From contig NZ_JALNMI010000001.1 in the NCBI RefSeq assembly GCF_023156585.1, forward strand, positions 434,001 to 498,000: DNA of 64,000 bases. Reading direction: 5' to 3'. The position numbers were made by a program, and so were the translations under genes. The notes beneath the pieces are model-generated. The model ran no database searches. It saw only the letters and a program-made list of their open reading frames with translations, and had not been told where the DNA came from. Positions 1-64,000 of the stretch are shown here, piece after piece. Positions within the stretch are counted from its first letter, which is position 1. Every line of letters starts with the position of its first letter. The stretch comes from Subsaxibacter sp. CAU 1640. GTDB lineage: Bacteria > Bacteroidota > Bacteroidia > Flavobacteriales > Flavobacteriaceae.

Positions 1-483
1 TGTAATGGTCGCATAACCTATAGTAGCGGCGACACTGCTGTAATTTGCTTTTGCTTGCGCCAAATTGGCTTTTGCAGTTTCCAATTGTACAGGACTAATA
101 ATGTTCTTCTCTACCAAAGGAATTAATTTATCCACCTCAACTTGCGCCACATTAATACGCGCCTTTGCCGCACCAGCATCCTGACTTAAGGATTCTGTCT
201 CCAATTTAAACAATACTTGTCCCTTGCGCACTTTTTGGCCTTCATCAACCAATACTTTCTGAATGTAACCAGAAGTTTTTGCACGTACATCACTATTGAC
301 AATACCTTCAAGGGTTGTAGGATATTCAGTATATCCTGTTACTGTTTTCTTTTGTAGTTGTGTAACAGGAAAAGTAGGTGGCGGACCTTGCGGTGCTTGT
401 TGAGATTCCTGTTTATCGCCGCAGCTATATATGGCGGAGAACAATCCTAAAAATAATATATATGATATTTTATTGATTTTCAT
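1..483 (-). CDS. RND efflux periplasmic adaptor (HlyD/AcrA family), 3' part outside window
   Basis: This is the N-terminal 161 codons of a membrane-fusion protein that would link an inner-membrane RND pump to a TolC-type channel. It begins with a lipoprotein signal ending in AIYSC, so it should be anchored in a membrane facing the periplasm. A biotinyl/lipoyl-like half-motif (VRAKTSGYIQKVLVDEGQKV) follows around residues 67-86, then an Ala/Gln/Glu-rich alpha-hairpin (about 105-155) typical of AcrA-like adaptors. The ATG at 483 gives the signal peptide, so the start is secure. The reading frame is still open at base 1, so the C-terminal half, and presumably the pump gene, lie left of the window. 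It sits 10 bp downstream of the regulator gene on the same strand, as one operon. Confidence 0.9.
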   Translation of the reverse strand, partial: MKINKISYILFLGLFSAIYSCGDKQESQQAPQGPPPTFPVTQLQKKTVTGYTEYPTTLEGIVNSDVRAKTSGYIQKVLVDEGQKVRKGQVLFKLETESLSQDAGAAKARINVAQVEVDKLIPLVEKNIISPVQLETAKANLAQAKANYSSVAATIGYATIT

Positions 484-493
484 TGGTTTATAG

Positions 494-991
494 TTAAAGT
501 TTATTGTTTTTCTCTGTGATTTTTGATTTCAATTTTAATACGGATTGCATAGCTTCCTCTAAAAATTCGATATAATCGTTGTGAAAATCGAGTTCGAATT
601 TAGATGCTTCATCTCTAGTTTTATTTGCTTCTTGCTTGTATTCTCGAATCTCTTGGTGTAATTCTTTCTGCGAACTCCAAGTTTCAACCATAGCATCAAT
701 ACTCAAACAGATGTTGTCCTGGTTGATGATGTAATATTTTTTTCTATCGCCAGGCTTTGTGAAATAAACCACCTTCTTCAAATCCGATAAATGATTGAGG
801 TGTGTTGAAATAGTACTTTTACTAGCGCAGAGTTTCTCAACCAAATCCTCGAACGTAGTTCCAGCTTTTCCTGTCAGGATGATATAAGAAAGTATACGAG
901 CGGCCACAGGTGCCAGTTGGTCCTTTTTTTCAATGGCGACGCCTAGTTTTTCAACAAGAGCCTGTTTCTTTAAACATACTTCGTGTGTCAT
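494..991 (-). CDS. GbsR/MarR-type winged-helix transcriptional regulator
   Basis: The product is about 165 residues, with a winged-helix DNA-binding region (LSYIILTGKAGTTFEDLVEK, then SKSTISTHLNHLSDLKKV) followed by a beta-wing and a C-terminal helical segment rich in Glu and Lys that is likely to dimerise. Regulators of this type in Bacteroidota often head RND efflux operons, as here. An upstream in-frame ATG at 1033 exists, but it lies inside a palindrome overlapping the promoter, so I chose the ATG at 991 (MTHEVCLKK). The gene probably represses itself and the efflux genes downstream. The inducing ligand cannot be told from the sequence. Confidence 0.85.
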   Translation of the reverse strand: MTHEVCLKKQALVEKLGVAIEKKDQLAPVAARILSYIILTGKAGTTFEDLVEKLCASKSTISTHLNHLSDLKKVVYFTKPGDRKKYYIINQDNICLSIDAMVETWSSQKELHQEIREYKQEANKTRDEASKFELDFHNDYIEFLEEAMQSVLKLKSKITEKNNKL

Positions 992-1008
992 AATTGCAAT
1001 AATTTTAG

Positions 1009-1043
1009 CAAAATTAATATTAGTTCGGAACAAACCGAACTAA
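1009..1043 (-). promoter_or_regulatory. Promoter and palindromic operator of the efflux regulator operon
   Basis: On the minus strand a -7 box TAATTTTG (1009-1016) lies just upstream of the regulator start. A perfect 9-bp inverted repeat, TTAGTTCGG (1020-1028) and CCGAACTAA (1035-1043), has a 6-bp spacer that contains TTTG at the position expected of a -33 box. A dimeric regulator bound here would block the promoter. The palindrome is directly visible; its use by the adjacent regulator is inferred. Confidence 0.6.
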
Positions 1044-1066
1044 ACGAAGTTAAATGATTGTTAAAT

Positions 1067-1095
1067 AAAAAAAACCGATGCGTTAACATCGGTTT
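1067..1095 (-). terminator. Rho-independent terminator of pheS
   Basis: A 9-bp stem (AAACCGATG with CATCGGTTT, 1072-1080 and 1087-1095) is followed on the minus strand by a U tract (the A run at 1067-1074), just beyond the pheS stop codon. Confidence 0.8.
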
Positions 1096-1113
1096 AAATA
1101 TCTAAATGTGATT

Positions 1114-2133
1114 TTACAAAGCTGATTTAAACTGCTCCAAAAACCGTACGTCATTTTCGCTCAACAACCGAATGTCACCAATTTGATGTAGCAACATGGT
1201 GATTCGGTCAATACCCATTCCGAAGGCGAATCCTGAATAGGTTTTTGAATCGATGCCACAGTTTTCGAGAACATTTGGGTCTACCATACCGCAACCCATT
1301 ATTTCCAACCAACCGGTTCCTTTTGTGATTCTGTAATCAATTTCTGTTTCCAATCCCCAATAGACATCCACTTCGGCACTCGGTTCTGTAAACGGAAAAT
1401 AGGACGGACGCAAACGGATTTTTGATTTTCCGAACATTTCCGTCGTAAAGTATTGTAAAGTTTGTTTCAAATCGGCAAAACTTACATCTTTATCAATATA
1501 CAAACCTTCCACTTGGTGGAAAAAACAATGCGAACGCGCTGAAATAGCCTCGTTTCTATAAACGCGACCTGGAGAAATCGTACGAATTGGCGGTTTGTTA
1601 TTTTCCATATAGCGCACTTGTACTGAACTTGTATGCGTACGAAGCAAAATATCTGGATTGGTCTGGATGAAAAAGGTATCCTGCATATCGCGCGCTGGAT
1701 GATATTCCGGCAAATTCAATGCTGTAAAATTGTGCCAATCATCCTCAATTTCTGGTCCTTCGCTGACGTTGAAACCAATACGGGAAAAAATATCAATAAT
1801 TTGATTTTTCACTATGGAAATTGGATGTCTAGCACCTATTTCTACCGGCTCGCCTGGACGTGACAAATCGCCATAAATGCCTTTGACTTCTTCCTTGCCT
1901 TCCAATTCTTCCTTTAAAGCATTGACTTTGTCTTCGGCAGTCGTTTTTAATTTATTGATAACCTGACCAAATTCTTTCTTTTGGTCATTGGCAACATTTT
2001 TGAACTCGGCAAAATACTCTTTTAGAAGCCCTTTAGACCCTAAAAATTTAATACGAAACGCTTCAACCTCTTCTTTGGATTGGGCTTTAAATGCTTCCGC
2101 TTCAGCAATGAGTTCTTTTAGCTTGTCTATCAT
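1114..2133 (-). CDS. pheS: Phenylalanine--tRNA ligase alpha subunit
   Basis: The 339-residue product is the catalytic alpha chain of the (alpha-beta)2 phenylalanyl-tRNA synthetase, which charges tRNA-Phe in the cytoplasm. Residues 1-85 form the N-terminal coiled coil that contacts tRNA. The class II core follows, with motif 2 around residues 189-210 (GRVYRNEAISARSHCFFHQV) and motif 3 around 301-313 (GFAFGMGIDRITM). The phenylalanine pocket region FTEPSAEVDVYW is intact. Length is normal for the family. pheT is not adjacent in this window. The gene stands alone between two terminators, with a TAAATTTG -7 box just upstream. Confidence 0.97.
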   Translation of the reverse strand: MIDKLKELIAEAEAFKAQSKEEVEAFRIKFLGSKGLLKEYFAEFKNVANDQKKEFGQVINKLKTTAEDKVNALKEELEGKEEVKGIYGDLSRPGEPVEIGARHPISIVKNQIIDIFSRIGFNVSEGPEIEDDWHNFTALNLPEYHPARDMQDTFFIQTNPDILLRTHTSSVQVRYMENNKPPIRTISPGRVYRNEAISARSHCFFHQVEGLYIDKDVSFADLKQTLQYFTTEMFGKSKIRLRPSYFPFTEPSAEVDVYWGLETEIDYRITKGTGWLEIMGCGMVDPNVLENCGIDSKTYSGFAFGMGIDRITMLLHQIGDIRLLSENDVRFLEQFKSAL

Positions 2134-2152
2134 GGTTCAAAAAAATGAATGG

Positions 2153-2160
2153 CAAATTTA
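2153..2160 (-). promoter_or_regulatory. pheS: -7 box of the pheS promoter
   Basis: TAAATTTG on the minus strand fits the Bacteroidota TAnnTTTG consensus and lies about 20 bp upstream of the pheS ATG. No clear -33 TTG is seen at the usual distance. Confidence 0.5.
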
Positions 2161-2173
2161 GGGATTTTTTGCA

Positions 2174-2199
2174 TAAAAAAAGCCTTCGACAAGGAAGGC
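2174..2199 (-). terminator. Terminator of the small lipoprotein gene
   Basis: GCCTTC (2182-2187) pairs with GAAGGC (2194-2199), and on the minus strand the stem is followed by a U tract (A run at 2174-2181). It lies just downstream of the lipoprotein stop at 2217. Confidence 0.75.
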
Positions 2200-2216
2200 G
2201 TACAGTTTGTGGTGAT

Positions 2217-2618
2217 TTAATTTCTTATATATACATCTCTATAAGTGAAGTCCTCAAAGGTATCGTCATAAAAGAATGTATCATCTTCAAATGTCAACGC
2301 CTGGCTGGCTGAACCGAATCCAAAGTCAAGTGTGTAAATATTTCCATCAGCAACGGACCACGTACCAGAAATGTCTTCCTCCAACAAGCAATTTGATGAC
2401 ATGTCTTCTTCATAATATTTGTAATCGACCGTGTTATCAGATCTAAAAATATAGGTTTCTTGTTTTTCACAATCTGACAACACAATCTCAACACCATTTT
2501 CAAACGCTTTGTGATACGTCCAAGTTCCGACAATTCTGTCTTGAGAAGAATCATCATCATTGCTACAAGAGGTTAGCAATAAACCAAAAAGGGCAAAAAG
2601 TAAAAATAATCTTTTCAT
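2217..2618 (-). CDS. Small lipocalin-like lipoprotein
   Basis: The protein has about 133 residues with a lipoprotein signal peptide (MKRLFLLFALFGLLLTSC) followed by an acidic SNDDDSS stretch, common in surface lipoproteins of this phylum. The mature part starts with IVGTWTYHKAFENG and ends in short beta-strand-like segments, which resembles the lipocalin-like domain found in many Bacteroidota lipoproteins. A longer reading begins 33 bp upstream, but the ATG at 2618 gives the signal peptide directly. It has its own -7 box (TATGTTTG, 2641-2648) and terminator, so it is monocistronic. Ligand and role are unknown. Confidence 0.75.
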   Translation of the reverse strand: MKRLFLLFALFGLLLTSCSNDDDSSQDRIVGTWTYHKAFENGVEIVLSDCEKQETYIFRSDNTVDYKYYEEDMSSNCLLEEDISGTWSVADGNIYTLDFGFGSASQALTFEDDTFFYDDTFEDFTYRDVYIRN

Positions 2619-2640
2619 TTTATATGATTTTAATTGCGGG

Positions 2641-2648
2641 CAAACATA
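2641..2648 (-). promoter_or_regulatory. -7 box of the small lipoprotein gene
   Basis: TATGTTTG on the minus strand fits TAnnTTTG and lies 22 bp upstream of the ATG at 2618. Confidence 0.45.
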
Positions 2649-2679
2649 CATTTTTTATTCAAATTGAATGAATTAAAAA

Positions 2680-3036
2680 TCATTCAATGTATTCTGATTC
2701 CAAAAAATAGTTGACAATGGCTTCTTTCATCAAGACGCTTTGTTCGCCAGCTTTTAAGTGTGGTAGCTGCTCTTTTACTTTGTAATGTGGCCATTTATCA
2801 TCATCATAAAAATCAAATTCATAATACCCATAAGGCTCCAGCAAACGACAGATGGCAATATGCATCAAATCGAGTTTATGGTCTTTTTTGAACTTTCTAT
2901 GTGGTTGACCCAGTTCTTGCACACCAATCAAATAGATGATGGCGTCCAAATCCAATATATCGCCTTCGGCAAATTGGGCAGACAGTTTTTGAACCACCAT
3001 TTCCCAGCGTTGTTTTAATTGTTCATCTCTTGACAT
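2680..3036 (-). CDS. Conserved hypothetical protein, 118 aa
   Basis: I do not recognise a named family. The product is soluble, with no signal peptide or membrane segment. It has a predicted helical N-terminus (MSRDEQLKQRWEMVVQKL), a middle part with LDLDAIIYLIGVQELG, and an acidic aromatic patch EFDFYDDDKWPHYKV around residues 73-87. The codon use and lack of overlap with another gene support it as real. It lies between two unrelated genes and is divergent from the CvpA gene, with which it shares a 109-bp intergenic region filled by hexamer repeats. Confidence 0.65.
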   Translation of the reverse strand: MSRDEQLKQRWEMVVQKLSAQFAEGDILDLDAIIYLIGVQELGQPHRKFKKDHKLDLMHIAICRLLEPYGYYEFDFYDDDKWPHYKVKEQLPHLKAGEQSVLMKEAIVNYFLESEYIE

Positions 3037-3040
3037 AGTC

Positions 3041-3106
3041 GAATTTGAAGTTGAAAATGAAATCGAATTTCGACTTGAAGTTCAATTTCAGGTTCAATTT
3101 TATTTT
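3041..3106. repeat. Degenerate hexanucleotide array in an intergenic spacer
   Basis: Eleven consecutive 6-bp units can be read here: GAATTT, GAAGTT, GAAAAT, GAAATC, GAATTT, CGACTT, GAAGTT, CAATTT, CAGGTT, CAATTT, TATTTT. The approximate consensus is SAANTT. The array fills most of the divergent spacer between the 118-aa gene and the CvpA gene. Confidence 0.6.
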
Positions 3107-3121
3107 GGTTCAAAGTTAACT

Positions 3122-3129
3122 TATATTTG
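3122..3129 (+). promoter_or_regulatory. -7 box of the cvpA promoter
   Basis: TATATTTG fits TAnnTTTG and lies 16 bp before the ATG at 3146. A TTTG at 3104-3107 could serve as a -33 box, although the 14-bp spacing is short. Confidence 0.55.
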
Positions 3130-3145
3130 ATAAAATTCTATCGTT

Positions 3146-3697
3146 ATGAGCTTTTTGGATATTGTTTTGGCAGCTTTGATTCTTTTTGGTCTTGTACGTG
3201 GGCTTATGAAAGGGCTTTTTGTGGAAGTTGCCTCATTGGTGGCTTTGGTTGCTGGTGTGTATGGTGCGATTCATTTCAGCAATTATGCGGCGACATTTTT
3301 GACCAACAAAACCGAATGGGATGAAAAAACCGTCAATATTGCTGCGTTTGCCATTACTTTTGTCATCATCGTTTTGGTGATAGCGCTTGCTGGAAAAGCC
3401 TTGACAAAATTGGCCGATTTTGCGGCTTTGGGTATTGTCAATAAAATCCTTGGAGGCTTATTTGGTGCACTAAAAATCGCTGTGATTTTGAGTGTTGTAC
3501 TGATTGTTTTTGATAGTATGAATCGCGCCATTCCGTTTACAGATGAAGAAACCATCGAAGATTCTGTGCTTTACAATCCCGTGAAATCTTTGGTGCCACT
3601 GATTTTTCCTGCAATTCTCGAAAAGAAAAAAGAATTGGAAGAGTCATCGGAAGAAGAAGTTCCAGAAACTGAAACTACTAATAACAATCCGATTTAA
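3146..3697 (+). CDS. CvpA family inner-membrane protein
   Basis: The 183-residue product has the family's typical four membrane segments: about 5-25, 30-48, 65-85 (AAFAITFVIIVLVIALAGKAL) and 103-122. Between the last two is the conserved ALGIVNKILGGLFGALK segment. The C-terminal tail (from about 150) is hydrophilic, with runs of Glu and Thr (EESSEEEVPETETTNNN). CvpA was first linked to colicin V export in Escherichia coli; in other bacteria it affects envelope integrity, and its exact activity is unknown. The last 20 bp overlap the 3' end of the convergent flavoprotein gene. Confidence 0.85.
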   Translation: MSFLDIVLAALILFGLVRGLMKGLFVEVASLVALVAGVYGAIHFSNYAATFLTNKTEWDEKTVNIAAFAITFVIIVLVIALAGKALTKLADFAALGIVNKILGGLFGALKIAVILSVVLIVFDSMNRAIPFTDEETIEDSVLYNPVKSLVPLIFPAILEKKKELEESSEEEVPETETTNNNPI

Positions 3698-5867
3698 TTT
3701 GTTTTGAATACACGCTTAACGGCTTGTTTTTATACTTTAAACAAATTTCATTCAATGTTTCCATCACGTCTTTATACATTGCCAAAGAACCACAAATCAT
3801 AATAACAGCTTTTTGCTCCAAAGCCTGTGCAATGGATTCGCCATCTCTTCCCAGAAGATTCTGAACATATACCTTTTCGTGTTGTTGAGAAAAAGCGACA
3901 TTCAGTTTTGTGAGCTTTTTTTCTTCCAAAAGTTGATTCAACTGCGCTTGATAAAGGTTTAAGGATTGCTCTGTTCGGATTCCGAAACACAAATCAGTCG
4001 TGATTCTTTTTTTGTTGTCGTGCAACATTCCCAAGAAAGGTGCCACGCCTGTTCCGTTGGAAATCATAATGACTTTTGAAGCTTTTTTCGGCAAATGGAA
4101 ATGCGCATTTTCAATCAATCGTGCCTTGAATGTATCACCAATTTTGAAATTATTCAGATAGGTTGAACCAAGACCATTTTCATAATATTTGACGCTCAAC
4201 TGAATGTTGCCATTGACTTTTCCGATGGAATACAATCGTTCGTGATAATCGTTTTTTGGATAGACCGAAAACAAATCGCCAGAGACAAAATGAACGTTTT
4301 GCTTTGGTTTGAGAGTGATGAGAAACGTATTATCAGGATTGTCTTCGACCTTTGTTTTTGAAACCACCTCAAACAGCTTGGTGTTCTTTGGTCGCGATAC
4401 CAGATTTTCTTTTGGGATGGAAAGTTTCAATCCAACTTTTTCAGACCATAATTGGACCCATTGCTCAAAACTCTCGAACGATTTGTCATTAATCGTGAAT
4501 GGCGGCAACAATTGCGTTGCGTTTTCCTCTAACAATGCTGTATCTACATCACAAGCAAATTTGCAAAAATCAGGATATGCGAGTGAACCAAATCCTACAA
4601 CCGAAAAGCTGAACTTTTGGTTTTGTTTGATTTTTTTCAAACACTCTAAAAATTTGTTTGCATTTGTGGGCGCTTCACCTTCACCATACGTGGACGTCAT
4701 CACCACAAGATGTTCAGCGCTTTTGAATTTTGAATAACTGTTCAATTCAGCAATAAAAACACGCTTACCGAGTGCCAATAGTTGTTTCTGAAAGGCATTT
4801 GCAAACGGAAGTGTGCCTCCATTTTCAGAGCCAACCAAAATGACAAATTCTGAAGCATTTTTCTTGAACTTATTTTTCAGTCTAGCCTGACGACGCTTGA
4901 TGGTCATTGCAAATCCAGAATAAATAAAAAACAGAATGTTTACAGAAGCTATTGCCAAAACAATTGACCACAAAATGCTGCCTTTTCCAGTGTGAAGATT
5001 GAGGCTCAAATTTGAAAACATCGCAACCCACGAATCATCAATCTTGCTTAAAATCTCACCATTAACCTGATTCACCACAACTTCCCTATCGTTCAACTTG
5101 ATGGTGTAATAATCCTCAACAAATTCAGAAAAAGGAAATTCAACAGATTTGACTTCGGAAAGTTTGGTGTTCTTGAAAATCGGAATCTCGCTGACTTCAA
5201 GTTTTGGAGTTTCAGAGAGATTATCGAAATCGATTTGATGTTGACTTTTGTCTTTAGGCAACAAATCAAACTTTTCCAAAGACAAATAAACGCCCGTAAG
5301 CGTAATGATGATGATGGGAATCACTGACAAACGCCCTAAAACAACGTGCCAATATTGGGCAAAATTATCATTGACAATCCGTGAAAAGAACTTTTTGAGA
5401 CTTCGTTGACGTTTTAGAATAAGAATTATTCCTGTAATGGCAATCAAAAACAATAAAAACGAACAAAGACCTACAAAAAAGCGTCCTGTGCTTTTTAAAA
5501 ATAACGAACGATGAAAATTGGTGACCCATTGAAAAAACTGGGATGACTCAATTTTTTTGTCAAGATATTCAGCTGTTTTTGGGTTGAAATACCCATCGAG
5601 CGATTCGCCTTCTTCCGTGATGACAGACGCAGCAACAAAGTCATTAGCATCCACTTCCAAGCTAATCACTTCAGGATATTTTGACTTGAAAGCATCGATG
5701 GTTTCCGCCAGAGTAATATCATTGAAACCTTCCGTTTTATACGGCTGGATTTGTTCCGAAATTGGTTCAAATGCCAAAATGATTCCGGTAACGGAAGCAA
5801 GAAATATAAAAACAAAAGAAGATATAGCCAGTGCAAGATGGCTATATCTCCAAATGGAAATGGTCAT
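3678..5867 (-). CDS. PepSY-TM / flavodoxin / ferredoxin-NADP reductase fusion (inner-membrane reductase)
   Basis: The 729-residue protein combines three modules. Residues 1-330 carry four membrane helices (about 10-33, 130-151, 177-197, 298-322) with a PepSY-type periplasmic region; H119, H174 and H292 next to helices could bind heme. Residues 341-480 form a flavodoxin domain (GSENGGTLPFAN, TSTYGEGEAP). Residues 495-729 form an FAD/NADPH reductase with RLYS at 544-547, GTGVAPF at 605-611, CGS at 692-694 and a terminal aromatic residue, as in CysJ-like reductases. It would pass electrons from NADPH through FMN/FAD across the inner membrane. Its place in a heme/iron locus suggests reduction of ferric iron or heme iron in the periplasm, which is inference. 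Its 3' end overlaps cvpA. Confidence 0.88.
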   Translation of the reverse strand: MTISIWRYSHLALAISSFVFIFLASVTGIILAFEPISEQIQPYKTEGFNDITLAETIDAFKSKYPEVISLEVDANDFVAASVITEEGESLDGYFNPKTAEYLDKKIESSQFFQWVTNFHRSLFLKSTGRFFVGLCSFLLFLIAITGIILILKRQRSLKKFFSRIVNDNFAQYWHVVLGRLSVIPIIIITLTGVYLSLEKFDLLPKDKSQHQIDFDNLSETPKLEVSEIPIFKNTKLSEVKSVEFPFSEFVEDYYTIKLNDREVVVNQVNGEILSKIDDSWVAMFSNLSLNLHTGKGSILWSIVLAIASVNILFFIYSGFAMTIKRRQARLKNKFKKNASEFVILVGSENGGTLPFANAFQKQLLALGKRVFIAELNSYSKFKSAEHLVVMTSTYGEGEAPTNANKFLECLKKIKQNQKFSFSVVGFGSLAYPDFCKFACDVDTALLEENATQLLPPFTINDKSFESFEQWVQLWSEKVGLKLSIPKENLVSRPKNTKLFEVVSKTKVEDNPDNTFLITLKPKQNVHFVSGDLFSVYPKNDYHERLYSIGKVNGNIQLSVKYYENGLGSTYLNNFKIGDTFKARLIENAHFHLPKKASKVIMISNGTGVAPFLGMLHDNKKRITTDLCFGIRTEQSLNLYQAQLNQLLEEKKLTKLNVAFSQQHEKVYVQNLLGRDGESIAQALEQKAVIMICGSLAMYKDVMETLNEICLKYKNKPLSVYSKQIKSDCY

Positions 5868-5892
5868 AACAAATCTCTTTTAAGGAATAAAG

Positions 5893-5941
5893 AGCCAAGA
5901 ATCAAGATGCTTTTTTGAAACTTCGGTCTTCCGTCTTCCGT
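5893..5941. repeat. Heptanucleotide repeats in the spacer upstream of the flavoprotein gene
   Basis: CTTCGGT (5921-5927), CTTCCGT (5928-5934) and CTTCCGT (5935-5941) are three head-to-tail 7-bp units, and AGCCAAG followed by AATCAAG at 5893-5906 looks like a second, more degenerate pair. They lie between two co-oriented genes of the heme locus. Confidence 0.65.
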
Positions 5942-6427
5942 CTAATTTGGCATTATTCGTACATAACGAATAAAACCAGTACCGTCAACCTTACCTTTTA
6001 CAGATTCTGAAGTCAGTTCAAACTCCACATCACTTTTATAGTATTCTTGGTCTTCAACAGCTGTTTCGAAACGAATCTTGTATCCAGAGTTTAATTTCGA
6101 ATCATCAATATCAATGACGCTTACGGTTCGTTTGCCTCCAGAAATCGTTGCGCCTGTAATGGCATCAATGTTAGTTCGTTTTTTTCCGTAGAATTTCTTC
6201 CACCATTCTTCAACCGTATTATACCATTCTGCATCGTCACCTTGAACATATAATGTCTGTTCGTAATCTCCCTTCGGATTGATTAAAGAAATCACCACAT
6301 AAGCACCTTCACCAGTATAATTCGTCATTTGAATCATACATTTATACTTTGTGGATGGTGGCTGCATTGTATGCGATGTCATTGCTATAAAAAGCAATCC
6401 GAGAATCGTAATATATTTTAGCTTCAT
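5942..6427 (-). CDS. DUF2271 domain-containing secreted protein
   Basis: The 161-residue product has a short signal peptide (MKLKYITILGLLFIAMTSHT) and then one DUF2271 domain. Recognisable parts are QMTNYTGEGAYVVISLINPKG, the WYNTVEEWWKKF helix and DAITGATISGGKRTVSV. Proteins of this family often sit beside PepSY-type membrane proteins and FMN-binding or flavin-transfer genes; the GATISGG segment resembles flavinylation-type motifs, but I cannot show that it is one. It is transcribed with the PepSY-flavoprotein gene, from which it is separated by a repeat-filled spacer. It is probably periplasmic and a partner of that reductase. Confidence 0.72.
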   Translation of the reverse strand: MKLKYITILGLLFIAMTSHTMQPPSTKYKCMIQMTNYTGEGAYVVISLINPKGDYEQTLYVQGDDAEWYNTVEEWWKKFYGKKRTNIDAITGATISGGKRTVSVIDIDDSKLNSGYKIRFETAVEDQEYYKSDVEFELTSESVKGKVDGTGFIRYVRIMPN

Positions 6428-6447
6428 CTGTTGTGTGTTTTCTGTCG

Positions 6448-6496
6448 GGTCGAGCAGAGTCGCGACCTACCTGAAAGTTCTCGACTGCGCTCGAAC
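6448..6496. repeat. Pair of opposed 20-bp REP-like palindromes
   Basis: GGTCGAGCAGAGTCGCGACC (6448-6467) and the reverse complement of 6477-6496 (GTTCGAGCGCAGTCGAGAAC) match at 15 of 20 positions and lie in opposite orientations 9 bp apart. Each unit can form a short stem (GGTC/GACC or GTTC/GAAC), and the second pair differs as G-C versus T-A, a compensatory change. The GC-rich sequence contrasts with its surroundings. The arrangement is like a bacterial REP pair. Confidence 0.65.
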
Positions 6497-6503
6497 GGAC
6501 ATT

Positions 6504-7976
6504 TTATTTTAAAAATTCAATTGAGGTATTCTTCTGTTTTAAGATTTCGTTTTCAGAAGCCAAGTCGTAAGCGGTTTCATCAAAATCAGTAACCAAATCT
6601 TTTTTGGCGCCAATGGAAATCAAGTATTCCAAGATTTCTGAATCCTTGGCAGTCATTGCCGCCTTGTGCAAAGGTGTCAAACCTTCTTTATTTTTCGCAT
6701 TGACATCTACTTTGAATTGCTCTACAAATTTGATGGCAAACAAATCGTTTTTATCCAAAGCCAAATGATACAAAGTGTCGCCATCGGCCTGGGTTTTTCC
6801 GAATTTAAACCCTTTGTTCTGAAGTAAATCCAATTTTTGCTTAAAAACCGATTCTTGCTTCGTTGAAAAAGATTCCATCAAATAAGCGGTTAAATCATTG
6901 CCTTCAGCATCTACAATTTTGATGTCTGCTTTGTTTTTCAGAAGAAAATCAACAACTTCCGAAGAATTATTCGCTACAGCCAAACTCAAAGCCGATTGAC
7001 CCTTTTTGTTTTGATGGTTAATGTCTTTCACGTTTTTAGAAAGCAAGGTCACGATTTCCAAAGTATTGCGACTTGCGGCATTCAGAAAAGGCGTATTTCC
7101 GTCAGCATCAGCTTGGTTGACATCAACTCCTTTCTTGAGGAAATAATTGATGACCTCTAAATCCTTACTTCTTGAAGCCAAGATATGCAAAGGCGTTTCG
7201 CCATCTTTAGCGACTGCTTTCGGGTTTAAACCAACACTTTCCAAGTACGAATAAACTTCGAGACCATTGGTGGTACCACGAGTGCCTTGCGCAGCGAAAA
7301 TGAAGGCGTTGTCATTACCTTTCACGCCTTTTTTCAGCAACTGGTTCATCAAATCGATGTTTCCGGTTCTGGCAACGTAATTAAAAACACCATTCCCTTT
7401 AGAATCGACGCTATTGATATCCAAACCTTTCGAAGTAAAATAATTAATCAACGAAAAATCTTTGTCATATGGCGCAGCCAAAAGCAATGCATTTGCGCCA
7501 GATGGTGTCAAATCCTTTTGAAGATTGGCACCACGCTCTAACATTAAATCATAGACCTTCGTATCACTTTGTCCAGAACCAGCAGCAAAATTGAGAATCG
7601 TATTGCCTTTATCATCAGTCAAATCTGTTTTTGCGCCTTTATCCAACAGAAACTGCATCAACTCTACATTGCCTTTGTAAGCGGCCCAAAAGATATAGGT
7701 TCTTCCGTCGTGCGTGAGTTTATTGACATCGTTGTCTTCTTTGGATATGGCATATTGAATGGTGGCATTTGGAGCATTTTGCAAAATCGCATATACCACA
7801 CCATCAAAATTGTTGCTATTGGCTTCAGCAATATCGTTGCCTTCCTTGATTTTTAAATCAATGGTTTCTACAGTTGGTTTGGAATCCCAAAACTCACGCT
7901 TTAAAAATACATTGTCTTGTGCAAAACTTTGATTTACGAAAGCAAAAGCAATAAATACTATTAAAATCTTTCTCAT
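6504..7976 (-). CDS. Secreted ankyrin-repeat protein
   Basis: The 490-residue protein has a signal peptide (MRKILIVFIAFAFVNQSFAQ) and then about ten ankyrin repeats covering almost the whole chain. Clear units include GRTYIFWAAYKGNVELMQFL, GETPLHILASRSKDLEVINY, GNTPFLNAASRNTLEIVTLL and GLTPLHKAAMTAKDSEILEY, each followed by a turn ending in G(A/V)D-type residues. It should be an export-targeted, periplasmic protein-interaction scaffold. It begins 1 bp from the stop of the DUF6607 gene, so the two are tightly coupled in the heme locus operon. The partner it binds is unknown. Bacterial ankyrin proteins in redox or metal loci are often linked to protection of hemoproteins such as catalase; that link is only suggestive here. 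Confidence 0.88.
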   Translation of the reverse strand: MRKILIVFIAFAFVNQSFAQDNVFLKREFWDSKPTVETIDLKIKEGNDIAEANSNNFDGVVYAILQNAPNATIQYAISKEDNDVNKLTHDGRTYIFWAAYKGNVELMQFLLDKGAKTDLTDDKGNTILNFAAGSGQSDTKVYDLMLERGANLQKDLTPSGANALLLAAPYDKDFSLINYFTSKGLDINSVDSKGNGVFNYVARTGNIDLMNQLLKKGVKGNDNAFIFAAQGTRGTTNGLEVYSYLESVGLNPKAVAKDGETPLHILASRSKDLEVINYFLKKGVDVNQADADGNTPFLNAASRNTLEIVTLLSKNVKDINHQNKKGQSALSLAVANNSSEVVDFLLKNKADIKIVDAEGNDLTAYLMESFSTKQESVFKQKLDLLQNKGFKFGKTQADGDTLYHLALDKNDLFAIKFVEQFKVDVNAKNKEGLTPLHKAAMTAKDSEILEYLISIGAKKDLVTDFDETAYDLASENEILKQKNTSIEFLK

Positions 7977-7977
7977 A

Positions 7978-8886
7978 TTATTTTCTTACGAATGATTCAA
8001 TAACTGGGTCAATTTGTTCGCTGGTTTTATAGTTTTCATCATCCAAAAGATATTTGAATAAATCTTTGTTATCCACTTTTTCCTCTAACACCAAATCCTT
8101 ATTTCTTGCAAATACTTGGTCCCATTTTGCACGCACTGTAGCCCATTTTGCTTGATTTTCGTTCCAATAGTCCTGTGCTGGCTTACATTTACTTTCTTCA
8201 ACCTTCACATACGTGTTATAGCCTTTTTCTTTTGCCAAAACCACATCTTCCTTGCCATCCTCACGAATTACTTTATCATTGTCTTGGTCGTGTATCCAAC
8301 CATTTTTGGTAATTTCGTGCCTGTTGCTTCTTACAGTTACGTTATAATCTGCTCTGGTTGTATATTCACGTCTTGGAAGTGGAGCGTCTGTTGTATTTTC
8401 CCAATAACTTTTGCCATCAACGTGCACCCAAGAGGCAGAACCTTCATAACGAGGGCTGTCATCTACCTGAAACACTTTTTGAGTCCATTGACCTTTAACA
8501 TCATTTTTTGGTAAACTCACATAATTCCATTTGTTATCGTGATTATAGGTGTAAAGGTTGGTATTTTCGAACTCCCAGTCTTGTCTCCAGTGTTTTACAA
8601 TCATTGGTTTGGTTGGAGGACCCACTATCAATAAATGTTGCATCACAATCTTATTGTCTTTGTCTTCAACTAGTTGTACCCATTCTGTTCCCTTTTCAAT
8701 TTTGGTTTTGGAAGGTTGGTAAGTAGAGTCATTTGAATACTCAAAGGTCTCTGCAAAGTTAAACGTGACTTCGTAGCAGCCACACATACTCTTAATGGCT
8801 TTCTGGTCTTGTGCTTTCTTGTTTTGAGCATTCACACTTAAAATAGATATAAGCGAGCACATTGACAAAAGGGCTAATCTTTTCAT
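7978..8886 (-). CDS. DUF6607 family secreted protein
   Basis: The 302-residue product has a signal peptide (cut after MKRLALLSMCSLISILSVNA) and a mature part rich in Trp, Tyr and charged residues. Notable segments are MCGCYEVTFNFAETF near the N-terminus, PTKPMIVKHWRQDWEFEN, WTQKVFQVDDSPRYEGSASW and RREYTTRADYNVTVRSNRHE. This matches what I recall of DUF6607, found beside TonB receptors in Bacteroidota and some Proteobacteria. Two Cys (CGC) lie just after the signal peptide. It is the first gene of the minus-strand heme operon, facing the TonB receptor across a 104-bp spacer. The biochemical role is not known. Confidence 0.7.
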   Translation of the reverse strand: MKRLALLSMCSLISILSVNAQNKKAQDQKAIKSMCGCYEVTFNFAETFEYSNDSTYQPSKTKIEKGTEWVQLVEDKDNKIVMQHLLIVGPPTKPMIVKHWRQDWEFENTNLYTYNHDNKWNYVSLPKNDVKGQWTQKVFQVDDSPRYEGSASWVHVDGKSYWENTTDAPLPRREYTTRADYNVTVRSNRHEITKNGWIHDQDNDKVIREDGKEDVVLAKEKGYNTYVKVEESKCKPAQDYWNENQAKWATVRAKWDQVFARNKDLVLEEKVDNKDLFKYLLDDENYKTSEQIDPVIESFVRK

Positions 8887-8936
8887 TATTAAATATTTGA
8901 TTTTGGTGATTGAAAAATTCTCAAAATAATTCTATT

Positions 8937-8973
8937 CTTATTTAGATTGAATTAAAATAAGCTTTTATATTTG
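8937..8973 (+). promoter_or_regulatory. Promoter of the TonB receptor gene with an overlapping inverted repeat
   Basis: A -33 TTG (8947-8949) and a -7 TATATTTG (8966-8973) lie 16 bp apart and end 17 bp before the receptor ATG. CTTATTT (8937-8943) and AAATAAG (8955-8961) form an inverted repeat straddling the -33 box. It could be the operator of an iron- or heme-responsive repressor, but the arms are AT-rich and the assignment to a regulator is a guess. Confidence 0.5.
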
Positions 8974-8990
8974 CAGCAAATTTATCAAGA

Positions 8991-11075
8991 ATGAGTCTAA
9001 ATAAAAACAATTATTTACTTTTTTTTCTACTTTTTTTATGTGAAGTGAGTTTCTCCCAAGAAGAAAAAGGCATCGTTCTAGATTCTACACAGGCTCAATC
9101 TTTAGATGAAGTTGTTGTGAGTGCTACACGTACTATTCGACAATTGTCTTCATTGCCGCTTCCAGTTCAATTGGTTTCCAAAAAAGAAATACAGAGTGTC
9201 AATTCGTTACGTTTGAACGACATCTTGAACGAACAAACAGGTCTGATAACTATTCCTGATTTTGGAGGAGGCGAAGGTATTCAATTGCAAGGTTTGGACT
9301 CTCAATATACCTTGATTTTGATTGATGGTGTACCGTTGATAGGTCGTTCGGCAGGAACGTTGGATGTTAGTCGGATAACTGTTGGCAATATCAAACAAAT
9401 AGAAATCGTTAAAGGCGCATCGTCCAGCTTATATGGCAGTGAAGCCCTTGGAGGCGTTATCAATATCATCACCGAAAATCCGAAACAAGGCTTTAACGGT
9501 AGCCTTAATTCCAGAGTGGGAAGTTTTGAGACCTATGACACAAGTGCCAATATTGGATATAAAAAAGAGAAAATTGGTATCAGCGCTTTCATAAACAATT
9601 TTAGAAGTGAAGGTTATGACTTGAATGACAATGATGCGCTTAACACCGTTGAACCTTACGAAAATTACACCTTCAGCACGAAGCTTACCTACAATTTTAA
9701 TGACAACACTAACCTATTTATTTCTGGCAGATACTATCTTCAAAATCAAGATTATGTAGCTTCTGAAGATTTAAATGGAGAAAGTGACATCAATGAATGG
9801 AATACGCATTTAAAATTGAGTCATACCTATAGCAAAAAATGGAGCAGCTATTTTGAACTGTACGCTACACGCTACAAGGCGGAAGAATATTTGAACACAA
9901 TTGATAATTCACGCTTTAGCGACAGCTATTTCAACCAATTGCTTTTAAGACCAGAAATAAGAGCGACTTACAATCCATCTGAAAAAAGTGCTTTTATTGG
10001 TGGTTTGGGCTGGAATCGCGAAACCTTGGACAGAACTGATTTTTCAACCAATCCAAAATTTGATTCACCATATGCCTATTTGCAGTTTGACACGAATCCT
10101 ACAGATAAGTTAAATGTTATCCTTGGAGCACGATTTGACGACCATAGCGAATATAAATCGCAATTCAGTCCAAAAGTTGCCCTTCGTTATGAGTTAACAG
10201 AAAATTTGGCAGTAAAAGGGTCTATTGGTTATGGGTTTAAAGCACCTGATTTTAGACAATTATACTTTGATTTTACCAATGCCACCGTCGGCTATACTGT
10301 TTTGGGATACAATGCAGTAACTACAGCAATTCCGCAACTTCAGGAAGAAGGACAGATTGCCAATGTCGTCGTGCCACTTTCAGAATTTGAAAACGAGCTC
10401 AACCCAGAAAATTCCATTGGCATCAATATTGGAGCAGACTACAACCCTATTTCAAGTTTAAAATTTGGCCTAAATGTGTTTAGAAACAACATAGACGATT
10501 TAATTGATACACGCGTCATTGCCAATAAAACCAATGGTCAAAACGTGTTCAGTTATTACAATGTTCATGAAGTCTACACTCAAGGACTGGAATTTAACAG
10601 CACTTGGAAACTGAACAATCAATTAAAGATTTCTGGAGGTTATCAGCTATTGTTTGCCAAAGACAAGGCAGCGGAAGAAGCTTTTAAAAATGGCGAGGTC
10701 TATGCAAGGGAATCACCAAGTTCGCCGTCATTTCAACTGAAGAAAGACGATTATTTTGGGCTTTACAACCGTTCGCGCCATATGGCAAACCTAAAAGTGT
10801 TTTATGAATTTGCCAAATGGAATTTGGATGCCAATATACGTGGCACCTATCGCAGTAAATATGGCCTATTTGACACCAATGGCAATACTTATCTAGATGT
10901 CTATGATGATTATGTAGATGGATATGCCATCTGGGACTTTGCCATAAACAAAACCATTTACAAAAATTATCAAATAGGTATTGGTGTGGACAATCTATTT
11001 GCATTTACAGATACACAAAACATCAGCAATATTGCTGGTAGAATCATTTACGGAAAACTGAACATTCATTTTTAA
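8991..11075 (+). CDS. TonB-dependent outer-membrane receptor, probably for heme
   Basis: The 694-residue protein has a signal peptide, then LDEVVVSATR (TonB box region, about residues 38-47), a plug domain ending near EIVKGASSSLYGSEALGGVI, and a 22-strand barrel finishing in an aromatic residue (KLNIHF). FKAPDFRQLY and the later LNPENSIG recall the FRAP and NPNL motifs of heme receptors of the HmuR/HemR type, though the match is loose. HmuY directly follows, which supports heme as the substrate. The gene is divergent from the DUF6607 operon. Length and architecture are complete. Confidence 0.87.
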   Translation: MSLNKNNYLLFFLLFLCEVSFSQEEKGIVLDSTQAQSLDEVVVSATRTIRQLSSLPLPVQLVSKKEIQSVNSLRLNDILNEQTGLITIPDFGGGEGIQLQGLDSQYTLILIDGVPLIGRSAGTLDVSRITVGNIKQIEIVKGASSSLYGSEALGGVINIITENPKQGFNGSLNSRVGSFETYDTSANIGYKKEKIGISAFINNFRSEGYDLNDNDALNTVEPYENYTFSTKLTYNFNDNTNLFISGRYYLQNQDYVASEDLNGESDINEWNTHLKLSHTYSKKWSSYFELYATRYKAEEYLNTIDNSRFSDSYFNQLLLRPEIRATYNPSEKSAFIGGLGWNRETLDRTDFSTNPKFDSPYAYLQFDTNPTDKLNVILGARFDDHSEYKSQFSPKVALRYELTENLAVKGSIGYGFKAPDFRQLYFDFTNATVGYTVLGYNAVTTAIPQLQEEGQIANVVVPLSEFENELNPENSIGINIGADYNPISSLKFGLNVFRNNIDDLIDTRVIANKTNGQNVFSYYNVHEVYTQGLEFNSTWKLNNQLKISGGYQLLFAKDKAAEEAFKNGEVYARESPSSPSFQLKKDDYFGLYNRSRHMANLKVFYEFAKWNLDANIRGTYRSKYGLFDTNGNTYLDVYDDYVDGYAIWDFAINKTIYKNYQIGIGVDNLFAFTDTQNISNIAGRIIYGKLNIHF

Positions 11076-11094
11076 CAATTATAAACTTCATATT

Positions 11095-11721
11095 ATGAAC
11101 ACAATCAAATTTTTAACATTAGCAGTACTTTTTATCGGTTTCACATCTTGCAGTAGCGACGATGATAATGGAACACAACTTTTAGAAGTAGAATCTGAAT
11201 TGGTATCTAATTTGCAAGCTACTCAAAGCGCAGATTATACTACAAATCCTCCAACCATAACAGGAGAATACATCAAATTTTCTTTTGAAACAGGAGCAAC
11301 CACCACAGGTGATGATTGGGATATCGCTTTTAGAGGTTCAACAATTATCGTCAATGGCGGAGAAGCTACTGCTACTGACCAACCTTCTAGAACAGGAAAT
11401 GGTGGTGCTTACATTGCAACAGGAACATTGGCAAGCGTTACGTCTGTAGATGAAACATTGTTCAATTCTGACAGTTCAACAAGCGGATTGGCCATACCAA
11501 CCGGCTCTGGCAGTGGATGGTATAATTACAATCCAACAACACACGTTATTTCTCCTATTGCTGGAAAAATCATTGTTGTTAAAACCAATGATGGAAAATA
11601 CGCAAAAGTTGAGATCTTGAGCTATTATGAAAATGGAGAACCAAATGCAGAGTTGAGCAATTCTCAATTTTATACATTTAACTATGTGTATCAACCAAAT
11701 GCAGGTTTGACTACGTTTTAA
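11095..11721 (+). CDS. HmuY family heme-binding lipoprotein
   Basis: The 208-residue product has a lipobox (GFTSC) and an acidic SSDDDNG tail, so it should be a surface lipoprotein. The mature part contains YIKFSFETGATTTGDDWDIA and TNDGKYAKVEILSYYENGE, the paired signatures of the HmuY fold, an all-beta heme-binding protein known from Porphyromonas gingivalis. It would collect heme and hand it to the TonB receptor encoded 19 bp upstream. The His or Met ligands used by different HmuY homologues vary, and I cannot assign them here. A bidirectional terminator follows. Confidence 0.85.
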   Translation: MNTIKFLTLAVLFIGFTSCSSDDDNGTQLLEVESELVSNLQATQSADYTTNPPTITGEYIKFSFETGATTTGDDWDIAFRGSTIIVNGGEATATDQPSRTGNGGAYIATGTLASVTSVDETLFNSDSSTSGLAIPTGSGSGWYNYNPTTHVISPIAGKIIVVKTNDGKYAKVEILSYYENGEPNAELSNSQFYTFNYVYQPNAGLTTF

Positions 11722-11741
11722 TACAGGTTAAAAAATCACTA

Positions 11742-11767
11742 AAAAGCCACTCAAATGAGTGGCTTTT
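11742..11767. terminator. Bidirectional terminator between hmuY-like and carbonic anhydrase genes
   Basis: AAAAGCCACTC (11742-11752) and GAGTGGCTTTT (11757-11767) form a perfect 11-bp stem around a 4-nt loop, with A/T runs on both flanks, between two convergent genes. Confidence 0.9.
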
Positions 11768-11772
11768 CTGTT

Positions 11773-12399
11773 TCAATCTAAATGATAGATTTCCATAATG
11801 TTTTTAAGAATAGTATCAAAATCGATATTTAAATCAATGAGTTTTCCCGTATGGACATCAAACACCCAACCATAAACTTTTAGACCTCTGTCTCTATAGG
11901 CTTTTTGTACCGCAGCGGTTTTAATAAGATTGACACATTGCTCTTGTACGTTCAATTCGACCAATCTGTTATATCTTCTGTCTTCGTCAGCTATGGCGTT
12001 GAGCTCATTTCTATGCAAGCGATATACATCTCGAATGTTACGTAACCATGGGTTTAAAATCCCCAAATCTGCCGATTGCATTGCAGCTTTCACCCCTCCA
12101 CAAGCATAGTGACCGCAAACCACAACGTGATTCACTTTTAAATGATTAACGGCGTAGTTTAAGACAGACATCACATTTAGGTCGATACTTATGACCATAT
12201 TTGCGATGTTACGATGAACAAAAACCTCGCCTGGCTCAAGACCCATTATCTCTTCTGCAGAGACACGACTGTCTGAACAACCAATATACAATAGCTCTGG
12301 ATTTTGACCTTGCCCTAACTTATGGAAGTAATTCGAATCAACATTCAATTTGTTCTTAATCCATTCTTCGTTGTTCTTGAAAACCTCTTTTAAATCCAT
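11773..12399 (-). CDS. Beta-class carbonic anhydrase
   Basis: The 208-residue enzyme interconverts CO2 and bicarbonate. The zinc-binding and catalytic residues of the beta class are present: C41, D43 and R45 in CSDSR, and H97 with C100 in GHYACGGV. There is no signal peptide, so it acts in the cytoplasm. It is the last gene of a set running SulP transporter, carbonic anhydrase, DUF2490 protein, carbonic anhydrase. It differs clearly from the other carbonic anhydrase of this operon, so it is not a recent duplicate. Confidence 0.95.
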   Translation of the reverse strand: MDLKEVFKNNEEWIKNKLNVDSNYFHKLGQGQNPELLYIGCSDSRVSAEEIMGLEPGEVFVHRNIANMVISIDLNVMSVLNYAVNHLKVNHVVVCGHYACGGVKAAMQSADLGILNPWLRNIRDVYRLHRNELNAIADEDRRYNRLVELNVQEQCVNLIKTAAVQKAYRDRGLKVYGWVFDVHTGKLIDLNIDFDTILKNIMEIYHLD

Positions 12400-12419
12400 A
12401 ATAAATCAATCGTTTACGA

Positions 12420-13079
12420 TTAAAAATTCACAAATGTCATGATATTGAACTGATCCCTTCCGCTCGTTTCAAAAAATTGGTTCATATACCCAGCCTCAAC
12501 TCTAACATTTGAATTAATACGATAGCCTAAACCACCATAAAGTCTATTTCTATCAAAGATAGAGGATTTTGTGTTGAGAAAGATTTCGTTATATGCAGAA
12601 AGATAAAATTTGTTTGTCTCTTTGTTACTTAATGGAATATTCAAACCCAGAAAATATCGAAAGCGCATCTTGAAATCATCCTCTAAAAAACGCTGCTCAA
12701 ATCGATATCTGTGTTGCATCGAAATACCAATGACCTTTTGTTTACTGATGAATTGCTGATAGATTCTATGCTCATTTACACTGACCTTGTCGTCTGTGTC
12801 ACCTATGTAATTTTCAGAAAGAATATAGCCATAACCCAATAAAATATTTGTATCATCAGAAAGATTGTAGCCCAATCCTGTTCTCAAAAGCAGTTGCTCT
12901 AGGTCGCCAATAACATTGTAATTTCTATACTGCACTTCGTGATGGAGATTCCATTTTTGATTGAATTGCTTATTACCAAAATAAATCAACCAATTTCCAA
13001 AATTGCTGTCTTGTGCTGTTGAAAAAAAAGGTAGCATCAACATGGCTGTCAATGCTACCGTTTTCAATTTAATATTCAT
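12420..13079 (-). CDS. DUF2490 outer-membrane beta-barrel protein
   Basis: The protein has about 219 residues, a signal peptide (MNIKLKTVALTAMLMLPFFSTAQ) and alternating hydrophobic/polar strands ending in Phe (FNIMTFVNF), as expected of an outer-membrane barrel. The segments NWLIYFGNKQFNQKWNLHHE and RLYGGLGYRINSNVRVEAGY are typical of DUF2490. A start 9 bp upstream is possible. It lies between two carbonic anhydrase genes on the same strand, so it may help inorganic carbon species cross the outer membrane; that role is inferred from position only. Confidence 0.8.
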   Translation of the reverse strand: MNIKLKTVALTAMLMLPFFSTAQDSNFGNWLIYFGNKQFNQKWNLHHEVQYRNYNVIGDLEQLLLRTGLGYNLSDDTNILLGYGYILSENYIGDTDDKVSVNEHRIYQQFISKQKVIGISMQHRYRFEQRFLEDDFKMRFRYFLGLNIPLSNKETNKFYLSAYNEIFLNTKSSIFDRNRLYGGLGYRINSNVRVEAGYMNQFFETSGRDQFNIMTFVNF

Positions 13080-13100
13080 TAAAATCAATTTCTCTATTCT

Positions 13101-13730
13101 TTATTCGAAAAAGTCTACGGCACCTGTATTAATATCGTACATGGCACCAACAATATCGATTTCATTTTTATCTTCCATTTCTTTCAAAATAGGGCTTTGC
13201 TTTCTGATGTTCTCAATAGCCAAGCTAACATTGACCTTTGCTACATTGTCAACAAATTCCAAGTTTTTTGAGTTTCTCAAATTTGCATCTTTAGGTTCCG
13301 TAACACCTTCTACGGCTGGCTTTATTTTAGACAACATTCCTGTAAGATTCCCCATTTTGGCATCATCACAGGCGCCTTTAACGGCTCCACAGCTTGTATG
13401 ACCCAACACAACAATTAATTTTGTTCCTGCAAGTTTACATGCGAATTCCATACTTCCCAGGATATCTTCATTGATGAAGTTTCCGGCAATCCTGACACTG
13501 AAAATATCTCCTAATCCTTGATCGAATACCAACTCCGCCGAAACTCTCGAATCGATGCAGCTTAAAATGGTCGCAAAAGGAAACTGTCCTTCGCTAGTAT
13601 CGTTGACCTGCTCTAGCAAGTTTCTGTTTGCCTTTAGATTATTTTGAAATCTTAAATTTCCTTCTTTTAAAAACTGTAATGACTTTTGAGGCGTCATTGT
13701 AGCCTGCGTTTCTTTAGTATGTGCTTTCAT
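13101..13730 (-). CDS. Beta-class carbonic anhydrase (second copy)
   Basis: The 209-residue protein carries the beta carbonic anhydrase residues C58, D60 and R62 (SCIDSRVS) and H111 with C114 (GHTSCGAVKG). The N-terminal MTPQKSLQFLKEGNLRFQNN is the usual leading helix. No export signal is seen. It is encoded 51 bp downstream of the SulP transporter gene, an arrangement seen when the transporter brings in bicarbonate and the enzyme balances CO2 and bicarbonate inside the cell. The protein is complete and its active site intact. Confidence 0.95.
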   Translation of the reverse strand: MKAHTKETQATMTPQKSLQFLKEGNLRFQNNLKANRNLLEQVNDTSEGQFPFATILSCIDSRVSAELVFDQGLGDIFSVRIAGNFINEDILGSMEFACKLAGTKLIVVLGHTSCGAVKGACDDAKMGNLTGMLSKIKPAVEGVTEPKDANLRNSKNLEFVDNVAKVNVSLAIENIRKQSPILKEMEDKNEIDIVGAMYDINTGAVDFFE

Positions 13731-13781
13731 TATTTCTTTGTTATATCAACGATTAAAAATCTATTGATAGTTAATCTTTTT

Positions 13782-15374
13782 TCAACTTAAACTTAAATCG
13801 GACTTCGGGTTTTCTCTAAAAAACTTTATAAAACTGGAGGGATTCTCTACAACTCCTCTTTTCGAGACTAATTTGATGTCAATGTTTCTCTCTTTTGCCT
13901 TTATATAAAAATCTTCCAAAATCTCGATAATATCATGATCTAAATATCTTGTTTTTAGTAGATTCAATTCAAGATAAGTATCTCTTGGCAAACTATCCAA
14001 TTCTTTTAAAATGGCTCCTTTATTAAAAAAAGTCACCTCTTCCGCCAAAGTCATTTTGATGCGGTGCTTACCATTACTTTGATCTTCAATATGTAAAAAG
14101 TGACTGTTTTGGTAGCTTTTTATTAAAATTACAACAATTCCCACCATCAATCCCAAACCAATACCATAAAGTAAATCTATAAAGACGATTCCCAATACAG
14201 TGACAACGAATGGCACCCACTGTTTCCAACCTAATTCATACATTTTTTTAAATAGCGAAGGCTTCGCTAATTTGTAACCAACCACTAACAAAATGGCTGC
14301 CAGCACAGACAATGGGATCATGTTAAGAAGTCGCGGTATGAGAATAACAGAAATCAACAACAAAAAACCATGTATGATTGCAGACATTTTTGTTCTTCCC
14401 CCTGATTGTATATTTGCTGAACTTCTAACTATGACTTGAGTTATTGGTAAACCGCCTATCAATCCAGAAAGAATATTACCTGTGCCTTGGGCTAAAAGCT
14501 CCCTATTAGTAGGAGTTACGTTTTTATGTGGATCAAGTTTGTCAGTTGCCTCAACGCATAACAAAGTTTCTAGACTTGCGACAAGAGCGATTGTAAATGC
14601 CACTACCCAAATATCTGGGTTTGTTATTTCGCTAAAATTCGGAAAGCTGAATTGGGCCAAAAATGAAGTTGCATCTTCCGGAACTGGAACACTTACCAAA
14701 TGTGATTCAGAAATAGCTAGGCTTCCATCAGATTGTGTCAATGCATAAAAAATTATTCCAATGACTACTGCCACCAAAGGACCTTGTATCAATTGAAATA
14801 TTTTTCCTTTCTTTGATAGGACTTTGTCCCACAGTATTAGAATTGCAAGACCTATTACTCCAACTATCGTAGATCCTAAAGTTATGTGGTCAAAAACGTT
14901 TAATAATGCAGAAAAAGTATTTTCTCCGGATGCTTCAAGAAAGCTGTCTGCTCCTTCTGGTTCAATATCATATCCAAAGAAGTGAGGTATTTGTTTTAGA
15001 ATAATTATTATTCCAATACCTGTTAGCATTCCTTTAATAACAGAAGAAGGAAAATAATATCCGATAATGCCTGCTCTTAATACACCAAACAATAGCTGGA
15101 TGACACCTCCTAAAACGACAGCTACCAGAAAATTTTGGTAACTACCTAAAGTAGCTATAGCAGCAAGAACAATCGCCGCCAAGCCCGCGGCTGGTCCACT
15201 GACTCCAATTTTTGAGCCACTTAAAGACCCGACAACAATACCGCCAACTATTCCAGCAATAAGTCCTGAAAAAAGCGGTGCTCCACTGGCAAGTGCGATA
15301 CCTAAACACAAAGGTAAAGCAACGAAAAATACGACTATACTCGCTGGCAAGTCGCTCTTAATATATTTAAACAT
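13782..15374 (-). CDS. SulP family inorganic anion transporter (likely bicarbonate)
   Basis: The 530-residue inner-membrane protein has the SulP signature near its start (ASIVVFFVALPLCLGIALAS, GSKIGVSGPAAGLAAIV), about 12 to 14 membrane segments, and a C-terminal cytoplasmic STAS-like region (from about 430: RIKMTLAEEVTFFNKGAILK). SulP proteins move sulfate, bicarbonate or other anions. Because two carbonic anhydrase genes follow in the same operon, bicarbonate is the most likely substrate, as with BicA-like members; sulfate cannot be excluded. Length and domain order are normal. Confidence 0.9.
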   Translation of the reverse strand: MFKYIKSDLPASIVVFFVALPLCLGIALASGAPLFSGLIAGIVGGIVVGSLSGSKIGVSGPAAGLAAIVLAAIATLGSYQNFLVAVVLGGVIQLLFGVLRAGIIGYYFPSSVIKGMLTGIGIIIILKQIPHFFGYDIEPEGADSFLEASGENTFSALLNVFDHITLGSTIVGVIGLAILILWDKVLSKKGKIFQLIQGPLVAVVIGIIFYALTQSDGSLAISESHLVSVPVPEDATSFLAQFSFPNFSEITNPDIWVVAFTIALVASLETLLCVEATDKLDPHKNVTPTNRELLAQGTGNILSGLIGGLPITQVIVRSSANIQSGGRTKMSAIIHGFLLLISVILIPRLLNMIPLSVLAAILLVVGYKLAKPSLFKKMYELGWKQWVPFVVTVLGIVFIDLLYGIGLGLMVGIVVILIKSYQNSHFLHIEDQSNGKHRIKMTLAEEVTFFNKGAILKELDSLPRDTYLELNLLKTRYLDHDIIEILEDFYIKAKERNIDIKLVSKRGVVENPSSFIKFFRENPKSDLSLS

Positions 15375-15448
15375 GTAATGAATTGTTAATTATAAGTTTG
15401 AAAAAGAATAGAATGGTGCAAATACTGTTTTGACCATCAAAAATATAA

Positions 15449-15745
15449 TTAACTTAATTCTGGAGGAGGGGATAGACACTCCAAGTCCTTTGAAGTGTAA
15501 TTTTTAATGCAAAAGATGTATGATTTTTCCTTTTCAAGATCTGAAATAGAGATGCAAAATTTCTCGTGGTCCGAAAGTTTCACTTCAAAAACCTTCAACG
15601 TTTCATTTATTTTATTTTCCTCTTCATTGACACTATAAAAAATAGAAGTATCAAATGATTTTTCAACCACAGAAATAACTGTTGGCGCTGCAATGAACAA
15701 CGTAAACAAAATCAAGAAAAAATATGAAATCGTTCTTTTTTGCAT
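15449..15745 (-). CDS. Small exported or membrane-anchored hypothetical protein
   Basis: The gene encodes about 98 residues with one N-terminal hydrophobic helix (SYFFLILFTLFIAAPTVISV) and a soluble remainder containing three Cys (EKFCISISDL, YIFCIKNY, LECLSPPPELS). I do not recognise a family. An upstream ATG at 15769 would add eight residues, but MQKRT at 15745 gives a normal membrane anchor. It precedes the SulP gene on the same strand with a 74-bp gap that contains a -7-like box (TATTTTTG on the minus strand, 15438-15445). It is likely a periplasmic, membrane-tethered protein. Confidence 0.6.
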   Translation of the reverse strand: MQKRTISYFFLILFTLFIAAPTVISVVEKSFDTSIFYSVNEEENKINETLKVFEVKLSDHEKFCISISDLEKEKSYIFCIKNYTSKDLECLSPPPELS

Positions 15746-15807
15746 GAATTTAATATCATTCAGATGCAAATATAAAACATGAAAGTGAGAAAATCGTTAA
15801 AGAAATT

Positions 15808-16557
15808 TTAAAGTACCTTGATATCATCCGAAGAAATCCAGCCCGTCTTGCCGTCAGCAAGCTTAATTTTTTTCCAATTATTAACGGTATCAAGCACTTG
15901 CACTTTGGTTCCTTCGTGCAACTTAAACGACTCTGTACTACGCAAATTCGGTTCGCTTTTTACCTGGCTTTCTTGAGCAAAAACTATGGCAGGCTGATCT
16001 TGTTGCGCAAGATCATAGTTATGGAATGCAAATGACAGAGCAAGACCAGTAAAAATCACCATAATCAAACTTGCTACAAAAGCCATTCGTTTTTGAATAG
16101 TACCATCAGCAAAATAATATATTAAAAATAGCACCACAAACAGTATCACCAAACCTATCGATAGATAAGCCCAGCTCTCAAAAGCAAGCGCTTTGGATAT
16201 ATTATTTACAAATTTTGTGAAACCAACTTCTGGGATTGTATCTACCTCATCAATGGTCATATTTCGTGCAAAAGCAATATTGCCATTGATTTCTTTATCG
16301 TCCGGTTTGAGTTGCAGCGCCTTCTCGTAATAGAAAATACTTGGAGCTATGTGATCGAGCTTGTAGTGAGCATTTCCCAAGTTGAAATAGAGTTCTGCGG
16401 AGTGCTTTCCATTGCTCAAAATTTCTTCATATTTTGAAATAGCTTGCTCGTAGTTGCCATCATTATATAGCTTATTGCCTTGCTCAAACAGTGTTTCATT
16501 TTGAGCGAAGGCCAACAAAGACACAAAAAACATTATGGCAAAAAGAATCCTTTTCAT
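15808..16557 (-). CDS. batE: BatE-like TPR and SH3 domain protein
   Basis: The 249-residue protein has a signal peptide, two or three TPR units (LFEQGNKLYNDGNYEQAISK, AELYFNLGNAHYKL, PSIFYYEKALQLKPDDKE), two membrane helices (about 125-145 and 156-175) and a C-terminal bacterial SH3 domain (SEPNLRSTESFKLHEGTKVQ to WISSDDIKVL). This is the standard BatE layout. Its start is 2 bp from the stop of batD, so the two are translationally linked. In Bacteroides fragilis the Bat operon supports aerotolerance; in other bacteria its role is less clear. It is the last gene of the operon. Confidence 0.88.
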   Translation of the reverse strand: MKRILFAIMFFVSLLAFAQNETLFEQGNKLYNDGNYEQAISKYEEILSNGKHSAELYFNLGNAHYKLDHIAPSIFYYEKALQLKPDDKEINGNIAFARNMTIDEVDTIPEVGFTKFVNNISKALAFESWAYLSIGLVILFVVLFLIYYFADGTIQKRMAFVASLIMVIFTGLALSFAFHNYDLAQQDQPAIVFAQESQVKSEPNLRSTESFKLHEGTKVQVLDTVNNWKKIKLADGKTGWISSDDIKVL

Positions 16558-16559
16558 TC

Positions 16560-18335
16560 TTAATTTAATTGTTTATCGATTAATGAAATGGTTTTGGCTG
16601 CCTTTTCATAGTCATTTTGCATCTCAACATTAGTAATTGGTGTATACCTTGCTAACTCACAATTATTCAAAATCCCTATGAATTCTGTAATGATTGAACT
16701 GTCAACACCTCTTTCAGATAATAATGTTTTGATGCGGTCTTTACTCAATTCGCTAGTTTCAATAAAAAGTTTTGCCTTCAAATAATTATGAAGTGCTTTC
16801 TCCAAAGCAACATAAAATGCTTCTTTTTGACCCAAAGTTTTCTTTGCTTCGCCCAAATATTTCTTCGCAAGCCTATCAGCCTTTCTTATCTTATTGCCAT
16901 AAACATCTGCATCACGTGCTTCCTTTTTCCGTCTTAACACAATAGCTAATGGAATCAACAATAATGGACTCAACAATGACACCCAAAACATATCTGTTTT
17001 GAAGAAATAGTTTGGTTTAATATCTGTTAAATTGGCATCTGTTTTTACAAATGCAAATTGGTTATCATTCATCACCACACGTTGCTTTCCTACTCCAGAG
17101 GATGCAAAATTATTATCAGATGTGGAAGAATTGGTTGGTCCTTCCAAGACATCAATCACAATATTGCCGGATGAAATGGTTTTGTATGTTTCTGTCTTTA
17201 AATCGAAATAAGAAAATGACACGCTCTGAATAGGATATTTCCCTTTAAATTGTGGCACAATGGTATAATCATCAGAAATACTTCCTTGCATACCATTTAA
17301 ATCTGTTCTTATATTTTCATTGTGCTCTGGCTCATAAACTTCAAGAGAACTTGGCAATGTCAATTTAGGAAGTTGAAACAGCTTCAGGTTTCCATTTCCA
17401 GACACTTGAACTGTGGCTTGTAAAGATTCAGTAGCATTCAAATTGGTTTTTGACGTTGTTACCTTAAAATCAAAATTGCCAACGGCTCCAGTAAAATCGG
17501 CAGGTTTACCTTGTTCGGGCAACGGTTTTACATTGATGGTTTTACTTCCAGCAGAAACTGTTTTATGCACTTGGGTCATCAATCTTCCGCCGAAAATATC
17601 ACGTCTATTGGTTGGAACCTCAACTGTCAAATCCAAGCTTAAAGGTTCAATTTCAAGTTTTCCCGTTTTCTGTGGATATAGAACGGTTTTCTTAAGAACA
17701 ACGTAGCGATAATCTTCACCATTATAAGTTCCATTTTCCACCTTCATTCCTTTAATATCGATGTTCTGACTCCAGAATGAATTGTATTTCGGATTATCAA
17801 TTTCTCGCCAGTTACTAACTCCAGTATTTGCAGAAACATAAAGCTTATAGACAACTGTAATGGCTTCGTTTAAATACGGATTGGTTTTGGATATTTCTGC
17901 TACCAAATGAATATTATCATCAGCTACGGCGACAGCATTGTCCGGGTCGTTAGGTCTTTGAACTGCTCCTGTAATTTCGACCGCCACAGGTGTAGTCTTG
18001 TAAGTTTCACCATCAATTTCGATGGTAGCTTGGCCAATAGTAAATTTACCTTGTTTTTTCGGCGCCAGAAAATAGCTGTATGTTTTTGAAAAGGAGCGCA
18101 CACCATTCACCCAAGATTGGCTCACAGATTGATTAGGACCTCCAATTACTGTAAAGTTTTCAAAACTTGGGGGGTTGAAATTATCTCCATCCTTATTCAT
18201 TTCGAAATCAACACGTAAACGCTCATTGACTCCCAATTTGTTTTTGCTCAACTTTGCCTCAAATTTTATTTGAGCAGAAGCAATTACTGTGCTAACTAGA
18301 AATAGAAGTAATGATATGTATGCTTTTAATTTCAT
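16560..18335 (-). CDS. batD: BatD (oxygen tolerance) protein
   Basis: The 591-residue protein has a signal peptide (MKLKAYISLLLFLVSTVIASAQ), a long periplasmic part made of repeated immunoglobulin-like beta domains (for example IKFEAKLSKNKLGVNERLRV and VTTSKTNLNATESLQATVQV), one membrane helix around 450-470 (MFWVSLLSPLLLIPLAIVLR) and a cytoplasmic C-terminal helical region of about 120 residues. That is the normal BatD layout. It would span the inner membrane and face the periplasm, probably together with BatA and BatB. It is separated from batC by a spacer of CAGT repeats. Confidence 0.9.
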   Translation of the reverse strand: MKLKAYISLLLFLVSTVIASAQIKFEAKLSKNKLGVNERLRVDFEMNKDGDNFNPPSFENFTVIGGPNQSVSQSWVNGVRSFSKTYSYFLAPKKQGKFTIGQATIEIDGETYKTTPVAVEITGAVQRPNDPDNAVAVADDNIHLVAEISKTNPYLNEAITVVYKLYVSANTGVSNWREIDNPKYNSFWSQNIDIKGMKVENGTYNGEDYRYVVLKKTVLYPQKTGKLEIEPLSLDLTVEVPTNRRDIFGGRLMTQVHKTVSAGSKTINVKPLPEQGKPADFTGAVGNFDFKVTTSKTNLNATESLQATVQVSGNGNLKLFQLPKLTLPSSLEVYEPEHNENIRTDLNGMQGSISDDYTIVPQFKGKYPIQSVSFSYFDLKTETYKTISSGNIVIDVLEGPTNSSTSDNNFASSGVGKQRVVMNDNQFAFVKTDANLTDIKPNYFFKTDMFWVSLLSPLLLIPLAIVLRRKKEARDADVYGNKIRKADRLAKKYLGEAKKTLGQKEAFYVALEKALHNYLKAKLFIETSELSKDRIKTLLSERGVDSSIITEFIGILNNCELARYTPITNVEMQNDYEKAAKTISLIDKQLN

Positions 18336-18339
18336 TTTA

Positions 18340-18372
18340 ATTTACTGTAAACCGAATACTGTGACTGCAAAC
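18340..18372. repeat. CAGT heptamer repeats between batC and batD
   Basis: Read on the minus strand the spacer gives CAGTCA, CAGTATT, CGGTTTA and CAGTAAA in a row, that is CAGT recurring at 6 or 7 bp. Confidence 0.6.
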
Positions 18373-18379
18373 TATTTTC

Positions 18380-19186
18380 TTACCAATCTTTATCAGTTCT
18401 GACCTTAACGCCTTTTTGTTTTTCGGCGTTGATCTTCTCTTGAGTTTTTTGCTCTTGGTTATTCATTGCTTCCAAAAGATTTTTTATCTGCTGCGGTGAC
18501 AACTGGCCTGGTTGAGGTTGTTGCTGTTGTTCTTTCTTTTCGTCTCCTTTATCTTTATTTTGCTGATCTTCTTTAGGCTGACCTTTATCTTTCTGATCAT
18601 CACCTTCCTTTTTGTCCTGGTCGCCTTTGTTATCCTGGTCTTTATTTTCTTGATCCTTTTTATCTTGCTCGTCCTTATTTTCGTCCTGCTTATCCTTGTC
18701 TTGATCTTTGTTTTGGTCTTGCTGTTGTGCAGCACAATCTTTTGCTAAAGCAAGATTGTAACGTGTTTCTTCATCTGTAGGATCATTTCTCAAGGCATTT
18801 TTATAAGCTTCAACCGCTTCTTTACATTGCTTATTTTTCATCAAGATATTACCAATGTTATGAAATGCCTTATGCTTGTCACTTTTTTCGGTAGCGTTTT
18901 TTGCAGCTTGTTGCTGACGGAAAAGTGCTTCGTCGTAATTCCCTTTTTTGTAGTATGAATTGCCAAGATTATAAGTTCCAGCAATATTGGTCGGTTGTTC
19001 AGAAATTGCTTTTCTGTATTCCTTTTCAGCGGCAATGAAGTTATCTTCAGATACCATTTCGTTGCCTTGATGCACGAAGTTATTTGCTTTCTTCTGAATC
19101 AAAAGGGCTTCAGCTTCTCTATCCTTGTCTTGAGCAAAGGAAACAAAAGCGGTAGTTAGCAATAATATGGACAGTAATGTTCTCAT
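18380..19186 (-). CDS. batC: BatC TPR protein with a charged low-complexity tail
   Basis: The 268-residue product has a signal peptide and three TPR units (about 28-155; IAGTYNLGNSYYKKGNYDEA, KAFHNIGNILMKNKQCKEAV). A low-complexity stretch (about 160-230) follows, made mostly of Asp, Lys, Gln and Glu, and then a short conserved end (QLSPQQIKNLLEAMNNQEQK). The low-complexity part is encoded by nearly repetitive codons, producing a spurious hydrophobic open frame on the opposite strand. BatC is thought to be a periplasmic scaffold. Repeat length in the tail may vary between strains. Confidence 0.88.
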   Translation of the reverse strand: MRTLLSILLLTTAFVSFAQDKDREAEALLIQKKANNFVHQGNEMVSEDNFIAAEKEYRKAISEQPTNIAGTYNLGNSYYKKGNYDEALFRQQQAAKNATEKSDKHKAFHNIGNILMKNKQCKEAVEAYKNALRNDPTDEETRYNLALAKDCAAQQQDQNKDQDKDKQDENKDEQDKKDQENKDQDNKGDQDKKEGDDQKDKGQPKEDQQNKDKGDEKKEQQQQPQPGQLSPQQIKNLLEAMNNQEQKTQEKINAEKQKGVKVRTDKDW

Positions 19187-19250
19187 TTCAAATAGTCTAT
19201 AAAACTAAAAAATCTATCTGTACGCCAATTATAATGTTTTCTTAAAAATT

Positions 19251-20288
19251 TTATAGGTTTTCGTTAAACAAATTCAAGCGTTTTAGCCACGCTGTCTTTC
19301 TTTCCAACAAAAAGATATCTATAAATAACAACAAAATGGCTGCGCCCAAAAACCATTGAAATTGTGACTCAAAATCGGCAAACTGTTTTGCTTCAAATTC
19401 TGTTTTATCCATTTTATTGAGAATGTCGCGAATTTCATCGACCACAACACTGGTTTTATTTCCATTGATATAAACTCCATTTGCTTCTTTGGCAATGGAT
19501 TTTAGAGTTTCTTCATCCAAACGTGTAATGACCGTTTCGCCATTTTGATCTTTTTTGTAGTTGAGCAAAATTCCATTGCGTTTTTCTGGGATTCGGTCTC
19601 CTTTTGCAGTTCCCACACCTATTGTAAAAATTCGGATGCCTTCTTCGCCAGCTTCTTCAGCTACATTTGCAGAAGCATTGCTATGATCTTCACCGTCGGA
19701 AATAATGATGAGAACTCGATTGGTCTGCTCGTCATCATCATAATAGGTCTTTGCCAAATTGATGGCTTCGTTGATAGCTGTTCCTTGTGAAGACAACATA
19801 TCGGTATTCATACTTTGAAGGAACATTTTTGCCGAGCCATAATCGGTTGTGATGGGAAGTTGGGGAAATGCTTTACCAGCATAGGCAATAATTCCAACTC
19901 GGTCGCTCGCCAAATTATTGATGATTTGCGTAACCAATTGCTTTGCTTTGTCCAAACGATTTGGAGCAACATCTTCAGCCAACATACTTTTTGAAACATC
20001 AACTGCAAATACGATATCGACACCTTCACGTTTTACGGTTTCCAACTTGGTACCAATTTTTGGATTGACGAGTGCAATTGCCAAAAATGCGAAGGCCAAA
20101 CACAGCATTACAATCTTCAGAATAGATTTAAAAAGAGATGTATTTGGGCTCAATTTCCTGAACATTGGTTTATGGGCAAATCTTTTTTGTGCTCTATGTT
20201 TCCATAGTTGGAGCACAAGAAAAATCAGCAGAACTATTGGAATGATTGCCAATACCCAAAACCATATTTTTTCGTCTAATTGATACAT
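19251..20288 (-). CDS. batB: BatB von Willebrand factor A domain protein
   Basis: The 345-residue protein has two N-terminal membrane helices (about 7-27 and 56-76), a VWA domain (about 90-290) and a C-terminal helix (FQWFLGAAILLLFIDIFLL). The metal-ion-dependent adhesion site is intact: DVSKS (in FAVDVSKSMLAEDV) and ISDGEDHS. VWA domains bind partner proteins through a bound divalent metal. It is paired with BatA upstream, as usual in this operon. The gap to batA contains CAGT repeats and a CACGAAT motif. Confidence 0.92.
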   Translation of the reverse strand: MYQLDEKIWFWVLAIIPIVLLIFLVLQLWKHRAQKRFAHKPMFRKLSPNTSLFKSILKIVMLCLAFAFLAIALVNPKIGTKLETVKREGVDIVFAVDVSKSMLAEDVAPNRLDKAKQLVTQIINNLASDRVGIIAYAGKAFPQLPITTDYGSAKMFLQSMNTDMLSSQGTAINEAINLAKTYYDDDEQTNRVLIIISDGEDHSNASANVAEEAGEEGIRIFTIGVGTAKGDRIPEKRNGILLNYKKDQNGETVITRLDEETLKSIAKEANGVYINGNKTSVVVDEIRDILNKMDKTEFEAKQFADFESQFQWFLGAAILLLFIDIFLLERKTAWLKRLNLFNENL

Positions 20289-20291
20289 TTT

Positions 20292-20344
20292 TTCAGTTTT
20301 CAGTCGATATCTTCATTTGGTTTTTAGCCACGAATACACGAATG
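20292..20344. repeat. CAGT and CACGAAT repeats between batA and batB
   Basis: CAGTTTT followed by CAGTCGA lies near 20294-20307, a further CAGT at 20353, and GCCACGAATACACGAATG at 20327-20344. The last motif carries CACGAAT twice, 8 bp apart. Confidence 0.5.
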
Positions 20345-20390
20345 TCTTTTTTCAGTTGTTATATATTTTTTTTGCATCCTTGATTGTTTT

Positions 20391-21398
20391 CTAATTGAAA
20401 CTTCTAAATAACGTGGAACGCAACAAAAATTCCAAAACCAATAATCCCAATGCTAACAACAAAAGAGGACGATATTTTTCTTCGTAATTATAGAATTTAA
20501 ACTCTTCTACATCTGTTTTTTCAAGCTTGTTGATTTCGTCATAGATTTCTTCAAGCTTTTTATTATTGGTGGCTCGAAAATATTTTCCTCCTGTCACTTT
20601 TGAGATTTCTTTCAATAGCGCTTCATCAATTTCCACCTGAATCCGTCCATATTGAAAGGTTCCATTTGGTAATATACCAATAGGTGACAATGCCATACCA
20701 TTACTTCCTAAACCTATAGTATAAACTTTTATGCCATATTCAACAGCCAAATTACTTGCTGTTTTTGGGTCAATCTGCCCAGAATTATTGACACCATCTG
20801 TCAATAGAATGATGACTTTGCTTTTCGCTTTACTATCTTTCAATCTGTTGACACTGGTTCCCAATCCCATTCCGATGGCTGTTCCGCCATCAATAACGGT
20901 ATTGTACCTTACATCTTCCAACGAACGCAAGACGATTGCTTTATCACTTGTTATTGGTGTTTTTGTATAACTTTCACCAGCATATTCTACAATACCAATA
21001 CGGTCATTCGGACGTCCTTTGATAAAATCTGAAGCCACATTTTTCAATGCTTCAAGACGATTGGGCAACAAATCTTTAGCCAACATACTTGCAGACACAT
21101 CAATTGCCATTACAATATCAATACCTCTCGTGGTTTTTGTTTTTGATGAAACATCTACCGTGCGAGGCCTTGCCATAGCTGTTATGAGCAATGCTAATGC
21201 CAACAATCTCAAGGCAAACATCAAATGTTTCAGTTTCGGCAGCCAACTATTGGTAAGTTTAAAACCTTTAATGGTTGACATATGAAGCTCTGCCGTTTGT
21301 TTTTTATGTTTGAATACGTACCATAGGATTGCCAATGGAAGCAACAATAACAACCAGAAAAATTCTTTATTTAAAAACTCAATTCCTTCAAACATCAT
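20391..21398 (-). CDS. batA: BatA von Willebrand factor A domain protein
   Basis: The 335-residue protein has N-terminal hydrophobic segments (WLLLLLPLAILWYVF and LMFALRLLALALLITAM), a VWA domain (about 90-285) and a C-terminal membrane helix (PLLLLALGLLVLEFLL). The metal site reads DVSAS in VMAIDVSASMLAKDL, with LTDGVNNSG further on. Its start overlaps the stop of the preceding gene by ATGA. It likely forms an inner-membrane complex with BatB. Confidence 0.92.
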   Translation of the reverse strand: MMFEGIEFLNKEFFWLLLLLPLAILWYVFKHKKQTAELHMSTIKGFKLTNSWLPKLKHLMFALRLLALALLITAMARPRTVDVSSKTKTTRGIDIVMAIDVSASMLAKDLLPNRLEALKNVASDFIKGRPNDRIGIVEYAGESYTKTPITSDKAIVLRSLEDVRYNTVIDGGTAIGMGLGTSVNRLKDSKAKSKVIILLTDGVNNSGQIDPKTASNLAVEYGIKVYTIGLGSNGMALSPIGILPNGTFQYGRIQVEIDEALLKEISKVTGGKYFRATNNKKLEEIYDEINKLEKTDVEEFKFYNYEEKYRPLLLLALGLLVLEFLLRSTLFRSFN

Positions 21399-23014
21399 TC
21401 AACCTTTTTTAGTTCTACAGAATTAAGTACACGCTCCATAATTTGATCTGCATATTCGTCGTCCGCTTTCCAAACGAGCATCACCTGTTGCAGAATATTT
21501 TGAGTTGTAAACGCCAACATCACATAATTTCCTTTTACATATTCTTCTGATAGAGGTCTGGGGAAATCAGCAGTTCCGTGTACTTTCAAACCTTCAGCTG
21601 CATTAGGAGTTATGAATTGGTCTCGTTTTGTAATCAAGTTTTTAACGCCGTTCTGTTCAAGCATTCTCAAAGATCCTTCAATTGAAATATTCAAATCTAT
21701 TTTAGTGGTGTCAGGAACGTTGAATTTTGTGGTGCTCACAGCCATACTGACATCACCCAACAACTTACCGTAACCAAACATTGTGGTTTTCGCTTGAGCA
21801 ATGGTATCAAACGCTTTAGATTCCACTCGTTCCAATACTTCTGGAGTTGAGATATATATTGGCGGCACACCGTATGCACTGTTGACCCATTCTCCTTCGA
21901 GCAATTCTTTACTATCGTTTCCAACGATGGTATCTTTCACATAATCAAACCCATACTTTACGACAAAACCAGTAAAAATTGTCAGGATCAAGAATACACT
22001 GATGACGACGGTTGCAATAATTTTTCGTCGTTTCTTCTTACGTTCTTGCTCTTCCTTATATTGTTTATCCAACAGTTTTTCTTCTTCAGTTGGTTCTGGA
22101 AGCGCTTCCTTAACGTGATCAATTTCCAAATCGATGGTGTTTCTATCAATTTTTGCCAGTTCAACATCTGGAGCTGATTTTGCAAACTTTACCAAATCGG
22201 CACGTTTCAAAATGGTTTCGATGTTGCGGATGTCTTCTTTGCTCAATTCAATTTGATTCCCATCTTTCAGTAAATTAAGCCTGGCAACAAGTTCATCTGT
22301 CGTGCTTTCCAACGCTCTGTCATACACTTTTTCATCGAGGTATTTTCTGATGATGAAAGTCAATTCAGAGTAATAGCCTTTCAATTCAGCTTGTTGCAGA
22401 TAATCACTTTCATCCAGCTTTTTCAACGCCATTTTTGCACGTTCGTAAGGTGGCAACAAAGCGATTTCTTCTTCTTCAGTCAATGGTTTTTTGCGCCAAA
22501 TAAACCAGTACAACAAAAAGGCAGCCAACAACAAAATACCCAAAACAATCAATGCTGTTTTCCACCAATCGCTAGCGCTTTTCTCGACTTCGATATACGG
22601 TTTTATGTCGTAAAGACCTTGTTTCGTTGTGTCTACAACCACATTATTCACCTCAACTTTCAACGAATCTGTATAAAAAGTTTTATTGCCAATGATGATT
22701 TTTTGTCGTGGAATGGTATAACGGCCAGAATCAAACTGCGTCAGTCCATATTTTTTGATGAGATTGTATTTGGCACTGTTTTTTGTAGTATCAACTTTGT
22801 AAGATTCAATAATTTCCAATGGAGCAAACGTTTGACCTTCTGGAAACACAACCAAATCTGTAGTATCGGCCTCTACCTGAATTTTATAGGTAATTTGAGC
22901 GCCAATTTTGATTTTTGTTGAATCGATTGAAGAAGAAACTTGGGAAAATGAGCACCAAGAGATAAGAAAAAATAGAATTGACAAAAAGATCGATGACCGA
23001 TGACCGATGACCAT
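21395..23014 (-). CDS. DUF4381-like membrane protein of the Bat operon, with an extra C-terminal domain
   Basis: The 539-residue product begins at 23014 with a signal peptide (IFLSILFFLISWCSFSQ), a periplasmic beta domain (about 25-150), a helix (ALIVLGILLLAAFLLYWFIW), and a cytoplasmic segment LLPPYERAKMALKKLDESD through LKGYYSELTFIIRKYLDEKV that matches the DUF4381 type. A second helix (ATVVISVFLILTIFTGFVV) and a further domain of about 165 residues follow, which I do not recognise. The first seven residues after Met are encoded by a GTCATCG tandem repeat. A longer start at 23080 reads through further repeats and lacks a good signal, so I chose 23014. Confidence 0.8.
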   Translation of the reverse strand: MVIGHRSSIFLSILFFLISWCSFSQVSSSIDSTKIKIGAQITYKIQVEADTTDLVVFPEGQTFAPLEIIESYKVDTTKNSAKYNLIKKYGLTQFDSGRYTIPRQKIIIGNKTFYTDSLKVEVNNVVVDTTKQGLYDIKPYIEVEKSASDWWKTALIVLGILLLAAFLLYWFIWRKKPLTEEEEIALLPPYERAKMALKKLDESDYLQQAELKGYYSELTFIIRKYLDEKVYDRALESTTDELVARLNLLKDGNQIELSKEDIRNIETILKRADLVKFAKSAPDVELAKIDRNTIDLEIDHVKEALPEPTEEEKLLDKQYKEEQERKKKRRKIIATVVISVFLILTIFTGFVVKYGFDYVKDTIVGNDSKELLEGEWVNSAYGVPPIYISTPEVLERVESKAFDTIAQAKTTMFGYGKLLGDVSMAVSTTKFNVPDTTKIDLNISIEGSLRMLEQNGVKNLITKRDQFITPNAAEGLKVHGTADFPRPLSEEYVKGNYVMLAFTTQNILQQVMLVWKADDEYADQIMERVLNSVELKKVE

Positions 23015-23083
23015 AGAGTCAGAAGCGTGAAGTCGGAAGCCCGAAGATTTGTTGTTCTTATGTCCTAAATCGTAAATCATAAA
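22991..23083. repeat. Three adjacent heptanucleotide arrays (one translated) between the DUF58 gene and the next Bat gene
   Basis: CGATGAC occurs three times head to tail at 22991-23011. From about 23017 to 23046 units AGTCAGA, AGCGTGA, AGTCGGA, AGCCCGA follow. From about 23066 to 23086 AAATCGT, AAATCAT, AAATCGT are found. All three have a 7-bp period and no shared sequence. Confidence 0.75.
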
Positions 23084-23086
23084 TCG

Positions 23087-23953
23087 TTACGCTCTTCTTT
23101 TAAAATAACCCAAAAGCTTTTTTACGTAGCTTTCATCAACCCTGCAATCCAAAGAACCTGCTCCAGATTTTGAAAAGCTATCTTTAAAATATTCTACTTT
23201 CTCTTTATAATAATTTGAATAGTTCATCCGTACTTTTTGTGAAGATGTGTTGACCAACATTGATTCTCCTGTTTCTTCGTCTTCAATTTGAACCATTCCA
23301 AGGTTTGGAATTTCCTCTTCGCGTTTATCGTATATCCTAATTCCTGTGATGTCGTGCTTGCTAGAGACGATTTTAAGAGTTTGCTTGTAGTCGTCCACAA
23401 TAAAATCTGATAAAATGAAGACAATCGCTTTCTTTTTCATCACATTCGACATAAACTTCAAAGCTTCTGCCAAATTGGTCTTTTTACTTTTGGGTTGAAA
23501 CTCTATCAATTCACGAATGATTCGAAGTACGTGGAATCGTCCTTTTTTCGGCGGAATGTAAAGTTCAATTTGATCGGTAAACAAAATCAGACCAATCTTA
23601 TCATTGTTTTGAGTGGCGGAAAATGCCAAAGTGGCTGCAATTTCCGTGATAATTTCGTTCTTAAATTGTTCTTCAGATCCAAACCATTCTGACCCGGAAA
23701 TATCCACCATCAACATCATCGTCAGCTCTCGTTCTTCTTCAAAAACCTTTACAAATGGTTCATTGTAACGTGCCGTGACATTCCAATCGATATTCCTGAC
23801 ATCATCTCCAAATTGATATTCACGAACCTCACTAAAAGTCATACCACGACCTTTGAAGGTGGAATGATACTCACCTCCAAAAATATGATCAGACAATCGA
23901 CGTGTCTTGATCTCAATTTTGCGTACTTTTTTAAGAAGTTCTTTGGTATCCAT
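23087..23953 (-). CDS. DUF58 domain protein of the Bat operon
   Basis: The 288-residue cytoplasmic protein carries a DUF58 signature (YQFGDDVRNIDWNVTARYNE) and a VWA-like region with an intact metal site (LMVDISGSEWFGSEEQF). Such proteins are partners of MoxR-type AAA+ ATPases encoded next to them, as here. The length is typical. It follows moxR on the same strand, separated by a 106-bp CAGT repeat spacer. Confidence 0.9.
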   Translation of the reverse strand: MDTKELLKKVRKIEIKTRRLSDHIFGGEYHSTFKGRGMTFSEVREYQFGDDVRNIDWNVTARYNEPFVKVFEEERELTMMLMVDISGSEWFGSEEQFKNEIITEIAATLAFSATQNNDKIGLILFTDQIELYIPPKKGRFHVLRIIRELIEFQPKSKKTNLAEALKFMSNVMKKKAIVFILSDFIVDDYKQTLKIVSSKHDITGIRIYDKREEEIPNLGMVQIEDEETGESMLVNTSSQKVRMNYSNYYKEKVEYFKDSFSKSGAGSLDCRVDESYVKKLLGYFKRRA

Positions 23954-23959
23954 TTATTT

Positions 23960-24058
23960 AGTCTGCAGTTTAAAATCGCAGTCTTCAGTTGGTCTTTAGT
24001 AAATCAAGAATTCAGAACAAAAAGCGACTGCTCACTGCCACTGAATACTGCCAACTGA
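23960..24058. repeat. Opposed CAGT heptamer arrays between moxR and the DUF58 gene
   Basis: The left half (23960-24000) reads CAGT-based units on the plus strand (CAGTCTT, CAGTTGG), and the right half (24026-24060) reads them on the minus strand (CAGTTGG, CAGTATT, CAGTGG, CAGTGAG, CAGTC). TCAGTTGG (23985-23992) and CCAACTGA (24051-24058) form a perfect 8-bp inverted repeat, so the transcript could fold. Confidence 0.7.
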
Positions 24059-24059
24059 T

Positions 24060-25067
24060 TTAAGGTACTTCAATCTCGTTTACAATCTTGTTGATGATGT
24101 CCAAAGAAGTGACGTTTTCTGCTTCAGCCTCGTAAGTAATGCCTATTCTATGACGCAATACGTCGTGCACCACAGCTCTGACATCTTCAGGAATCACATA
24201 ACCACGTCGTTTGATAAAGGCGTAACATTTAGCGGCCAAAGCCAAGTTGATACTACCACGAGGTGATGCTCCGAACGAAATCAGCGGTTTTATGTCTGAC
24301 AATTTATATTTTTCTGGGTAACGTGTGGCGAAAATAATGTCTAGAATATACTTTTCAATTTTCTCATCCATATACACCTCTCTGACCGCTTGTTGCGCTT
24401 TCAGAATGGTATCTGTAGAAACGATGGCATTGATTTTTTCAAAAGCACCTTTTAAATTGGCACGAATAATTAGTTGCTCTTCTTCGTGTTTTGGATAGTC
24501 GATAACGGTTTTCAACATAAAACGGTCCACTTGCGCTTCTGGTAAAGGATATGTTCCTTCCTGCTCAATTGGGTTTTGGGTTGCCATTACCAAAAACGGT
24601 TTGTCTAACTTAAATGTTTCGTCACCAATGGTTACTTGTTTCTCTTGCATCGCCTCAAGCAAAGCCGATTGTACTTTGGCTGGCGCACGATTGATCTCAT
24701 CTGCAAGAACGAAGTTGGCAAAAATAGGTCCTTTTTTTATTGAGAAATCATTGATTTTCATATTGTAAATCAATGTTCCCACAACATCGGCAGGTAATAA
24801 ATCTGGCGTAAACTGTATTCTGCTGAATTTCGCATCGATGGCCTGTGAAAGTGTGTTGATGGCCAAAGTTTTTGCCAATCCTGGCACCCCTTCAAGTAAA
24901 ATATGACCTTGTCCAAGTAAGCCAATGAGCAATCTTTCAATCATATACTTTTGCCCAACGATGACCTTGTTCATTTCCATCATCAACAAGTCGACAAAGG
25001 CACTTTCTCTTTCAATTTTCTCGTTGATTGATTTAATATCAACTGCAACAGTTTCTTCCATCTTCAA
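24060..25067 (-). CDS. MoxR-type AAA+ ATPase
   Basis: The 335-residue cytoplasmic ATPase has Walker A GVPGLAKT (residues 60-67), Walker B FVLADEI (119-125), an intact sensor region (MATQNPIEQEGTYPLPEAQV) and a C-terminal lid domain. MoxR proteins are chaperone-like ATPases that act with VWA-domain partners, which here are encoded directly downstream (DUF58, BatA, BatB). It is the first gene of the Bat operon; the 5' leader contains a CCCAAAA/TTTTGGG hairpin. Confidence 0.95.
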   Translation of the reverse strand: MKMEETVAVDIKSINEKIERESAFVDLLMMEMNKVIVGQKYMIERLLIGLLGQGHILLEGVPGLAKTLAINTLSQAIDAKFSRIQFTPDLLPADVVGTLIYNMKINDFSIKKGPIFANFVLADEINRAPAKVQSALLEAMQEKQVTIGDETFKLDKPFLVMATQNPIEQEGTYPLPEAQVDRFMLKTVIDYPKHEEEQLIIRANLKGAFEKINAIVSTDTILKAQQAVREVYMDEKIEKYILDIIFATRYPEKYKLSDIKPLISFGASPRGSINLALAAKCYAFIKRRGYVIPEDVRAVVHDVLRHRIGITYEAEAENVTSLDIINKIVNEIEVP

Positions 25068-25082
25068 TAAAATTTAATTTAG

Positions 25083-25108
25083 CCCAAAATAGGTTTATTT
25101 TTTTTGGG
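25083..25108 (-). promoter_or_regulatory. Stem-loop in the moxR leader region
   Basis: CCCAAAA (25083-25089) and TTTTGGG (25102-25108) form a 7-bp stem with a 12-nt AT-rich loop, about 16 bp upstream of the moxR ATG. It is visible in the sequence, but its role is unknown. Confidence 0.35.
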
Positions 25109-25154
25109 ATTCAAATTTGTTAAAATTTATCGATGCGTGCTGTTAACAATTGGT

Positions 25155-25191
25155 TAAAAATTAAAGAGCAGCACCATTAGCACTGCTCTTT
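25155..25191 (-). terminator. Terminator of the DUF4382 gene
   Basis: AAAGAGCAG (25163-25171) and CTGCTCTTT (25183-25191) form a 9-bp stem. On the minus strand it is followed by a T-rich tract. It separates the DUF4382 gene from the downstream moxR operon. Confidence 0.75.
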
Positions 25192-25216
25192 TAATAAAGT
25201 TTTATGATTTAAGCAA

Positions 25217-26020
25217 TTACTCTAATGTAATGGCTCCTAAAGTGGTATTATTTTCTACGGTCACCTCAACGTTTTCAATCACAAATGACGAAAATCCGGA
25301 AAGTGGATCTGGAGTAACTGTAACAGTATAAATTCCAGGGGTAAGACCTACTAAAACAAAATTTCCATCTGCATCAGCATAAGACGAAACTGTGTCAATC
25401 CCATTTGTAGCCGTGATTTCAGTTTGAACACCTAATGGCAACACTGAACCTGAAATAATACCTGTCACTGCTTCCACATTAGCTCTAATAACTGGTCTCA
25501 AATTAATATTACCAGAATTACCCGCTATAACAATAGATTCATCCACATCAAAATCCAAAAGGAACGTATAGCCAACGTTTGGCAACAATGTCTGGTTCAC
25601 TTGAATTTTCAAGCCAGATTGCTGCGCACTTGGCGTATTAAGAGGAAATGTTTCTCCGTCAATAACAACAGTATTGTCATCACCCAAAACCAAACGGATT
25701 TGGTTCAACGTTCCTGCCAAAACTTCAAAATCATCCACCAACAATACATTAACGCCACCTGTCAAATCCAACAAATCATATGTTCCCGTGTTAATGGCGT
25801 TCAAACTCTGCCATCCGCTATCATCGTCACTATCATCATTCACTTTCACCATAACATCAACAACTTCTACGTAAACGTGCTCAAAATCACCAGGAGCATC
25901 CATAAGTTTTACTGATATTTGAGAAGTGCCTTGTGTAGTAGATGATGAATCATCGTCTCCACAACTAAAAAAGGTTATAGAAAGTATGGTTAGTAGTGCT
26001 AATTTTTTAAAATAGTTCAT
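25217..26020 (-). CDS. DUF4382 domain-containing lipoprotein
   Basis: The 267-residue protein has a lipobox (ITFFSC) followed by GDDDSSS, and a DUF4382 domain (about 35-165) with the typical ISVKLMDAPGDFEHVYVEVV and NQIRLVLGDDNTVVIDGETF segments. The C-terminal 75 residues form a carboxypeptidase-regulatory-like beta sandwich (ISGSVLPLGVQTEITATNGI to GIYTVTVTPDPLSG). It should be on the cell surface or in the periplasm. Role and ligand are unknown. It is monocistronic, with a TAGTTTTG -7-like box on the minus strand near 26055-26062. Confidence 0.85.
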   Translation of the reverse strand: MNYFKKLALLTILSITFFSCGDDDSSSTTQGTSQISVKLMDAPGDFEHVYVEVVDVMVKVNDDSDDDSGWQSLNAINTGTYDLLDLTGGVNVLLVDDFEVLAGTLNQIRLVLGDDNTVVIDGETFPLNTPSAQQSGLKIQVNQTLLPNVGYTFLLDFDVDESIVIAGNSGNINLRPVIRANVEAVTGIISGSVLPLGVQTEITATNGIDTVSSYADADGNFVLVGLTPGIYTVTVTPDPLSGFSSFVIENVEVTVENNTTLGAITLE

Positions 26021-26254
26021 ATTAAAGAAATTTTAAGTTATATATAAAATACGGTCAAAACTATGATTTAGCCTTAGAAACCATTAGCTCATAACCAAAA
26101 AACATTGACTGTGTAATCTTTGAACACGATTTTAAATACGTTAAACCTTTAACTTTCAACAGTGTATAACTATTCTAAAATGATGAGGTGGATTTCGTAT
26201 CGATTTAAGTATTTTTATAAATGAATTAAGAAAGAAACCACTAAAAATTAAAAT

Positions 26255-27118
26255 TTGAATTATTCTAGAATTATTGCAGGAACGATGACTTGGGGCGAAT
26301 GGGGAAAGAAATTTTCTTCACTGGAAATGATTTCGATGATGCATCATTGTATTGAAAACGGCATTACAACTTTTGACCACGCTGATATTTATGGTGGTTA
26401 TACGACTGAAAATGATTTTGGTAGAGCTTTAGCCGAAAGTGGCATTGAGCGTGAAGACATTCAATTAATTTCAAAATGTGGCATTCAATATCTTTCAGAA
26501 AACAGAAATAACAAAGTCAAGCATTATGATTATAGTAAAGAGTACATTATTTGGTCGGCTGAAGAATCATTAAAAAATTTAAAAACTGATTACTTGGATT
26601 TGTTATTGCTTCATAGACCAAGTCCTTTGATGCAGCCCGACGCTATCTCTGAAGCCATTTCACATCTGAAAGCAGACGGAAAGATCAGGTCATTTGGAGT
26701 TTCAAACTTCACACCTTCACAAATGGAACTCATTTCAAAATCAACAGAAATTGCCGTTAATCAAATTGAGTTTTCGTTGACACAACATTCTGCGATGCAC
26801 GATGGCACTTTAGACCAAATGATGCTTAAAAACATTACGCCAATGTCCTGGTCTCCTTTAGGTTTCGTATTCAAAGATGATACAGAACAGACAAGACGTA
26901 TTCATAAACAATTGGGCGCGTTAAAAGATAAGTATAATGCTACCGAAGACCAATTATTGCTAGCTTGGATTTTAAAACATCCTGCCAATATTCATCCTGT
27001 GGTTGGGACGACCAATAAACAACGAATTATGGATGCAGCCAAGGTTTTGGATATTGAATTGGATTTAGAAGATTGGTTTTTGATATTGGTTGCAAGTCAA
27101 GGACATAAAGTACCGTAG
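26255..27118 (+). CDS. Aldo/keto reductase (TTG start)
   Basis: The 287-residue cytosolic enzyme reduces carbonyl substrates with NADPH. The AKR catalytic set is visible: Asp and Tyr in DHADIYGGY, Lys in ISKCG and His in LLLLHRPS, followed by the cofactor-binding NQIEFSLTQH and GTTNKQRI segments. The TTG at 26255 gives MNYSRIIAGTMTWGEWGK, which fits the normal family N-terminus. The only upstream ATG in frame runs into a stop, and the next ATG would remove the first strand. An SDR gene follows after a 38-bp CAGT repeat spacer. The physiological substrate is unknown. Confidence 0.9.
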   Translation: MNYSRIIAGTMTWGEWGKKFSSLEMISMMHHCIENGITTFDHADIYGGYTTENDFGRALAESGIEREDIQLISKCGIQYLSENRNNKVKHYDYSKEYIIWSAEESLKNLKTDYLDLLLLHRPSPLMQPDAISEAISHLKADGKIRSFGVSNFTPSQMELISKSTEIAVNQIEFSLTQHSAMHDGTLDQMMLKNITPMSWSPLGFVFKDDTEQTRRIHKQLGALKDKYNATEDQLLLAWILKHPANIHPVVGTTNKQRIMDAAKVLDIELDLEDWFLILVASQGHKVP

Positions 27119-27119
27119 C

Positions 27120-27156
27120 TAGTATTCAGTATACATAGCAGTAAACAGCAAAACAG
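27120..27156. repeat. CAGT heptamer spacer between the AKR and SDR genes
   Basis: TAGTATT, CAGTATA, CATAG, CAGTAAA, CAGCAAA and ACAG follow each other and end directly at the ATG of the next gene. Confidence 0.65.
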
Positions 27157-27912
27157 ATGGATAGAAAAACAGCATTAATCACTGGAGCCACAAGCGGTAT
27201 TGGAAGGGCAACAGCACACGAATTTTCAAAACAAGGTATCAATTTGGTGCTTTGCGGACGAAGACAAGAGCGCTTGGATACCATTCAGAATGCCTTGGAA
27301 CGTCAAACGAATGTGCAAACATTGAATTTTGATGTAAGGGATAACCAAGCCACGAAAAAAGCAATTGCTTCACTTGGCGAAGATTTTAAAAACATTGATA
27401 TCCTTATCAATAACGCCGGAAATGCACACGGTTTGGACCCAATACAAAGTGGCAGTACAGACGATTGGGATGCAATGATGGACATTAACGTAAAAGGATT
27501 GTTGTATGTCAGCAAGGCCATAATTCCTCAAATGACTGAACGGAAATCTGGACATATCATCAACATTGGATCGTCAGCTGGGAAGGAAGTTTATCCAAAA
27601 GGGAATGTGTATTGCGCCAGTAAGCACGCCGTTTTAGCAATCACAGAAGGAATGCGGATAGACCTAAATCCATTTGGCATCAAAGTAAGCGCCATCAATC
27701 CAGGATTAGTGGAAACAGAATTTTCTCAAGTGCGATTCAAAGGTGATGCCATTGCTGATTCTGTGTATAAAGGTTACAAAGCTTTGCAGCCAGAAGATAT
27801 TGCAGAAATTATATATTTTGCAATATCGAGACCAGCGCACGTGAATATTGCGGATTTATTGGTATTTCCTACCGCTCAAGCGAATAGCACAACCGTGAAA
27901 AAAGAACAATGA
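27157..27912 (+). CDS. Short-chain dehydrogenase/reductase, YdfG-like
   Basis: The 251-residue enzyme has the classical SDR features: TGATSGIGRA (residues 8-17) for cofactor binding, NNAG around 87-90, the catalytic Ser in IGSSAG and the YCASK (YxxxK) motif. The first Arg after GRR in the second strand (CGRRQER) suggests NADP preference. The length and motifs match the 3-hydroxy acid or serine dehydrogenase (YdfG) type. It lies directly downstream of the AKR gene, so the two may share a transcript, but the substrate is not known. Confidence 0.92.
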   Translation: MDRKTALITGATSGIGRATAHEFSKQGINLVLCGRRQERLDTIQNALERQTNVQTLNFDVRDNQATKKAIASLGEDFKNIDILINNAGNAHGLDPIQSGSTDDWDAMMDINVKGLLYVSKAIIPQMTERKSGHIINIGSSAGKEVYPKGNVYCASKHAVLAITEGMRIDLNPFGIKVSAINPGLVETEFSQVRFKGDAIADSVYKGYKALQPEDIAEIIYFAISRPAHVNIADLLVFPTAQANSTTVKKEQ

Positions 27913-27920
27913 AAAAGATT

Positions 27921-27940
27921 ATTCCTGCCTTCGCAGGAAT
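27921..27940. repeat. Perfect 20-bp palindrome (REP-like)
   Basis: ATTCCTGC, CTTC, GCAGGAAT form an 8-bp perfect stem with a 4-nt loop between the SDR and AlbA_2 genes. The hairpin has no T tract, so it is not a terminator. Confidence 0.6.
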
Positions 27941-27946
27941 TTGGAT

Positions 27947-29080
27947 ATGATCAACAAACGCCTACTTATAAAAAACCTACTTGCTCACAATGATGAAAAC
28001 AGTTTTTATGACAAAAAGCGTAAAATCGACATCAGTGAAAAAGAAGGCAAGGCGAAATTCCTGAAACATATTTGTGCGCTTTCCAATAGCAATCCAAAGA
28101 ACAATTCTTTTATTGTCATAGGAGTTGATGATGAAGACAACAAAATTGTTGGTGTCGACTTTTTTGACGACAGCAAGATTCAAAACCTCATCAATGCTTA
28201 TTTGACCAATCCTCCTATTGTTTCTTACGAGAACATTCCTTTTCCTCACCTTCCTGATGACAAGGTTGTTGGATTGGTAACCATTCGACCGATGGGTAAA
28301 TTGACAGCCTTGCGGAAAAACATCTGGAAATACTATGGCGGCTCTGTTTTTTTTAGGGATGGAAGTATGAGTATGCCTAAAATTTTTGATATTGAAATCA
28401 AGGATGTCAATTCAAAAATTGTAGAGTCCATTGAAAACCACGCACAGAACAATATAGAATATACTCTTGACGGTGTTTTCGATTTTATGAACAAGCGAAG
28501 AGATTATAACCCTCAATATAAAGTGTTTAAAGAATATTTTGTGCTGTGCTGGGCTGGACAAAAAAAGGTTGTTAAAGATGAAACCTTTTTCAGTCGTGTG
28601 GATATTGAATTGGTGAATGAACAGGTCAGATTGTTCTTTTCAACTTTAGATGAAGTTTCAATTACCTATGATGAAGATTCCTTTAAAATTGTTGAATATG
28701 TGAGTTTGGGGCTTCAAAACTCATATAAATATTATCCTCTGGAAGAAACCCTTATTCAATTTGGGAACAACGCTAACTATCACATTGACACAAAATTATT
28801 GTTTGAGGCGCCACAATTCGACAAAAAAGTGCTTCATCATATTTATAATTCAAATAACGCAATTCTTGATAAGTTGAAGAAAGGTATCACACTCACCAAA
28901 CACGAGGAGCAAGATTTATTGAATCTTCCAGCCACTTATTTGATTTGTTATTTGAATCTTTTCCACGAAGCCATTGATAAACTGAATGAAGCTAAACCAT
29001 TCTTGAAAGCCTACGGAAAAGACGTTTATGAAAACTATAAAGACTCCCTTCGCATCTTGCGGAAAGTAAAATACAGTTAA
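27947..29080 (+). CDS. AlbA_2 (Schlafen-type) domain protein
   Basis: The 377-residue product has an N-terminal AlbA_2-like nucleic-acid-associated domain (about 40-120), recognised by FLKHICALSNSN, SFIVIGVDDEDNKIVGVDFF and the later NIPFPHL to RPMGKL segment. The remaining 250 residues are helical and of no family I know. No signal peptide or membrane segment is present. A TTG two codons upstream (27941) is possible, but the ATG at 27947 is more likely. The gene is separated from the SDR gene by a palindrome and followed by the two hairpin elements. AlbA_2 domains occur in putative regulators and in defence genes; which applies here is not clear. Confidence 0.75.
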   Translation: MINKRLLIKNLLAHNDENSFYDKKRKIDISEKEGKAKFLKHICALSNSNPKNNSFIVIGVDDEDNKIVGVDFFDDSKIQNLINAYLTNPPIVSYENIPFPHLPDDKVVGLVTIRPMGKLTALRKNIWKYYGGSVFFRDGSMSMPKIFDIEIKDVNSKIVESIENHAQNNIEYTLDGVFDFMNKRRDYNPQYKVFKEYFVLCWAGQKKVVKDETFFSRVDIELVNEQVRLFFSTLDEVSITYDEDSFKIVEYVSLGLQNSYKYYPLEETLIQFGNNANYHIDTKLLFEAPQFDKKVLHHIYNSNNAILDKLKKGITLTKHEEQDLLNLPATYLICYLNLFHEAIDKLNEAKPFLKAYGKDVYENYKDSLRILRKVKYS

Positions 29081-29131
29081 ACCTTAACCCAAAGTTTTCA
29101 ATTTAGACACATTAGTCCGAGAAGAAATTCT

Positions 29132-29218
29132 GACTTTTGTACTGCTATTAATCAATTTCATAACACCTCATTTCTCCCGATAAAGTTTCGGCATTGAAAT
29201 GAGGTTTTTGCTTTATAC
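29132..29218 (+). ncRNA. Structured hairpin element, copy 1 (candidate small RNA)
   Basis: The element starts with GACTTTTG and the shared TGCTATTAATCAATT (29143-29157). A 9-bp stem CCTCATTTC (29166-29174) with GAAATGAGG (29196-29204) follows, containing an inner CCGA/TCGG stem, and a T tract. It ends like an intrinsic terminator on the plus strand. The second copy lies 180 bp downstream. Expression has not been shown. Confidence 0.55.
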
Positions 29219-29311
29219 ATCAATTTGTTAGCTCAAAAAGTGAAATCCTACCATTCATACAGTTTTTTTTACCAATCATAGTTTTTTTGTTTGAGGGTAG
29301 CATATTTTTTA

Positions 29312-29400
29312 GACTTTTACAGTGCTATTAATCAATTACAATTAAACCTTATTTCTCCCGATAAAAATTCGGCACTGAAATAGGGTTTTTGTTTTTTATA
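29312..29400 (+). ncRNA. Structured hairpin element, copy 2 (candidate small RNA)
   Basis: The second copy has the same order: GACTTTTA, TGCTATTAATCAATT (29323-29337), stem CCTTATTTC (29347-29355) with GAAATAGGG (29377-29385), inner CCGA (29358-29361) with TCGG (29369-29372), then a T tract. Compared with copy 1, one C-G pair has become T-A and one T-A pair has become a T-G wobble, so the stem is kept. It abuts the 3' end of the convergent 90-aa gene. Confidence 0.55.
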
Positions 29401-29407
29401 CAAATGC

Positions 29408-29668
29408 TTAAAGCATCAACATAATCAAAATGATTGCTGGAGCAAATCCTAAAAGCGCTTTAGAAAACCTCCATTTGATGTTACTTTTTGAAATGAAAAA
29501 AATTGCAAAGGGTAGCAACAAAAAAAGTGCAGTGTAAATGAACAGCGCCACCCAATCTGATAAGCGCATCAAATAATCAAAAGTTCGAATGCCTTCATCT
29601 AAATAAGCAATACAATTTGTAAGCAAGAAGCTTATTAAAACTATGTATCCAGTGTATTTCCATTCCAT
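29408..29668 (-). CDS. Small integral membrane protein, 86 aa
   Basis: The protein has three hydrophobic segments (TGYIVLISFLLTNCIAYL, VALFIYTALFLLLPFAIFFI, FAPAIILIMLML) separated by charged loops, so it should lie in the inner membrane. No family is recognised. A longer reading from 29680 would start inside the terminator stem, so I take the ATG at 29668 (MEWKYTGY). The gene lies in the gap between ALDH and the hairpin elements, and starts immediately after the U tract of the ALDH terminator. Confidence 0.6.
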   Translation of the reverse strand: MEWKYTGYIVLISFLLTNCIAYLDEGIRTFDYLMRLSDWVALFIYTALFLLLPFAIFFISKSNIKWRFSKALLGFAPAIILIMLML

Positions 29669-29702
29669 AAAAAAAGCCATTTCAATTTGAAACGGCTTTT
29701 TT
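29669..29702. terminator. Terminator downstream of the ALDH gene
   Basis: GCCATTTCA (29676-29684) and TGAAACGGC (29688-29696) form a stem with one A-C mismatch, with an A run on the left (29669-29675) and a T run on the right. On the minus strand it follows the ALDH stop codon at 29719. Confidence 0.8.
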
Positions 29703-29718
29703 CAATTTTTATTCTTGA

Positions 29719-31272
29719 CTACAAATCAAACTTAATCCCTTGCGCCAATGGCAAATCTGTTGTGTAATTGATAGTATTGGTTTGGCGTCTCATATACACT
29801 TTCCAAGCATCAGAACCAGACTCTCGTCCACCACCAGTTTCTTTTTCACCACCAAAAGCACCTCCAATTTCAGCACCAGATGTTCCAATATTCACATTGG
29901 CAATACCACAATCAGAACCAGCGTGCGACAAAAAGCGTTCAGCCTCACGAAGATTATTCGTCATTATGGCTGATGACAGTCCTTGAGCAACACCGTTTTG
30001 AATGTCGATGGCATTTTCAACATCCCCTGAATATTTCAAAAGATATAAAACAGGTGCAAACGTCTCGTGCTGTACAATTTTATAATTTGGCTTCGCTTCA
30101 GCAATAGCAGGTTTTACATAGCAACCGCTCTCGTAACCATCACCAGACAAAACACCTCCTTCTACAATCACGTTTCCTCCTTCTTCAACCACTTTTTCAA
30201 GCGCTTCGTTGTACATTCTTACAGCATCTTTATCAATCAATGGCCCAACGTGATTTTTTTCATCCAAAGGGTTCCCAATTTTCAATTGTTTATAAGCGTC
30301 CACAATAGCATCCTTCACTTTGTCATACATACTTTCGTGGATAATCAAACGCCTAGTGGAAGTGCAACGTTGCCCAGCCGTTCCAACAGCACCAAACACG
30401 GCACCAATCACAGTCATTTTTACATCAGCATCAGGCGTAACGATAATCGCATTGTTACCTCCAAGTTCCAAGAGTGATTTTCCTAAACGTCCAGCCACTT
30501 CCTGTGCCACAATTTTACCCATACGAGTAGAACCCGTTGCAGATACCAGAGGAATTCGGGCATCTCTGGTCATAAATGCGCCTACTTTATAATCACCATT
30601 GATTAAGCAAGAAATGCCTTCTGGGAGATTATTTGCCTTGAAAACTTCTGCAGCAATATTTTGGCAAGCAATTCCACACAATGGTGTTTTTTCACTAGGT
30701 TTCCAAACGCATACATCACCGCAAATCCACGCCAAAGCCGTGTTCCAAGACCAAACAGCCACAGGGAAATTAAATGCCGAAATAATCCCAACAACACCAA
30801 GCGGATGGTATTGCTCATACATTCTGTGCCCTGGACGCTCGGAATGCATTGTCAAACCGTGAAGTTGACGCGACAATCCAACGGCAAAATCACAGATATC
30901 GATCATTTCCTGAACTTCGCCCAAACCTTCTTGATAGGATTTGCCCATTTCATAAGAAACGAGTTTGCCCAAAGCTTCTTTTTTAGCTCTCAATTTCTCT
31001 CCGAATTGCCTCACGATTTCACCTCGTTGTGGCGCTGGCATTACTCTCCAAGTCTTAAACGCTTCGGTGGCGGCATTCATTACTTTTTCATAATCATCTT
31101 TGGTGGTTGATTTCACCTTTGCTATCAATTGTCCATCCACTGGTGAATAGCTTTCCAAAATGTCTCCATTCGAAAAACTGTTCGAACCGGTTGAAGTACC
31201 TTCATTTATATCGTTAATCCCTAATTCCTTTAAGGCTTTCTCGATTCCGAAATCTGTAGCAACTGCTTGCAT
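29719..31272 (-). CDS. Aldehyde dehydrogenase, ALDH7 (aminoadipate-semialdehyde dehydrogenase) type
   Basis: The 517-residue enzyme oxidises an aldehyde with NAD(P). The catalytic Cys lies in GTAGQRCTSTRRL, the general base Glu in LLELGGNNA, and the cofactor Asn in ISAFNFPVAVW. The WRVMPAPQRGEIVRQFGEKL segment and the long C-terminal GSDAWKVYMRRQTNTINYT are typical of the ALDH7/AmaB group, which acts on alpha-aminoadipate semialdehyde in lysine breakdown; I cannot fix the substrate. The frame is open to 31320, but MQAVATDFGIEKALKELG at 31272 matches the family N-terminus. No other lysine-degradation gene is nearby. Confidence 0.9.
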   Translation of the reverse strand: MQAVATDFGIEKALKELGINDINEGTSTGSNSFSNGDILESYSPVDGQLIAKVKSTTKDDYEKVMNAATEAFKTWRVMPAPQRGEIVRQFGEKLRAKKEALGKLVSYEMGKSYQEGLGEVQEMIDICDFAVGLSRQLHGLTMHSERPGHRMYEQYHPLGVVGIISAFNFPVAVWSWNTALAWICGDVCVWKPSEKTPLCGIACQNIAAEVFKANNLPEGISCLINGDYKVGAFMTRDARIPLVSATGSTRMGKIVAQEVAGRLGKSLLELGGNNAIIVTPDADVKMTVIGAVFGAVGTAGQRCTSTRRLIIHESMYDKVKDAIVDAYKQLKIGNPLDEKNHVGPLIDKDAVRMYNEALEKVVEEGGNVIVEGGVLSGDGYESGCYVKPAIAEAKPNYKIVQHETFAPVLYLLKYSGDVENAIDIQNGVAQGLSSAIMTNNLREAERFLSHAGSDCGIANVNIGTSGAEIGGAFGGEKETGGGRESGSDAWKVYMRRQTNTINYTTDLPLAQGIKFDL

Positions 31273-31472
31273 ATTTGAGTTATTTTTAATTTTTAGTATT
31301 AATTTCTGCGAAGATAACAATAAAATACTGCTTACTAAATATTGGGCATCCTAAAAAGGCTTAACTTTAATGCAACATTCAAATTCTAATTGAAGTGCTA
31401 CGAATACTAGAATTCCAGTCCAAAATCAATCAGCCTATTGTAATTTTATAGTCGTTACAACATTCTAAATTT

Positions 31473-34400
31473 ATGAAATCAAAACACCTACTCTCGCTCT
31501 CAACATTAGTACTGCTGATACTTTTTTCTTGCAAAAAAGATGATGACAGTAATCAAGAAACTGACAACCTTTTCAAATTTAGAGACTATATAAGCTACAC
31601 AACGGCTGGACGGGTTTCTATTGCTGACCCAATCGTCGTCAATCTCTCGAAAGATGTGGAGGGCTGGGAAGCAGGAAAAGCGTTGGATGACAAAATTGTG
31701 TCCGTTTCTCCTCATGTTCAAGGAAAATTGACGGCAACTAATGCACACACATTTGCATTCAAACCAGATGAAAACCTAAAACCAGATACAGAATACACGG
31801 TTTCTGTGAAGTTGGACAAGATTTACAACAACCAACCCAAAGAGTTTGAAGTTTATACCTTTTCGTTCAAAACGATTGAGCCAAATTTCAATATTGTTAC
31901 AAATAATTTACAGTCCTACAGCAAGGAATGGCTATATGTCGAAGCAGTTTTAAGGTCTGCGGATGTCATTGCGTTGAAAGACGCTAAACAGCTGGTGGAA
32001 GCGTGGCAAGGCAACAAAAAATTGAAATTGCAATGGAATGAAGCCAATCAAAATTCTAAATTGTTTGAATTCAAAATAGACAGCATCAACCGTAAAACCG
32101 AAGATTCTGAAATCCTGGTAAAATGGAACGGTAAAGCCATCAAAGCCGATAGCAAGGGCGAAAACAAAGTCACTATTCCAGGCAAAAACAACTTCACCAT
32201 TGTGGATCTCGATGTCATCCAATCGCCTGAACAATATTTGTCCATCAACTTTTCTGACCCTTTGAAAAAACAGCAAAATTTCGACGGATTGGTGACCATT
32301 CAAAAAGCAACAGGCTCGAAATTTGTGGTCGATGGCAATGTGCTTAAGGTGTATCCAGAGAACAAATTGGTTGGTGATTTGACGGTTGATGTGTTCCAGG
32401 GTATCACAAGTACAGATGGCTTTAAATTGAAGCAGCCTTTTTCTGAAATTATCTCCTTTGAAGAGCTCAAACCACAGGTGAGATTGATAAGTAATGGAAC
32501 TATTTTACCTAATTCCGAAAAATTACAGTTCAATTTTGAAGCCGTCAGTTTAAAGGCTGTGGACGTTCGCATCATCAAGATTTTTGAGGACAATGTGCTG
32601 CAATTTCTTCAGGATAATGAATTACAAAGTGATAATCTGTATGAAATCCGTCGTGTAGGCCGCCGTATTGCCAAGCAAACTATCACACTTCAAACAGATG
32701 ATGTTCAAAATGATGGTCGCTGGAAAGCCTACAGCATCGACTTATCCAAATTTTTCAAGGCTGACCCTGGCGCTTTGTATCGTGTGGAATTGAGCTTCAA
32801 GAAGGACTATTCCGTTTTTGATTGTGAAAATTATTCGAATATCACCAATACAGAAGATGGCGAAGATTATTACGATGACTACTATTATGAGGATGATTAT
32901 TACTACGAAGGCAATTATGGCGAATCATCAACAGAAGATGAAGATTTGCGCGAAGAGGAATATTGGGATAATCGCATCTACAATTACCGAAACTACAGTT
33001 ACAATTGGCGTCAGCGCGACAATCCTTGCCACGATGCCTATTACAATGAAAATCGTGTAGTGTCCCAGAATTTCTTGGCATCCAATCTTGGTGTGATTGC
33101 CAAACAAGGCGCCAACAACCATTACTATTTTGCTGTAACTGATATTTTGACTACCGAACCTGTGAAAAGTGCAAGCGTTCGACTCTATAATTTCCAGCAA
33201 CAGGAAATTGGACGTGTCGATACCGATGGCGACGGCTTGGCTAAAATTAAAGCGAACAAATATGCCTCGTTTGCGATTGCTTATCACGGAAAGAATACAA
33301 CCTATGTGAAGTTGGCTGACGGCAATTCCTTGTCCTTGAGCAAATTTGATGTGTCTGGAAATACACTGCAAAAAGGCTTGAAAGGTTACATTTATGGCGA
33401 ACGTGGCGTTTGGCGTCCTGGCGATTCACTATTCTTGACTTTTATGTTGAATGATGCCGAAAACAAATTGCCAAAAGGCCATCCTGTGAAAATGGAAATC
33501 AACGACCCAAATGGTAAATTGATTTACAAAAACATCACGAGCGACCACGTCAATAATGTCTATCGTTTTACCGTTCCTACCGATTCTGAAGGAAAAACAG
33601 GAAGCTACAGCGCGCGAGTGTCTGTTGGTGGCGCACAATTTTACAAAAGTCTTCGTGTGGAAACCGTCAAACCAAATCGATTGAAAATCAAGGTTGATTT
33701 TGAAGATGAAATTTTGACCAGCAACCAACCATTAAATGGAACTTTGGATGTCGCTTGGCTTCACGGTGCACCAGCCAAAAACCTTAAAGCTGAAATCAAG
33801 GCGAAGTTCAGCACATCGTATCAAGGGTTCAAAAATTATAAAGATTATGAATTCATTGACCCGACGCGTTCCTTTTCTTCTGAAGACATTAATGTATTCG
33901 AAGGCAATTTGGACGAAAATGGTAAGGCAAACATCAACAGTAAGTTGAATGTTGGGCAAAATGCACCAGGTTTGTTGACAGCTCAATTTTTGGTCAGAGC
34001 CTTTGAAAATGGCGGTGATTTTTCGTTGGATGCTTTTACAAAAACCTATGCGCCTTACGAATCGTTTGTCGGTTTGAAATCACCAAAAGGCAATCAATAT
34101 GGTTCATTTTTCACGGATGAAAACCAAACGTTTGATGTCGTGGTGGTCGACGCCCAAGGAAAACCAATTCAAAGAAATGGTCTTGAAGTAAAAGTCTATA
34201 AAATTGAATGGCAATGGTGGTGGAATTCATCTTATGACAACCTGTCGAGCTATGTGTCGAGCAATTATCACAGACCGTATCTTGACCAAAAAGTGAATAC
34301 AGATGCCAATGGCAAAGGAAAATTCACTCTAAAAATTCCTGAAAACGAACGCGGTCGTTACCTCATCCGAATTGTGGACCCAAGCAGTGGTCACGCCACA

Positions 34401-37070
34401 GGAAGAACAGCTTATTTCTACAAAAACTGGAGTAATATTTCACCTTCAACTGACAAGGAAGCTGCTAAAATGCTCGTATTTTCTGCAGATAAAGAACAGT
34501 ATAATGTTGGTCAAACCGCTAAAATCAAGTTCCCATCAGGCAATGAAGGTCGCGCTTTGATTAGCGTAGAAAACGGTTCGGATGTACTATCTTACAAATG
34601 GGTCAAAACCACGCAGGGCGAAACCACAGTAAATATTCCGATAACAAAAGATATGGCGCCTAATGTGTTCGTTAATATTTCCTTGTTGCAACCGCACGCC
34701 ATTACTGCCAATGATCTACCAATTCGTTTATACGGTGTGATTCCAATGATGGTAGAAGACCAAAATACCAAACTGCAACCAGAAATCCAGATGCCGAATT
34801 CCCTCAAACCAGAACAGGAATTTAAAGTGACGGTTTCAGAGAAAAACAAAAAAGCGATGACCTACACCATTGCGATGGTTGAGGAAGGTCTGTTGGATTT
34901 GACACGTTTCAAAACTCCGAATGCTTGGGATGAATTCTATGCTCGCGAAGCATTAGGCGTTAAAACTTGGGATGTTTTTGATGATGTCATAGGCGCCTAT
35001 TCCAGAAGCATCGACCAAGTATTTGCGATTGGTGGTGATGGTAGTGCAACCGCTGGAAAAAATCAAAAGGCGAATCGCTTTAAACCAGTTGTAAAATATT
35101 TGGGGCCTTTTAATTTGGAAGCTGGCGGTAAAGCAACGCACAACATCAAAATGCCAAACTATATCGGAGCCGTCCGAATGATGGTGGTTGCTGGTAATGC
35201 CAAAACCGAAGCTTATGGAAGTGCAGACAAATCAGTTCAGGTGAAAAAACCATTGATGGTCTTGGCGTCCTTGCCACGCAAATTGAGTCCTGGCGAAAAA
35301 GTCACCTTACCAGTCACAGTTTTTGCGATGGAACCAAACGTGAAAAACGTGAACATCAGTTTGAAATTGAGCAACGGTATTGAAGTGGTAGGCGATAGAA
35401 CGAAGTCTATGAGCTTTTCACGACCAGACGAGCAGATGACTTATTTTGAATTGGACGTCAGCAAAGCAAAAGGATTTAATACGATTGAAGTGGTCGCAAA
35501 TGGCAATGGTGAAACATCGTCTTATAAAGTAGATATCGATGTTTACAATCCAAATCCTATCACATCAAAAGCTTTGGACAAAACATTAGAGCCTAACAGT
35601 ACGGTTTCTATGGATTTTTCAACCTTTGGCGTTCCTGGAACCAATTTTGCAACGGTTGAATTCTCCACGATGCCTCCAATGGATTTCTCGCGACGGTTGC
35701 AATATCTGGTACAATATCCTCACGGTTGTTTGGAGCAGACCACATCGAGTGTATTTCCACAATTGTATTTGAGTGATATTTTTGATTTGCCTTATAAAAA
35801 GAAACAAGAAATCAAATCAAACATCGAAAACGGTATCAAACGCCTTGGAATGTTCCAGCAACCGAATGGTGGAATGAGCTATTGGATGGGCGAGAACACT
35901 GCCAACGATTGGAGCACAAGTTATGCCGGACATTTTATGCTAGAAGCCGAGAAAAAAGGGTTTGTGTTGCCGTTGACCTTTAAAAACAATTGGTTGAAGT
36001 ACCAAAAACAAGCAGCGCAGGAATGGCGACCAAGCTACCGAACTTACAATTCAGATTTAGCACAGGCCTACCGCCTTTATACCTTGGCATTGGCTGGAAG
36101 TCCTGATTTAGCTGCAATGAACCGTCTGCGCGAATTCAGCGAAATTTCCAATGAAGCCAAATGGCGCTTGGCAGCAGCTTATGCTTTGGCAGGACAAAAA
36201 GAAGCTAGTACCAAGATTTCGAGTACGGCCAACATCAACTTTGAGCCGCCTCGCTATAATTATTATACCTATGGCTCTGTGGACCGAAATCGCGCGATGG
36301 CTTTGGAAACAATGGTGTTGACCCAAAATTCAAAACAGCGCGAATTGGCACAGGACATCGCCAAAGATTTGTCCAGCGATGAATGGATGAGCACACAAAC
36401 CACAGCGTATTGTCTATTAGCAATGGCAAAAATGGTCGAAGCGAATGGTGGCAAGTCATTGAAAGTACAATATACCTTCAATGGCAAAGAAGAAACTATT
36501 GATACCAAAAGTGCCGTTGCGCAACGAGAGTTGTCAGTAAAAGATGGAAGCAACACATTTAGCTTTAAAAACAATCAGGAGAATGTGGTGTATGTGAGAG
36601 TCCTGAATTCTGGTAAATTGCCATTGGGACAAGAAATTGCCGAACAACGTGGTTTGAGCGTTTCTGTAGAATACAAAGATTTGAATGGCAATAAAATTGA
36701 CATCGGCAAACTGTTGCAAGGTCAAGATTTTGTAGCTTCTGTGACGGTAAGAAATCTCAAAAATTCAGATGTGAATGATGTGGCGCTGACGCAAATCTTC
36801 CCTTCCGGTTGGGAAATCGTCAATACACGTTTTACTGATTTTGGAGACACCACCACAAGTCAAGCACGTTATACAGATATTCGTGATGACCGTGTCAATT
36901 TCTATTTTGATTTAAGCAAAAAAGGCAAATACGATAGCAAGACATTCAATGTGATGCTGAATGCTTCCTATTTGGGCACCTATTATTTACCAGGCGTTCA
37001 AGCTGAAGCGATGTATGACAATGAATTTTTGGTAAGAACCAAAGGTCGATGGGTTGAGGTTGGGAAGTAA
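31473..37070 (+). CDS. Bacterial alpha-2-macroglobulin with intact thioester motif
   Basis: The 1865-residue lipoprotein has a lipobox (LILFSC) and KKDDDSN, several macroglobulin-type beta domains, an alpha-2-macroglobulin domain and a thioester domain with CLEQ at residues 1419-1422 (PHGCLEQTTSSVFPQ). The thioester lets such proteins trap attacking proteases covalently, as with the periplasmic A2M of Escherichia coli. The C-terminal part ends with LPGVQAEAMYDNEFLVRTKG. Between about residues 458 and 530 lies an insert rich in Tyr and Asp/Glu. The lipid anchor suggests an envelope location. The partner gene pbpC is 3.1 kb downstream. Confidence 0.95.
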   Translation: MKSKHLLSLSTLVLLILFSCKKDDDSNQETDNLFKFRDYISYTTAGRVSIADPIVVNLSKDVEGWEAGKALDDKIVSVSPHVQGKLTATNAHTFAFKPDENLKPDTEYTVSVKLDKIYNNQPKEFEVYTFSFKTIEPNFNIVTNNLQSYSKEWLYVEAVLRSADVIALKDAKQLVEAWQGNKKLKLQWNEANQNSKLFEFKIDSINRKTEDSEILVKWNGKAIKADSKGENKVTIPGKNNFTIVDLDVIQSPEQYLSINFSDPLKKQQNFDGLVTIQKATGSKFVVDGNVLKVYPENKLVGDLTVDVFQGITSTDGFKLKQPFSEIISFEELKPQVRLISNGTILPNSEKLQFNFEAVSLKAVDVRIIKIFEDNVLQFLQDNELQSDNLYEIRRVGRRIAKQTITLQTDDVQNDGRWKAYSIDLSKFFKADPGALYRVELSFKKDYSVFDCENYSNITNTEDGEDYYDDYYYEDDYYYEGNYGESSTEDEDLREEEYWDNRIYNYRNYSYNWRQRDNPCHDAYYNENRVVSQNFLASNLGVIAKQGANNHYYFAVTDILTTEPVKSASVRLYNFQQQEIGRVDTDGDGLAKIKANKYASFAIAYHGKNTTYVKLADGNSLSLSKFDVSGNTLQKGLKGYIYGERGVWRPGDSLFLTFMLNDAENKLPKGHPVKMEINDPNGKLIYKNITSDHVNNVYRFTVPTDSEGKTGSYSARVSVGGAQFYKSLRVETVKPNRLKIKVDFEDEILTSNQPLNGTLDVAWLHGAPAKNLKAEIKAKFSTSYQGFKNYKDYEFIDPTRSFSSEDINVFEGNLDENGKANINSKLNVGQNAPGLLTAQFLVRAFENGGDFSLDAFTKTYAPYESFVGLKSPKGNQYGSFFTDENQTFDVVVVDAQGKPIQRNGLEVKVYKIEWQWWWNSSYDNLSSYVSSNYHRPYLDQKVNTDANGKGKFTLKIPENERGRYLIRIVDPSSGHATGRTAYFYKNWSNISPSTDKEAAKMLVFSADKEQYNVGQTAKIKFPSGNEGRALISVENGSDVLSYKWVKTTQGETTVNIPITKDMAPNVFVNISLLQPHAITANDLPIRLYGVIPMMVEDQNTKLQPEIQMPNSLKPEQEFKVTVSEKNKKAMTYTIAMVEEGLLDLTRFKTPNAWDEFYAREALGVKTWDVFDDVIGAYSRSIDQVFAIGGDGSATAGKNQKANRFKPVVKYLGPFNLEAGGKATHNIKMPNYIGAVRMMVVAGNAKTEAYGSADKSVQVKKPLMVLASLPRKLSPGEKVTLPVTVFAMEPNVKNVNISLKLSNGIEVVGDRTKSMSFSRPDEQMTYFELDVSKAKGFNTIEVVANGNGETSSYKVDIDVYNPNPITSKALDKTLEPNSTVSMDFSTFGVPGTNFATVEFSTMPPMDFSRRLQYLVQYPHGCLEQTTSSVFPQLYLSDIFDLPYKKKQEIKSNIENGIKRLGMFQQPNGGMSYWMGENTANDWSTSYAGHFMLEAEKKGFVLPLTFKNNWLKYQKQAAQEWRPSYRTYNSDLAQAYRLYTLALAGSPDLAAMNRLREFSEISNEAKWRLAAAYALAGQKEASTKISSTANINFEPPRYNYYTYGSVDRNRAMALETMVLTQNSKQRELAQDIAKDLSSDEWMSTQTTAYCLLAMAKMVEANGGKSLKVQYTFNGKEETIDTKSAVAQRELSVKDGSNTFSFKNNQENVVYVRVLNSGKLPLGQEIAEQRGLSVSVEYKDLNGNKIDIGKLLQGQDFVASVTVRNLKNSDVNDVALTQIFPSGWEIVNTRFTDFGDTTTSQARYTDIRDDRVNFYFDLSKKGKYDSKTFNVMLNASYLGTYYLPGVQAEAMYDNEFLVRTKGRWVEVGK

Positions 37071-37136
37071 CACAAAACAAAAGATTCCTTTCCTTTTTTC
37101 AAGGGAAGGCGATTGAAGGAGGAGATTCTTTGGATA

Positions 37137-39011
37137 TTATCTCTTAAGCGAAAAATGCCCTTTCAACTGATGCCCATTAATGGTGATAACATACCAATAA
37201 TCTGATGAAGGTAATGGTTTGCCTTTAAAGGTACCATCCCAGTAGAAGGGTTGATTTTTAGACGTTACTAATAATCTTCCCATTCGGTCAAAAATGTAAA
37301 CTTCAGATTGGTTGTAATGTTCAATGCCTTTCAAAATGAAAAGCTCGTTTTCATCATCACCATTTGGTGTGAAGAATTTTGGAATCACAAAATGCAAAAA
37401 CTCTTGGGTTACCTCACCGCAACCATTTCGTTCTTTGACATAAACAGTATACAAACCGCCTTCGGTATTGAAGAAAATATTACTTAATTGATAATTTACA
37501 CCATCCAATGAATATTCAAAATCTCCTATATTTTGGGTATTTACAATGATATCACTTCCATCGGAAACAATTGAAGTGATGATAGGCCTGTCAATCTGTG
37601 TGACTGTGACTGTTTTTGTGACAGAACAACCACTTCCATTGGTGACGATTACGGTGTAAATTCCAGGAGCATCCACAGTGGTTTGGGAAATAGCATCGCC
37701 TGTACTCCACAAATAAGTGTTGTTAGGCGAATTGGCGTACAATGTTTTTGTTTCGCCTTCACAAATAAAGGTAGATTCATCTTCAACAATGGGTATCGGC
37801 AGAAAGTTCACCGTTACAGATGTTCTTGAATTCGAAATGCAGTCGCCAACTTCAGAAACAGCCTCTGCATAATAAGTACCTGCAATTTCAGTTTCAAACG
37901 TTGAACTATTTTCCAATAAAAGATTTCCTCCATTGAGAGCATCATACCAATTGACAGTTACAACAGTAGGGACAGAAACAGAAAGAATTTCGCTCTGACC
38001 TCCACAATTTTCAATATCACCATCAGAAACTGGCGCAGCAGGTTGCGGCACAATTTGAATCTCAAAGACATCAGACAACGAACTGCACAACGGATTTGCC
38101 AAATTCACGGCATCTTCCGCAACTTTCACACGATAATATCTAGTCGACGTCAAAGCTGGAGTTGTAAAATTCTGATTGGTTTCACCAGGAATATCAGCCC
38201 AATTCACATTATCAGTACTTTCTTGCCATTGGTAAGCGTGAGTGTTATAAATTGAAAAATCGGGAATTGCCGATAATTGTGTTTGAATGGGTGTATTCTG
38301 TTCGCAGGCAATAATGGTGTTGTTTGTGTTGATATCTTCAATCGCAATGTTGTCACCACAAGTTTTGAAAATAATGTCATCAATAGCCAAATCATTACCA
38401 CAGCCACCATTTGCGTTGTTTCTCATTTTCAGAATTACTGCTGTTTGGGCAGGTAAAGTTTGGAACGTCAATCCATATTGTTGCCAATTGGCCGAATTTG
38501 TATTTGGAATGACTCCAGTATCACCTGACGCCAATAAGGTAGTGTCGGTTATATCCCAAATTTCAAACTTTACATTTATGGGAATTCCTGACCCTCCACA
38601 TCCTGATGACGGAAGCAAATTCACCAACCACGCAGAAAACTCATAGGAAGTGTTTTCACATAAACCTGTAATATTTCTTCTGAAAAATTCACCAGCAGTA
38701 AAATCAGCGTTCACGACAAACATCTTTCCATTGGTATCATTTGGTGTATGGTCAGGTGTATTGTGCCAATCAAAATAATTGCTTGTACTGGATATGGTAT
38801 ATTGACCATCATTGGGAGAACCTGAACCAACATATTGATAGGTTGTTGTTCCTGGAGCTAACTCTGGTCCATCCATTGTACCAGTTCCAAAAGTTTCAAT
38901 AAAAATTGGGTCGCCAGAATTACCTGTGCAGAAACCAAGTTGAGCATAAGCGGAATTATGTATTCCGAAAATGATGGGCGTAAAAAGAGCGATTTTTAAT
39001 AGGGATTTCAC
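37137..39011 (-). CDS. Secreted type B (CHU_C) sorted protein with PKD-like domains
   Basis: The 624-residue protein has a signal peptide (MKSLLKIALFTPIIFGIHNSAYAQ), an N-terminal carbohydrate/MAM-like domain (about 27-225, with KFEIWDITDTTLLAS), PKD or Ig-like modules (about 230-520; for example CEGETKTLYANSPNNTYLWS) and a C-terminal CHU_C domain (KFFTPNGDDENELFILKGI to HQLKGHFSLKR). The last domain is the type B sorting signal of the type IX secretion system, so the product should be exported to the cell surface or outside. It is opposite in direction to the flanking genes and stands alone between a2m and the DUF2071 gene. Its ligand is unknown. Confidence 0.88.
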   Translation of the reverse strand: MKSLLKIALFTPIIFGIHNSAYAQLGFCTGNSGDPIFIETFGTGTMDGPELAPGTTTYQYVGSGSPNDGQYTISSTSNYFDWHNTPDHTPNDTNGKMFVVNADFTAGEFFRRNITGLCENTSYEFSAWLVNLLPSSGCGGSGIPINVKFEIWDITDTTLLASGDTGVIPNTNSANWQQYGLTFQTLPAQTAVILKMRNNANGGCGNDLAIDDIIFKTCGDNIAIEDINTNNTIIACEQNTPIQTQLSAIPDFSIYNTHAYQWQESTDNVNWADIPGETNQNFTTPALTSTRYYRVKVAEDAVNLANPLCSSLSDVFEIQIVPQPAAPVSDGDIENCGGQSEILSVSVPTVVTVNWYDALNGGNLLLENSSTFETEIAGTYYAEAVSEVGDCISNSRTSVTVNFLPIPIVEDESTFICEGETKTLYANSPNNTYLWSTGDAISQTTVDAPGIYTVIVTNGSGCSVTKTVTVTQIDRPIITSIVSDGSDIIVNTQNIGDFEYSLDGVNYQLSNIFFNTEGGLYTVYVKERNGCGEVTQEFLHFVIPKFFTPNGDDENELFILKGIEHYNQSEVYIFDRMGRLLVTSKNQPFYWDGTFKGKPLPSSDYWYVITINGHQLKGHFSLKR

Positions 39012-39133
39012 GTTTTAAAAATACATAAACTGACATTAAAATTCTTTCAATATATTATATTAGTAGAAAGATTAACAGAATGAGGCAAGCGCAAACGTTT
39101 TCGTTTCAATAGTCTTTGAAGAATATTCATAAA

Positions 39134-39856
39134 ATGAGAGCTTCAGAAATCTTAAATATTACCCATCATCGCGATTTTGAATGTCCGAAAAGAGCTTGGA
39201 AATTCTATCAGGAATGGAACAAAGCCATTTTTTTGCATTGGGAACTAGAGCCAGAGATTGTTGATCCATTGATTCCAAAAAGTGTTTCATTGGATACCAT
39301 TGATGGAAAAGCTTGGGTAAGTCTGGTAGCTTTTGATATGAACCATATTGGTATAAGAAGTCTTCCAAAATTGCCTCATATTTCAGATTTTCACGAAATA
39401 AATATTCGCACCTATATAAAATGTAAAAACAAACCAAGCGTTTACTTTTTGAGTATGGAGGGAAGCAAGCGCTCTTCGTGTAATATTTTGAAAGCTATCT
39501 CAAAATTTCCGTATGTACATTCAAAAATGAAGCGAAACGACTTTAGTTATAAATCTAAAAATTCAATACATAATAACTCCTTTGAAATGGTTTACAGAAC
39601 CAAAATGAAACCTGCTCAAAAGAACAAAACCGACCGTTGGCTAACCGAACGTTATGCTGTTTTTCAAGAACACCGAAATAAATTGATTGAGTATGACGTG
39701 CATCACGTGGAATGGCCTTTGGAACAAATTGATTTGAAAGAATTGAAGATTGATTATCCAAAATTCAATCACCTCATCAACAATCAACCTGATAAAGCAC
39801 ATTATTCTGAAGGCGTGAAAGTGCTGACTTGGGATAAACGAAAACATCTTTTATGA
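39134..39856 (+). CDS. DUF2071 (YqjF-like) protein
   Basis: The product has about 240 residues, without signal peptide or membrane segment. The start of the DUF2071 domain reads RAWKFYQEWNKAIFLHWELE and PLIPKSVSLDTIDGKAWVSL, followed by NIRTYIKCKNKPSVYFLSME. The family function is unknown. A TTG at 39116 is possible, but the ATG at 39134 is better. The stop overlaps the next start by ATGA, so the three genes here (DUF2071, ABM protein, pbpC) are translationally coupled. Confidence 0.82.
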   Translation: MRASEILNITHHRDFECPKRAWKFYQEWNKAIFLHWELEPEIVDPLIPKSVSLDTIDGKAWVSLVAFDMNHIGIRSLPKLPHISDFHEINIRTYIKCKNKPSVYFLSMEGSKRSSCNILKAISKFPYVHSKMKRNDFSYKSKNSIHNNSFEMVYRTKMKPAQKNKTDRWLTERYAVFQEHRNKLIEYDVHHVEWPLEQIDLKELKIDYPKFNHLINNQPDKAHYSEGVKVLTWDKRKHLL

Positions 39857-40188
39857 ATTCTTCTTTTGAACCGTATTATGCCGTTATTTTTACATCAACC
39901 AGAACCGAAGGCGACAATGGTTATTCAGAAATGGCAGTATTGATGGAAGAATTAGCAAAACAACAAGAAGGCTTTTTGGGAATTGAAAGTGCCAGAAATG
40001 ACATTTCGACTGCGCCCAATTCGGGCCTCGGAATTACTGTAAGTTATTGGAAAAGTTTGGAATCTATCAAACAATGGAAACAACAAACCGACCACCTCAT
40101 CGCGCAAAGAAAGGGAAAAACAGATTGGTACAGTTGGTACAAAGTTCGAATCTGTAGAGTGGAACGAGCGTATGAATTTTCAAAGTGA
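39853..40188 (+). CDS. ABM-fold (antibiotic biosynthesis monooxygenase-like) protein
   Basis: The 111-residue protein has the compact ferredoxin-like ABM fold: YYAVIFTSTRTEGDNGYSEM at the start, QEGFLGIESAR in the middle and ITVSYWKSLESIKQWKQQTD with the final WYSWYKVRICRVERAYEF. Proteins of this kind are small cofactor-less or flavin-related enzymes, or have no known activity. It is coupled to both neighbours by 4-bp overlaps (ATGA at its start, GTGA at its end). Its role next to a cell-wall gene is not known. Confidence 0.82.
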   Translation: MNSSFEPYYAVIFTSTRTEGDNGYSEMAVLMEELAKQQEGFLGIESARNDISTAPNSGLGITVSYWKSLESIKQWKQQTDHLIAQRKGKTDWYSWYKVRICRVERAYEFSK

Positions 40189-42536
40189 ATCGATTCATCA
40201 ACTACATAAAACGCCACAAAATCAAATCTGCCATCATTTTCATACTCTTGGTGGTGTATTATTTTTGTTTGCCAAGGCAATTGTTCAAAGACCCAACAGC
40301 AACAGTGATTACAAGCGACAGAAACGAGCTGCTTGGCGCAATGATTGCCAAAGATGGTCAATGGCGTTTTCCTCACAACGACAGTATTCCAGAGAAATTC
40401 AAAACGTGTATTATTCAGTTTGAAGATGAATATTTTTACAAACATCCAGGTTTTAATCCAGTTTCAATCTTTAAAGCAATTCAGGAGAACATCAAATCCA
40501 ATGATGTCAAACGTGGCGGAAGTACGTTGACACAACAAGTCATTCGGCTATCGAGAAAAAATCAATCGCGCACGTATTTCGAAAAAATAAAGGAAATCAT
40601 TCTTGCCACTCGACTGGAATTTCGAGCATCCAAAGAAAAAATTCTTTCTTATTACAGCAGCAATGCACCTTTTGGTGGCAATGTGGTTGGTTTGGATGCG
40701 GCATCTTGGCGTTATTTCAATCGTGATGCAAATGACCTTTCTTGGGCTGAAAGTGCCACGCTTGCTGTATTACCCAATGCACCAAGTTTGATTTATCCTG
40801 GAAAAAACCAAGAAACACTTTTGAACAAACGCAATCGACTACTTCAGAAATTGCTTCAAAATAACATCATCGATTCCTTGACTTACGACTTGTCCATTGC
40901 CGAAGAATTACCGCAAAAACCTTACGCACTTCCACAAATTGCGCCTCATTTATTACAAAAAGTGGCGCTTACCAATACTGGCGAACACATCAAAACCAGC
41001 TTGAAAAAATCATTGCAAGAACAAACCAATCGAATCGTTTCTAACCACTACAACCTTTTGAAACAGAACGAAATACATAACATCGCTGTTTTAGTTCTCG
41101 ATGTCAACACTCGAAAGGTTTTGGCGTATGTTGGCAATTCTCCAACAGATAGCGAGCATCAAAAAGATGTGGATGTCATTGACAAGCCCAGAAGTACGGG
41201 CAGTATTCTGAAACCCTTCCTTTACGCGGCAATGTTGGACGCTGGCGATATTTTACCCAATACGTTGGTGGCTGATGTTCCTACACAGTTTGGTAGTTAC
41301 AATCCTGAAAATTACGACCAAGGTTATGATGGCGCTGTGCCTGCAAGCCGAGCCTTATCGCGTTCGTTGAATGTGCCTGCTGTTAGGATGTTGCAGGAAT
41401 TTGGACTTGACCGTTTTCATCATTACTTGGAAGCCTTAAAATTGAAAGATTTGAAGTATAATGCCAATCATTATGGACTTTCGCTGATTTTGGGTGGTGC
41501 AGAAAGTAATCTTTGGGATTTGTGCAAAAGTTACGCTGCATTATCCTCAACCTTGAATCATTTCAATGAAAGCTCAAGTGAATATTTTTCTAATGAGTTT
41601 GTTGAACCAACTTATTTGGAAGATGGATATGTTGATTTTGGAAGAAAAAGTTCAGAGAAGTCCTTGTTTGATGCTGGTTCCATCTATCTCACTTATGAAA
41701 GTTTGAAAGATGTCAATCGTCCTGAAGGAGACGACAATTGGGAATTTTATGATAGTTCGAAGCAAATTGCCTGGAAAACGGGAACAAGTTTTGGATTTCG
41801 TGATGCTTGGGCCATTGGCACAACGAAAGATTATGTAGTTGGTGTTTGGGTAGGAAATGCCGATGGTGAAGGTCGTCCAGGCTTGGTGGGAGTTCAAACA
41901 GCAGCTCCAATTCTGTTTGATGTTTTCGATTTGCTTCCGAATAGCGATTGGTTTGCCAAACCTTTTGATGAAATGCAAGAGGTTTCCATTTGCAAAAAAA
42001 GCGGGTATCGTGCATCTCCAACCTGTGATGATATTGAGCAAAAATATGTCCAAGTGAGTGGTTTGAAAACAGCGCCTTGTCCTTTTCATAAATTAGTGCA
42101 TTTGGATAAAAATGAACAGTTTCAAGTGAATTCTTCGTGTGAAGATATTAGCACAATGGTTCATAAATCTTGGTTCGTACTCCCACCTTTGATGGAATAT
42201 TATTACAAGGCAAAAAATCCATTTTATAAATCGCTGCCAAGATTTCGTGAGGATTGTTTGGGAGAAAATGCTGTCACCATTCAATTTATTTATCCCAATG
42301 ATAACAATGTTATTTTCCTTCCGAAGGATTTCAACGGCAAACCAAATGACCTCATTTTGAAAGTTGCACATTCAAAACCTGAATCGTTGGTGTATTGGTA
42401 TTTAGATAGTACATTTCTCGGCACCACAAAAGACATTCACGAATTTGCGATGCAACCAACCTATGGTAAACACCTTCTGACTGTTGTTGATGAATTTGGT
42501 AATGAAGCAAAACGCTGGATTGAGATTTCGCAATAA
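40185..42536 (+). CDS. pbpC: Penicillin-binding protein 1C (glycosyltransferase/transpeptidase), GTG start
   Basis: The 783-residue inner-membrane enzyme starts with one membrane helix (about 14-28). The glycosyltransferase domain has its catalytic Glu in FEDEYFYKHPG (about 79-89) and GGSTLTQQ (111-118). The transpeptidase domain carries S340-I-L-K343 (RSTGSILKPF) and KTGTS near residue 530. The C-terminal PBP1C-type beta domain ends in WYLDSTFLGTTKD. It polymerises or crosslinks peptidoglycan. The start is GTG, overlapping the stop of the ABM gene. A2M and PBP1C genes are often neighbours; here the a2m gene is separated from pbpC by three genes. Confidence 0.95.
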   Translation: MNRFINYIKRHKIKSAIIFILLVVYYFCLPRQLFKDPTATVITSDRNELLGAMIAKDGQWRFPHNDSIPEKFKTCIIQFEDEYFYKHPGFNPVSIFKAIQENIKSNDVKRGGSTLTQQVIRLSRKNQSRTYFEKIKEIILATRLEFRASKEKILSYYSSNAPFGGNVVGLDAASWRYFNRDANDLSWAESATLAVLPNAPSLIYPGKNQETLLNKRNRLLQKLLQNNIIDSLTYDLSIAEELPQKPYALPQIAPHLLQKVALTNTGEHIKTSLKKSLQEQTNRIVSNHYNLLKQNEIHNIAVLVLDVNTRKVLAYVGNSPTDSEHQKDVDVIDKPRSTGSILKPFLYAAMLDAGDILPNTLVADVPTQFGSYNPENYDQGYDGAVPASRALSRSLNVPAVRMLQEFGLDRFHHYLEALKLKDLKYNANHYGLSLILGGAESNLWDLCKSYAALSSTLNHFNESSSEYFSNEFVEPTYLEDGYVDFGRKSSEKSLFDAGSIYLTYESLKDVNRPEGDDNWEFYDSSKQIAWKTGTSFGFRDAWAIGTTKDYVVGVWVGNADGEGRPGLVGVQTAAPILFDVFDLLPNSDWFAKPFDEMQEVSICKKSGYRASPTCDDIEQKYVQVSGLKTAPCPFHKLVHLDKNEQFQVNSSCEDISTMVHKSWFVLPPLMEYYYKAKNPFYKSLPRFREDCLGENAVTIQFIYPNDNNVIFLPKDFNGKPNDLILKVAHSKPESLVYWYLDSTFLGTTKDIHEFAMQPTYGKHLLTVVDEFGNEAKRWIEISQ

Positions 42537-42552
42537 AAATTCACTATTTTTG
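42520..42552 (+). promoter_or_regulatory. Promoter of the cytochrome-b-like gene
   Basis: TTG (42520-42522) and TATTTTTG (42545-42552) are 22 bp apart, both fitting the Bacteroidota promoter consensus, and lie upstream of the ATG at 42581. The -33 box lies inside the 3' end of pbpC. Confidence 0.6.
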
Positions 42553-42580
42553 TCTACTAACCTTTATACAATTTCAGACT

Positions 42581-43018
42581 ATGTATCAAACTATTCAAAT
42601 TTTACACTCGTATTGGGCTTATTTAGTCCTATTGATATTGGTTTTGGCAACCTTCAATGCGCTTTTTAAGTTTTTTGGCAATAAGGAATTTCACGCCAAA
42701 GATTTTAGAATTTCCCTTTTTGCATTGATTGTAACGCACATTCAGTTGCTATTAGGTTTGATACTTTATTTTGTATCACCTTTCGGTTTCAAAAACATCA
42801 GCGCAAACGGAATGGGTGGATTGGATTCGTTTTCTAGACTGTTGGCGGTGGAGCATCCTTTTGTAGGTATTTTGGCTGTTGTATGCATTACGATTGGTTA
42901 TTCAAAACATAAAAAGAAATTGACCTCAAAACCAAAATTCAAAATGCTGGCAATTTTTTACACGATTGGATTGCTGTCAGTATTATCTAGAATTCCTTGG
43001 AGTAATTGGTTGAATTAA
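42581..43018 (+). CDS. Four-helix membrane protein, cytochrome-b-like
   Basis: The 145-residue protein has four predicted membrane helices (about 10-30, 45-65, 85-103, 123-140) and conserved His residues: ILHSYWAYLV in helix 1, THIQLLLG in helix 2 and AVEHPFVG in helix 3. This fits a small b-type cytochrome that could bind heme between helices, but the family is not established and the electron partner is unknown. It is a single gene with its own promoter and terminator. Confidence 0.7.
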   Translation: MYQTIQILHSYWAYLVLLILVLATFNALFKFFGNKEFHAKDFRISLFALIVTHIQLLLGLILYFVSPFGFKNISANGMGGLDSFSRLLAVEHPFVGILAVVCITIGYSKHKKKLTSKPKFKMLAIFYTIGLLSVLSRIPWSNWLN

Positions 43019-43040
43019 TATACAGATTATCATAAACTGA

Positions 43041-43074
43041 AAAAGCCCAAATTTTAAAATTTGGGCTTTTTTAT
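43041..43074. terminator. Bidirectional terminator
   Basis: A fully palindromic 30-bp sequence (43041-43070, arms AAAAGCCCAAATTTT and its complement) with T and A tracts separates the convergent cytochrome-b-like and EEP genes. Confidence 0.9.
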
Positions 43075-43091
43075 GTGTAATCTCAAGGGTT

Positions 43092-44153
43092 TTATTCCTT
43101 TACTTCTTTAATGACATAAACATACACCGGAAAGTGGTCACTGAATCCGTCTGAAAAACCACCATCAGACCAGCTTCTGAATGGATAACCCTTCCATCGA
43201 CCTCTTTTGGTAGTCAAATAATACTTATTGTAAATATTTGCTTTATAAAGTTGGTAACCCGAATAATCTTTTTCTATCAATGGTTTGGTCACAAGAATTT
43301 GATCAAACAAACTCCAAGCATCTCGATATGCAGTGGTTCCCAATCCTCTTTTATAATAGTTTTCATAAGGATTATAAATACCTTTTATCTCGACGTCATC
43401 CTGATCTGCTTTCGCCTTCAACTCCTTTTTTACACTATCATTAGTTGGGTCATCATTTAAATCTCCCATTGTGAAAATCTTGGCATAAGGATCAATAACT
43501 TGAAGTGAATCAATAATATGCTTATTCAATTTAGCAGCTGCCACACGTTTAGAGCGACTTCTAGCTTCTCCACCACTTCTAGATGGCCAGTGATTGACGA
43601 TCACGTGAATGACCTCTCCGTCTAATTTTCCTGTAACCAATAACTGATCTCTCGTGTAAACACGCTCTCTAGTTTGATCATCATAGATTTTTAATTCGTG
43701 CGAGCTTGTACTGATTGGAACAAACAATGACTTTTGATATATTAAAGCTACATCAATACCACGGGCATCTGGCGAATCGTAGTGTACAATGCCATAATCT
43801 TTACCAATCAACAAAGGATCGTTAACGACATCAACCAATACATCACGATTTTCAATTTCAGAAACTCCTAAAATAGCAGGTGTATCGTGGGCTTCCTCTG
43901 CTCCAATATCAGCAATAACTCTTGCCATGTTGTGCACTTTCTTTTTATAAGCAGCCTCTCTTCCTGTATTCATTTCCATGATTGGACTGGCCTCGTCAAA
44001 CTTATTTACGTCATTAATGGTATCAAAAAGGTTTTCAAGATTGTAAAAAGCAATCGTTCTAATTTTAAACTTTTTGACTTCCTTTTCTTGAGAAAAAGCA
44101 CTGAAAGTCAATGAGATACATGCTAGAACAATAAGAGTTTTTAATGATTTCAT
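43092..44153 (-). CDS. Endonuclease/exonuclease/phosphatase (EEP) family protein, exported
   Basis: The 353-residue protein has a signal peptide (MKSLKTLIVLACISLTFSAF) followed by the EEP fold. Key parts are RTIAFYNLENLFDT (Asn and Glu of the active site), ILGVSEIENRDVL (metal-binding Glu), the catalytic HYDSPDARGIDVALIYQ, VIVNHWPSRSGGEA and the C-terminal GFSDHFPVYV His-Asp pair. The fold is shared by DNase I-like nucleases and phosphoesterases. An exported enzyme of this type could degrade nucleic acids or organic phosphates outside the cell. It lies divergent from the TonB receptor/DUF5689 pair. The paralogue at 57581-58537 is cytoplasmic. Confidence 0.87.
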   Translation of the reverse strand: MKSLKTLIVLACISLTFSAFSQEKEVKKFKIRTIAFYNLENLFDTINDVNKFDEASPIMEMNTGREAAYKKKVHNMARVIADIGAEEAHDTPAILGVSEIENRDVLVDVVNDPLLIGKDYGIVHYDSPDARGIDVALIYQKSLFVPISTSSHELKIYDDQTRERVYTRDQLLVTGKLDGEVIHVIVNHWPSRSGGEARSRSKRVAAAKLNKHIIDSLQVIDPYAKIFTMGDLNDDPTNDSVKKELKAKADQDDVEIKGIYNPYENYYKRGLGTTAYRDAWSLFDQILVTKPLIEKDYSGYQLYKANIYNKYYLTTKRGRWKGYPFRSWSDGGFSDGFSDHFPVYVYVIKEVKE

Positions 44154-44226
44154 AAATGCTATATTATATTTTTGTTATGATGTTTACAAAATTTGCGCCA
44201 AAAGTATGTAATTATTATAAATAATG

Positions 44227-44234
44227 TAAATTTG
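44227..44234 (+). promoter_or_regulatory. -7 box of the TonB receptor/DUF5689 operon
   Basis: TAAATTTG fits TAnnTTTG and lies 57 bp upstream of the receptor ATG. No clear -33 box is seen. Confidence 0.45.
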
Positions 44235-44291
44235 CACGCTTTAAATAACTATTATTTAATGCTATAAATACTATTAACTTTAAAATTAGGC

Positions 44292-47078
44292 ATGAAAAAA
44301 AGTTTTTTTATTTTCTTATTCGGAATTTTTTCATTGGCTGCGACTGTTGCGCAGACGGTTGTAAAAGGTAGTGTCCTTGATGCTGCATCTGACGAACCAA
44401 TTCCAAGTGTAACAATTACCATTGAAGGTACAGAGTTCTCTACCGAGACTGATGCAAATGGTGAGTTCAGCTTTACAAGTAATGTACCTTTAGGAGAACA
44501 GGTTTTGGTTGTTGAAAAGCTGGGATACATCACAAAACGTTATCCTATCATTGTGAATGAAGGTAAAACTGTTGATATTTCAGGAATGATGTTGGATATT
44601 GACGTCACCGAAAGTGAAGATTTATTCCTCGTAACTTTAACCGACGATGAATTAAATGATGATACAGGTGGCGCTGACAACATCTCTGGATTGTTACAAT
44701 CGTCTCAAGATGTATTTCAAAATACTGCGGCTTTTGAATTCAGTTCGTCATTCTTTAATATTAAAGGTCTTAATTCTGAAAACGGGACTGTATTGATCAA
44801 TGGTATTGAAATGAACAAATTATTCGATGGTAGACCTCAATGGAGTGATTGGGGCGGATTGAACGATGTCGTAAGAAATCAAGAATTAGCCATTGGTTTA
44901 TCACCTTCAAATTATAGCTTTGGTGGTGTATTAGGTACAACCAATATTAATACTAGAGCTTCTCAATATAGAAAAGGTGGTCGTATCACTTACTCTTCTT
45001 CAGACAGAAGTTATACTAATAGAGTGATAGCAAGCTATGCTACTGGGATGATGAATGGTGGATGGTCTGTAACGGCTGCTGTAGGAAGAAGATGGGGTGA
45101 TGAAGGTTTCCAAGAGGCTACTTTTTATGATGCGAATTCATTCTTTCTTTCAGTTGAAAAGAAATTAAGCGAAAAACACAGCATCAACTTTACCTCGATT
45201 TATGCTCCGAATAGAAGAGGTAAATCATCTCCAAATACACAAGAAGTATACGATTTAAAAGGAATTGAATACAACGAATATTGGGGTTGGCAAGATGGTG
45301 AAAAGAGAAATTCACGAGTTAAAGAAGTGAATGAGCCTATCTTGATGTTGAATCATTATTGGGACATCAGCCCAAGAACGACTTTGAACACAAACGTTGC
45401 TTACCAATTTGGTAAAATTGGAAATAGCCGTTTGGATTTTCCAGGAGGCGCAAACCCTAGCCCTACATACTATCAAAAACTTCCAAGTTATTTCTTGGCA
45501 GATCCAGATGGACCAGACTTTGCAGGTGCTTACGAAGCGGAGCAAGAATTCCTTACAAACGGTCAGTTAGACTGGAACAGAATGTATGATGCGAACATTA
45601 CCAACAATGCTTCAGGATTACCAGCAGCTTTCGTTTTGTACGAAGACCGAAATGACGAGACACAGTTAACTGCTAATACTATTCTGACGTCAGACATTAC
45701 AGATAACATTACAATCAGTGGTAATATCACATATAACAAGCAAAAATCTGAAAACTTTGCAGAAATCATTGATCTTTTAGGCTCTAATGGTTATTTGAAC
45801 AATGATTCATTTGACAATATCCCATTTGATTTAAGAAATCCTGATGAGATAGTAGGGGAAGGTGGAAAAATAAGATACAATTACGATTTGTATTCTGACA
45901 TTATCTCTGGATTTGCTCAAGCACAATTTAAATACAGAAAGATTGACTTTTTTGTTTCAGCAATGGCTTCAAATACCACTTACCAAAGAGATGGTCTCTA
46001 TGAAAATGCCAACTATCCTGGTGAAGGTCAAGGAGGTTCTTTTGGTAAAGGCCGTGAGTTAAGTTTTTCTGGTTTAGGAGGTAAAGCCGGTTTTACTTAT
46101 AAAATCAGTGGGAAGCATTTAATAGACGTTAATGCAGCTTACATCACAAAAGCGCCATCTTTAAGAAATACTTACTCAAATTCAAGAGAAAATCACGCTA
46201 TTGTTAAGAACATTACAGAGGAAAAAATAAACTCCGTTGATGCAAGTTATATCTTCCGTTCATCTAAAATAAAGGCAAAGTTGACAGGTTATTATACTAA
46301 AATTGAAGACGCCAACGAAATTTCGTTCTACTATGCAGATGGATTGGTAAGCTACGGTATCGGAAATGAAGATGGAACTACAACTAGTGAAACTTCAGCT
46401 TTCGTTCAAGAGATTTTACAAGGCATTGACAAAAGACATATTGGCGGTGAATTCGGAATTGAAGCTCAAGTAACGCCTACTATAAAGTTGAAAGGTGTTG
46501 CAGCAGTTGGGCAATACACTTACGATAACAACCCTAATCTTTACCTAACATCATCAGATTTTACAGACCCTAATGGTATTGACCTTGGGCAAGCTAGTTT
46601 GAAAGACTATAAATTGTCTGGTGGGCCACAAACAGCCTACTCTGTAGGTTTTGAGTACCGCGACCCTGATTACTGGTGGGTTGGTGCTACAGCTAACTTC
46701 TTCGACAACGCATATGTCGACGTCAGTCCATTAACAAGAACCAGAAACTTCTATTCTGATGCCGATGGTTTGCCGTTCAACGATTACGATCCTGAATTAG
46801 CAAGACAGTTGCTTAAGCAAGAAAAATTTGATGACTATATGGTAGTTAATCTCGTTGGGGGGAAATCTTGGAAAATCAATGATTACTTTGTAGGTTTCTT
46901 TGCCAGTATCAATAACCTTTTTGACGAAGTTTACAAAACGGGTGGATTTGAACAAGGTAGAAACGCAAACTTCCGTGAGTTACGTGATGATGCAAGTAAT
47001 GATAAGCCGGTATTTGGTTCAAAATATTGGTACGGTCGTGGCACAACTTACTTCCTAAATGTGTATTTTAGATTTTAA
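44292..47078 (+). CDS. TonB-dependent receptor with N-terminal carboxypeptidase-regulatory-like domain
   Basis: The 928-residue outer-membrane protein has a signal peptide, a carboxypeptidase-regulatory-like domain (about 22-105; VLDAASDEPIPSVTITIEGT), a plug domain with LLQSSQDVFQNTAAFEFSSS and GLNSENGTVLINGIEMNKLF, then a barrel ending in YFLNVYFRF with a terminal Phe. The domain order is that of the SusC-like group, but the partner is a DUF5689 lipoprotein rather than SusD. The substrate is unknown. The next gene is 12 bp away. The nearby EEP enzyme suggests a nucleic acid or phosphorylated substrate, which is inference. Confidence 0.88.
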   Translation: MKKSFFIFLFGIFSLAATVAQTVVKGSVLDAASDEPIPSVTITIEGTEFSTETDANGEFSFTSNVPLGEQVLVVEKLGYITKRYPIIVNEGKTVDISGMMLDIDVTESEDLFLVTLTDDELNDDTGGADNISGLLQSSQDVFQNTAAFEFSSSFFNIKGLNSENGTVLINGIEMNKLFDGRPQWSDWGGLNDVVRNQELAIGLSPSNYSFGGVLGTTNINTRASQYRKGGRITYSSSDRSYTNRVIASYATGMMNGGWSVTAAVGRRWGDEGFQEATFYDANSFFLSVEKKLSEKHSINFTSIYAPNRRGKSSPNTQEVYDLKGIEYNEYWGWQDGEKRNSRVKEVNEPILMLNHYWDISPRTTLNTNVAYQFGKIGNSRLDFPGGANPSPTYYQKLPSYFLADPDGPDFAGAYEAEQEFLTNGQLDWNRMYDANITNNASGLPAAFVLYEDRNDETQLTANTILTSDITDNITISGNITYNKQKSENFAEIIDLLGSNGYLNNDSFDNIPFDLRNPDEIVGEGGKIRYNYDLYSDIISGFAQAQFKYRKIDFFVSAMASNTTYQRDGLYENANYPGEGQGGSFGKGRELSFSGLGGKAGFTYKISGKHLIDVNAAYITKAPSLRNTYSNSRENHAIVKNITEEKINSVDASYIFRSSKIKAKLTGYYTKIEDANEISFYYADGLVSYGIGNEDGTTTSETSAFVQEILQGIDKRHIGGEFGIEAQVTPTIKLKGVAAVGQYTYDNNPNLYLTSSDFTDPNGIDLGQASLKDYKLSGGPQTAYSVGFEYRDPDYWWVGATANFFDNAYVDVSPLTRTRNFYSDADGLPFNDYDPELARQLLKQEKFDDYMVVNLVGGKSWKINDYFVGFFASINNLFDEVYKTGGFEQGRNANFRELRDDASNDKPVFGSKYWYGRGTTYFLNVYFRF

Positions 47079-47114
47079 TAAAAATTAACTGTGAAAAAAT
47101 ATAATATTGTAAAT

Positions 47115-48515
47115 ATGAAAACGAACAAAATTTTTAAACTTTTCACGATTATAGCGATGACTTTTGCTATGACTTCGTGTGTACAAGACGATGATTTCTC
47201 GGTTCCGACTGAATTAGGAACCGAAGAAAATGCAGGTTTGCGAGCACTTCTGGCCAGTAATGCTTCTGAAGTTACTATAGCTGAATTAAAAGCAATGTAT
47301 TTAACAGAATCAGATCCTGGAGATAATGCGCCAGTATTTGTTGAAACTGATATTTATGTTAAAGGTTATGTGAGTTCCTCTGACAGAACAGGAAATTTTT
47401 ATAAAGAAATGTTCTTACAGGATTCTCCTGAAAACCCTACATCGGCAATTAAAGTAATTTTTAATCAAGTAGAGAGCTATAACCAATATAATTTTGGACG
47501 TGAGGTTTATATCAATCTTAAAGGTCTTTATGTAGGTGAAGAGCGTTTGGAAAATGAAGTTATTACTATTGGTGGAGGAACAGAGACTGATAATTTTGGT
47601 ACTACCGTAACTCAAATGACCAATAATCAGCGTGCTGCAAAAATGTTCAGATCAGAAAACACATTCGAAATGGTTCCTTTAAATAAAACATTTGCAGGTG
47701 TAAGCTCTGATGATATTGGTTTGTACGTTAAGTTTGATGGTGTACAGTTTGCTGACAACCTAAATGGACTTCGCTACTTCGATCCAATGGAGGACTTCGA
47801 TACTTCTAGAACGTTACAAACTTGCGCTGGTTTTGGCTATAGCAACTTTATATTGGAAACAAGTTCGTTTGCCTCTTTTGCAAATGAATTATTACCTACT
47901 GGAAATGGAAATATTTCTGGAGTTATAACCAAAACTTTTGAAGGAGATGTATTAATCCTTACATTGAATACAACTGAAGATGTAAATATGGATGGACAAC
48001 GTTGCGAACCATTAAACATTGATGACTTTACAGTGGTATTTGAAGATGGTTTTTCAACTGGCATAAGTAACTGGACTACATTTAATGCATTAGGCGCTCA
48101 AGTATGGGGACAAACCAATTTTGGAAACCCTGCACCAAGTGCCTATATGAACGGTTTTCAAAGTGGTGCTCAAAACAATGAAGATTGGTTAATTTCTCCT
48201 GCAATTGACTTATCCAGTGTTACAAATACTGTTTTCTTCTTTGAAACGGACAAACGTTATGATGGTAACGATTTAGAAGTTTATTATTCTACCAATTATT
48301 CAGGAACAGGAAACCCGAATACAAATGGAACTTGGACTCAATTAGATGCCATCATTGATCCAAATGCTGGCGCCTGGAACACTTGGACTAACTCTGGCAC
48401 CATAGATATTTCAAGTGCTGACGGTCAAACTGTTTATATCGCTTTTAAATATACGTCTACTACGAGTGCTGCTGCTACTTTTGAATTAGATAACGTTGCG
48501 GTATTAGGTTTATAA
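47115..48515 (+). CDS. DUF5689 lipoprotein with a choice-of-anchor-like C-terminal domain
   Basis: The protein has about 466 residues. The ATG at 47115 gives the lipoprotein signal ending in FAMTSC; a GTG at 47091 is in frame but less likely. Residues about 35-270 form the DUF5689 domain (TIAELKAMYL, VFVETDIYVKGYVSSSDRTG, YKEMFLQDSPENPTSAIKVI). The C-terminal 160 residues form a choice-of-anchor/MAM-like beta sandwich (DGFSTGISNWTTFNALGAQV, NEDWLISPAIDLSS). It should be a surface lipoprotein that captures the substrate of the TonB receptor encoded directly upstream, taking the place of SusD. Confidence 0.85.
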   Translation: MKTNKIFKLFTIIAMTFAMTSCVQDDDFSVPTELGTEENAGLRALLASNASEVTIAELKAMYLTESDPGDNAPVFVETDIYVKGYVSSSDRTGNFYKEMFLQDSPENPTSAIKVIFNQVESYNQYNFGREVYINLKGLYVGEERLENEVITIGGGTETDNFGTTVTQMTNNQRAAKMFRSENTFEMVPLNKTFAGVSSDDIGLYVKFDGVQFADNLNGLRYFDPMEDFDTSRTLQTCAGFGYSNFILETSSFASFANELLPTGNGNISGVITKTFEGDVLILTLNTTEDVNMDGQRCEPLNIDDFTVVFEDGFSTGISNWTTFNALGAQVWGQTNFGNPAPSAYMNGFQSGAQNNEDWLISPAIDLSSVTNTVFFFETDKRYDGNDLEVYYSTNYSGTGNPNTNGTWTQLDAIIDPNAGAWNTWTNSGTIDISSADGQTVYIAFKYTSTTSAAATFELDNVAVLGL

Positions 48516-48537
48516 TATCCTTTAAATAATAAAATTT

Positions 48538-48570
48538 AAGCCTGTTAGATAATTCTAGCAGGCTTTTTTA
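48538..48570 (+). terminator. Terminator of the DUF5689 gene
   Basis: AAGCCTGTTAGA and TCTAGCAGGCTT form a 12-bp stem with one G-T pair and a 4-nt loop, followed by TTTTTA. Confidence 0.85.
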
Positions 48571-48584
48571 ATCAATAGAGAATT

Positions 48585-48962
48585 ATGAGTTGTTTTGACA
48601 GGCTTTATTTCAACATGTTAAATGAATACAAAGCATTATATAAATCCAAAGCAAAATCTATTGCGTACTATTATATTTCCTTTCTTCAAATAAGCTTGCT
48701 GTTTCTCTCTGGAATCTGTTTAGCCTTTTTTCTGAATGAAATGAATGTTAGAACAATGAAACAAGATAAAGCGTGGTTTTTATTTATCATTGCAGCATCA
48801 GCCCTATTATTTCATAACTCTATAAGATATAGTGGAAAAAAGGGTAAAGTAGTTAAGGCAAACATCTACATTACAAGGGAACGTTCCTACGGAAAGTTTA
48901 CCTTGTGGCTTATGCCGTTATGTTGTTTAATTTTGGCTGTTTTGATTTACACAAGGCTATAA
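48585..48962 (+). CDS. Small membrane protein, 125 aa
   Basis: The protein has three hydrophobic segments (about 31-49 SFLQISLLFLSGICLAFFL, 64-77, 103-122 LWLMPLCCLILAVLIYTRL) and a short cytoplasmic, positively charged region (YSGKKGKVVKAN). No family is recognised. Only this ATG gives a normal N-terminus; a Met at residue 11 is an alternative. It lies between two terminators, so it is monocistronic. Confidence 0.6.
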   Translation: MSCFDRLYFNMLNEYKALYKSKAKSIAYYYISFLQISLLFLSGICLAFFLNEMNVRTMKQDKAWFLFIIAASALLFHNSIRYSGKKGKVVKANIYITRERSYGKFTLWLMPLCCLILAVLIYTRL

Positions 48963-48994
48963 AAAAATCCTATCAATAGGATAGGATTTTTTTT
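48963..48994. terminator. Bidirectional terminator
   Basis: ATCCTATC (48967-48974) and GATAGGAT (48980-48987) form an 8-bp stem with A and T runs on the flanks, between convergent genes. Confidence 0.85.
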
Positions 48995-49020
48995 ATTTTA
49001 AAGATTAAGTATATTTCCAA

Positions 49021-50943
49021 TTATTCCGTTTGAGAAGCAGGCCCTCCGGAAACAATTTTAAATTCTGACCTACGATTCATTTGATATTGCTCTTCAGTAC
49101 AGTTAGAACCACAATCTACCTTCGGCATAGTTTCACCTTTACCCGCACCAGAAATTCTGCTTTTGTCAATTCCTTTTGAAATAACATATTGAACAGTAGT
49201 TTTCGCTCTTCTATCAGATAATCTCATATTATAAGAGTCAGAACCTCTATTATCAGTGTGAGCGGATACATCAATAACCATATCCGGATATTTGTTCATC
49301 ACTTGCACCAATTTATCCAATTCAAATGCTGCTTGTGAAGTGATGTTCGATTTGTCAAACTCAAAATAAATTGGCTGCAATTCTACAGCTCCTTCAGCAA
49401 TAATTTTGTCTATCGGTTCTAAAGATATTTGAACATTTACCTCTTTGTCTTGAGTTCCTTTTACGGTCGTACGTTTACTTTCGAAATCGTCCATGACAAC
49501 CTCCAACTCGGTGTCTTTGTCACATTCTACAATAAATTCAGCGATTCCTTCCGCACTTGTGGTTTTAGAAACAATTTTATTTCCTTGATCGTCAAAAAGT
49601 GTTACGGTTGCTCCATTAATTGGATTTCCTGTTTTATCATCTATCACAGTTGCTGTGACCAGTACATCGCAAAGAGGTTGTAATCTCATGGTGCGATAGA
49701 TATCATCACTGCCTACACCACCAGCACGATTAGAAGAAATAAACCCTTCACCACTCTCATCATCAATATGGAATGCAAAATCATCGGCATTACTGTTGAT
49801 TGGGATGCCAACATTACGAATGGGAGCCATTTTCCCGTCGATTTCTTTAGTAAAGAATACGTCAAGGCCTCCCAGACCTAAATGTCCGTTAGAAGAGAAG
49901 TAAAGCGTGCCATCATCTCCTATAAATGGAAACATTTCTTGTCCTTCGGTATTTACTTTTTGACCTAGATTAACCGGTTCTCCTACCGTTCCGTCTTCAT
50001 TGATTGGTGCTTTATAAATATCAAAAAGTCCATATCCACCAGGCATATCAGAAGCGAAATAAAGTGTTTTCCCATCTTTACTCAATGCAGGATTTTTCGC
50101 AGAATAATCTTTAGTAATATTTAAAGCTTCTACATTGTCCCACTTGTCACCAAGCGAAGTCGCTTTATACATATGAATAGAACCGAATTTGTTTTTGGTA
50201 ATAGAGTCTTTAACATATTCTTTCTCGAAGAAACTTTCTCTAGAAAAATACATTGTTTCACCGTCGGGGCTGAATGCGACCACACCTTCATGATAGCTGG
50301 TATTGATTTTTCCATCAACAGGTTCTGGAGCTGTATACCCTCCTTCCGAATTTTTTGTGGTAACAAATATATCTAAATATGGCTCATCATTCCATCCGTA
50401 ATTGCTGCCTGTTACATCCCTTGCAGAAGTGATATAAAGTTTGCCATCTTTGAGGGTCCCACCAAAATCCGAATACTTTGAATTGATATCCATATTCTCT
50501 ACCCTAAACTTCTTTCCCCTTTCAAGAATTTGAGGAATATAGTTAGGATTATCTCTAAAGGCCATTGCTCTATGATCGTCAGGACGAATATCAGCAAATC
50601 TGGCCATCCATTCATTGGACTGAGCATATTTCCCATTGGCTTTTAGCATTTGAGCATACTTATAAACCATTTCTGAATTTGGGGCTGGATTATTTTCTAA
50701 AGCTTTATAATAATAAAGTTCAGCCTTTTCTGTATTGAATACATTATAATATGATTCTGCCAACTGTGCATAAACGTAGTTGTCGGCTTTTCCGTCTTCT
50801 ACAAGTTTTTCATAATCTTTCGCTGCTTCAACAAATTCAAGTTGATTGAAATGTTTATCAGCTTTTTTTGTGTCTTTATTTTGAGCAATTAAGCTGAAAC
50901 TACTCAAAATTGTGAGGGTAATTAATAAGTTAATTTTTTTCAT
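49021..50943 (-). CDS. OmpA-like protein with TPR and WD40-type beta-propeller, T9SS/gliding accessory
   Basis: The 640-residue protein has a signal peptide, a TPR region (about 25-120; KADKHFNQLEFVEAAKDYEK), a WD40-like PD40 propeller (about 150-410, with YFASDMPGGYGLFDIYKAPI and ISSNRAGGVGSDDIYR), a carboxypeptidase-regulatory-like domain (430-510) and a C-terminal OmpA domain (515-630) with the peptidoglycan-binding AHTDNRGSDSYNMRLSDRRA. It would anchor to the cell wall from the outer membrane. It ends a three-gene operon with the PorP/SprF gene and the SprB-like gene upstream, an arrangement typical of gliding adhesin gene sets. Confidence 0.9.
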   Translation of the reverse strand: MKKINLLITLTILSSFSLIAQNKDTKKADKHFNQLEFVEAAKDYEKLVEDGKADNYVYAQLAESYYNVFNTEKAELYYYKALENNPAPNSEMVYKYAQMLKANGKYAQSNEWMARFADIRPDDHRAMAFRDNPNYIPQILERGKKFRVENMDINSKYSDFGGTLKDGKLYITSARDVTGSNYGWNDEPYLDIFVTTKNSEGGYTAPEPVDGKINTSYHEGVVAFSPDGETMYFSRESFFEKEYVKDSITKNKFGSIHMYKATSLGDKWDNVEALNITKDYSAKNPALSKDGKTLYFASDMPGGYGLFDIYKAPINEDGTVGEPVNLGQKVNTEGQEMFPFIGDDGTLYFSSNGHLGLGGLDVFFTKEIDGKMAPIRNVGIPINSNADDFAFHIDDESGEGFISSNRAGGVGSDDIYRTMRLQPLCDVLVTATVIDDKTGNPINGATVTLFDDQGNKIVSKTTSAEGIAEFIVECDKDTELEVVMDDFESKRTTVKGTQDKEVNVQISLEPIDKIIAEGAVELQPIYFEFDKSNITSQAAFELDKLVQVMNKYPDMVIDVSAHTDNRGSDSYNMRLSDRRAKTTVQYVISKGIDKSRISGAGKGETMPKVDCGSNCTEEQYQMNRRSEFKIVSGGPASQTE

Positions 50944-50962
50944 GTTTGTTTAGCTTAACTGG

Positions 50963-51865
50963 TTAAAAATATCTTGGTGAACGAGAGATCTTTTTGGCAA
51001 AATTCAAATCAAATAACAAAATGAATTCATGAGAGGCTGGTGCGTATCTCTTAATGTCAGAAGTAACGCTATCATATGCATATCCCACTCTTATGTTTGG
51101 TGTAATTGCAAAATTTACCAACCCAGAAAAAGAATCATCTAATCTGTAAGAGGCACCTATTTCAAACTTCTCAAAAAACAAAGCATTTAAGTTCACATCA
51201 AATGACGTAGGTGCTGTAAACGCAGATTTAACTAAAAATGATGGTTTCAACTTGGTGTTTTCAGAAAGTTGAAATACATAACCTCCTGTCAAAAAATAGT
51301 GACTTGTTTCTGTGCCATACTCTGTACCCTCTGCATCTAACTTCACTGAACTTAAGATATTTGGTACTGAAAAAGCCAAATAGTAATTATTTGTATAATA
51401 AAAAACTCCTGCTCCAATATTGGGCGTTACACCAGAAACATCATTGAAATAAGGGTCATTTGGATCTATTAAATCAAGATCAGCCAATCCTAAATCATGA
51501 AATGTAGCACCAGCTTTAATACCAAAGGCTAAACGATGTTCGCCTGCAAGTCTCAAAGTATATGATACGTCTGCATAGGTATTGGTTTCTCTTACAGGAC
51601 CAATTTCATCAGTAATGACAGATAATCCTACTCCTATTTTATCACTAACGGGCATATGTCCGAAGAAAGTACCCGTTTTAGGGGCACCATCTAAACCTGT
51701 CCATTGTGTACGATATAATAAACCGAACGATAAGTTCTCTTTAGAACCTGCATACGCCGGATTCATAACATTCATGTTATACATGTACTGCGTATATTGA
51801 GGGTCTTGTTGCCCTTGCGTTTTTATGGCAATGAGCAATATTAAAATGATAATTAGTTTTTTCAT
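50963..51865 (-). CDS. PorP/SprF family outer-membrane protein
   Basis: The 300-residue protein has a signal peptide and a barrel-type body ending in Phe. The N-terminal DPQYTQYMYNMNVMNPAYAG is the PorP/SprF signature, followed by LLYRTQWTGLDGAPKTGTFF and TPNIGAGVFYYTNNYYLAFS. In Flavobacterium johnsoniae SprF is needed to secrete the adhesin SprB; here the protein is encoded 32 bp downstream of a large type B sorted protein, so it likely acts for that protein. Confidence 0.94.
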   Translation of the reverse strand: MKKLIIILILLIAIKTQGQQDPQYTQYMYNMNVMNPAYAGSKENLSFGLLYRTQWTGLDGAPKTGTFFGHMPVSDKIGVGLSVITDEIGPVRETNTYADVSYTLRLAGEHRLAFGIKAGATFHDLGLADLDLIDPNDPYFNDVSGVTPNIGAGVFYYTNNYYLAFSVPNILSSVKLDAEGTEYGTETSHYFLTGGYVFQLSENTKLKPSFLVKSAFTAPTSFDVNLNALFFEKFEIGASYRLDDSFSGLVNFAITPNIRVGYAYDSVTSDIKRYAPASHEFILLFDLNFAKKISRSPRYF

Positions 51866-51897
51866 ATTAATTAATTAGTTGTATATCGATTCGTTTT

Positions 51898-54800
51898 TTA
51901 TTTGTTTAAATATACCCAAGCACTCATTTGCTTCGCTCCTCCTTCGTAAACCATCACGTAAAAATAAGTACCTACAGGCAATTCATCTCCGCTATTGGTT
52001 TGTCCATGCCATTCATTTGTATAATTATCTTTAGAATAAACAAGTGTTCCGAGTCTATTGAAAATTTCAATACGCTTTACATTAAAACTACTTAAGTCGA
52101 ACGTGTCGTTTTTACCGTCACCGTCTGGTGAAATCCCTTGTGGAATGATGCAATTTTCAAGCTCAATTACTTCTTGAGATGTAGAGTTTTTACAACCAGT
52201 TTCATTAAATGTCACTTCAATAGTGTAAGTACCAGCAACCAAAACAGGCAATGTCAATCCTGTCTCACCTGGTATTTCTCCTCCGTCTTGATACCAAACT
52301 ACACTAACATCTGCAGTTGAATAATTTTGGGGTGTTGCGGTAATGACAATTGGAACGGTAGCGTTTGGACAAACCTCATAATCAAAATCAGTGGTAAACG
52401 TTGTCATCGGCAACTCACCGGCAACCAAATTAAAACTGGTCAGAGCATAACATCCAGTCACTGAATCAACCACTCTGACGTAAATAGTAGTTAAGGTTGT
52501 TTCATAATCAAAAGGAGAAATAGCGCCCGTCCCTGCGTCGGCATCAGCCATTGAAGTGTAATAAGTAAGTACCAGACCAGTCTGACCGCCTGTGATAATA
52601 TTTTCATTTACAGTAAGGTCATATTCGGCAATTCCATTATCATCGGTATCACAACCTGCCACATCAGGTGAGGCATTGGCAGTTGGAATAGGTGTTACAA
52701 TTAAATCGAAATCAATCAAAGCATAGCAGTTGGTAGCGTTTACATTATCTACTCGTGCCCAAATGGTTTGAGGATTCGTAATGTTTGTGTATGGCGATGT
52801 CAAAGCACCAGTGCCAGCCATAGCGTCAGCTTGAGACAAATAATATGTGACCGCATAGTCTGTAGAGCTCTGGCCATTTAGAATATTCACATCGTTGTCG
52901 GTTAATACAAATGACTCAAAACCGTCACCTGATGGATCATCACAAATCTCCATATCGGCTGAAGTCGCTGTAGGAGTGGCACCTGTAATCACTAAATCAA
53001 AAGTTGTCCTAGCAACACATGCTGTAGCATTCGCGTCCTCGACTCTAACGTAAATGGTTTGTGGATTAGCAATGTTAGTGTATGGTGATGTTAAAGCTCC
53101 AACACCGTTTATAGCATCTGCCAACGTAGCGTGATACGTTACGTTGTATAAAGAAGCATCTTGTCCGCCCAATACTCCTGCAGTTTGAGATTCCAAATCA
53201 AATTCTTCAACACCATCTCCAGAAACATCGTCACAAGTAACAATGTCAGGAACCGCATTAGCAACAGGCTCTGTACCTAAAGTAATGGTTACCGTATCAT
53301 CTGCATATACGTCGCATTGGGAATCATACACAATAACTGTATAGGTGTTTGTTTCAGTAACAGTTAGAGTTGGTCCAGTTTCTCCTTCGATTACAAATCC
53401 GTCTGCATACCACTCGTAAGTGTCGGCAAAAGGAGAGTCCGCAGTCAGAACGACTGAACTAACTCCACATTGAGCTTGATCACCACCTAAATCCACCTGT
53501 ATTTCAGCAACTGTTGAACCAGCACCAGGTCCTGAATTAGTTTGAGTTATTGTAATATTTCCAGATTGATTAGAGAAGTTGGTAACCAATAGGACATATA
53601 TTTCACCGGTTTGAGCATTTGGTATAGTTAAATTTTCAATAAATGCTGGGTCATAACTACAATCTACGATATTTCCAAAAGGATAAAAGTTTGGATTTGA
53701 AGTATTATTTGGACAGGTAGGGCAATCAACCTCTAGGCCCAAACTACAAAAGTCAGTGTCAGTATCAAAAGGTCCCCATAATACAAAATCCACATCCAAA
53801 CCTGCAGGAGGACTTGCATTATTGTATTGACTAATCTCTATTTCTATCAAACCTGGATCACCCACTTGAATTATATTCCATGATGGGTTAGGTGCCGTCC
53901 CCAAACAAGCTATCGAGCTATTGTTAGGGAAACCAATTATATTAGGTCCTGTTGAGGAGCCTCCAGCACTACAGAAATTTGCAGCTTGCTCACACACTGT
54001 GTTTTCAGGTGCAGGTTGTATGCAAAGATCAAATGTACTTGATTCCGGAACGCTTCCGCCAGAAAAAACTCTAATGTAATAGGTTGAACCTATAGTCAAG
54101 ACAGGTGTAAAACTAGAATTATTTGGTGAACAATATAGTTCAGTCAATGAACCACAACTTCCACTGTAAACCGCATGGTCTAAATTAGTAGTTCCTCCCG
54201 TAATATTTATTAGAGATATTAACTCTACCTCATGAAGCGCCGTAAACTGAAACCAAACGTCGTCGTCAGGATTTCCTGCACAAGAGCCATTTGGCACGCC
54301 AGATGGATTTGCGGCAAGTACTGTCCCAGGTGTTACATTATCACAATTAGCCGCTTGATTAACAACCGCTACGGTTGCGCCTGGACAGTTATCATTAGCA
54401 GGAGGACAAGCTGCCACCTGTAAAGGTGAACTGTTAATTACACAATTAACGTCTTGATCGTTTGAAATAGTTATTATAATAGGAGTCGCAAAAGGATACG
54501 GTCCCATTTGTACTACACCTGTAGATGTCACAGGAACTCCCGCAGATCCCTGATTATCCGTAACAGTTAATGATGTTGCGTCTCCAAGACTTGTAATATT
54601 TACATCAATCAAGAATTGTGGTCCATTATCGCAATCATCTATGATAGTATATGTTGCTGTAGGGTTGATACAAGTCGCGCACGCTACTGTATAGTCAATT
54701 CCATCAGGAAAAGAACCACTGGTACAGCTTACAGAAGTATCTGAATCTATTGAGAAGTAAATAGTATCTCCTGTAGATTGGAAAGTCAATCCAGAAATGT

Positions 54801-57348
54801 CTCCATCATTACCTTCCCCATTATATAGTTCTGTCACACCGTCAGAATCAAGTATGATCAAAAAGTCGAATGGAGCCCCTTCGATCTCTCCAGAATTAAT
54901 AGTTAAGTTTAACGGAGAGCCATCTGAGCTTGTATATGAAAAAACATTTGGATCACTGTTTTGGTAGCAATAGCTCACAGAAACAGGTCCTACATTACAA
55001 TTAACCAAAGTATCTAAACAAAATGGTTGTGTTAAAATATTACTTGTTCTAACGCAGTTGGTGTCATCGTCACTAGCTACAGTTATTTGAACATTCGTTG
55101 CATTAGGATAAGGTCCAAAAGAAACTAATCCAGTATTATTGATAGTTTGAGGAGCGCTACCTTGATTATCTGTTAAAGTCAATGATGTAGCCGACCCCAA
55201 ACTTGTTACATCTACATCAACATAGAATTGCGGTCCTGTAAAGCAATCGCTTCTCACAGCATACGTGGCTGTAGGATTGACACATGTAGCACATGTTACG
55301 CTAATGTCTATAGGATTGATTGTTGTTGAAGACTGACAGCTAATTGTAAAGTCAGCTTCGACATAAAAAGAAATTGTAGGACCTGTTGATTGAAAATTCA
55401 ATCCTGTAAGATCTCCAAGATTTCCACCTCCATTATAGAGTTCTGTAACTCCATCAGAATCCAAAACAATAAAATCATCATATGGCTCCCCACCAAAAGT
55501 ATTCCATTCAACATTTCCAGAATTCACAGTTAAACTCAAAGGTGTAGTTCCATCTAGACTTGTAAATGTGATCATTTGTCCTATACCATCATCAGAATCA
55601 TAACATGTAACTGAATTGACAGGTCCGGCCGTACAATCAACTGTAAAATCCATTTGGATGGTTGTGGTAAAAGTTAATGGGCCAACCCAATCACTAAATC
55701 CATTTGCACCACAATCAGTTCTTATATAAACTTCGTAAGAAGTAGAATAATCCAATCCCGTTTCATTAACTGTAGTAACTGTAAGTGGCGCTCCATTTCC
55801 TGAAGGAACTCCTGTTCCCGCTGGTTGAATTACATATTCCCAAGCAGTCCCTGTTCCAGGTGACCAAGAAATATCAGCAGTTGTACCAGCAACATTATTT
55901 ACAGCTAAACCAGCTGGAATTATGCATGATGGGGCTTCGTCAATACGTACATCATCAATTGCAATATCATCATAAAAATCACTAGCGGTTGTTTCAGAAA
56001 ATACGAATCGCACCTGAATATCTCCCGTGATAGTCAATCCACTTAAGTCAATAATCTTCAATTCCCATCCAGAAGTATTTGTGTTGTAAACCCCAACATT
56101 ATTCCAAGCTGCACCATCCCAAACATCCACAGTCAATGTGGAATTGGCGTTACCTTCATTATTACTTATTTCATAAAATGATAATGCTGGAACAGTCAAT
56201 GTAGAAACATCAACTAACGGGCTCAAAAGTGTTGCCGGCGCATCCGTTCCAGATGAGTCAACCCAAGCGAAATATCCATTAGTAGCTGTTGTACCTGTAA
56301 TCGTACCGTTGTTACCAATGTGATTACCCGCACCTGTATTGCTGAATCTCCATACTTCACCCCCACTCATGCTCCAGCACAATGGAATTGTGCCAGCGTT
56401 TTCAAATCCTTCGGTATATGGTGCTGTATAAGAAACACATTCGGTTACAAAATCTAATGGACCAACCCATGGACTAAACTCTCCACCACAAGAAGATCGA
56501 ACATAAACCTCATACTGTGTAGCAGGATTTAAACCCATTGCCATATAAGGAGAGTTGTTGGCAGTAGGATCTCCACTGCCAGATGGATTGCCTGTACCAT
56601 CAGGTTGTACTGCAACCTCCCAGTTAGTTTCTCCACCTCCAGGTGTCCATGATATATTCGCAGAATTTGAGGTTGCACTCACAAAAGTTAATCCTGAAGG
56701 TTCAGGGCACGTTACTTCAAATACCGAAATCAAATCGAAAGCAACACCATTATCTACTACAGAGGTATCAGAGCCAAAAGCAAATCTAAAATACACACTA
56801 CTCTGACCAGCTAAACCAGTTAAAGCGTGTCTGGCAACCACCCATCCATTGGACCCATTACTTGAAGAATTCCTTCCTGTCCATCCAACTTGTTGTCCTC
56901 CTGGATTTCCTCCGATAGTGGTATCATTATACCAATTATTTGGATCTCCTGCAGCACCAACATTTTGCCAAGTAGCTCCTCCGTCAATTGAAGACTGCAA
57001 TACCAATCCATCCCAACTAAATTCAGAATTCCACCAAACGCTGAACTGGATAGAAGGTGCAGATAAAGCTGATAAATCGAATTCAGGGCTCTGCACGAAT
57101 GAATTATCGCTGTTATTGTAGTTTCCTGAAAGATTGGTGGCCCATGCATTCACTCCAGAAGCCGCACTGTTGATAACACTTGCAGATGGCGTGCCTAAAG
57201 CCCATGTGCCATTGGCTCCATTGGTTGCGACCCATCCTCCATCACCAGCTTCAAAATCTTCAGAATATGGATAAGAGGTAATTTGAGCTGTACTATCCCA
57301 ACTAAAACAGAGAGCCAGTAAAACAATTAGAAAAGTAACTTTTTTCAT
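51898..57348 (-). CDS. Giant SprB-like surface protein with FN3, CUB-like and calcium-type repeats and CHU_C sorting domain
   Basis: The 1816-residue protein has a signal peptide (MKKVTFLIVLLALCFSWDSTAQ). Choice-of-anchor/MAM-like domains alternate with two fibronectin type III domains (CPEPSGLTFVSATSNSANIS and the later IIPAGLAVNNVAGTTADISW). Two CUB-like modules of about 200 residues repeat with nearly the same sequence (LDSDGVTELYNG in each, about 54380-55660). Near the C-terminus three modules of about 95 residues repeat (SGDGVEEFDL, SGDGFESFVL, DDNGIAEYDL; about 52420-53270). The protein ends with CHU_C (ISPDGDGKNDTFDLSSFNV to KQMSAWVYLNK), so it should be exported by the type IX system and displayed on the cell surface, probably for adhesion or gliding. 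Confidence 0.9.
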   Translation of the reverse strand: MKKVTFLIVLLALCFSWDSTAQITSYPYSEDFEAGDGGWVATNGANGTWALGTPSASVINSAASGVNAWATNLSGNYNNSDNSFVQSPEFDLSALSAPSIQFSVWWNSEFSWDGLVLQSSIDGGATWQNVGAAGDPNNWYNDTTIGGNPGGQQVGWTGRNSSSNGSNGWVVARHALTGLAGQSSVYFRFAFGSDTSVVDNGVAFDLISVFEVTCPEPSGLTFVSATSNSANISWTPGGGETNWEVAVQPDGTGNPSGSGDPTANNSPYMAMGLNPATQYEVYVRSSCGGEFSPWVGPLDFVTECVSYTAPYTEGFENAGTIPLCWSMSGGEVWRFSNTGAGNHIGNNGTITGTTATNGYFAWVDSSGTDAPATLLSPLVDVSTLTVPALSFYEISNNEGNANSTLTVDVWDGAAWNNVGVYNTNTSGWELKIIDLSGLTITGDIQVRFVFSETTASDFYDDIAIDDVRIDEAPSCIIPAGLAVNNVAGTTADISWSPGTGTAWEYVIQPAGTGVPSGNGAPLTVTTVNETGLDYSTSYEVYIRTDCGANGFSDWVGPLTFTTTIQMDFTVDCTAGPVNSVTCYDSDDGIGQMITFTSLDGTTPLSLTVNSGNVEWNTFGGEPYDDFIVLDSDGVTELYNGGGNLGDLTGLNFQSTGPTISFYVEADFTISCQSSTTINPIDISVTCATCVNPTATYAVRSDCFTGPQFYVDVDVTSLGSATSLTLTDNQGSAPQTINNTGLVSFGPYPNATNVQITVASDDDTNCVRTSNILTQPFCLDTLVNCNVGPVSVSYCYQNSDPNVFSYTSSDGSPLNLTINSGEIEGAPFDFLIILDSDGVTELYNGEGNDGDISGLTFQSTGDTIYFSIDSDTSVSCTSGSFPDGIDYTVACATCINPTATYTIIDDCDNGPQFLIDVNITSLGDATSLTVTDNQGSAGVPVTSTGVVQMGPYPFATPIIITISNDQDVNCVINSSPLQVAACPPANDNCPGATVAVVNQAANCDNVTPGTVLAANPSGVPNGSCAGNPDDDVWFQFTALHEVELISLINITGGTTNLDHAVYSGSCGSLTELYCSPNNSSFTPVLTIGSTYYIRVFSGGSVPESSTFDLCIQPAPENTVCEQAANFCSAGGSSTGPNIIGFPNNSSIACLGTAPNPSWNIIQVGDPGLIEIEISQYNNASPPAGLDVDFVLWGPFDTDTDFCSLGLEVDCPTCPNNTSNPNFYPFGNIVDCSYDPAFIENLTIPNAQTGEIYVLLVTNFSNQSGNITITQTNSGPGAGSTVAEIQVDLGGDQAQCGVSSVVLTADSPFADTYEWYADGFVIEGETGPTLTVTETNTYTVIVYDSQCDVYADDTVTITLGTEPVANAVPDIVTCDDVSGDGVEEFDLESQTAGVLGGQDASLYNVTYHATLADAINGVGALTSPYTNIANPQTIYVRVEDANATACVARTTFDLVITGATPTATSADMEICDDPSGDGFESFVLTDNDVNILNGQSSTDYAVTYYLSQADAMAGTGALTSPYTNITNPQTIWARVDNVNATNCYALIDFDLIVTPIPTANASPDVAGCDTDDNGIAEYDLTVNENIITGGQTGLVLTYYTSMADADAGTGAISPFDYETTLTTIYVRVVDSVTGCYALTSFNLVAGELPMTTFTTDFDYEVCPNATVPIVITATPQNYSTADVSVVWYQDGGEIPGETGLTLPVLVAGTYTIEVTFNETGCKNSTSQEVIELENCIIPQGISPDGDGKNDTFDLSSFNVKRIEIFNRLGTLVYSKDNYTNEWHGQTNSGDELPVGTYFYVMVYEGGAKQMSAWVYLNK

Positions 57349-57493
57349 TTGAATTTTTTAGGTTAATTAAATATTTTAAATTCGATATTTACAAATAATT
57401 GATTATAAATACCTTATAGTTAAAATGTGACTAAAAGCGTTTGTTTGTTGAAATCCCAATATCTAAATCGATATTGGATAATTAACCGAAGAT

Positions 57494-57548
57494 AAAAAAA
57501 TTGCCACTTAACAAAGTATTAACAATGCTATAATAGATGAACGGCAAT
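57494..57548 (-). terminator. Candidate terminator of the EEP gene
   Basis: On the minus strand ATTGCC (from 57548-57543) pairs with GGCAAT (57505-57500) and a run of seven T (57500-57494) follows. The loop is long (37 nt), so the call is weak. A second, overlapping plus-strand stem (AACGGC 57540-57545 with GCCGTT 57567-57572) and T tract exclude it in part. Confidence 0.4.
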
Positions 57549-57580
57549 ATTAATCGATGAAAAGGAGCCGTTTTTTTGGG

Positions 57581-58537
57581 TCAAATTTCTTTATAATTTT
57601 CTATTTGAGCATAGACGGGAAAATGGTCGCTAAATCCACCTTTATACTTCTTGCCAACATAAGTACGGTATGGTTGCCCTTTATACTTTCCATCATATTG
57701 TGTCAAAAATTTTTCATCAAAAATATCAGACTTAATAACTTTGAATGGCCCTTCGCCTTCCTTTAAAAAATTTGGTGTCAAAAAAATTTGGTCAAACATA
57801 ATCCATGCAAAATTATGGTTCACGCTTCCTCTACTATACGACCATACTTTTTCTAAAGCATTTATCAAACCTGTCTCTCTTTTGAGACTCAAAACACTGT
57901 TGCTATTTGGGTTATCATTAAAATCGCCCAAAACTATTATTTGTGCATCATAATCTCCATTTTTTAAAAAGTTGACGACTTCTATCAATTGTGTTGCTGC
58001 AATGACACGCTTAAAATCCGTTTCATCTCTACCTTCGTGCCTTGATGGCCAATGATTAACCAAAATATGAAGTTTTTTCCCGCCAAGATAACCGGTTACC
58101 AATAGAATATCGCGTGTATAATCTCTTTTACCAGATTCCTCTTCTATATAAATTGGATAAACTCTTGAGTCCTCAACAGAAAATACATCTTTATTATAAA
58201 GCAATGCTACATCAACACCTCTTTCATCTGGTGAATCAAAATGCACAAAATCATAGTTGAAGTTTTTCAAATGCTCACTGTTTATCAAGTCTTGCAAAAC
58301 CGAATCATTCTCAACCTCTGCCAAACCAATTAAAGCAGGCGGTTTCCCAACTGATTCAAAACCAATTTTGGAAATAACTGAACCAACTTTATAAATTTTA
58401 GTGTCATAGCGTTTTTTGGTCCAGTTTTTAGCTGAAACAGGAAGAAAATCGTTATCATTTGTTCTTTCATCAAGAAATACATCAAAAAGATTTTCGACAT
58501 TGTAAAATGCAATAGTATGTATGTTGTTGTTAGAAAT
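57581..58537 (-). CDS. EEP family nuclease/phosphatase with non-canonical or lost start codon
   Basis: The EEP domain is complete: HTIAFYNVENLFDVFLDE at the N-terminus, LIGLAEVENDSVL, FVHFDSPDERGVDVALLYNK, ILVNHWPSRHEGRDE, VLGDFNDNPNSN and GGFSDHFPVYAQIE at the C-terminus. Unlike the paralogue at 43092-44153 it has no signal peptide, so it is probably cytoplasmic. The frame is open from 58549, but no ATG, GTG or TTG occurs before the TTG at 58324, which would delete about 71 conserved residues. I chose the ATT at 58537 as start because it gives ISNNNIHTIAFYN, where a Met is expected. Start confidence is low; the domain call is high. Confidence 0.8.
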   Translation of the reverse strand: MSNNNIHTIAFYNVENLFDVFLDERTNDNDFLPVSAKNWTKKRYDTKIYKVGSVISKIGFESVGKPPALIGLAEVENDSVLQDLINSEHLKNFNYDFVHFDSPDERGVDVALLYNKDVFSVEDSRVYPIYIEEESGKRDYTRDILLVTGYLGGKKLHILVNHWPSRHEGRDETDFKRVIAATQLIEVVNFLKNGDYDAQIIVLGDFNDNPNSNSVLSLKRETGLINALEKVWSYSRGSVNHNFAWIMFDQIFLTPNFLKEGEGPFKVIKSDIFDEKFLTQYDGKYKGQPYRTYVGKKYKGGFSDHFPVYAQIENYKEI

Positions 58538-58557
58538 TACATTAGAATTTTAAGTTC

Positions 58558-58584
58558 TAAAAATAGGGAAACGAGTGCATTCAA
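58558..58584 (-). promoter_or_regulatory. Promoter candidate of the EEP gene without a start codon
   Basis: On the minus strand TTG (58584-58582) and TATTTTTA (58565-58558) are 16 bp apart. A transcript starting a few bp later would leave only about 15 nt before the ATT at 58537. Confidence 0.5.
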
Positions 58585-58589
58585 TTGTG

Positions 58590-58597
58590 TAACTTTG
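58590..58597 (+). promoter_or_regulatory. hflX: -7 box of hflX
   Basis: TAACTTTG fits TAnnTTTG and lies 16 bp upstream of the ATG at 58614. It overlaps the back-to-back promoter region of the EEP gene. Confidence 0.6.
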
Positions 58598-58613
58598 TCA
58601 TTTATTTAGGAAT

Positions 58614-59828
58614 ATGTTAGAAAAGAAAGATATAGAATTAGAAAAAGCCGTACTTATAGGTGTCGTGACGAAAGAGCAAGATGAAGAAAAATCTAAAGAG
58701 TATTTGGATGAATTGGAATTCCTTACATACACTGCTGGTGGTGAAGTACTGAAACGTTTTACCCAAAAAATGGAAATGCCAAATCCAAAGACTTTTATTG
58801 GAAGTGGTAAAATGGAAGATGTGAGAAACTACATCCAAGAAAACGAAGTTGGCACTGCCATTTTTGATGATGAATTATCAGCCGCTCAAGAACGTAATAT
58901 TAGTAAAATATTGAATTGCAAAGTGTTGGACAGAACCAATCTGATTCTCGATATTTTTGCACAACGAGCTCAAACCAGTTATGCGAGAACGCAGGTGGAA
59001 TTGGCTCAATGCGAATATTTACTGCCACGATTGAAAGGTATGTGGACTCACTTGGAGCGACAAAAAGGTGGTATCGGGATGCGTGGTCCTGGAGAAACGG
59101 AAATTGAGACTGATAGACGTATCGTTCGTGATAGAATCGCATTGCTAAAAGACAAAATCAAAACCATTGACAAACAGATGGCTGTGCAGCGTGGTAACCG
59201 AGGCCAAATGGTAAGAGTCGCATTGGTGGGCTATACCAATGTGGGAAAATCTACATTGATGAACGTCATTAGCAAAAGTGAGGTTTTTGCCGAAAATAAA
59301 CTCTTTGCAACTTTAGACACAACGGTGCGCAAAGTCGTCATCGGGAATCTTCCTTTTTTGGTGAGTGATACCGTAGGTTTTATACGAAAGTTGCCAACAC
59401 AATTGGTGGAATCCTTCAAAAGCACCTTGGACGAAGTGCGAGAAGCCGACCTTTTACTTCACGTAGTTGATATTTCACATTCCAATTTTGAGGAACATAT
59501 AGATTCTGTCAATAAAATTTTGAGTGAAATTGATTCTATAGACAAACCTACGATTATGGTTTTCAATAAAATTGATGCTTACAAACCGCAACCGTTTGAT
59601 GAAGATGATTTGGTGGCAACAAAAACCAAACCTAATTACACACTAGAAGAATGGAAACGAACTTGGATGAATAAAGTAGGTAACGATGCTATTTTTATTT
59701 CAGCTCTCAACAAAGAAAATCTTGAGGCATTCAAGAAAAGAGTTTATGATGAGGTCAGGAAAATTCACGTGCAGCGATTTCCATACAATCACTTCTTGTA
59801 TCCAGACTATGAAGAAAACGAAGATTAA
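58614..59828 (+). CDS. hflX: GTPase HflX
   Basis: The 404-residue cytoplasmic protein has the N-terminal HflX domain (NPKTFIGSGKMEDVRNYIQE, LDRTNLILDIFAQRAQTSYA, ERQKGGIGMRGPGETEIETD) and a GTPase domain with G1 GYTNVGKS (206-213), G3 DTVGF (252-256) and G4 NKID (318-321). HflX splits or rescues ribosomes after heat or antibiotic stress in Escherichia coli and related species. The length is typical. A strong bidirectional terminator follows. Confidence 0.96.
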   Translation: MLEKKDIELEKAVLIGVVTKEQDEEKSKEYLDELEFLTYTAGGEVLKRFTQKMEMPNPKTFIGSGKMEDVRNYIQENEVGTAIFDDELSAAQERNISKILNCKVLDRTNLILDIFAQRAQTSYARTQVELAQCEYLLPRLKGMWTHLERQKGGIGMRGPGETEIETDRRIVRDRIALLKDKIKTIDKQMAVQRGNRGQMVRVALVGYTNVGKSTLMNVISKSEVFAENKLFATLDTTVRKVVIGNLPFLVSDTVGFIRKLPTQLVESFKSTLDEVREADLLLHVVDISHSNFEEHIDSVNKILSEIDSIDKPTIMVFNKIDAYKPQPFDEDDLVATKTKPNYTLEEWKRTWMNKVGNDAIFISALNKENLEAFKKRVYDEVRKIHVQRFPYNHFLYPDYEENED

Positions 59829-59859
59829 AAAAACGCATCCTAATTGGGATGCGTTTTTT
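59829..59859. terminator. Bidirectional terminator after hflX
   Basis: AACGCATCC (59832-59840) and GGATGCGTT (59847-59855) form a 9-bp stem with A and T tracts on the flanks, between hflX and the convergent DUF3078 gene. Confidence 0.85.
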
Positions 59860-59880
59860 GATATAAATTCTTTGAACTGT

Positions 59881-60825
59881 TTAGAATTTGTAGCTCAAAC
59901 CAAGTGTATAATAGGTTTGCAGATCGTTATCCACATTATCAAACGTTGGAACTTCTTCAGCAGGCACGGCCATTGGATCAAATTGTCCTAAAGCATAGTT
60001 CAAGGCTTCTTGCTTGTTGCTTCTCAACCCGAAGTCAAATCCGACACCAATCATTTTCCACAAAGTATAGCTGAACGAGTTGGTCCAAGTCCAGTTGGAC
60101 AGGTCTGAACTCTTGTAACTTTGGAATGCAGAAAGATTTGTTTTAAAATTGATGGCGCCGATTTGTCTTGTATAATCAGCAACGATTTTAGCACCAAGAG
60201 ATGATTCAAAAACCGCATCATTATCAGCAAACACGAAGTTGTAGTTAAGTGGGTGAACAACAACAATCAAATCTTTTACTGGTGTCCAAGTGAAACCAAC
60301 ACCCACATCTAAATAACCAGGATCATTAAAATTATCCAAAAGCGTGGTTCTGTATTCCATTAATGCAGATGCTGCCAATTTATCTGTAATATTTCGACCG
60401 TACAAAGACGACAAATTGAAGACATCTGTTGTTGGGTTAAAGCTGTCATCATCCAAATCAGTATCTTTATTATCAAGCTTTACCCAATTAAGATTGGTTG
60501 TCAATGAATTTCTCCAGAAATACTTCTCTTGAATTAAATTAGCATACCCATTAAATGTAATTCCAATATTTCCCGATGAATTATTTGGTGCGCCTTGTGA
60601 ATACCAGTTATTAAAGTTTGAAAGGCTTCCACCGATAACTCCAAAAGCGCCTACACGCCATCCTGGCAAGGCATCAATTTGTGCTTGTAAAGCATTGGCT
60701 TCCTTTTGTGCAGCATCTGCTTCAGCTTGTTTTTCTTTCTTTTGAGCTTCAAGTTCTTCTTTTGTCTGCGCGTTTATTGAGAGTGTTCCAATAAATAATG
60801 CAAATAAAATTAATGTTTTTCTCAT
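59881..60825 (-). CDS. DUF3078 domain-containing outer-membrane protein
   Basis: The protein has about 314 residues. The signal peptide (MRKTLILFALFIGTLSINAQ) sets the start at 60825. A coiled-coil of Lys, Glu, Ala and Gln (about 21-50) precedes the DUF3078 domain with GAFGVIGGSLSNFNNWYSQG, then barrel-like strands ending in LGLSYKF, as expected of an outer-membrane protein. It follows the DUF2480 gene near the SUF region and has its own -7 box (TATATTTG, minus strand 60851-60858). The role is unknown. Confidence 0.85.
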   Translation of the reverse strand: MRKTLILFALFIGTLSINAQTKEELEAQKKEKQAEADAAQKEANALQAQIDALPGWRVGAFGVIGGSLSNFNNWYSQGAPNNSSGNIGITFNGYANLIQEKYFWRNSLTTNLNWVKLDNKDTDLDDDSFNPTTDVFNLSSLYGRNITDKLAASALMEYRTTLLDNFNDPGYLDVGVGFTWTPVKDLIVVVHPLNYNFVFADNDAVFESSLGAKIVADYTRQIGAINFKTNLSAFQSYKSSDLSNWTWTNSFSYTLWKMIGVGFDFGLRSNKQEALNYALGQFDPMAVPAEEVPTFDNVDNDLQTYYTLGLSYKF

Positions 60826-60850
60826 CGTTTTTAAGTTTAATTGAATTATG

Positions 60851-60858
60851 CAAATATA
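60851..60858 (-). promoter_or_regulatory. -7 box of the DUF3078 gene
   Basis: TATATTTG on the minus strand fits TAnnTTTG, 25 bp upstream of the ATG at 60825. No clear -33 TTG is seen at the usual distance. Confidence 0.5.
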
Positions 60859-60904
60859 AGGATTGGACACGTTTTAAAATGAATGTCACATCAGATTTAA
60901 AGGA

Positions 60905-61411
60905 TCATTTCCTTTTAAACAATGGCACTGACGAACAAGCTTCACCATACATAATGGATTTCGCACCAGGTCTCAACCTTTCTGACAACAGAATATAGGC
61001 ATTTGCAGGAACGGGTTTATTGGTACATCCTTTTATAATTAAGGATTTATCTTCAAATTCCGTGATATCCAACCTATTGATAATGTCTTGATAAAGCGAT
61101 GTTTCCAATTGTTCCAGACTTCCAATGACTACTTTTTTGGCATAAGGCTGCAAATGCATCGTCAAAAGCATAAAAGCCCAAGCTGGTACAATCGCATCAG
61201 ATGTGCAGGTTAAAGCAACATATGCATTTTCATACTGCGACCAATCGTGGTTAGCGACTTGCTCGCGGAAATCTTTCTCGCGGAGCACCAATCCTTCAAA
61301 CAACCAATCCTTAATATCAAATACAATTCTGTTGCCCTTCGGATAATAATCTTCAAGGTCAACCACCACCAGTTTGCTGTTCGCTACTCTATTAACGATT
61401 TCGTTTTCCAT
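60905..61411 (-). CDS. DUF2480 family protein
   Basis: The 168-residue soluble protein has the segments LVVVDLEDYYPKGNRIVFDI, LFEGLVLREKDFREQVANHD and CTSDAIVPAWAFMLLTMHLQ, as I recall for DUF2480. Cys residues in CTSDAIVP, GCTNKPVPA and near the C-terminus (GEACSSVP) could bind a metal or sulfur cluster. In Bacteroidota the gene commonly lies by SUF genes, as here. No transport or signal sequence. Function unknown. Confidence 0.8.
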   Translation of the reverse strand: MENEIVNRVANSKLVVVDLEDYYPKGNRIVFDIKDWLFEGLVLREKDFREQVANHDWSQYENAYVALTCTSDAIVPAWAFMLLTMHLQPYAKKVVIGSLEQLETSLYQDIINRLDITEFEDKSLIIKGCTNKPVPANAYILLSERLRPGAKSIMYGEACSSVPLFKRK

Positions 61412-61429
61412 ACTATAAAATTAGCGTTT

Positions 61430-63265
61430 TTATTGATATCCTTCGGCCTGCAGTTTGAATAATTCCGCATAAAGAGAATGATTGCCCATCAATTCTTCGT
61501 GCGTACCAACTTCCAGAACTTTGCCTTCGTCCAATACCAAAATCCGATCTGCTTGGCGTACAGTACTAAATCTATGCGAAATGATGATACTTGTTTTTCC
61601 TTTTGTCAACCCAATAAACCTATCAAAAACGTCACTTTCGGCTTTAGCATCCAAGGCTGATGTAGGTTCGTCCAGAATCATCACTTCAGCATCTTTCATA
61701 TAAGCTCTAGCAAGCGCTACCTTTTGCCATTGGCCTCCAGAAAGCTCTTGCCCTTTGTAGAATCGTTTGCCCAACTGCTGCTCATACCCTTTTTTCAATT
61801 CAGAAACCACTTCATTTGCAAGACTCAACTCTGCAGCATTTTTAATTTTTTCATCATTTTCCAATTCGTCAATATCACCAATGGCAATATTCTCCCTAAC
61901 CGTAAACTCATAACGATAGAAATCTTGAAATATAACACCGAAAAATTCTTGATAGTCTGCCTTATTGAAACGATTGATATTGATGCCATCCAAAAGAATC
62001 TCTCCTGATGTTGGTTCATAAAACCGAAGCAATAATTTGGTCAAGGTTGTTTTTCCTGCACCATTTTGCCCAACAAATGCCATTTTTTCTCCAACATCAA
62101 TCTTAAAACTGATGCCTTTCAGAATTTCATTGTCTGAATCGGGATAAGAAAATCGTACATTTATAAATTCAAAACCTGTTTGAATTTTAATAGGCAACGG
62201 AATGTCTTCAACCGTTTTAGATTCAACAGATATATCCAAAAATTCAAAATAATCTTTTAGGTACAACGCACTTTCTGTAATACGAGTGAATTTTGAAAAG
62301 AATTCCTGAAGGTTACGCGTCAAACGATTGAAAGCTCCGGACAAAAATGTCAACTCACCAAGAGTGATGATGCCAGATATCACTCGATAGATGATGAAAA
62401 TATAGGCGCCATAATAACTCAACGTTCCCAAAACATTGAACAAAAACCCTAGTGCCGAGCGCTTGATTGCCAGTTTTTTGTTAAGATCGAAATATTCGTT
62501 TGAAAGATTTTTGAATCGATCTACGATAAAATCTGTCAGGCCAAACAATTTGATTTCTTTGGCAGTCATATTGTTGGCTCCAATGAATCTCAAGTAATCC
62601 AATTCACGACGTTCTGCCGTCCATCCACGTGCAAGAGAATATTGTTGTTGACTGAACCAAATTTCGTTTATGAACGATGGAATGATGCTCAACACCAAAA
62701 GAATAATCAAATAAGGTTCAAAATAAATCAAACCCGCAACCAATGTCGCAATGGATATCAAGCTTTGAACTTCGCCAAGTGCATTCGACATTAAGTTGAC
62801 ACGGCCAGCTGTTTGAATTCTGGCGCGTTCCAATTTGTCATAAAACTCGGAATCTTCCAATAAGCTGATGTCAATTTGATTGGTTTTTTTGATGATTGAT
62901 ACCGAAGAATCTATGGAATAAGCATCACCAAGCAAACTATCTGTCAATGAAATGGCACGACTGACCAAATCAGAAAGAATTATTAAGCCAAATTCAATGG
63001 CTACATAGGTCCAGAGTTTTGTTAAGTCTGATACTTCGAGTTTAGATTGCAGTACGATTTCATCAATGATGACTTTTCCAATCCAAAGAATGACCACAGG
63101 CAATAATGCTCCGATCAATCTGCAAACCGCAGACATCAGGAACATTTTCTTATTGGTCTTCCAAATTTCCTTGAAAAATCGAGGAATAAATATGAGAGCG
63201 CTAAAAGACTGTCTTAAGCTTGTTTTGCTATTATCTTTTAGCGATTTAGGAGTTGGCCTAGGCAT
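61430..63265 (-). CDS. ABC transporter, fused permease and ATPase
   Basis: The 611-residue protein is a half-size exporter. Six predicted membrane helices cover about residues 40-330, and the ATP-binding domain has Walker A GQNGAGKTT (399-407), signature LSGGQ (508-512), Walker B VMILDEP (528-534) and the H-loop IISHRF. Two subunits should form a dimer. Peptides, lipids or drugs are common substrates of this class; nothing here narrows it down. It lies in one operon with the SufE and DUF59 genes upstream and DUF2480 downstream (14 and 18 bp gaps). Confidence 0.94.
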   Translation of the reverse strand: MPRPTPKSLKDNSKTSLRQSFSALIFIPRFFKEIWKTNKKMFLMSAVCRLIGALLPVVILWIGKVIIDEIVLQSKLEVSDLTKLWTYVAIEFGLIILSDLVSRAISLTDSLLGDAYSIDSSVSIIKKTNQIDISLLEDSEFYDKLERARIQTAGRVNLMSNALGEVQSLISIATLVAGLIYFEPYLIILLVLSIIPSFINEIWFSQQQYSLARGWTAERRELDYLRFIGANNMTAKEIKLFGLTDFIVDRFKNLSNEYFDLNKKLAIKRSALGFLFNVLGTLSYYGAYIFIIYRVISGIITLGELTFLSGAFNRLTRNLQEFFSKFTRITESALYLKDYFEFLDISVESKTVEDIPLPIKIQTGFEFINVRFSYPDSDNEILKGISFKIDVGEKMAFVGQNGAGKTTLTKLLLRFYEPTSGEILLDGININRFNKADYQEFFGVIFQDFYRYEFTVRENIAIGDIDELENDEKIKNAAELSLANEVVSELKKGYEQQLGKRFYKGQELSGGQWQKVALARAYMKDAEVMILDEPTSALDAKAESDVFDRFIGLTKGKTSIIISHRFSTVRQADRILVLDEGKVLEVGTHEELMGNHSLYAELFKLQAEGYQ

Positions 63266-63279
63266 TAATTATCATCAAA

Positions 63280-63606
63280 TTAGAGCATTCCAAGTTCTAA
63301 CTTGGCTTCTTCACTCATCAAATCCTGGCTCCAAGGTGGGTCAAACGTGATTTCAACTTCGGCAGATTTTACTTCATTAATGGATTTGATTTTTTCTTCA
63401 ACTTCCACTGGCAAAGTTTCGGCCACGGGACAATTAGGCGTCGTTAAGGTCATCAAGATTTTGACATCGTAATCCTCATTGACAAAAACGTCATATATCA
63501 ACCCAAGTTCGTAGATGTCCACTGGGATTTCAGGATCATAAATAGTTTTCAAAACCTTCACTATTTTTTCGCCCAATGCATTTGTATCTATAGTTGCTTC
63601 GCTCAT
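63280..63606 (-). CDS. DUF59/MIP18-type iron-sulfur assembly protein (SufT-like)
   Basis: The 108-residue protein is a single DUF59 domain: LKTIYDPEIPVDIYELGLIY with the DPE-PV motif, LMTLTTPNCPVAETLPVEVE with the conserved Cys, and the final TFDPPWSQDLMSEEAKLELG. Members of this family help assemble or deliver iron-sulfur clusters. It lies between sufE and an ABC exporter gene. The upstream spacer holds four heptamer repeats. Confidence 0.92.
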   Translation of the reverse strand: MSEATIDTNALGEKIVKVLKTIYDPEIPVDIYELGLIYDVFVNEDYDVKILMTLTTPNCPVAETLPVEVEEKIKSINEVKSAEVEITFDPPWSQDLMSEEAKLELGML

Positions 63607-63615
63607 ATTCTAATG

Positions 63616-63643
63616 TTCCAAGTTCAAAATTCAAAGTTGAATC
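63616..63643. repeat. Heptanucleotide array between sufE and the DUF59 gene
   Basis: Four 7-bp units follow each other: TTCCAAG (63616-63622), TTCAAAA (63623-63629), TTCAAAG (63630-63636) and TTGAATC (63637-63643). Confidence 0.7.
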
Positions 63644-63669
63644 AAAAAGAAATCTTAAATTTTGAATGT

Positions 63670-64000
63670 TTAATTTAATTGTGTTTGGTATGCGATAGCA
63701 TACATTTTTAACTGCTTGATCATACTCACTAATCCGTTGGCGCGAGTAGGTGACAAATGTTCTTTTAAACCTATCTCATCTATGAAACCTGTATCAGCTT
63801 CAATAATGTCTTTGGGGCTTTGATTTGAAAACACTCGTATCAAAATTGCAATAATTCCTTTGGTGATAATGGCATCGCTATCGGCTGTAAAAATCACTTT
63901 ATCATTTTCCATTTCCGCGTACACCCAAACCTTGCTTTGACAGCCTTTGATGATGTTTTCTTCAGTTTTGTATTGTTCGTCAATCAATGGTAGAGTCTTG
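63670..64000 (-). CDS. sufE: SufE family sulfur acceptor, 5' end outside window
   Basis: The reading frame stays open to the window edge (KTLPLIDEQYKTEENIIKGC), so the N-terminal 30 to 40 residues are missing. The active-site Cys lies in IIKGCQSKVWVYAEMENDKV. Further typical parts are SDAIITKGIIAILIRVFSNQ and EIGLKEHLSPTRANGLVSMI. SufE takes sulfur from the cysteine desulfurase SufS and passes it to the SufBCD scaffold for iron-sulfur cluster assembly. It heads the genes seen here; other suf genes are expected to the right of the window. An internal TTG (63987) is not the true start. Confidence 0.93.
   Translation of the reverse strand, partial: KTLPLIDEQYKTEENIIKGCQSKVWVYAEMENDKVIFTADSDAIITKGIIAILIRVFSNQSPKDIIEADTGFIDEIGLKEHLSPTRANGLVSMIKQLKMYAIAYQTQLN

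Follow-up and report, generated by a model that had tools for sequence, protein, structure and literature searches.

Tandem predicted small RNA genes with a shared 5′ box, one of them linked to a LytTR-type operator, in Subsaxibacter sp. CAU 1640

Reading the locus from left to right, we see a gene for an SLFN_AlbA_2/DUF5929 protein, a stretch of 327 nt (29081–29407) free of open reading frames, and then reading frames on the opposite strand. Counting ORFs of at least 90 aa, no other complete inter-ORF gap in the window (the whole 64,000-nucleotide stretch of DNA analysed here) is as long, the second-longest being 289 nt, at 58325; the earlier note had placed a tandem pair of structured elements in just such a long gene-free gap. 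The features are as follows:

27941–29080, + strand: conserved upstream neighbour, protein with SLFN_AlbA_2 and DUF5929 domains (Pfam); the end of this gene recurs beside homologous elements; context, outside the system
29132–29139, + strand: predicted −7 promoter element of copy 1, GACTTTTG against TAnnTTTG, ahead of the box by 3 nt, a spacing seen at many class-A sites
29144–29213, + strand: predicted copy 1 sRNA, ~70 nt; match to covariance model R1 (built from both copies among other sequences), E 3.9e-14
29144–29157, + strand: predicted RNA 5′ end and seed GCTATTAATCAATT of copy 1, near-invariant in the alignment; +1 at 29144 placed from the −7 spacing
29165–29209, + strand: copy 1 terminator hairpin and T tract, pairing 29165–29174/29196–29205 with inner stem 29177–29180/29188–29191 and internal loop UC/CAUU; fold z-score −5.5 against shuffled sequence; covariation
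29249–29280, + strand: LytTR-type direct repeat TACCATTCATACAGTTTTTTTTACCAATCATA, agreeing at every fixed position with the operator pattern from upstream of the LytTR gene; its presence tracks that of a LytTR orthologue
29312–29319, + strand: degenerate −7 element of copy 2, GACTTTTA, recognised by its letters
29324–29395, + strand: predicted copy 2 sRNA, ~72 nt; match to R1 (this copy, too, being part of the model), E 3.7e-14
29324–29337, + strand: predicted RNA 5′ end and seed GCTATTAATCAATT of copy 2, from genome-wide box searches and near-invariant columns
29346–29397, + strand: copy 2 terminator hairpin and T tract, pairing 29346–29355/29377–29386 with inner stem 29358–29361/29369–29372; fold z-score −5.1 against shuffled sequence; covariation
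29719–31320, − strand: conserved downstream neighbour, aldehyde dehydrogenase (Pfam), adjoining elements in both clades (e.g. loci L044 and L316); context

Beyond the pair lie a 90-aa membrane-protein-like ORF with no Pfam match (29408–29680, − strand; a similar protein adjoins the element at locus L042) and, between it and the aldehyde dehydrogenase gene, a strong inverted repeat flanked on either side by A/T tracts (29670–29702), a probable bidirectional terminator.

The two copies lie 180–181 nt apart, in agreement with the 180 bp first proposed, and are 80–86% identical in the two blocks. The details picked out by the earlier note are present: GACTTTT in both (at 29132 and 29312), an identical 15-nt TGCTATTAATCAATT (at 29143 and 29323), outer stems CCTCATTTC/GAAATGAGG in one copy and CCTTATTTC/GAAATAGGG in the other, and in each an inner CCGA/TCGG stem followed by a T tract; the outer stem does differ by a C-G to T-A exchange and by a T-A pair turned into a T-G wobble, as had been read. 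A pattern for the hairpin core finds exactly two matches in the window, both of them these copies, with 0.00 expected by chance. Both predicted RNAs are headed by an unpaired 5′ end, GCUAUUAAUCAAUU (13–14 letters), followed by the terminator hairpin; neither contains an ATG. Because each copy comes with a −7-like promoter element and a terminator of its own, we take them to be two separate sRNA genes, as had been suggested, their transcription being predicted; with promoter, terminator and no ORF, each has the make-up of a free-standing unit, as expected of a trans-acting sRNA.

Within the window the 5′ box would attract no attention (7 occurrences with up to three mismatches against 7.3 expected, of no significance), and its significance derives from genome-wide searches. 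Here, TGCTATTAATCAAT occurs seven times exactly and 21 times with at most one mismatch, the reversed-pattern control giving 0; the family shows strong enrichment (51/119 genomes, with one control match among those listed), and genomes from the order's other families are at background (~20 matches across about 245 genomes). The box often lies 3 nt past a TAnnTTTG-like element and recurs at other predicted RNA starts: allowing at most one mismatch in the −7 element, this spacing is found at 28/93 family sites versus 0/107 sites on viral contigs (p 4e-11), a negative control in which the same 14-mer matches by chance and almost none of the contexts are seen. In Flavobacterium psychrophilum the TAnnTTTG −7 element spans −12 to −5 (PMC9723704); the same position here puts +1 on the G of GCTATTAATC, such that the box would form the exact 5′ end of the RNA and the predicted transcripts begin GCUAUUAAUC. 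The degenerate GACTTTTA of copy 2 would suit an activator-dependent promoter.

Searching 299 genomes of the family at the DNA level brought up many homologues, from dozens of genera (among the named relatives are Mangrovimonas, Mesoflavibacter, Meridianimaribacter, Olleya, Mariniflexile and Yeosuana). Most of them are arranged alike: a promoter-like element, then the GCTATTAATCA box, a short linker that varies, the hairpin and a T tract. One Prevotella stretch, among the 12 with the hairpin core from a scan of named genomes, we treated as a chance match. The covariance-model search of Flavobacteriaceae proposed in the earlier note finds R1 in 89/249 family genomes (E ≤ 0.01); outside the family there is no convincing match, the two weak ones having E 0.005 and 0.008. 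When 31 sequences are aligned, RNAalifold predicts this hairpin again, and in 12 of its 13 pairs both partners change with pairing kept; there are 42 compensatory cells versus 9.3 in shuffles and 98.5% of cells paired versus 90.3%; shifting the partner by one column lowers pairing to ~55%. Selection on RNA structure, previously called plausible, is supported by covariation, and a lack of homologues or of compensatory changes, named beforehand as grounds against it, is not what we see. Conservation of sequence is concentrated in the box, whose seed columns are near-invariant next to a variable linker, and in the internal loop UC/CAUU; across genera the apical region and inner stem are also conserved. 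No Rfam 15 model exceeds its gathering threshold in the window or in related loci, matches over the element at E up to 10 are at chance level, and most sub-threshold matches are due to the inverted repeat at 29670–29702. Taken together, the data support membership of both copies in an undescribed Flavobacteriaceae sRNA family, kept in many marine members of that group.

Could the hairpins instead be mere terminators of the AlbA_2/DUF5929 gene, tandemly duplicated? Copy 1 does start 63 nt past the stop codon of that gene and both copies end in T tracts, but such a role does not account for the −7-like element of each copy, for the LytTR-type operator between them, or for a seed, internal loop and inner stem conserved across genera; moreover, homologues of a second clade (see below) often lack the T tract and have a second terminator, and we regard the idea as very improbable. 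A cis-acting leader, either riboswitch or attenuator, might well contain a conserved internal loop and hairpin, but here two complete units stand in tandem with no Rfam match, and the next genes (29408–29680 and 29719–31320) are both on the minus strand, so that there is no adjoining gene downstream to regulate; this explanation we reject on gene order, leaving it next to no weight.

The two copies differ in what lies upstream. Copy 2 is preceded by the direct repeat ACCATTCATA-n11-ACCAATCATA (ACCAnnnATA-n11-ACCAnnnATA), which starts ~73 nt before, and spans ~43–74 nt upstream of, the predicted RNA start; no such operator is found at copy 1 in the window. The 3.47 Mb genome has two credible sites only, the other being upstream of a gene whose product has Response_reg and LytTR domains (Pfam), so copy 2 has in common with the regulator's own promoter a paired direct repeat upstream of the promoter, as in a LytTR regulon. 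A third perfect match (C2:255527) was dismissed, its letters outside the fixed positions being unlike those of other sites; a one-mismatch match (C1:418324) looks in context like a coding stretch, and the rest, also with one mismatch, are equal in number to those that the reversed-pattern control gives.

The link between operator and regulator holds across genomes. Most of 30 LytTR orthologues have the operator upstream, and ~20 of the 30 also have a divergent RNA beside them, with the same box at its start and a varying but still paired terminator at its end. Where the genome has a LytTR orthologue, 34 of 39 element loci reach an operator score of 11–14 (of 14), the site in loci with a good one usually starting 73–81 nt ahead of either the box or the conserved part of the hairpin; where it has none, all 14 loci score 8–10 and a good site is found in 0/14 (Mann–Whitney p ~1e-6, an optimistic value because the genomes are related). 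Regulator and R1 element also co-occur by genome (odds ratio 6–7, p ~1e-9, similarly optimistic since relatedness is ignored), with exceptions in both directions: 28 genomes with the regulator and no detected R1 element, and 39 the reverse. We infer from this pattern that copy 2 is switched on by a specific LytTR two-component regulator. In Firmicutes, AgrA–RNAIII and VirR–VR-RNA are cases of a regulatory RNA driven by a LytTR-type response regulator through paired direct repeats, the arrangement proposed here; RNAIII and VR-RNA are longer than, and unrelated to, the present RNAs, and we know of no shared-seed family in either system.

The reverse complement of the box, ATTGATTAATAGC (the ‘anti-box’), occurs on the transcribed strand in two groups of sites. 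In the first it lies 0–45 nt past a stop codon and directly before a terminator, that is, in a 3′UTR; by inspection of the sequences, we take the hosts to be genes for OmpA-like, Dps, UspA, KatG, FtsZ and thioredoxin proteins, a TonB-dependent receptor and others. Terminator-like hairpins adjoin 24/93 family sites (five of these 24 being a TACGTA palindrome rather than a terminator), versus 2/107 viral-contig sites and 21/565 random positions. These 3′UTR boxes are mostly lineage-specific and in unrelated genes, although the OmpA-like one is common to a sister genome; targeting of 3′UTRs is unusual among bacterial sRNAs. In the second group the anti-box lies in the leader of what is presumably a DegT-type aminotransferase gene, and here it is present in 16/16 orthologues of one clade, collected by an unbiased search: 15 leaders have all 14 letters and one has 13 of 14 with a G-U-compatible change, the flanks varying. 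Conserved complementarity is therefore seen in the DegT leader and, as enrichment, at terminator-proximal sites. Three one-mismatch anti-boxes in this genome (L026, L027 and L035) differ at the last base only, opposite position −1 and hence outside the predicted RNA. For candidates in this genome, taken from boxes that have no more than one mismatch, the computed duplex energies are −14 to −20 kcal/mol, values not always beyond those of shuffled sequences. Exact complements in the untranslated ends of other genes make it probable that both RNAs act through base pairing.

The box is also found outside the hairpin family. One further conserved RNA begins with it, preceded by a TACGTAGTTCTACGTATTG palindrome and ending mostly in a GCTCT-type terminator (L015, L228, L243, L254, L276, L285), and appears from its sequence to be a separate regulon with the same seed. 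Another has an upstream TTAATTGC..TATCGAAAAA motif and a AAAAAGCGTCAG/CTGATGCTTTTT terminator (L021, L185, L191, L201, L204, L205, L236, L239, L260), and in several genomes lies close upstream of an ORF. In other loci (L020, L203, L231, L240, L250, L256, L261, L275) the box heads short-peptide mRNAs (MKKLLLSLAALAFAT.. type; 45 aa in L020), possibly dual-function RNAs or messages for secreted peptides; conserved boxes near L023/L262 and L030/L230/L242 fell into no class.

That small-peptide mRNAs begin with the box counts against a pairing role, and the box may in part belong to the promoter or to initiation. Taken further, it would be a DNA-level element, whether a regulator site or a preferred +1 to +14 sequence, with the hairpins serving as terminators of little trans function; its fixed distance from the −7 element and its presence on sRNAs and small mRNAs alike are in keeping with this. 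Left unexplained, however, are the exact complements in opposite orientation in 3′UTRs before terminators, the conserved DegT-leader anti-box, and the conservation of both internal loop and apical region in the hairpin, and we judge this account unlikely.

A second form of the element (‘clade 2’, L316–L334) keeps the hairpin core and LytTR-type operator and lacks the 5′ box, which again speaks against a role centred on the seed; in many of these loci the RNA appears to run on into a conserved 3′ AAGTTTGAGTTAGTT stretch and second terminator. On this evidence the regulator–hairpin unit may predate the seed, and the hairpin may have a role of its own. The RNAs might, for instance, work mainly by binding a protein at the conserved internal loop; abundant mRNAs with complementary boxes would then be sponges that titrate the RNAs instead of regulated targets. 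A hairpin core conserved more widely than the seed would fit, as would anti-box hosts that are varied, lineage-specific and in many cases housekeeping or stress genes; to our knowledge, no protein partner of the RNAs has been described, and the anti-box of the DegT leader, tied to one gene and kept in many genera, argues the other way. We think this rather unlikely.

We therefore favour, with a probability of about three in four, a pair of tandem ~70-nt trans-acting sRNAs that pair through their 5′ seed, copy 2 being LytTR-activated and copy 1 driven from its own promoter. Conserved structure, seed conservation, operator–regulator co-occurrence, promoter spacing and enriched complementary boxes were computed, and from these we infer that the RNAs are transcribed, that the LytTR protein binds, that seed and box pair, and in which direction regulation runs. 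Each RNA would present the unpaired seed 5′-GCUAUUAAUCAAUU first and its own terminator hairpin last. A LytTR-family response regulator would bind the direct repeat and activate copy 2, whilst copy 1, without an operator, would rely on its own promoter; the same regulator would act on its own operon and probably on the divergent RNA with the same seed. The seed would then pair with AUUGAUUAAUAGC boxes in other transcripts, located both in 3′UTRs directly ahead of terminators and in certain 5′ leaders, altering the stability or translation of the transcripts that bear them.

The closest known design appears to be FopS of Bacteroides, of the FopS/GibS family in Bacteroides thetaiotaomicron (PMC11697453), from the same phylum and a different bacterial family. 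Like FopS, the elements here are multicopy and combine a single-stranded 5′ seed with a terminator hairpin; the likeness is one of architecture, and cmscan against Rfam gave no match for the elements. FopS targets susC start regions (PMC11697453), whereas the complements found here are in 3′UTRs and the DegT-type leader; the LytTR-type operator is a further difference. Nearer in taxonomy are Rfp18 and the other Rfp RNAs of F. psychrophilum, conserved flavobacterial sRNAs known from transcriptomics; Rfp18 is predicted to pair via its third stem-loop and affects metalloprotease mRNAs (PMC9723704). The present RNAs are likewise conserved, predicted flavobacterial sRNAs, with a box nearly absent from a large sampled genus that is probably Flavobacterium, and we set Rfp18 apart from them by its description rather than by sequence. 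6S-flavo (RF01685) and Flavo-1 (RF01705), also structured RNAs of Bacteroidetes, have no cmscan match in the window or related loci.

In one respect the locus is ordinary, since it consists of predicted sRNA genes; what is uncommon is the dedicated LytTR link and the use of one 5′ seed under different promoters with exact complements in 3′UTRs, the cellular function being a predicted one. More tentatively, and at odds short of even, there may be a family-wide RNA ‘address code’, in which RNAs of several separate regulons (LytTR, a TACGTA-palindrome regulator and others) and small-peptide mRNAs begin with a common GCUAUUAAUCAAU tag, and unrelated transcripts have the exact complement of this tag directly ahead of their terminators; if true, different signals would feed into a single pairing code that operates mostly at the 3′ ends of mRNAs. 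The regulatory RNAs of Flavobacteriaceae are poorly known, and the locus offers a candidate circuit of LytTR two-component system, operator, seed-sharing sRNAs and named candidate targets, in which the regulator's credible operators in this genome are confined to its own locus and one sRNA pair. It would also provide a natural test of whether bacterial sRNAs use mRNA 3′UTRs as regular pairing sites.
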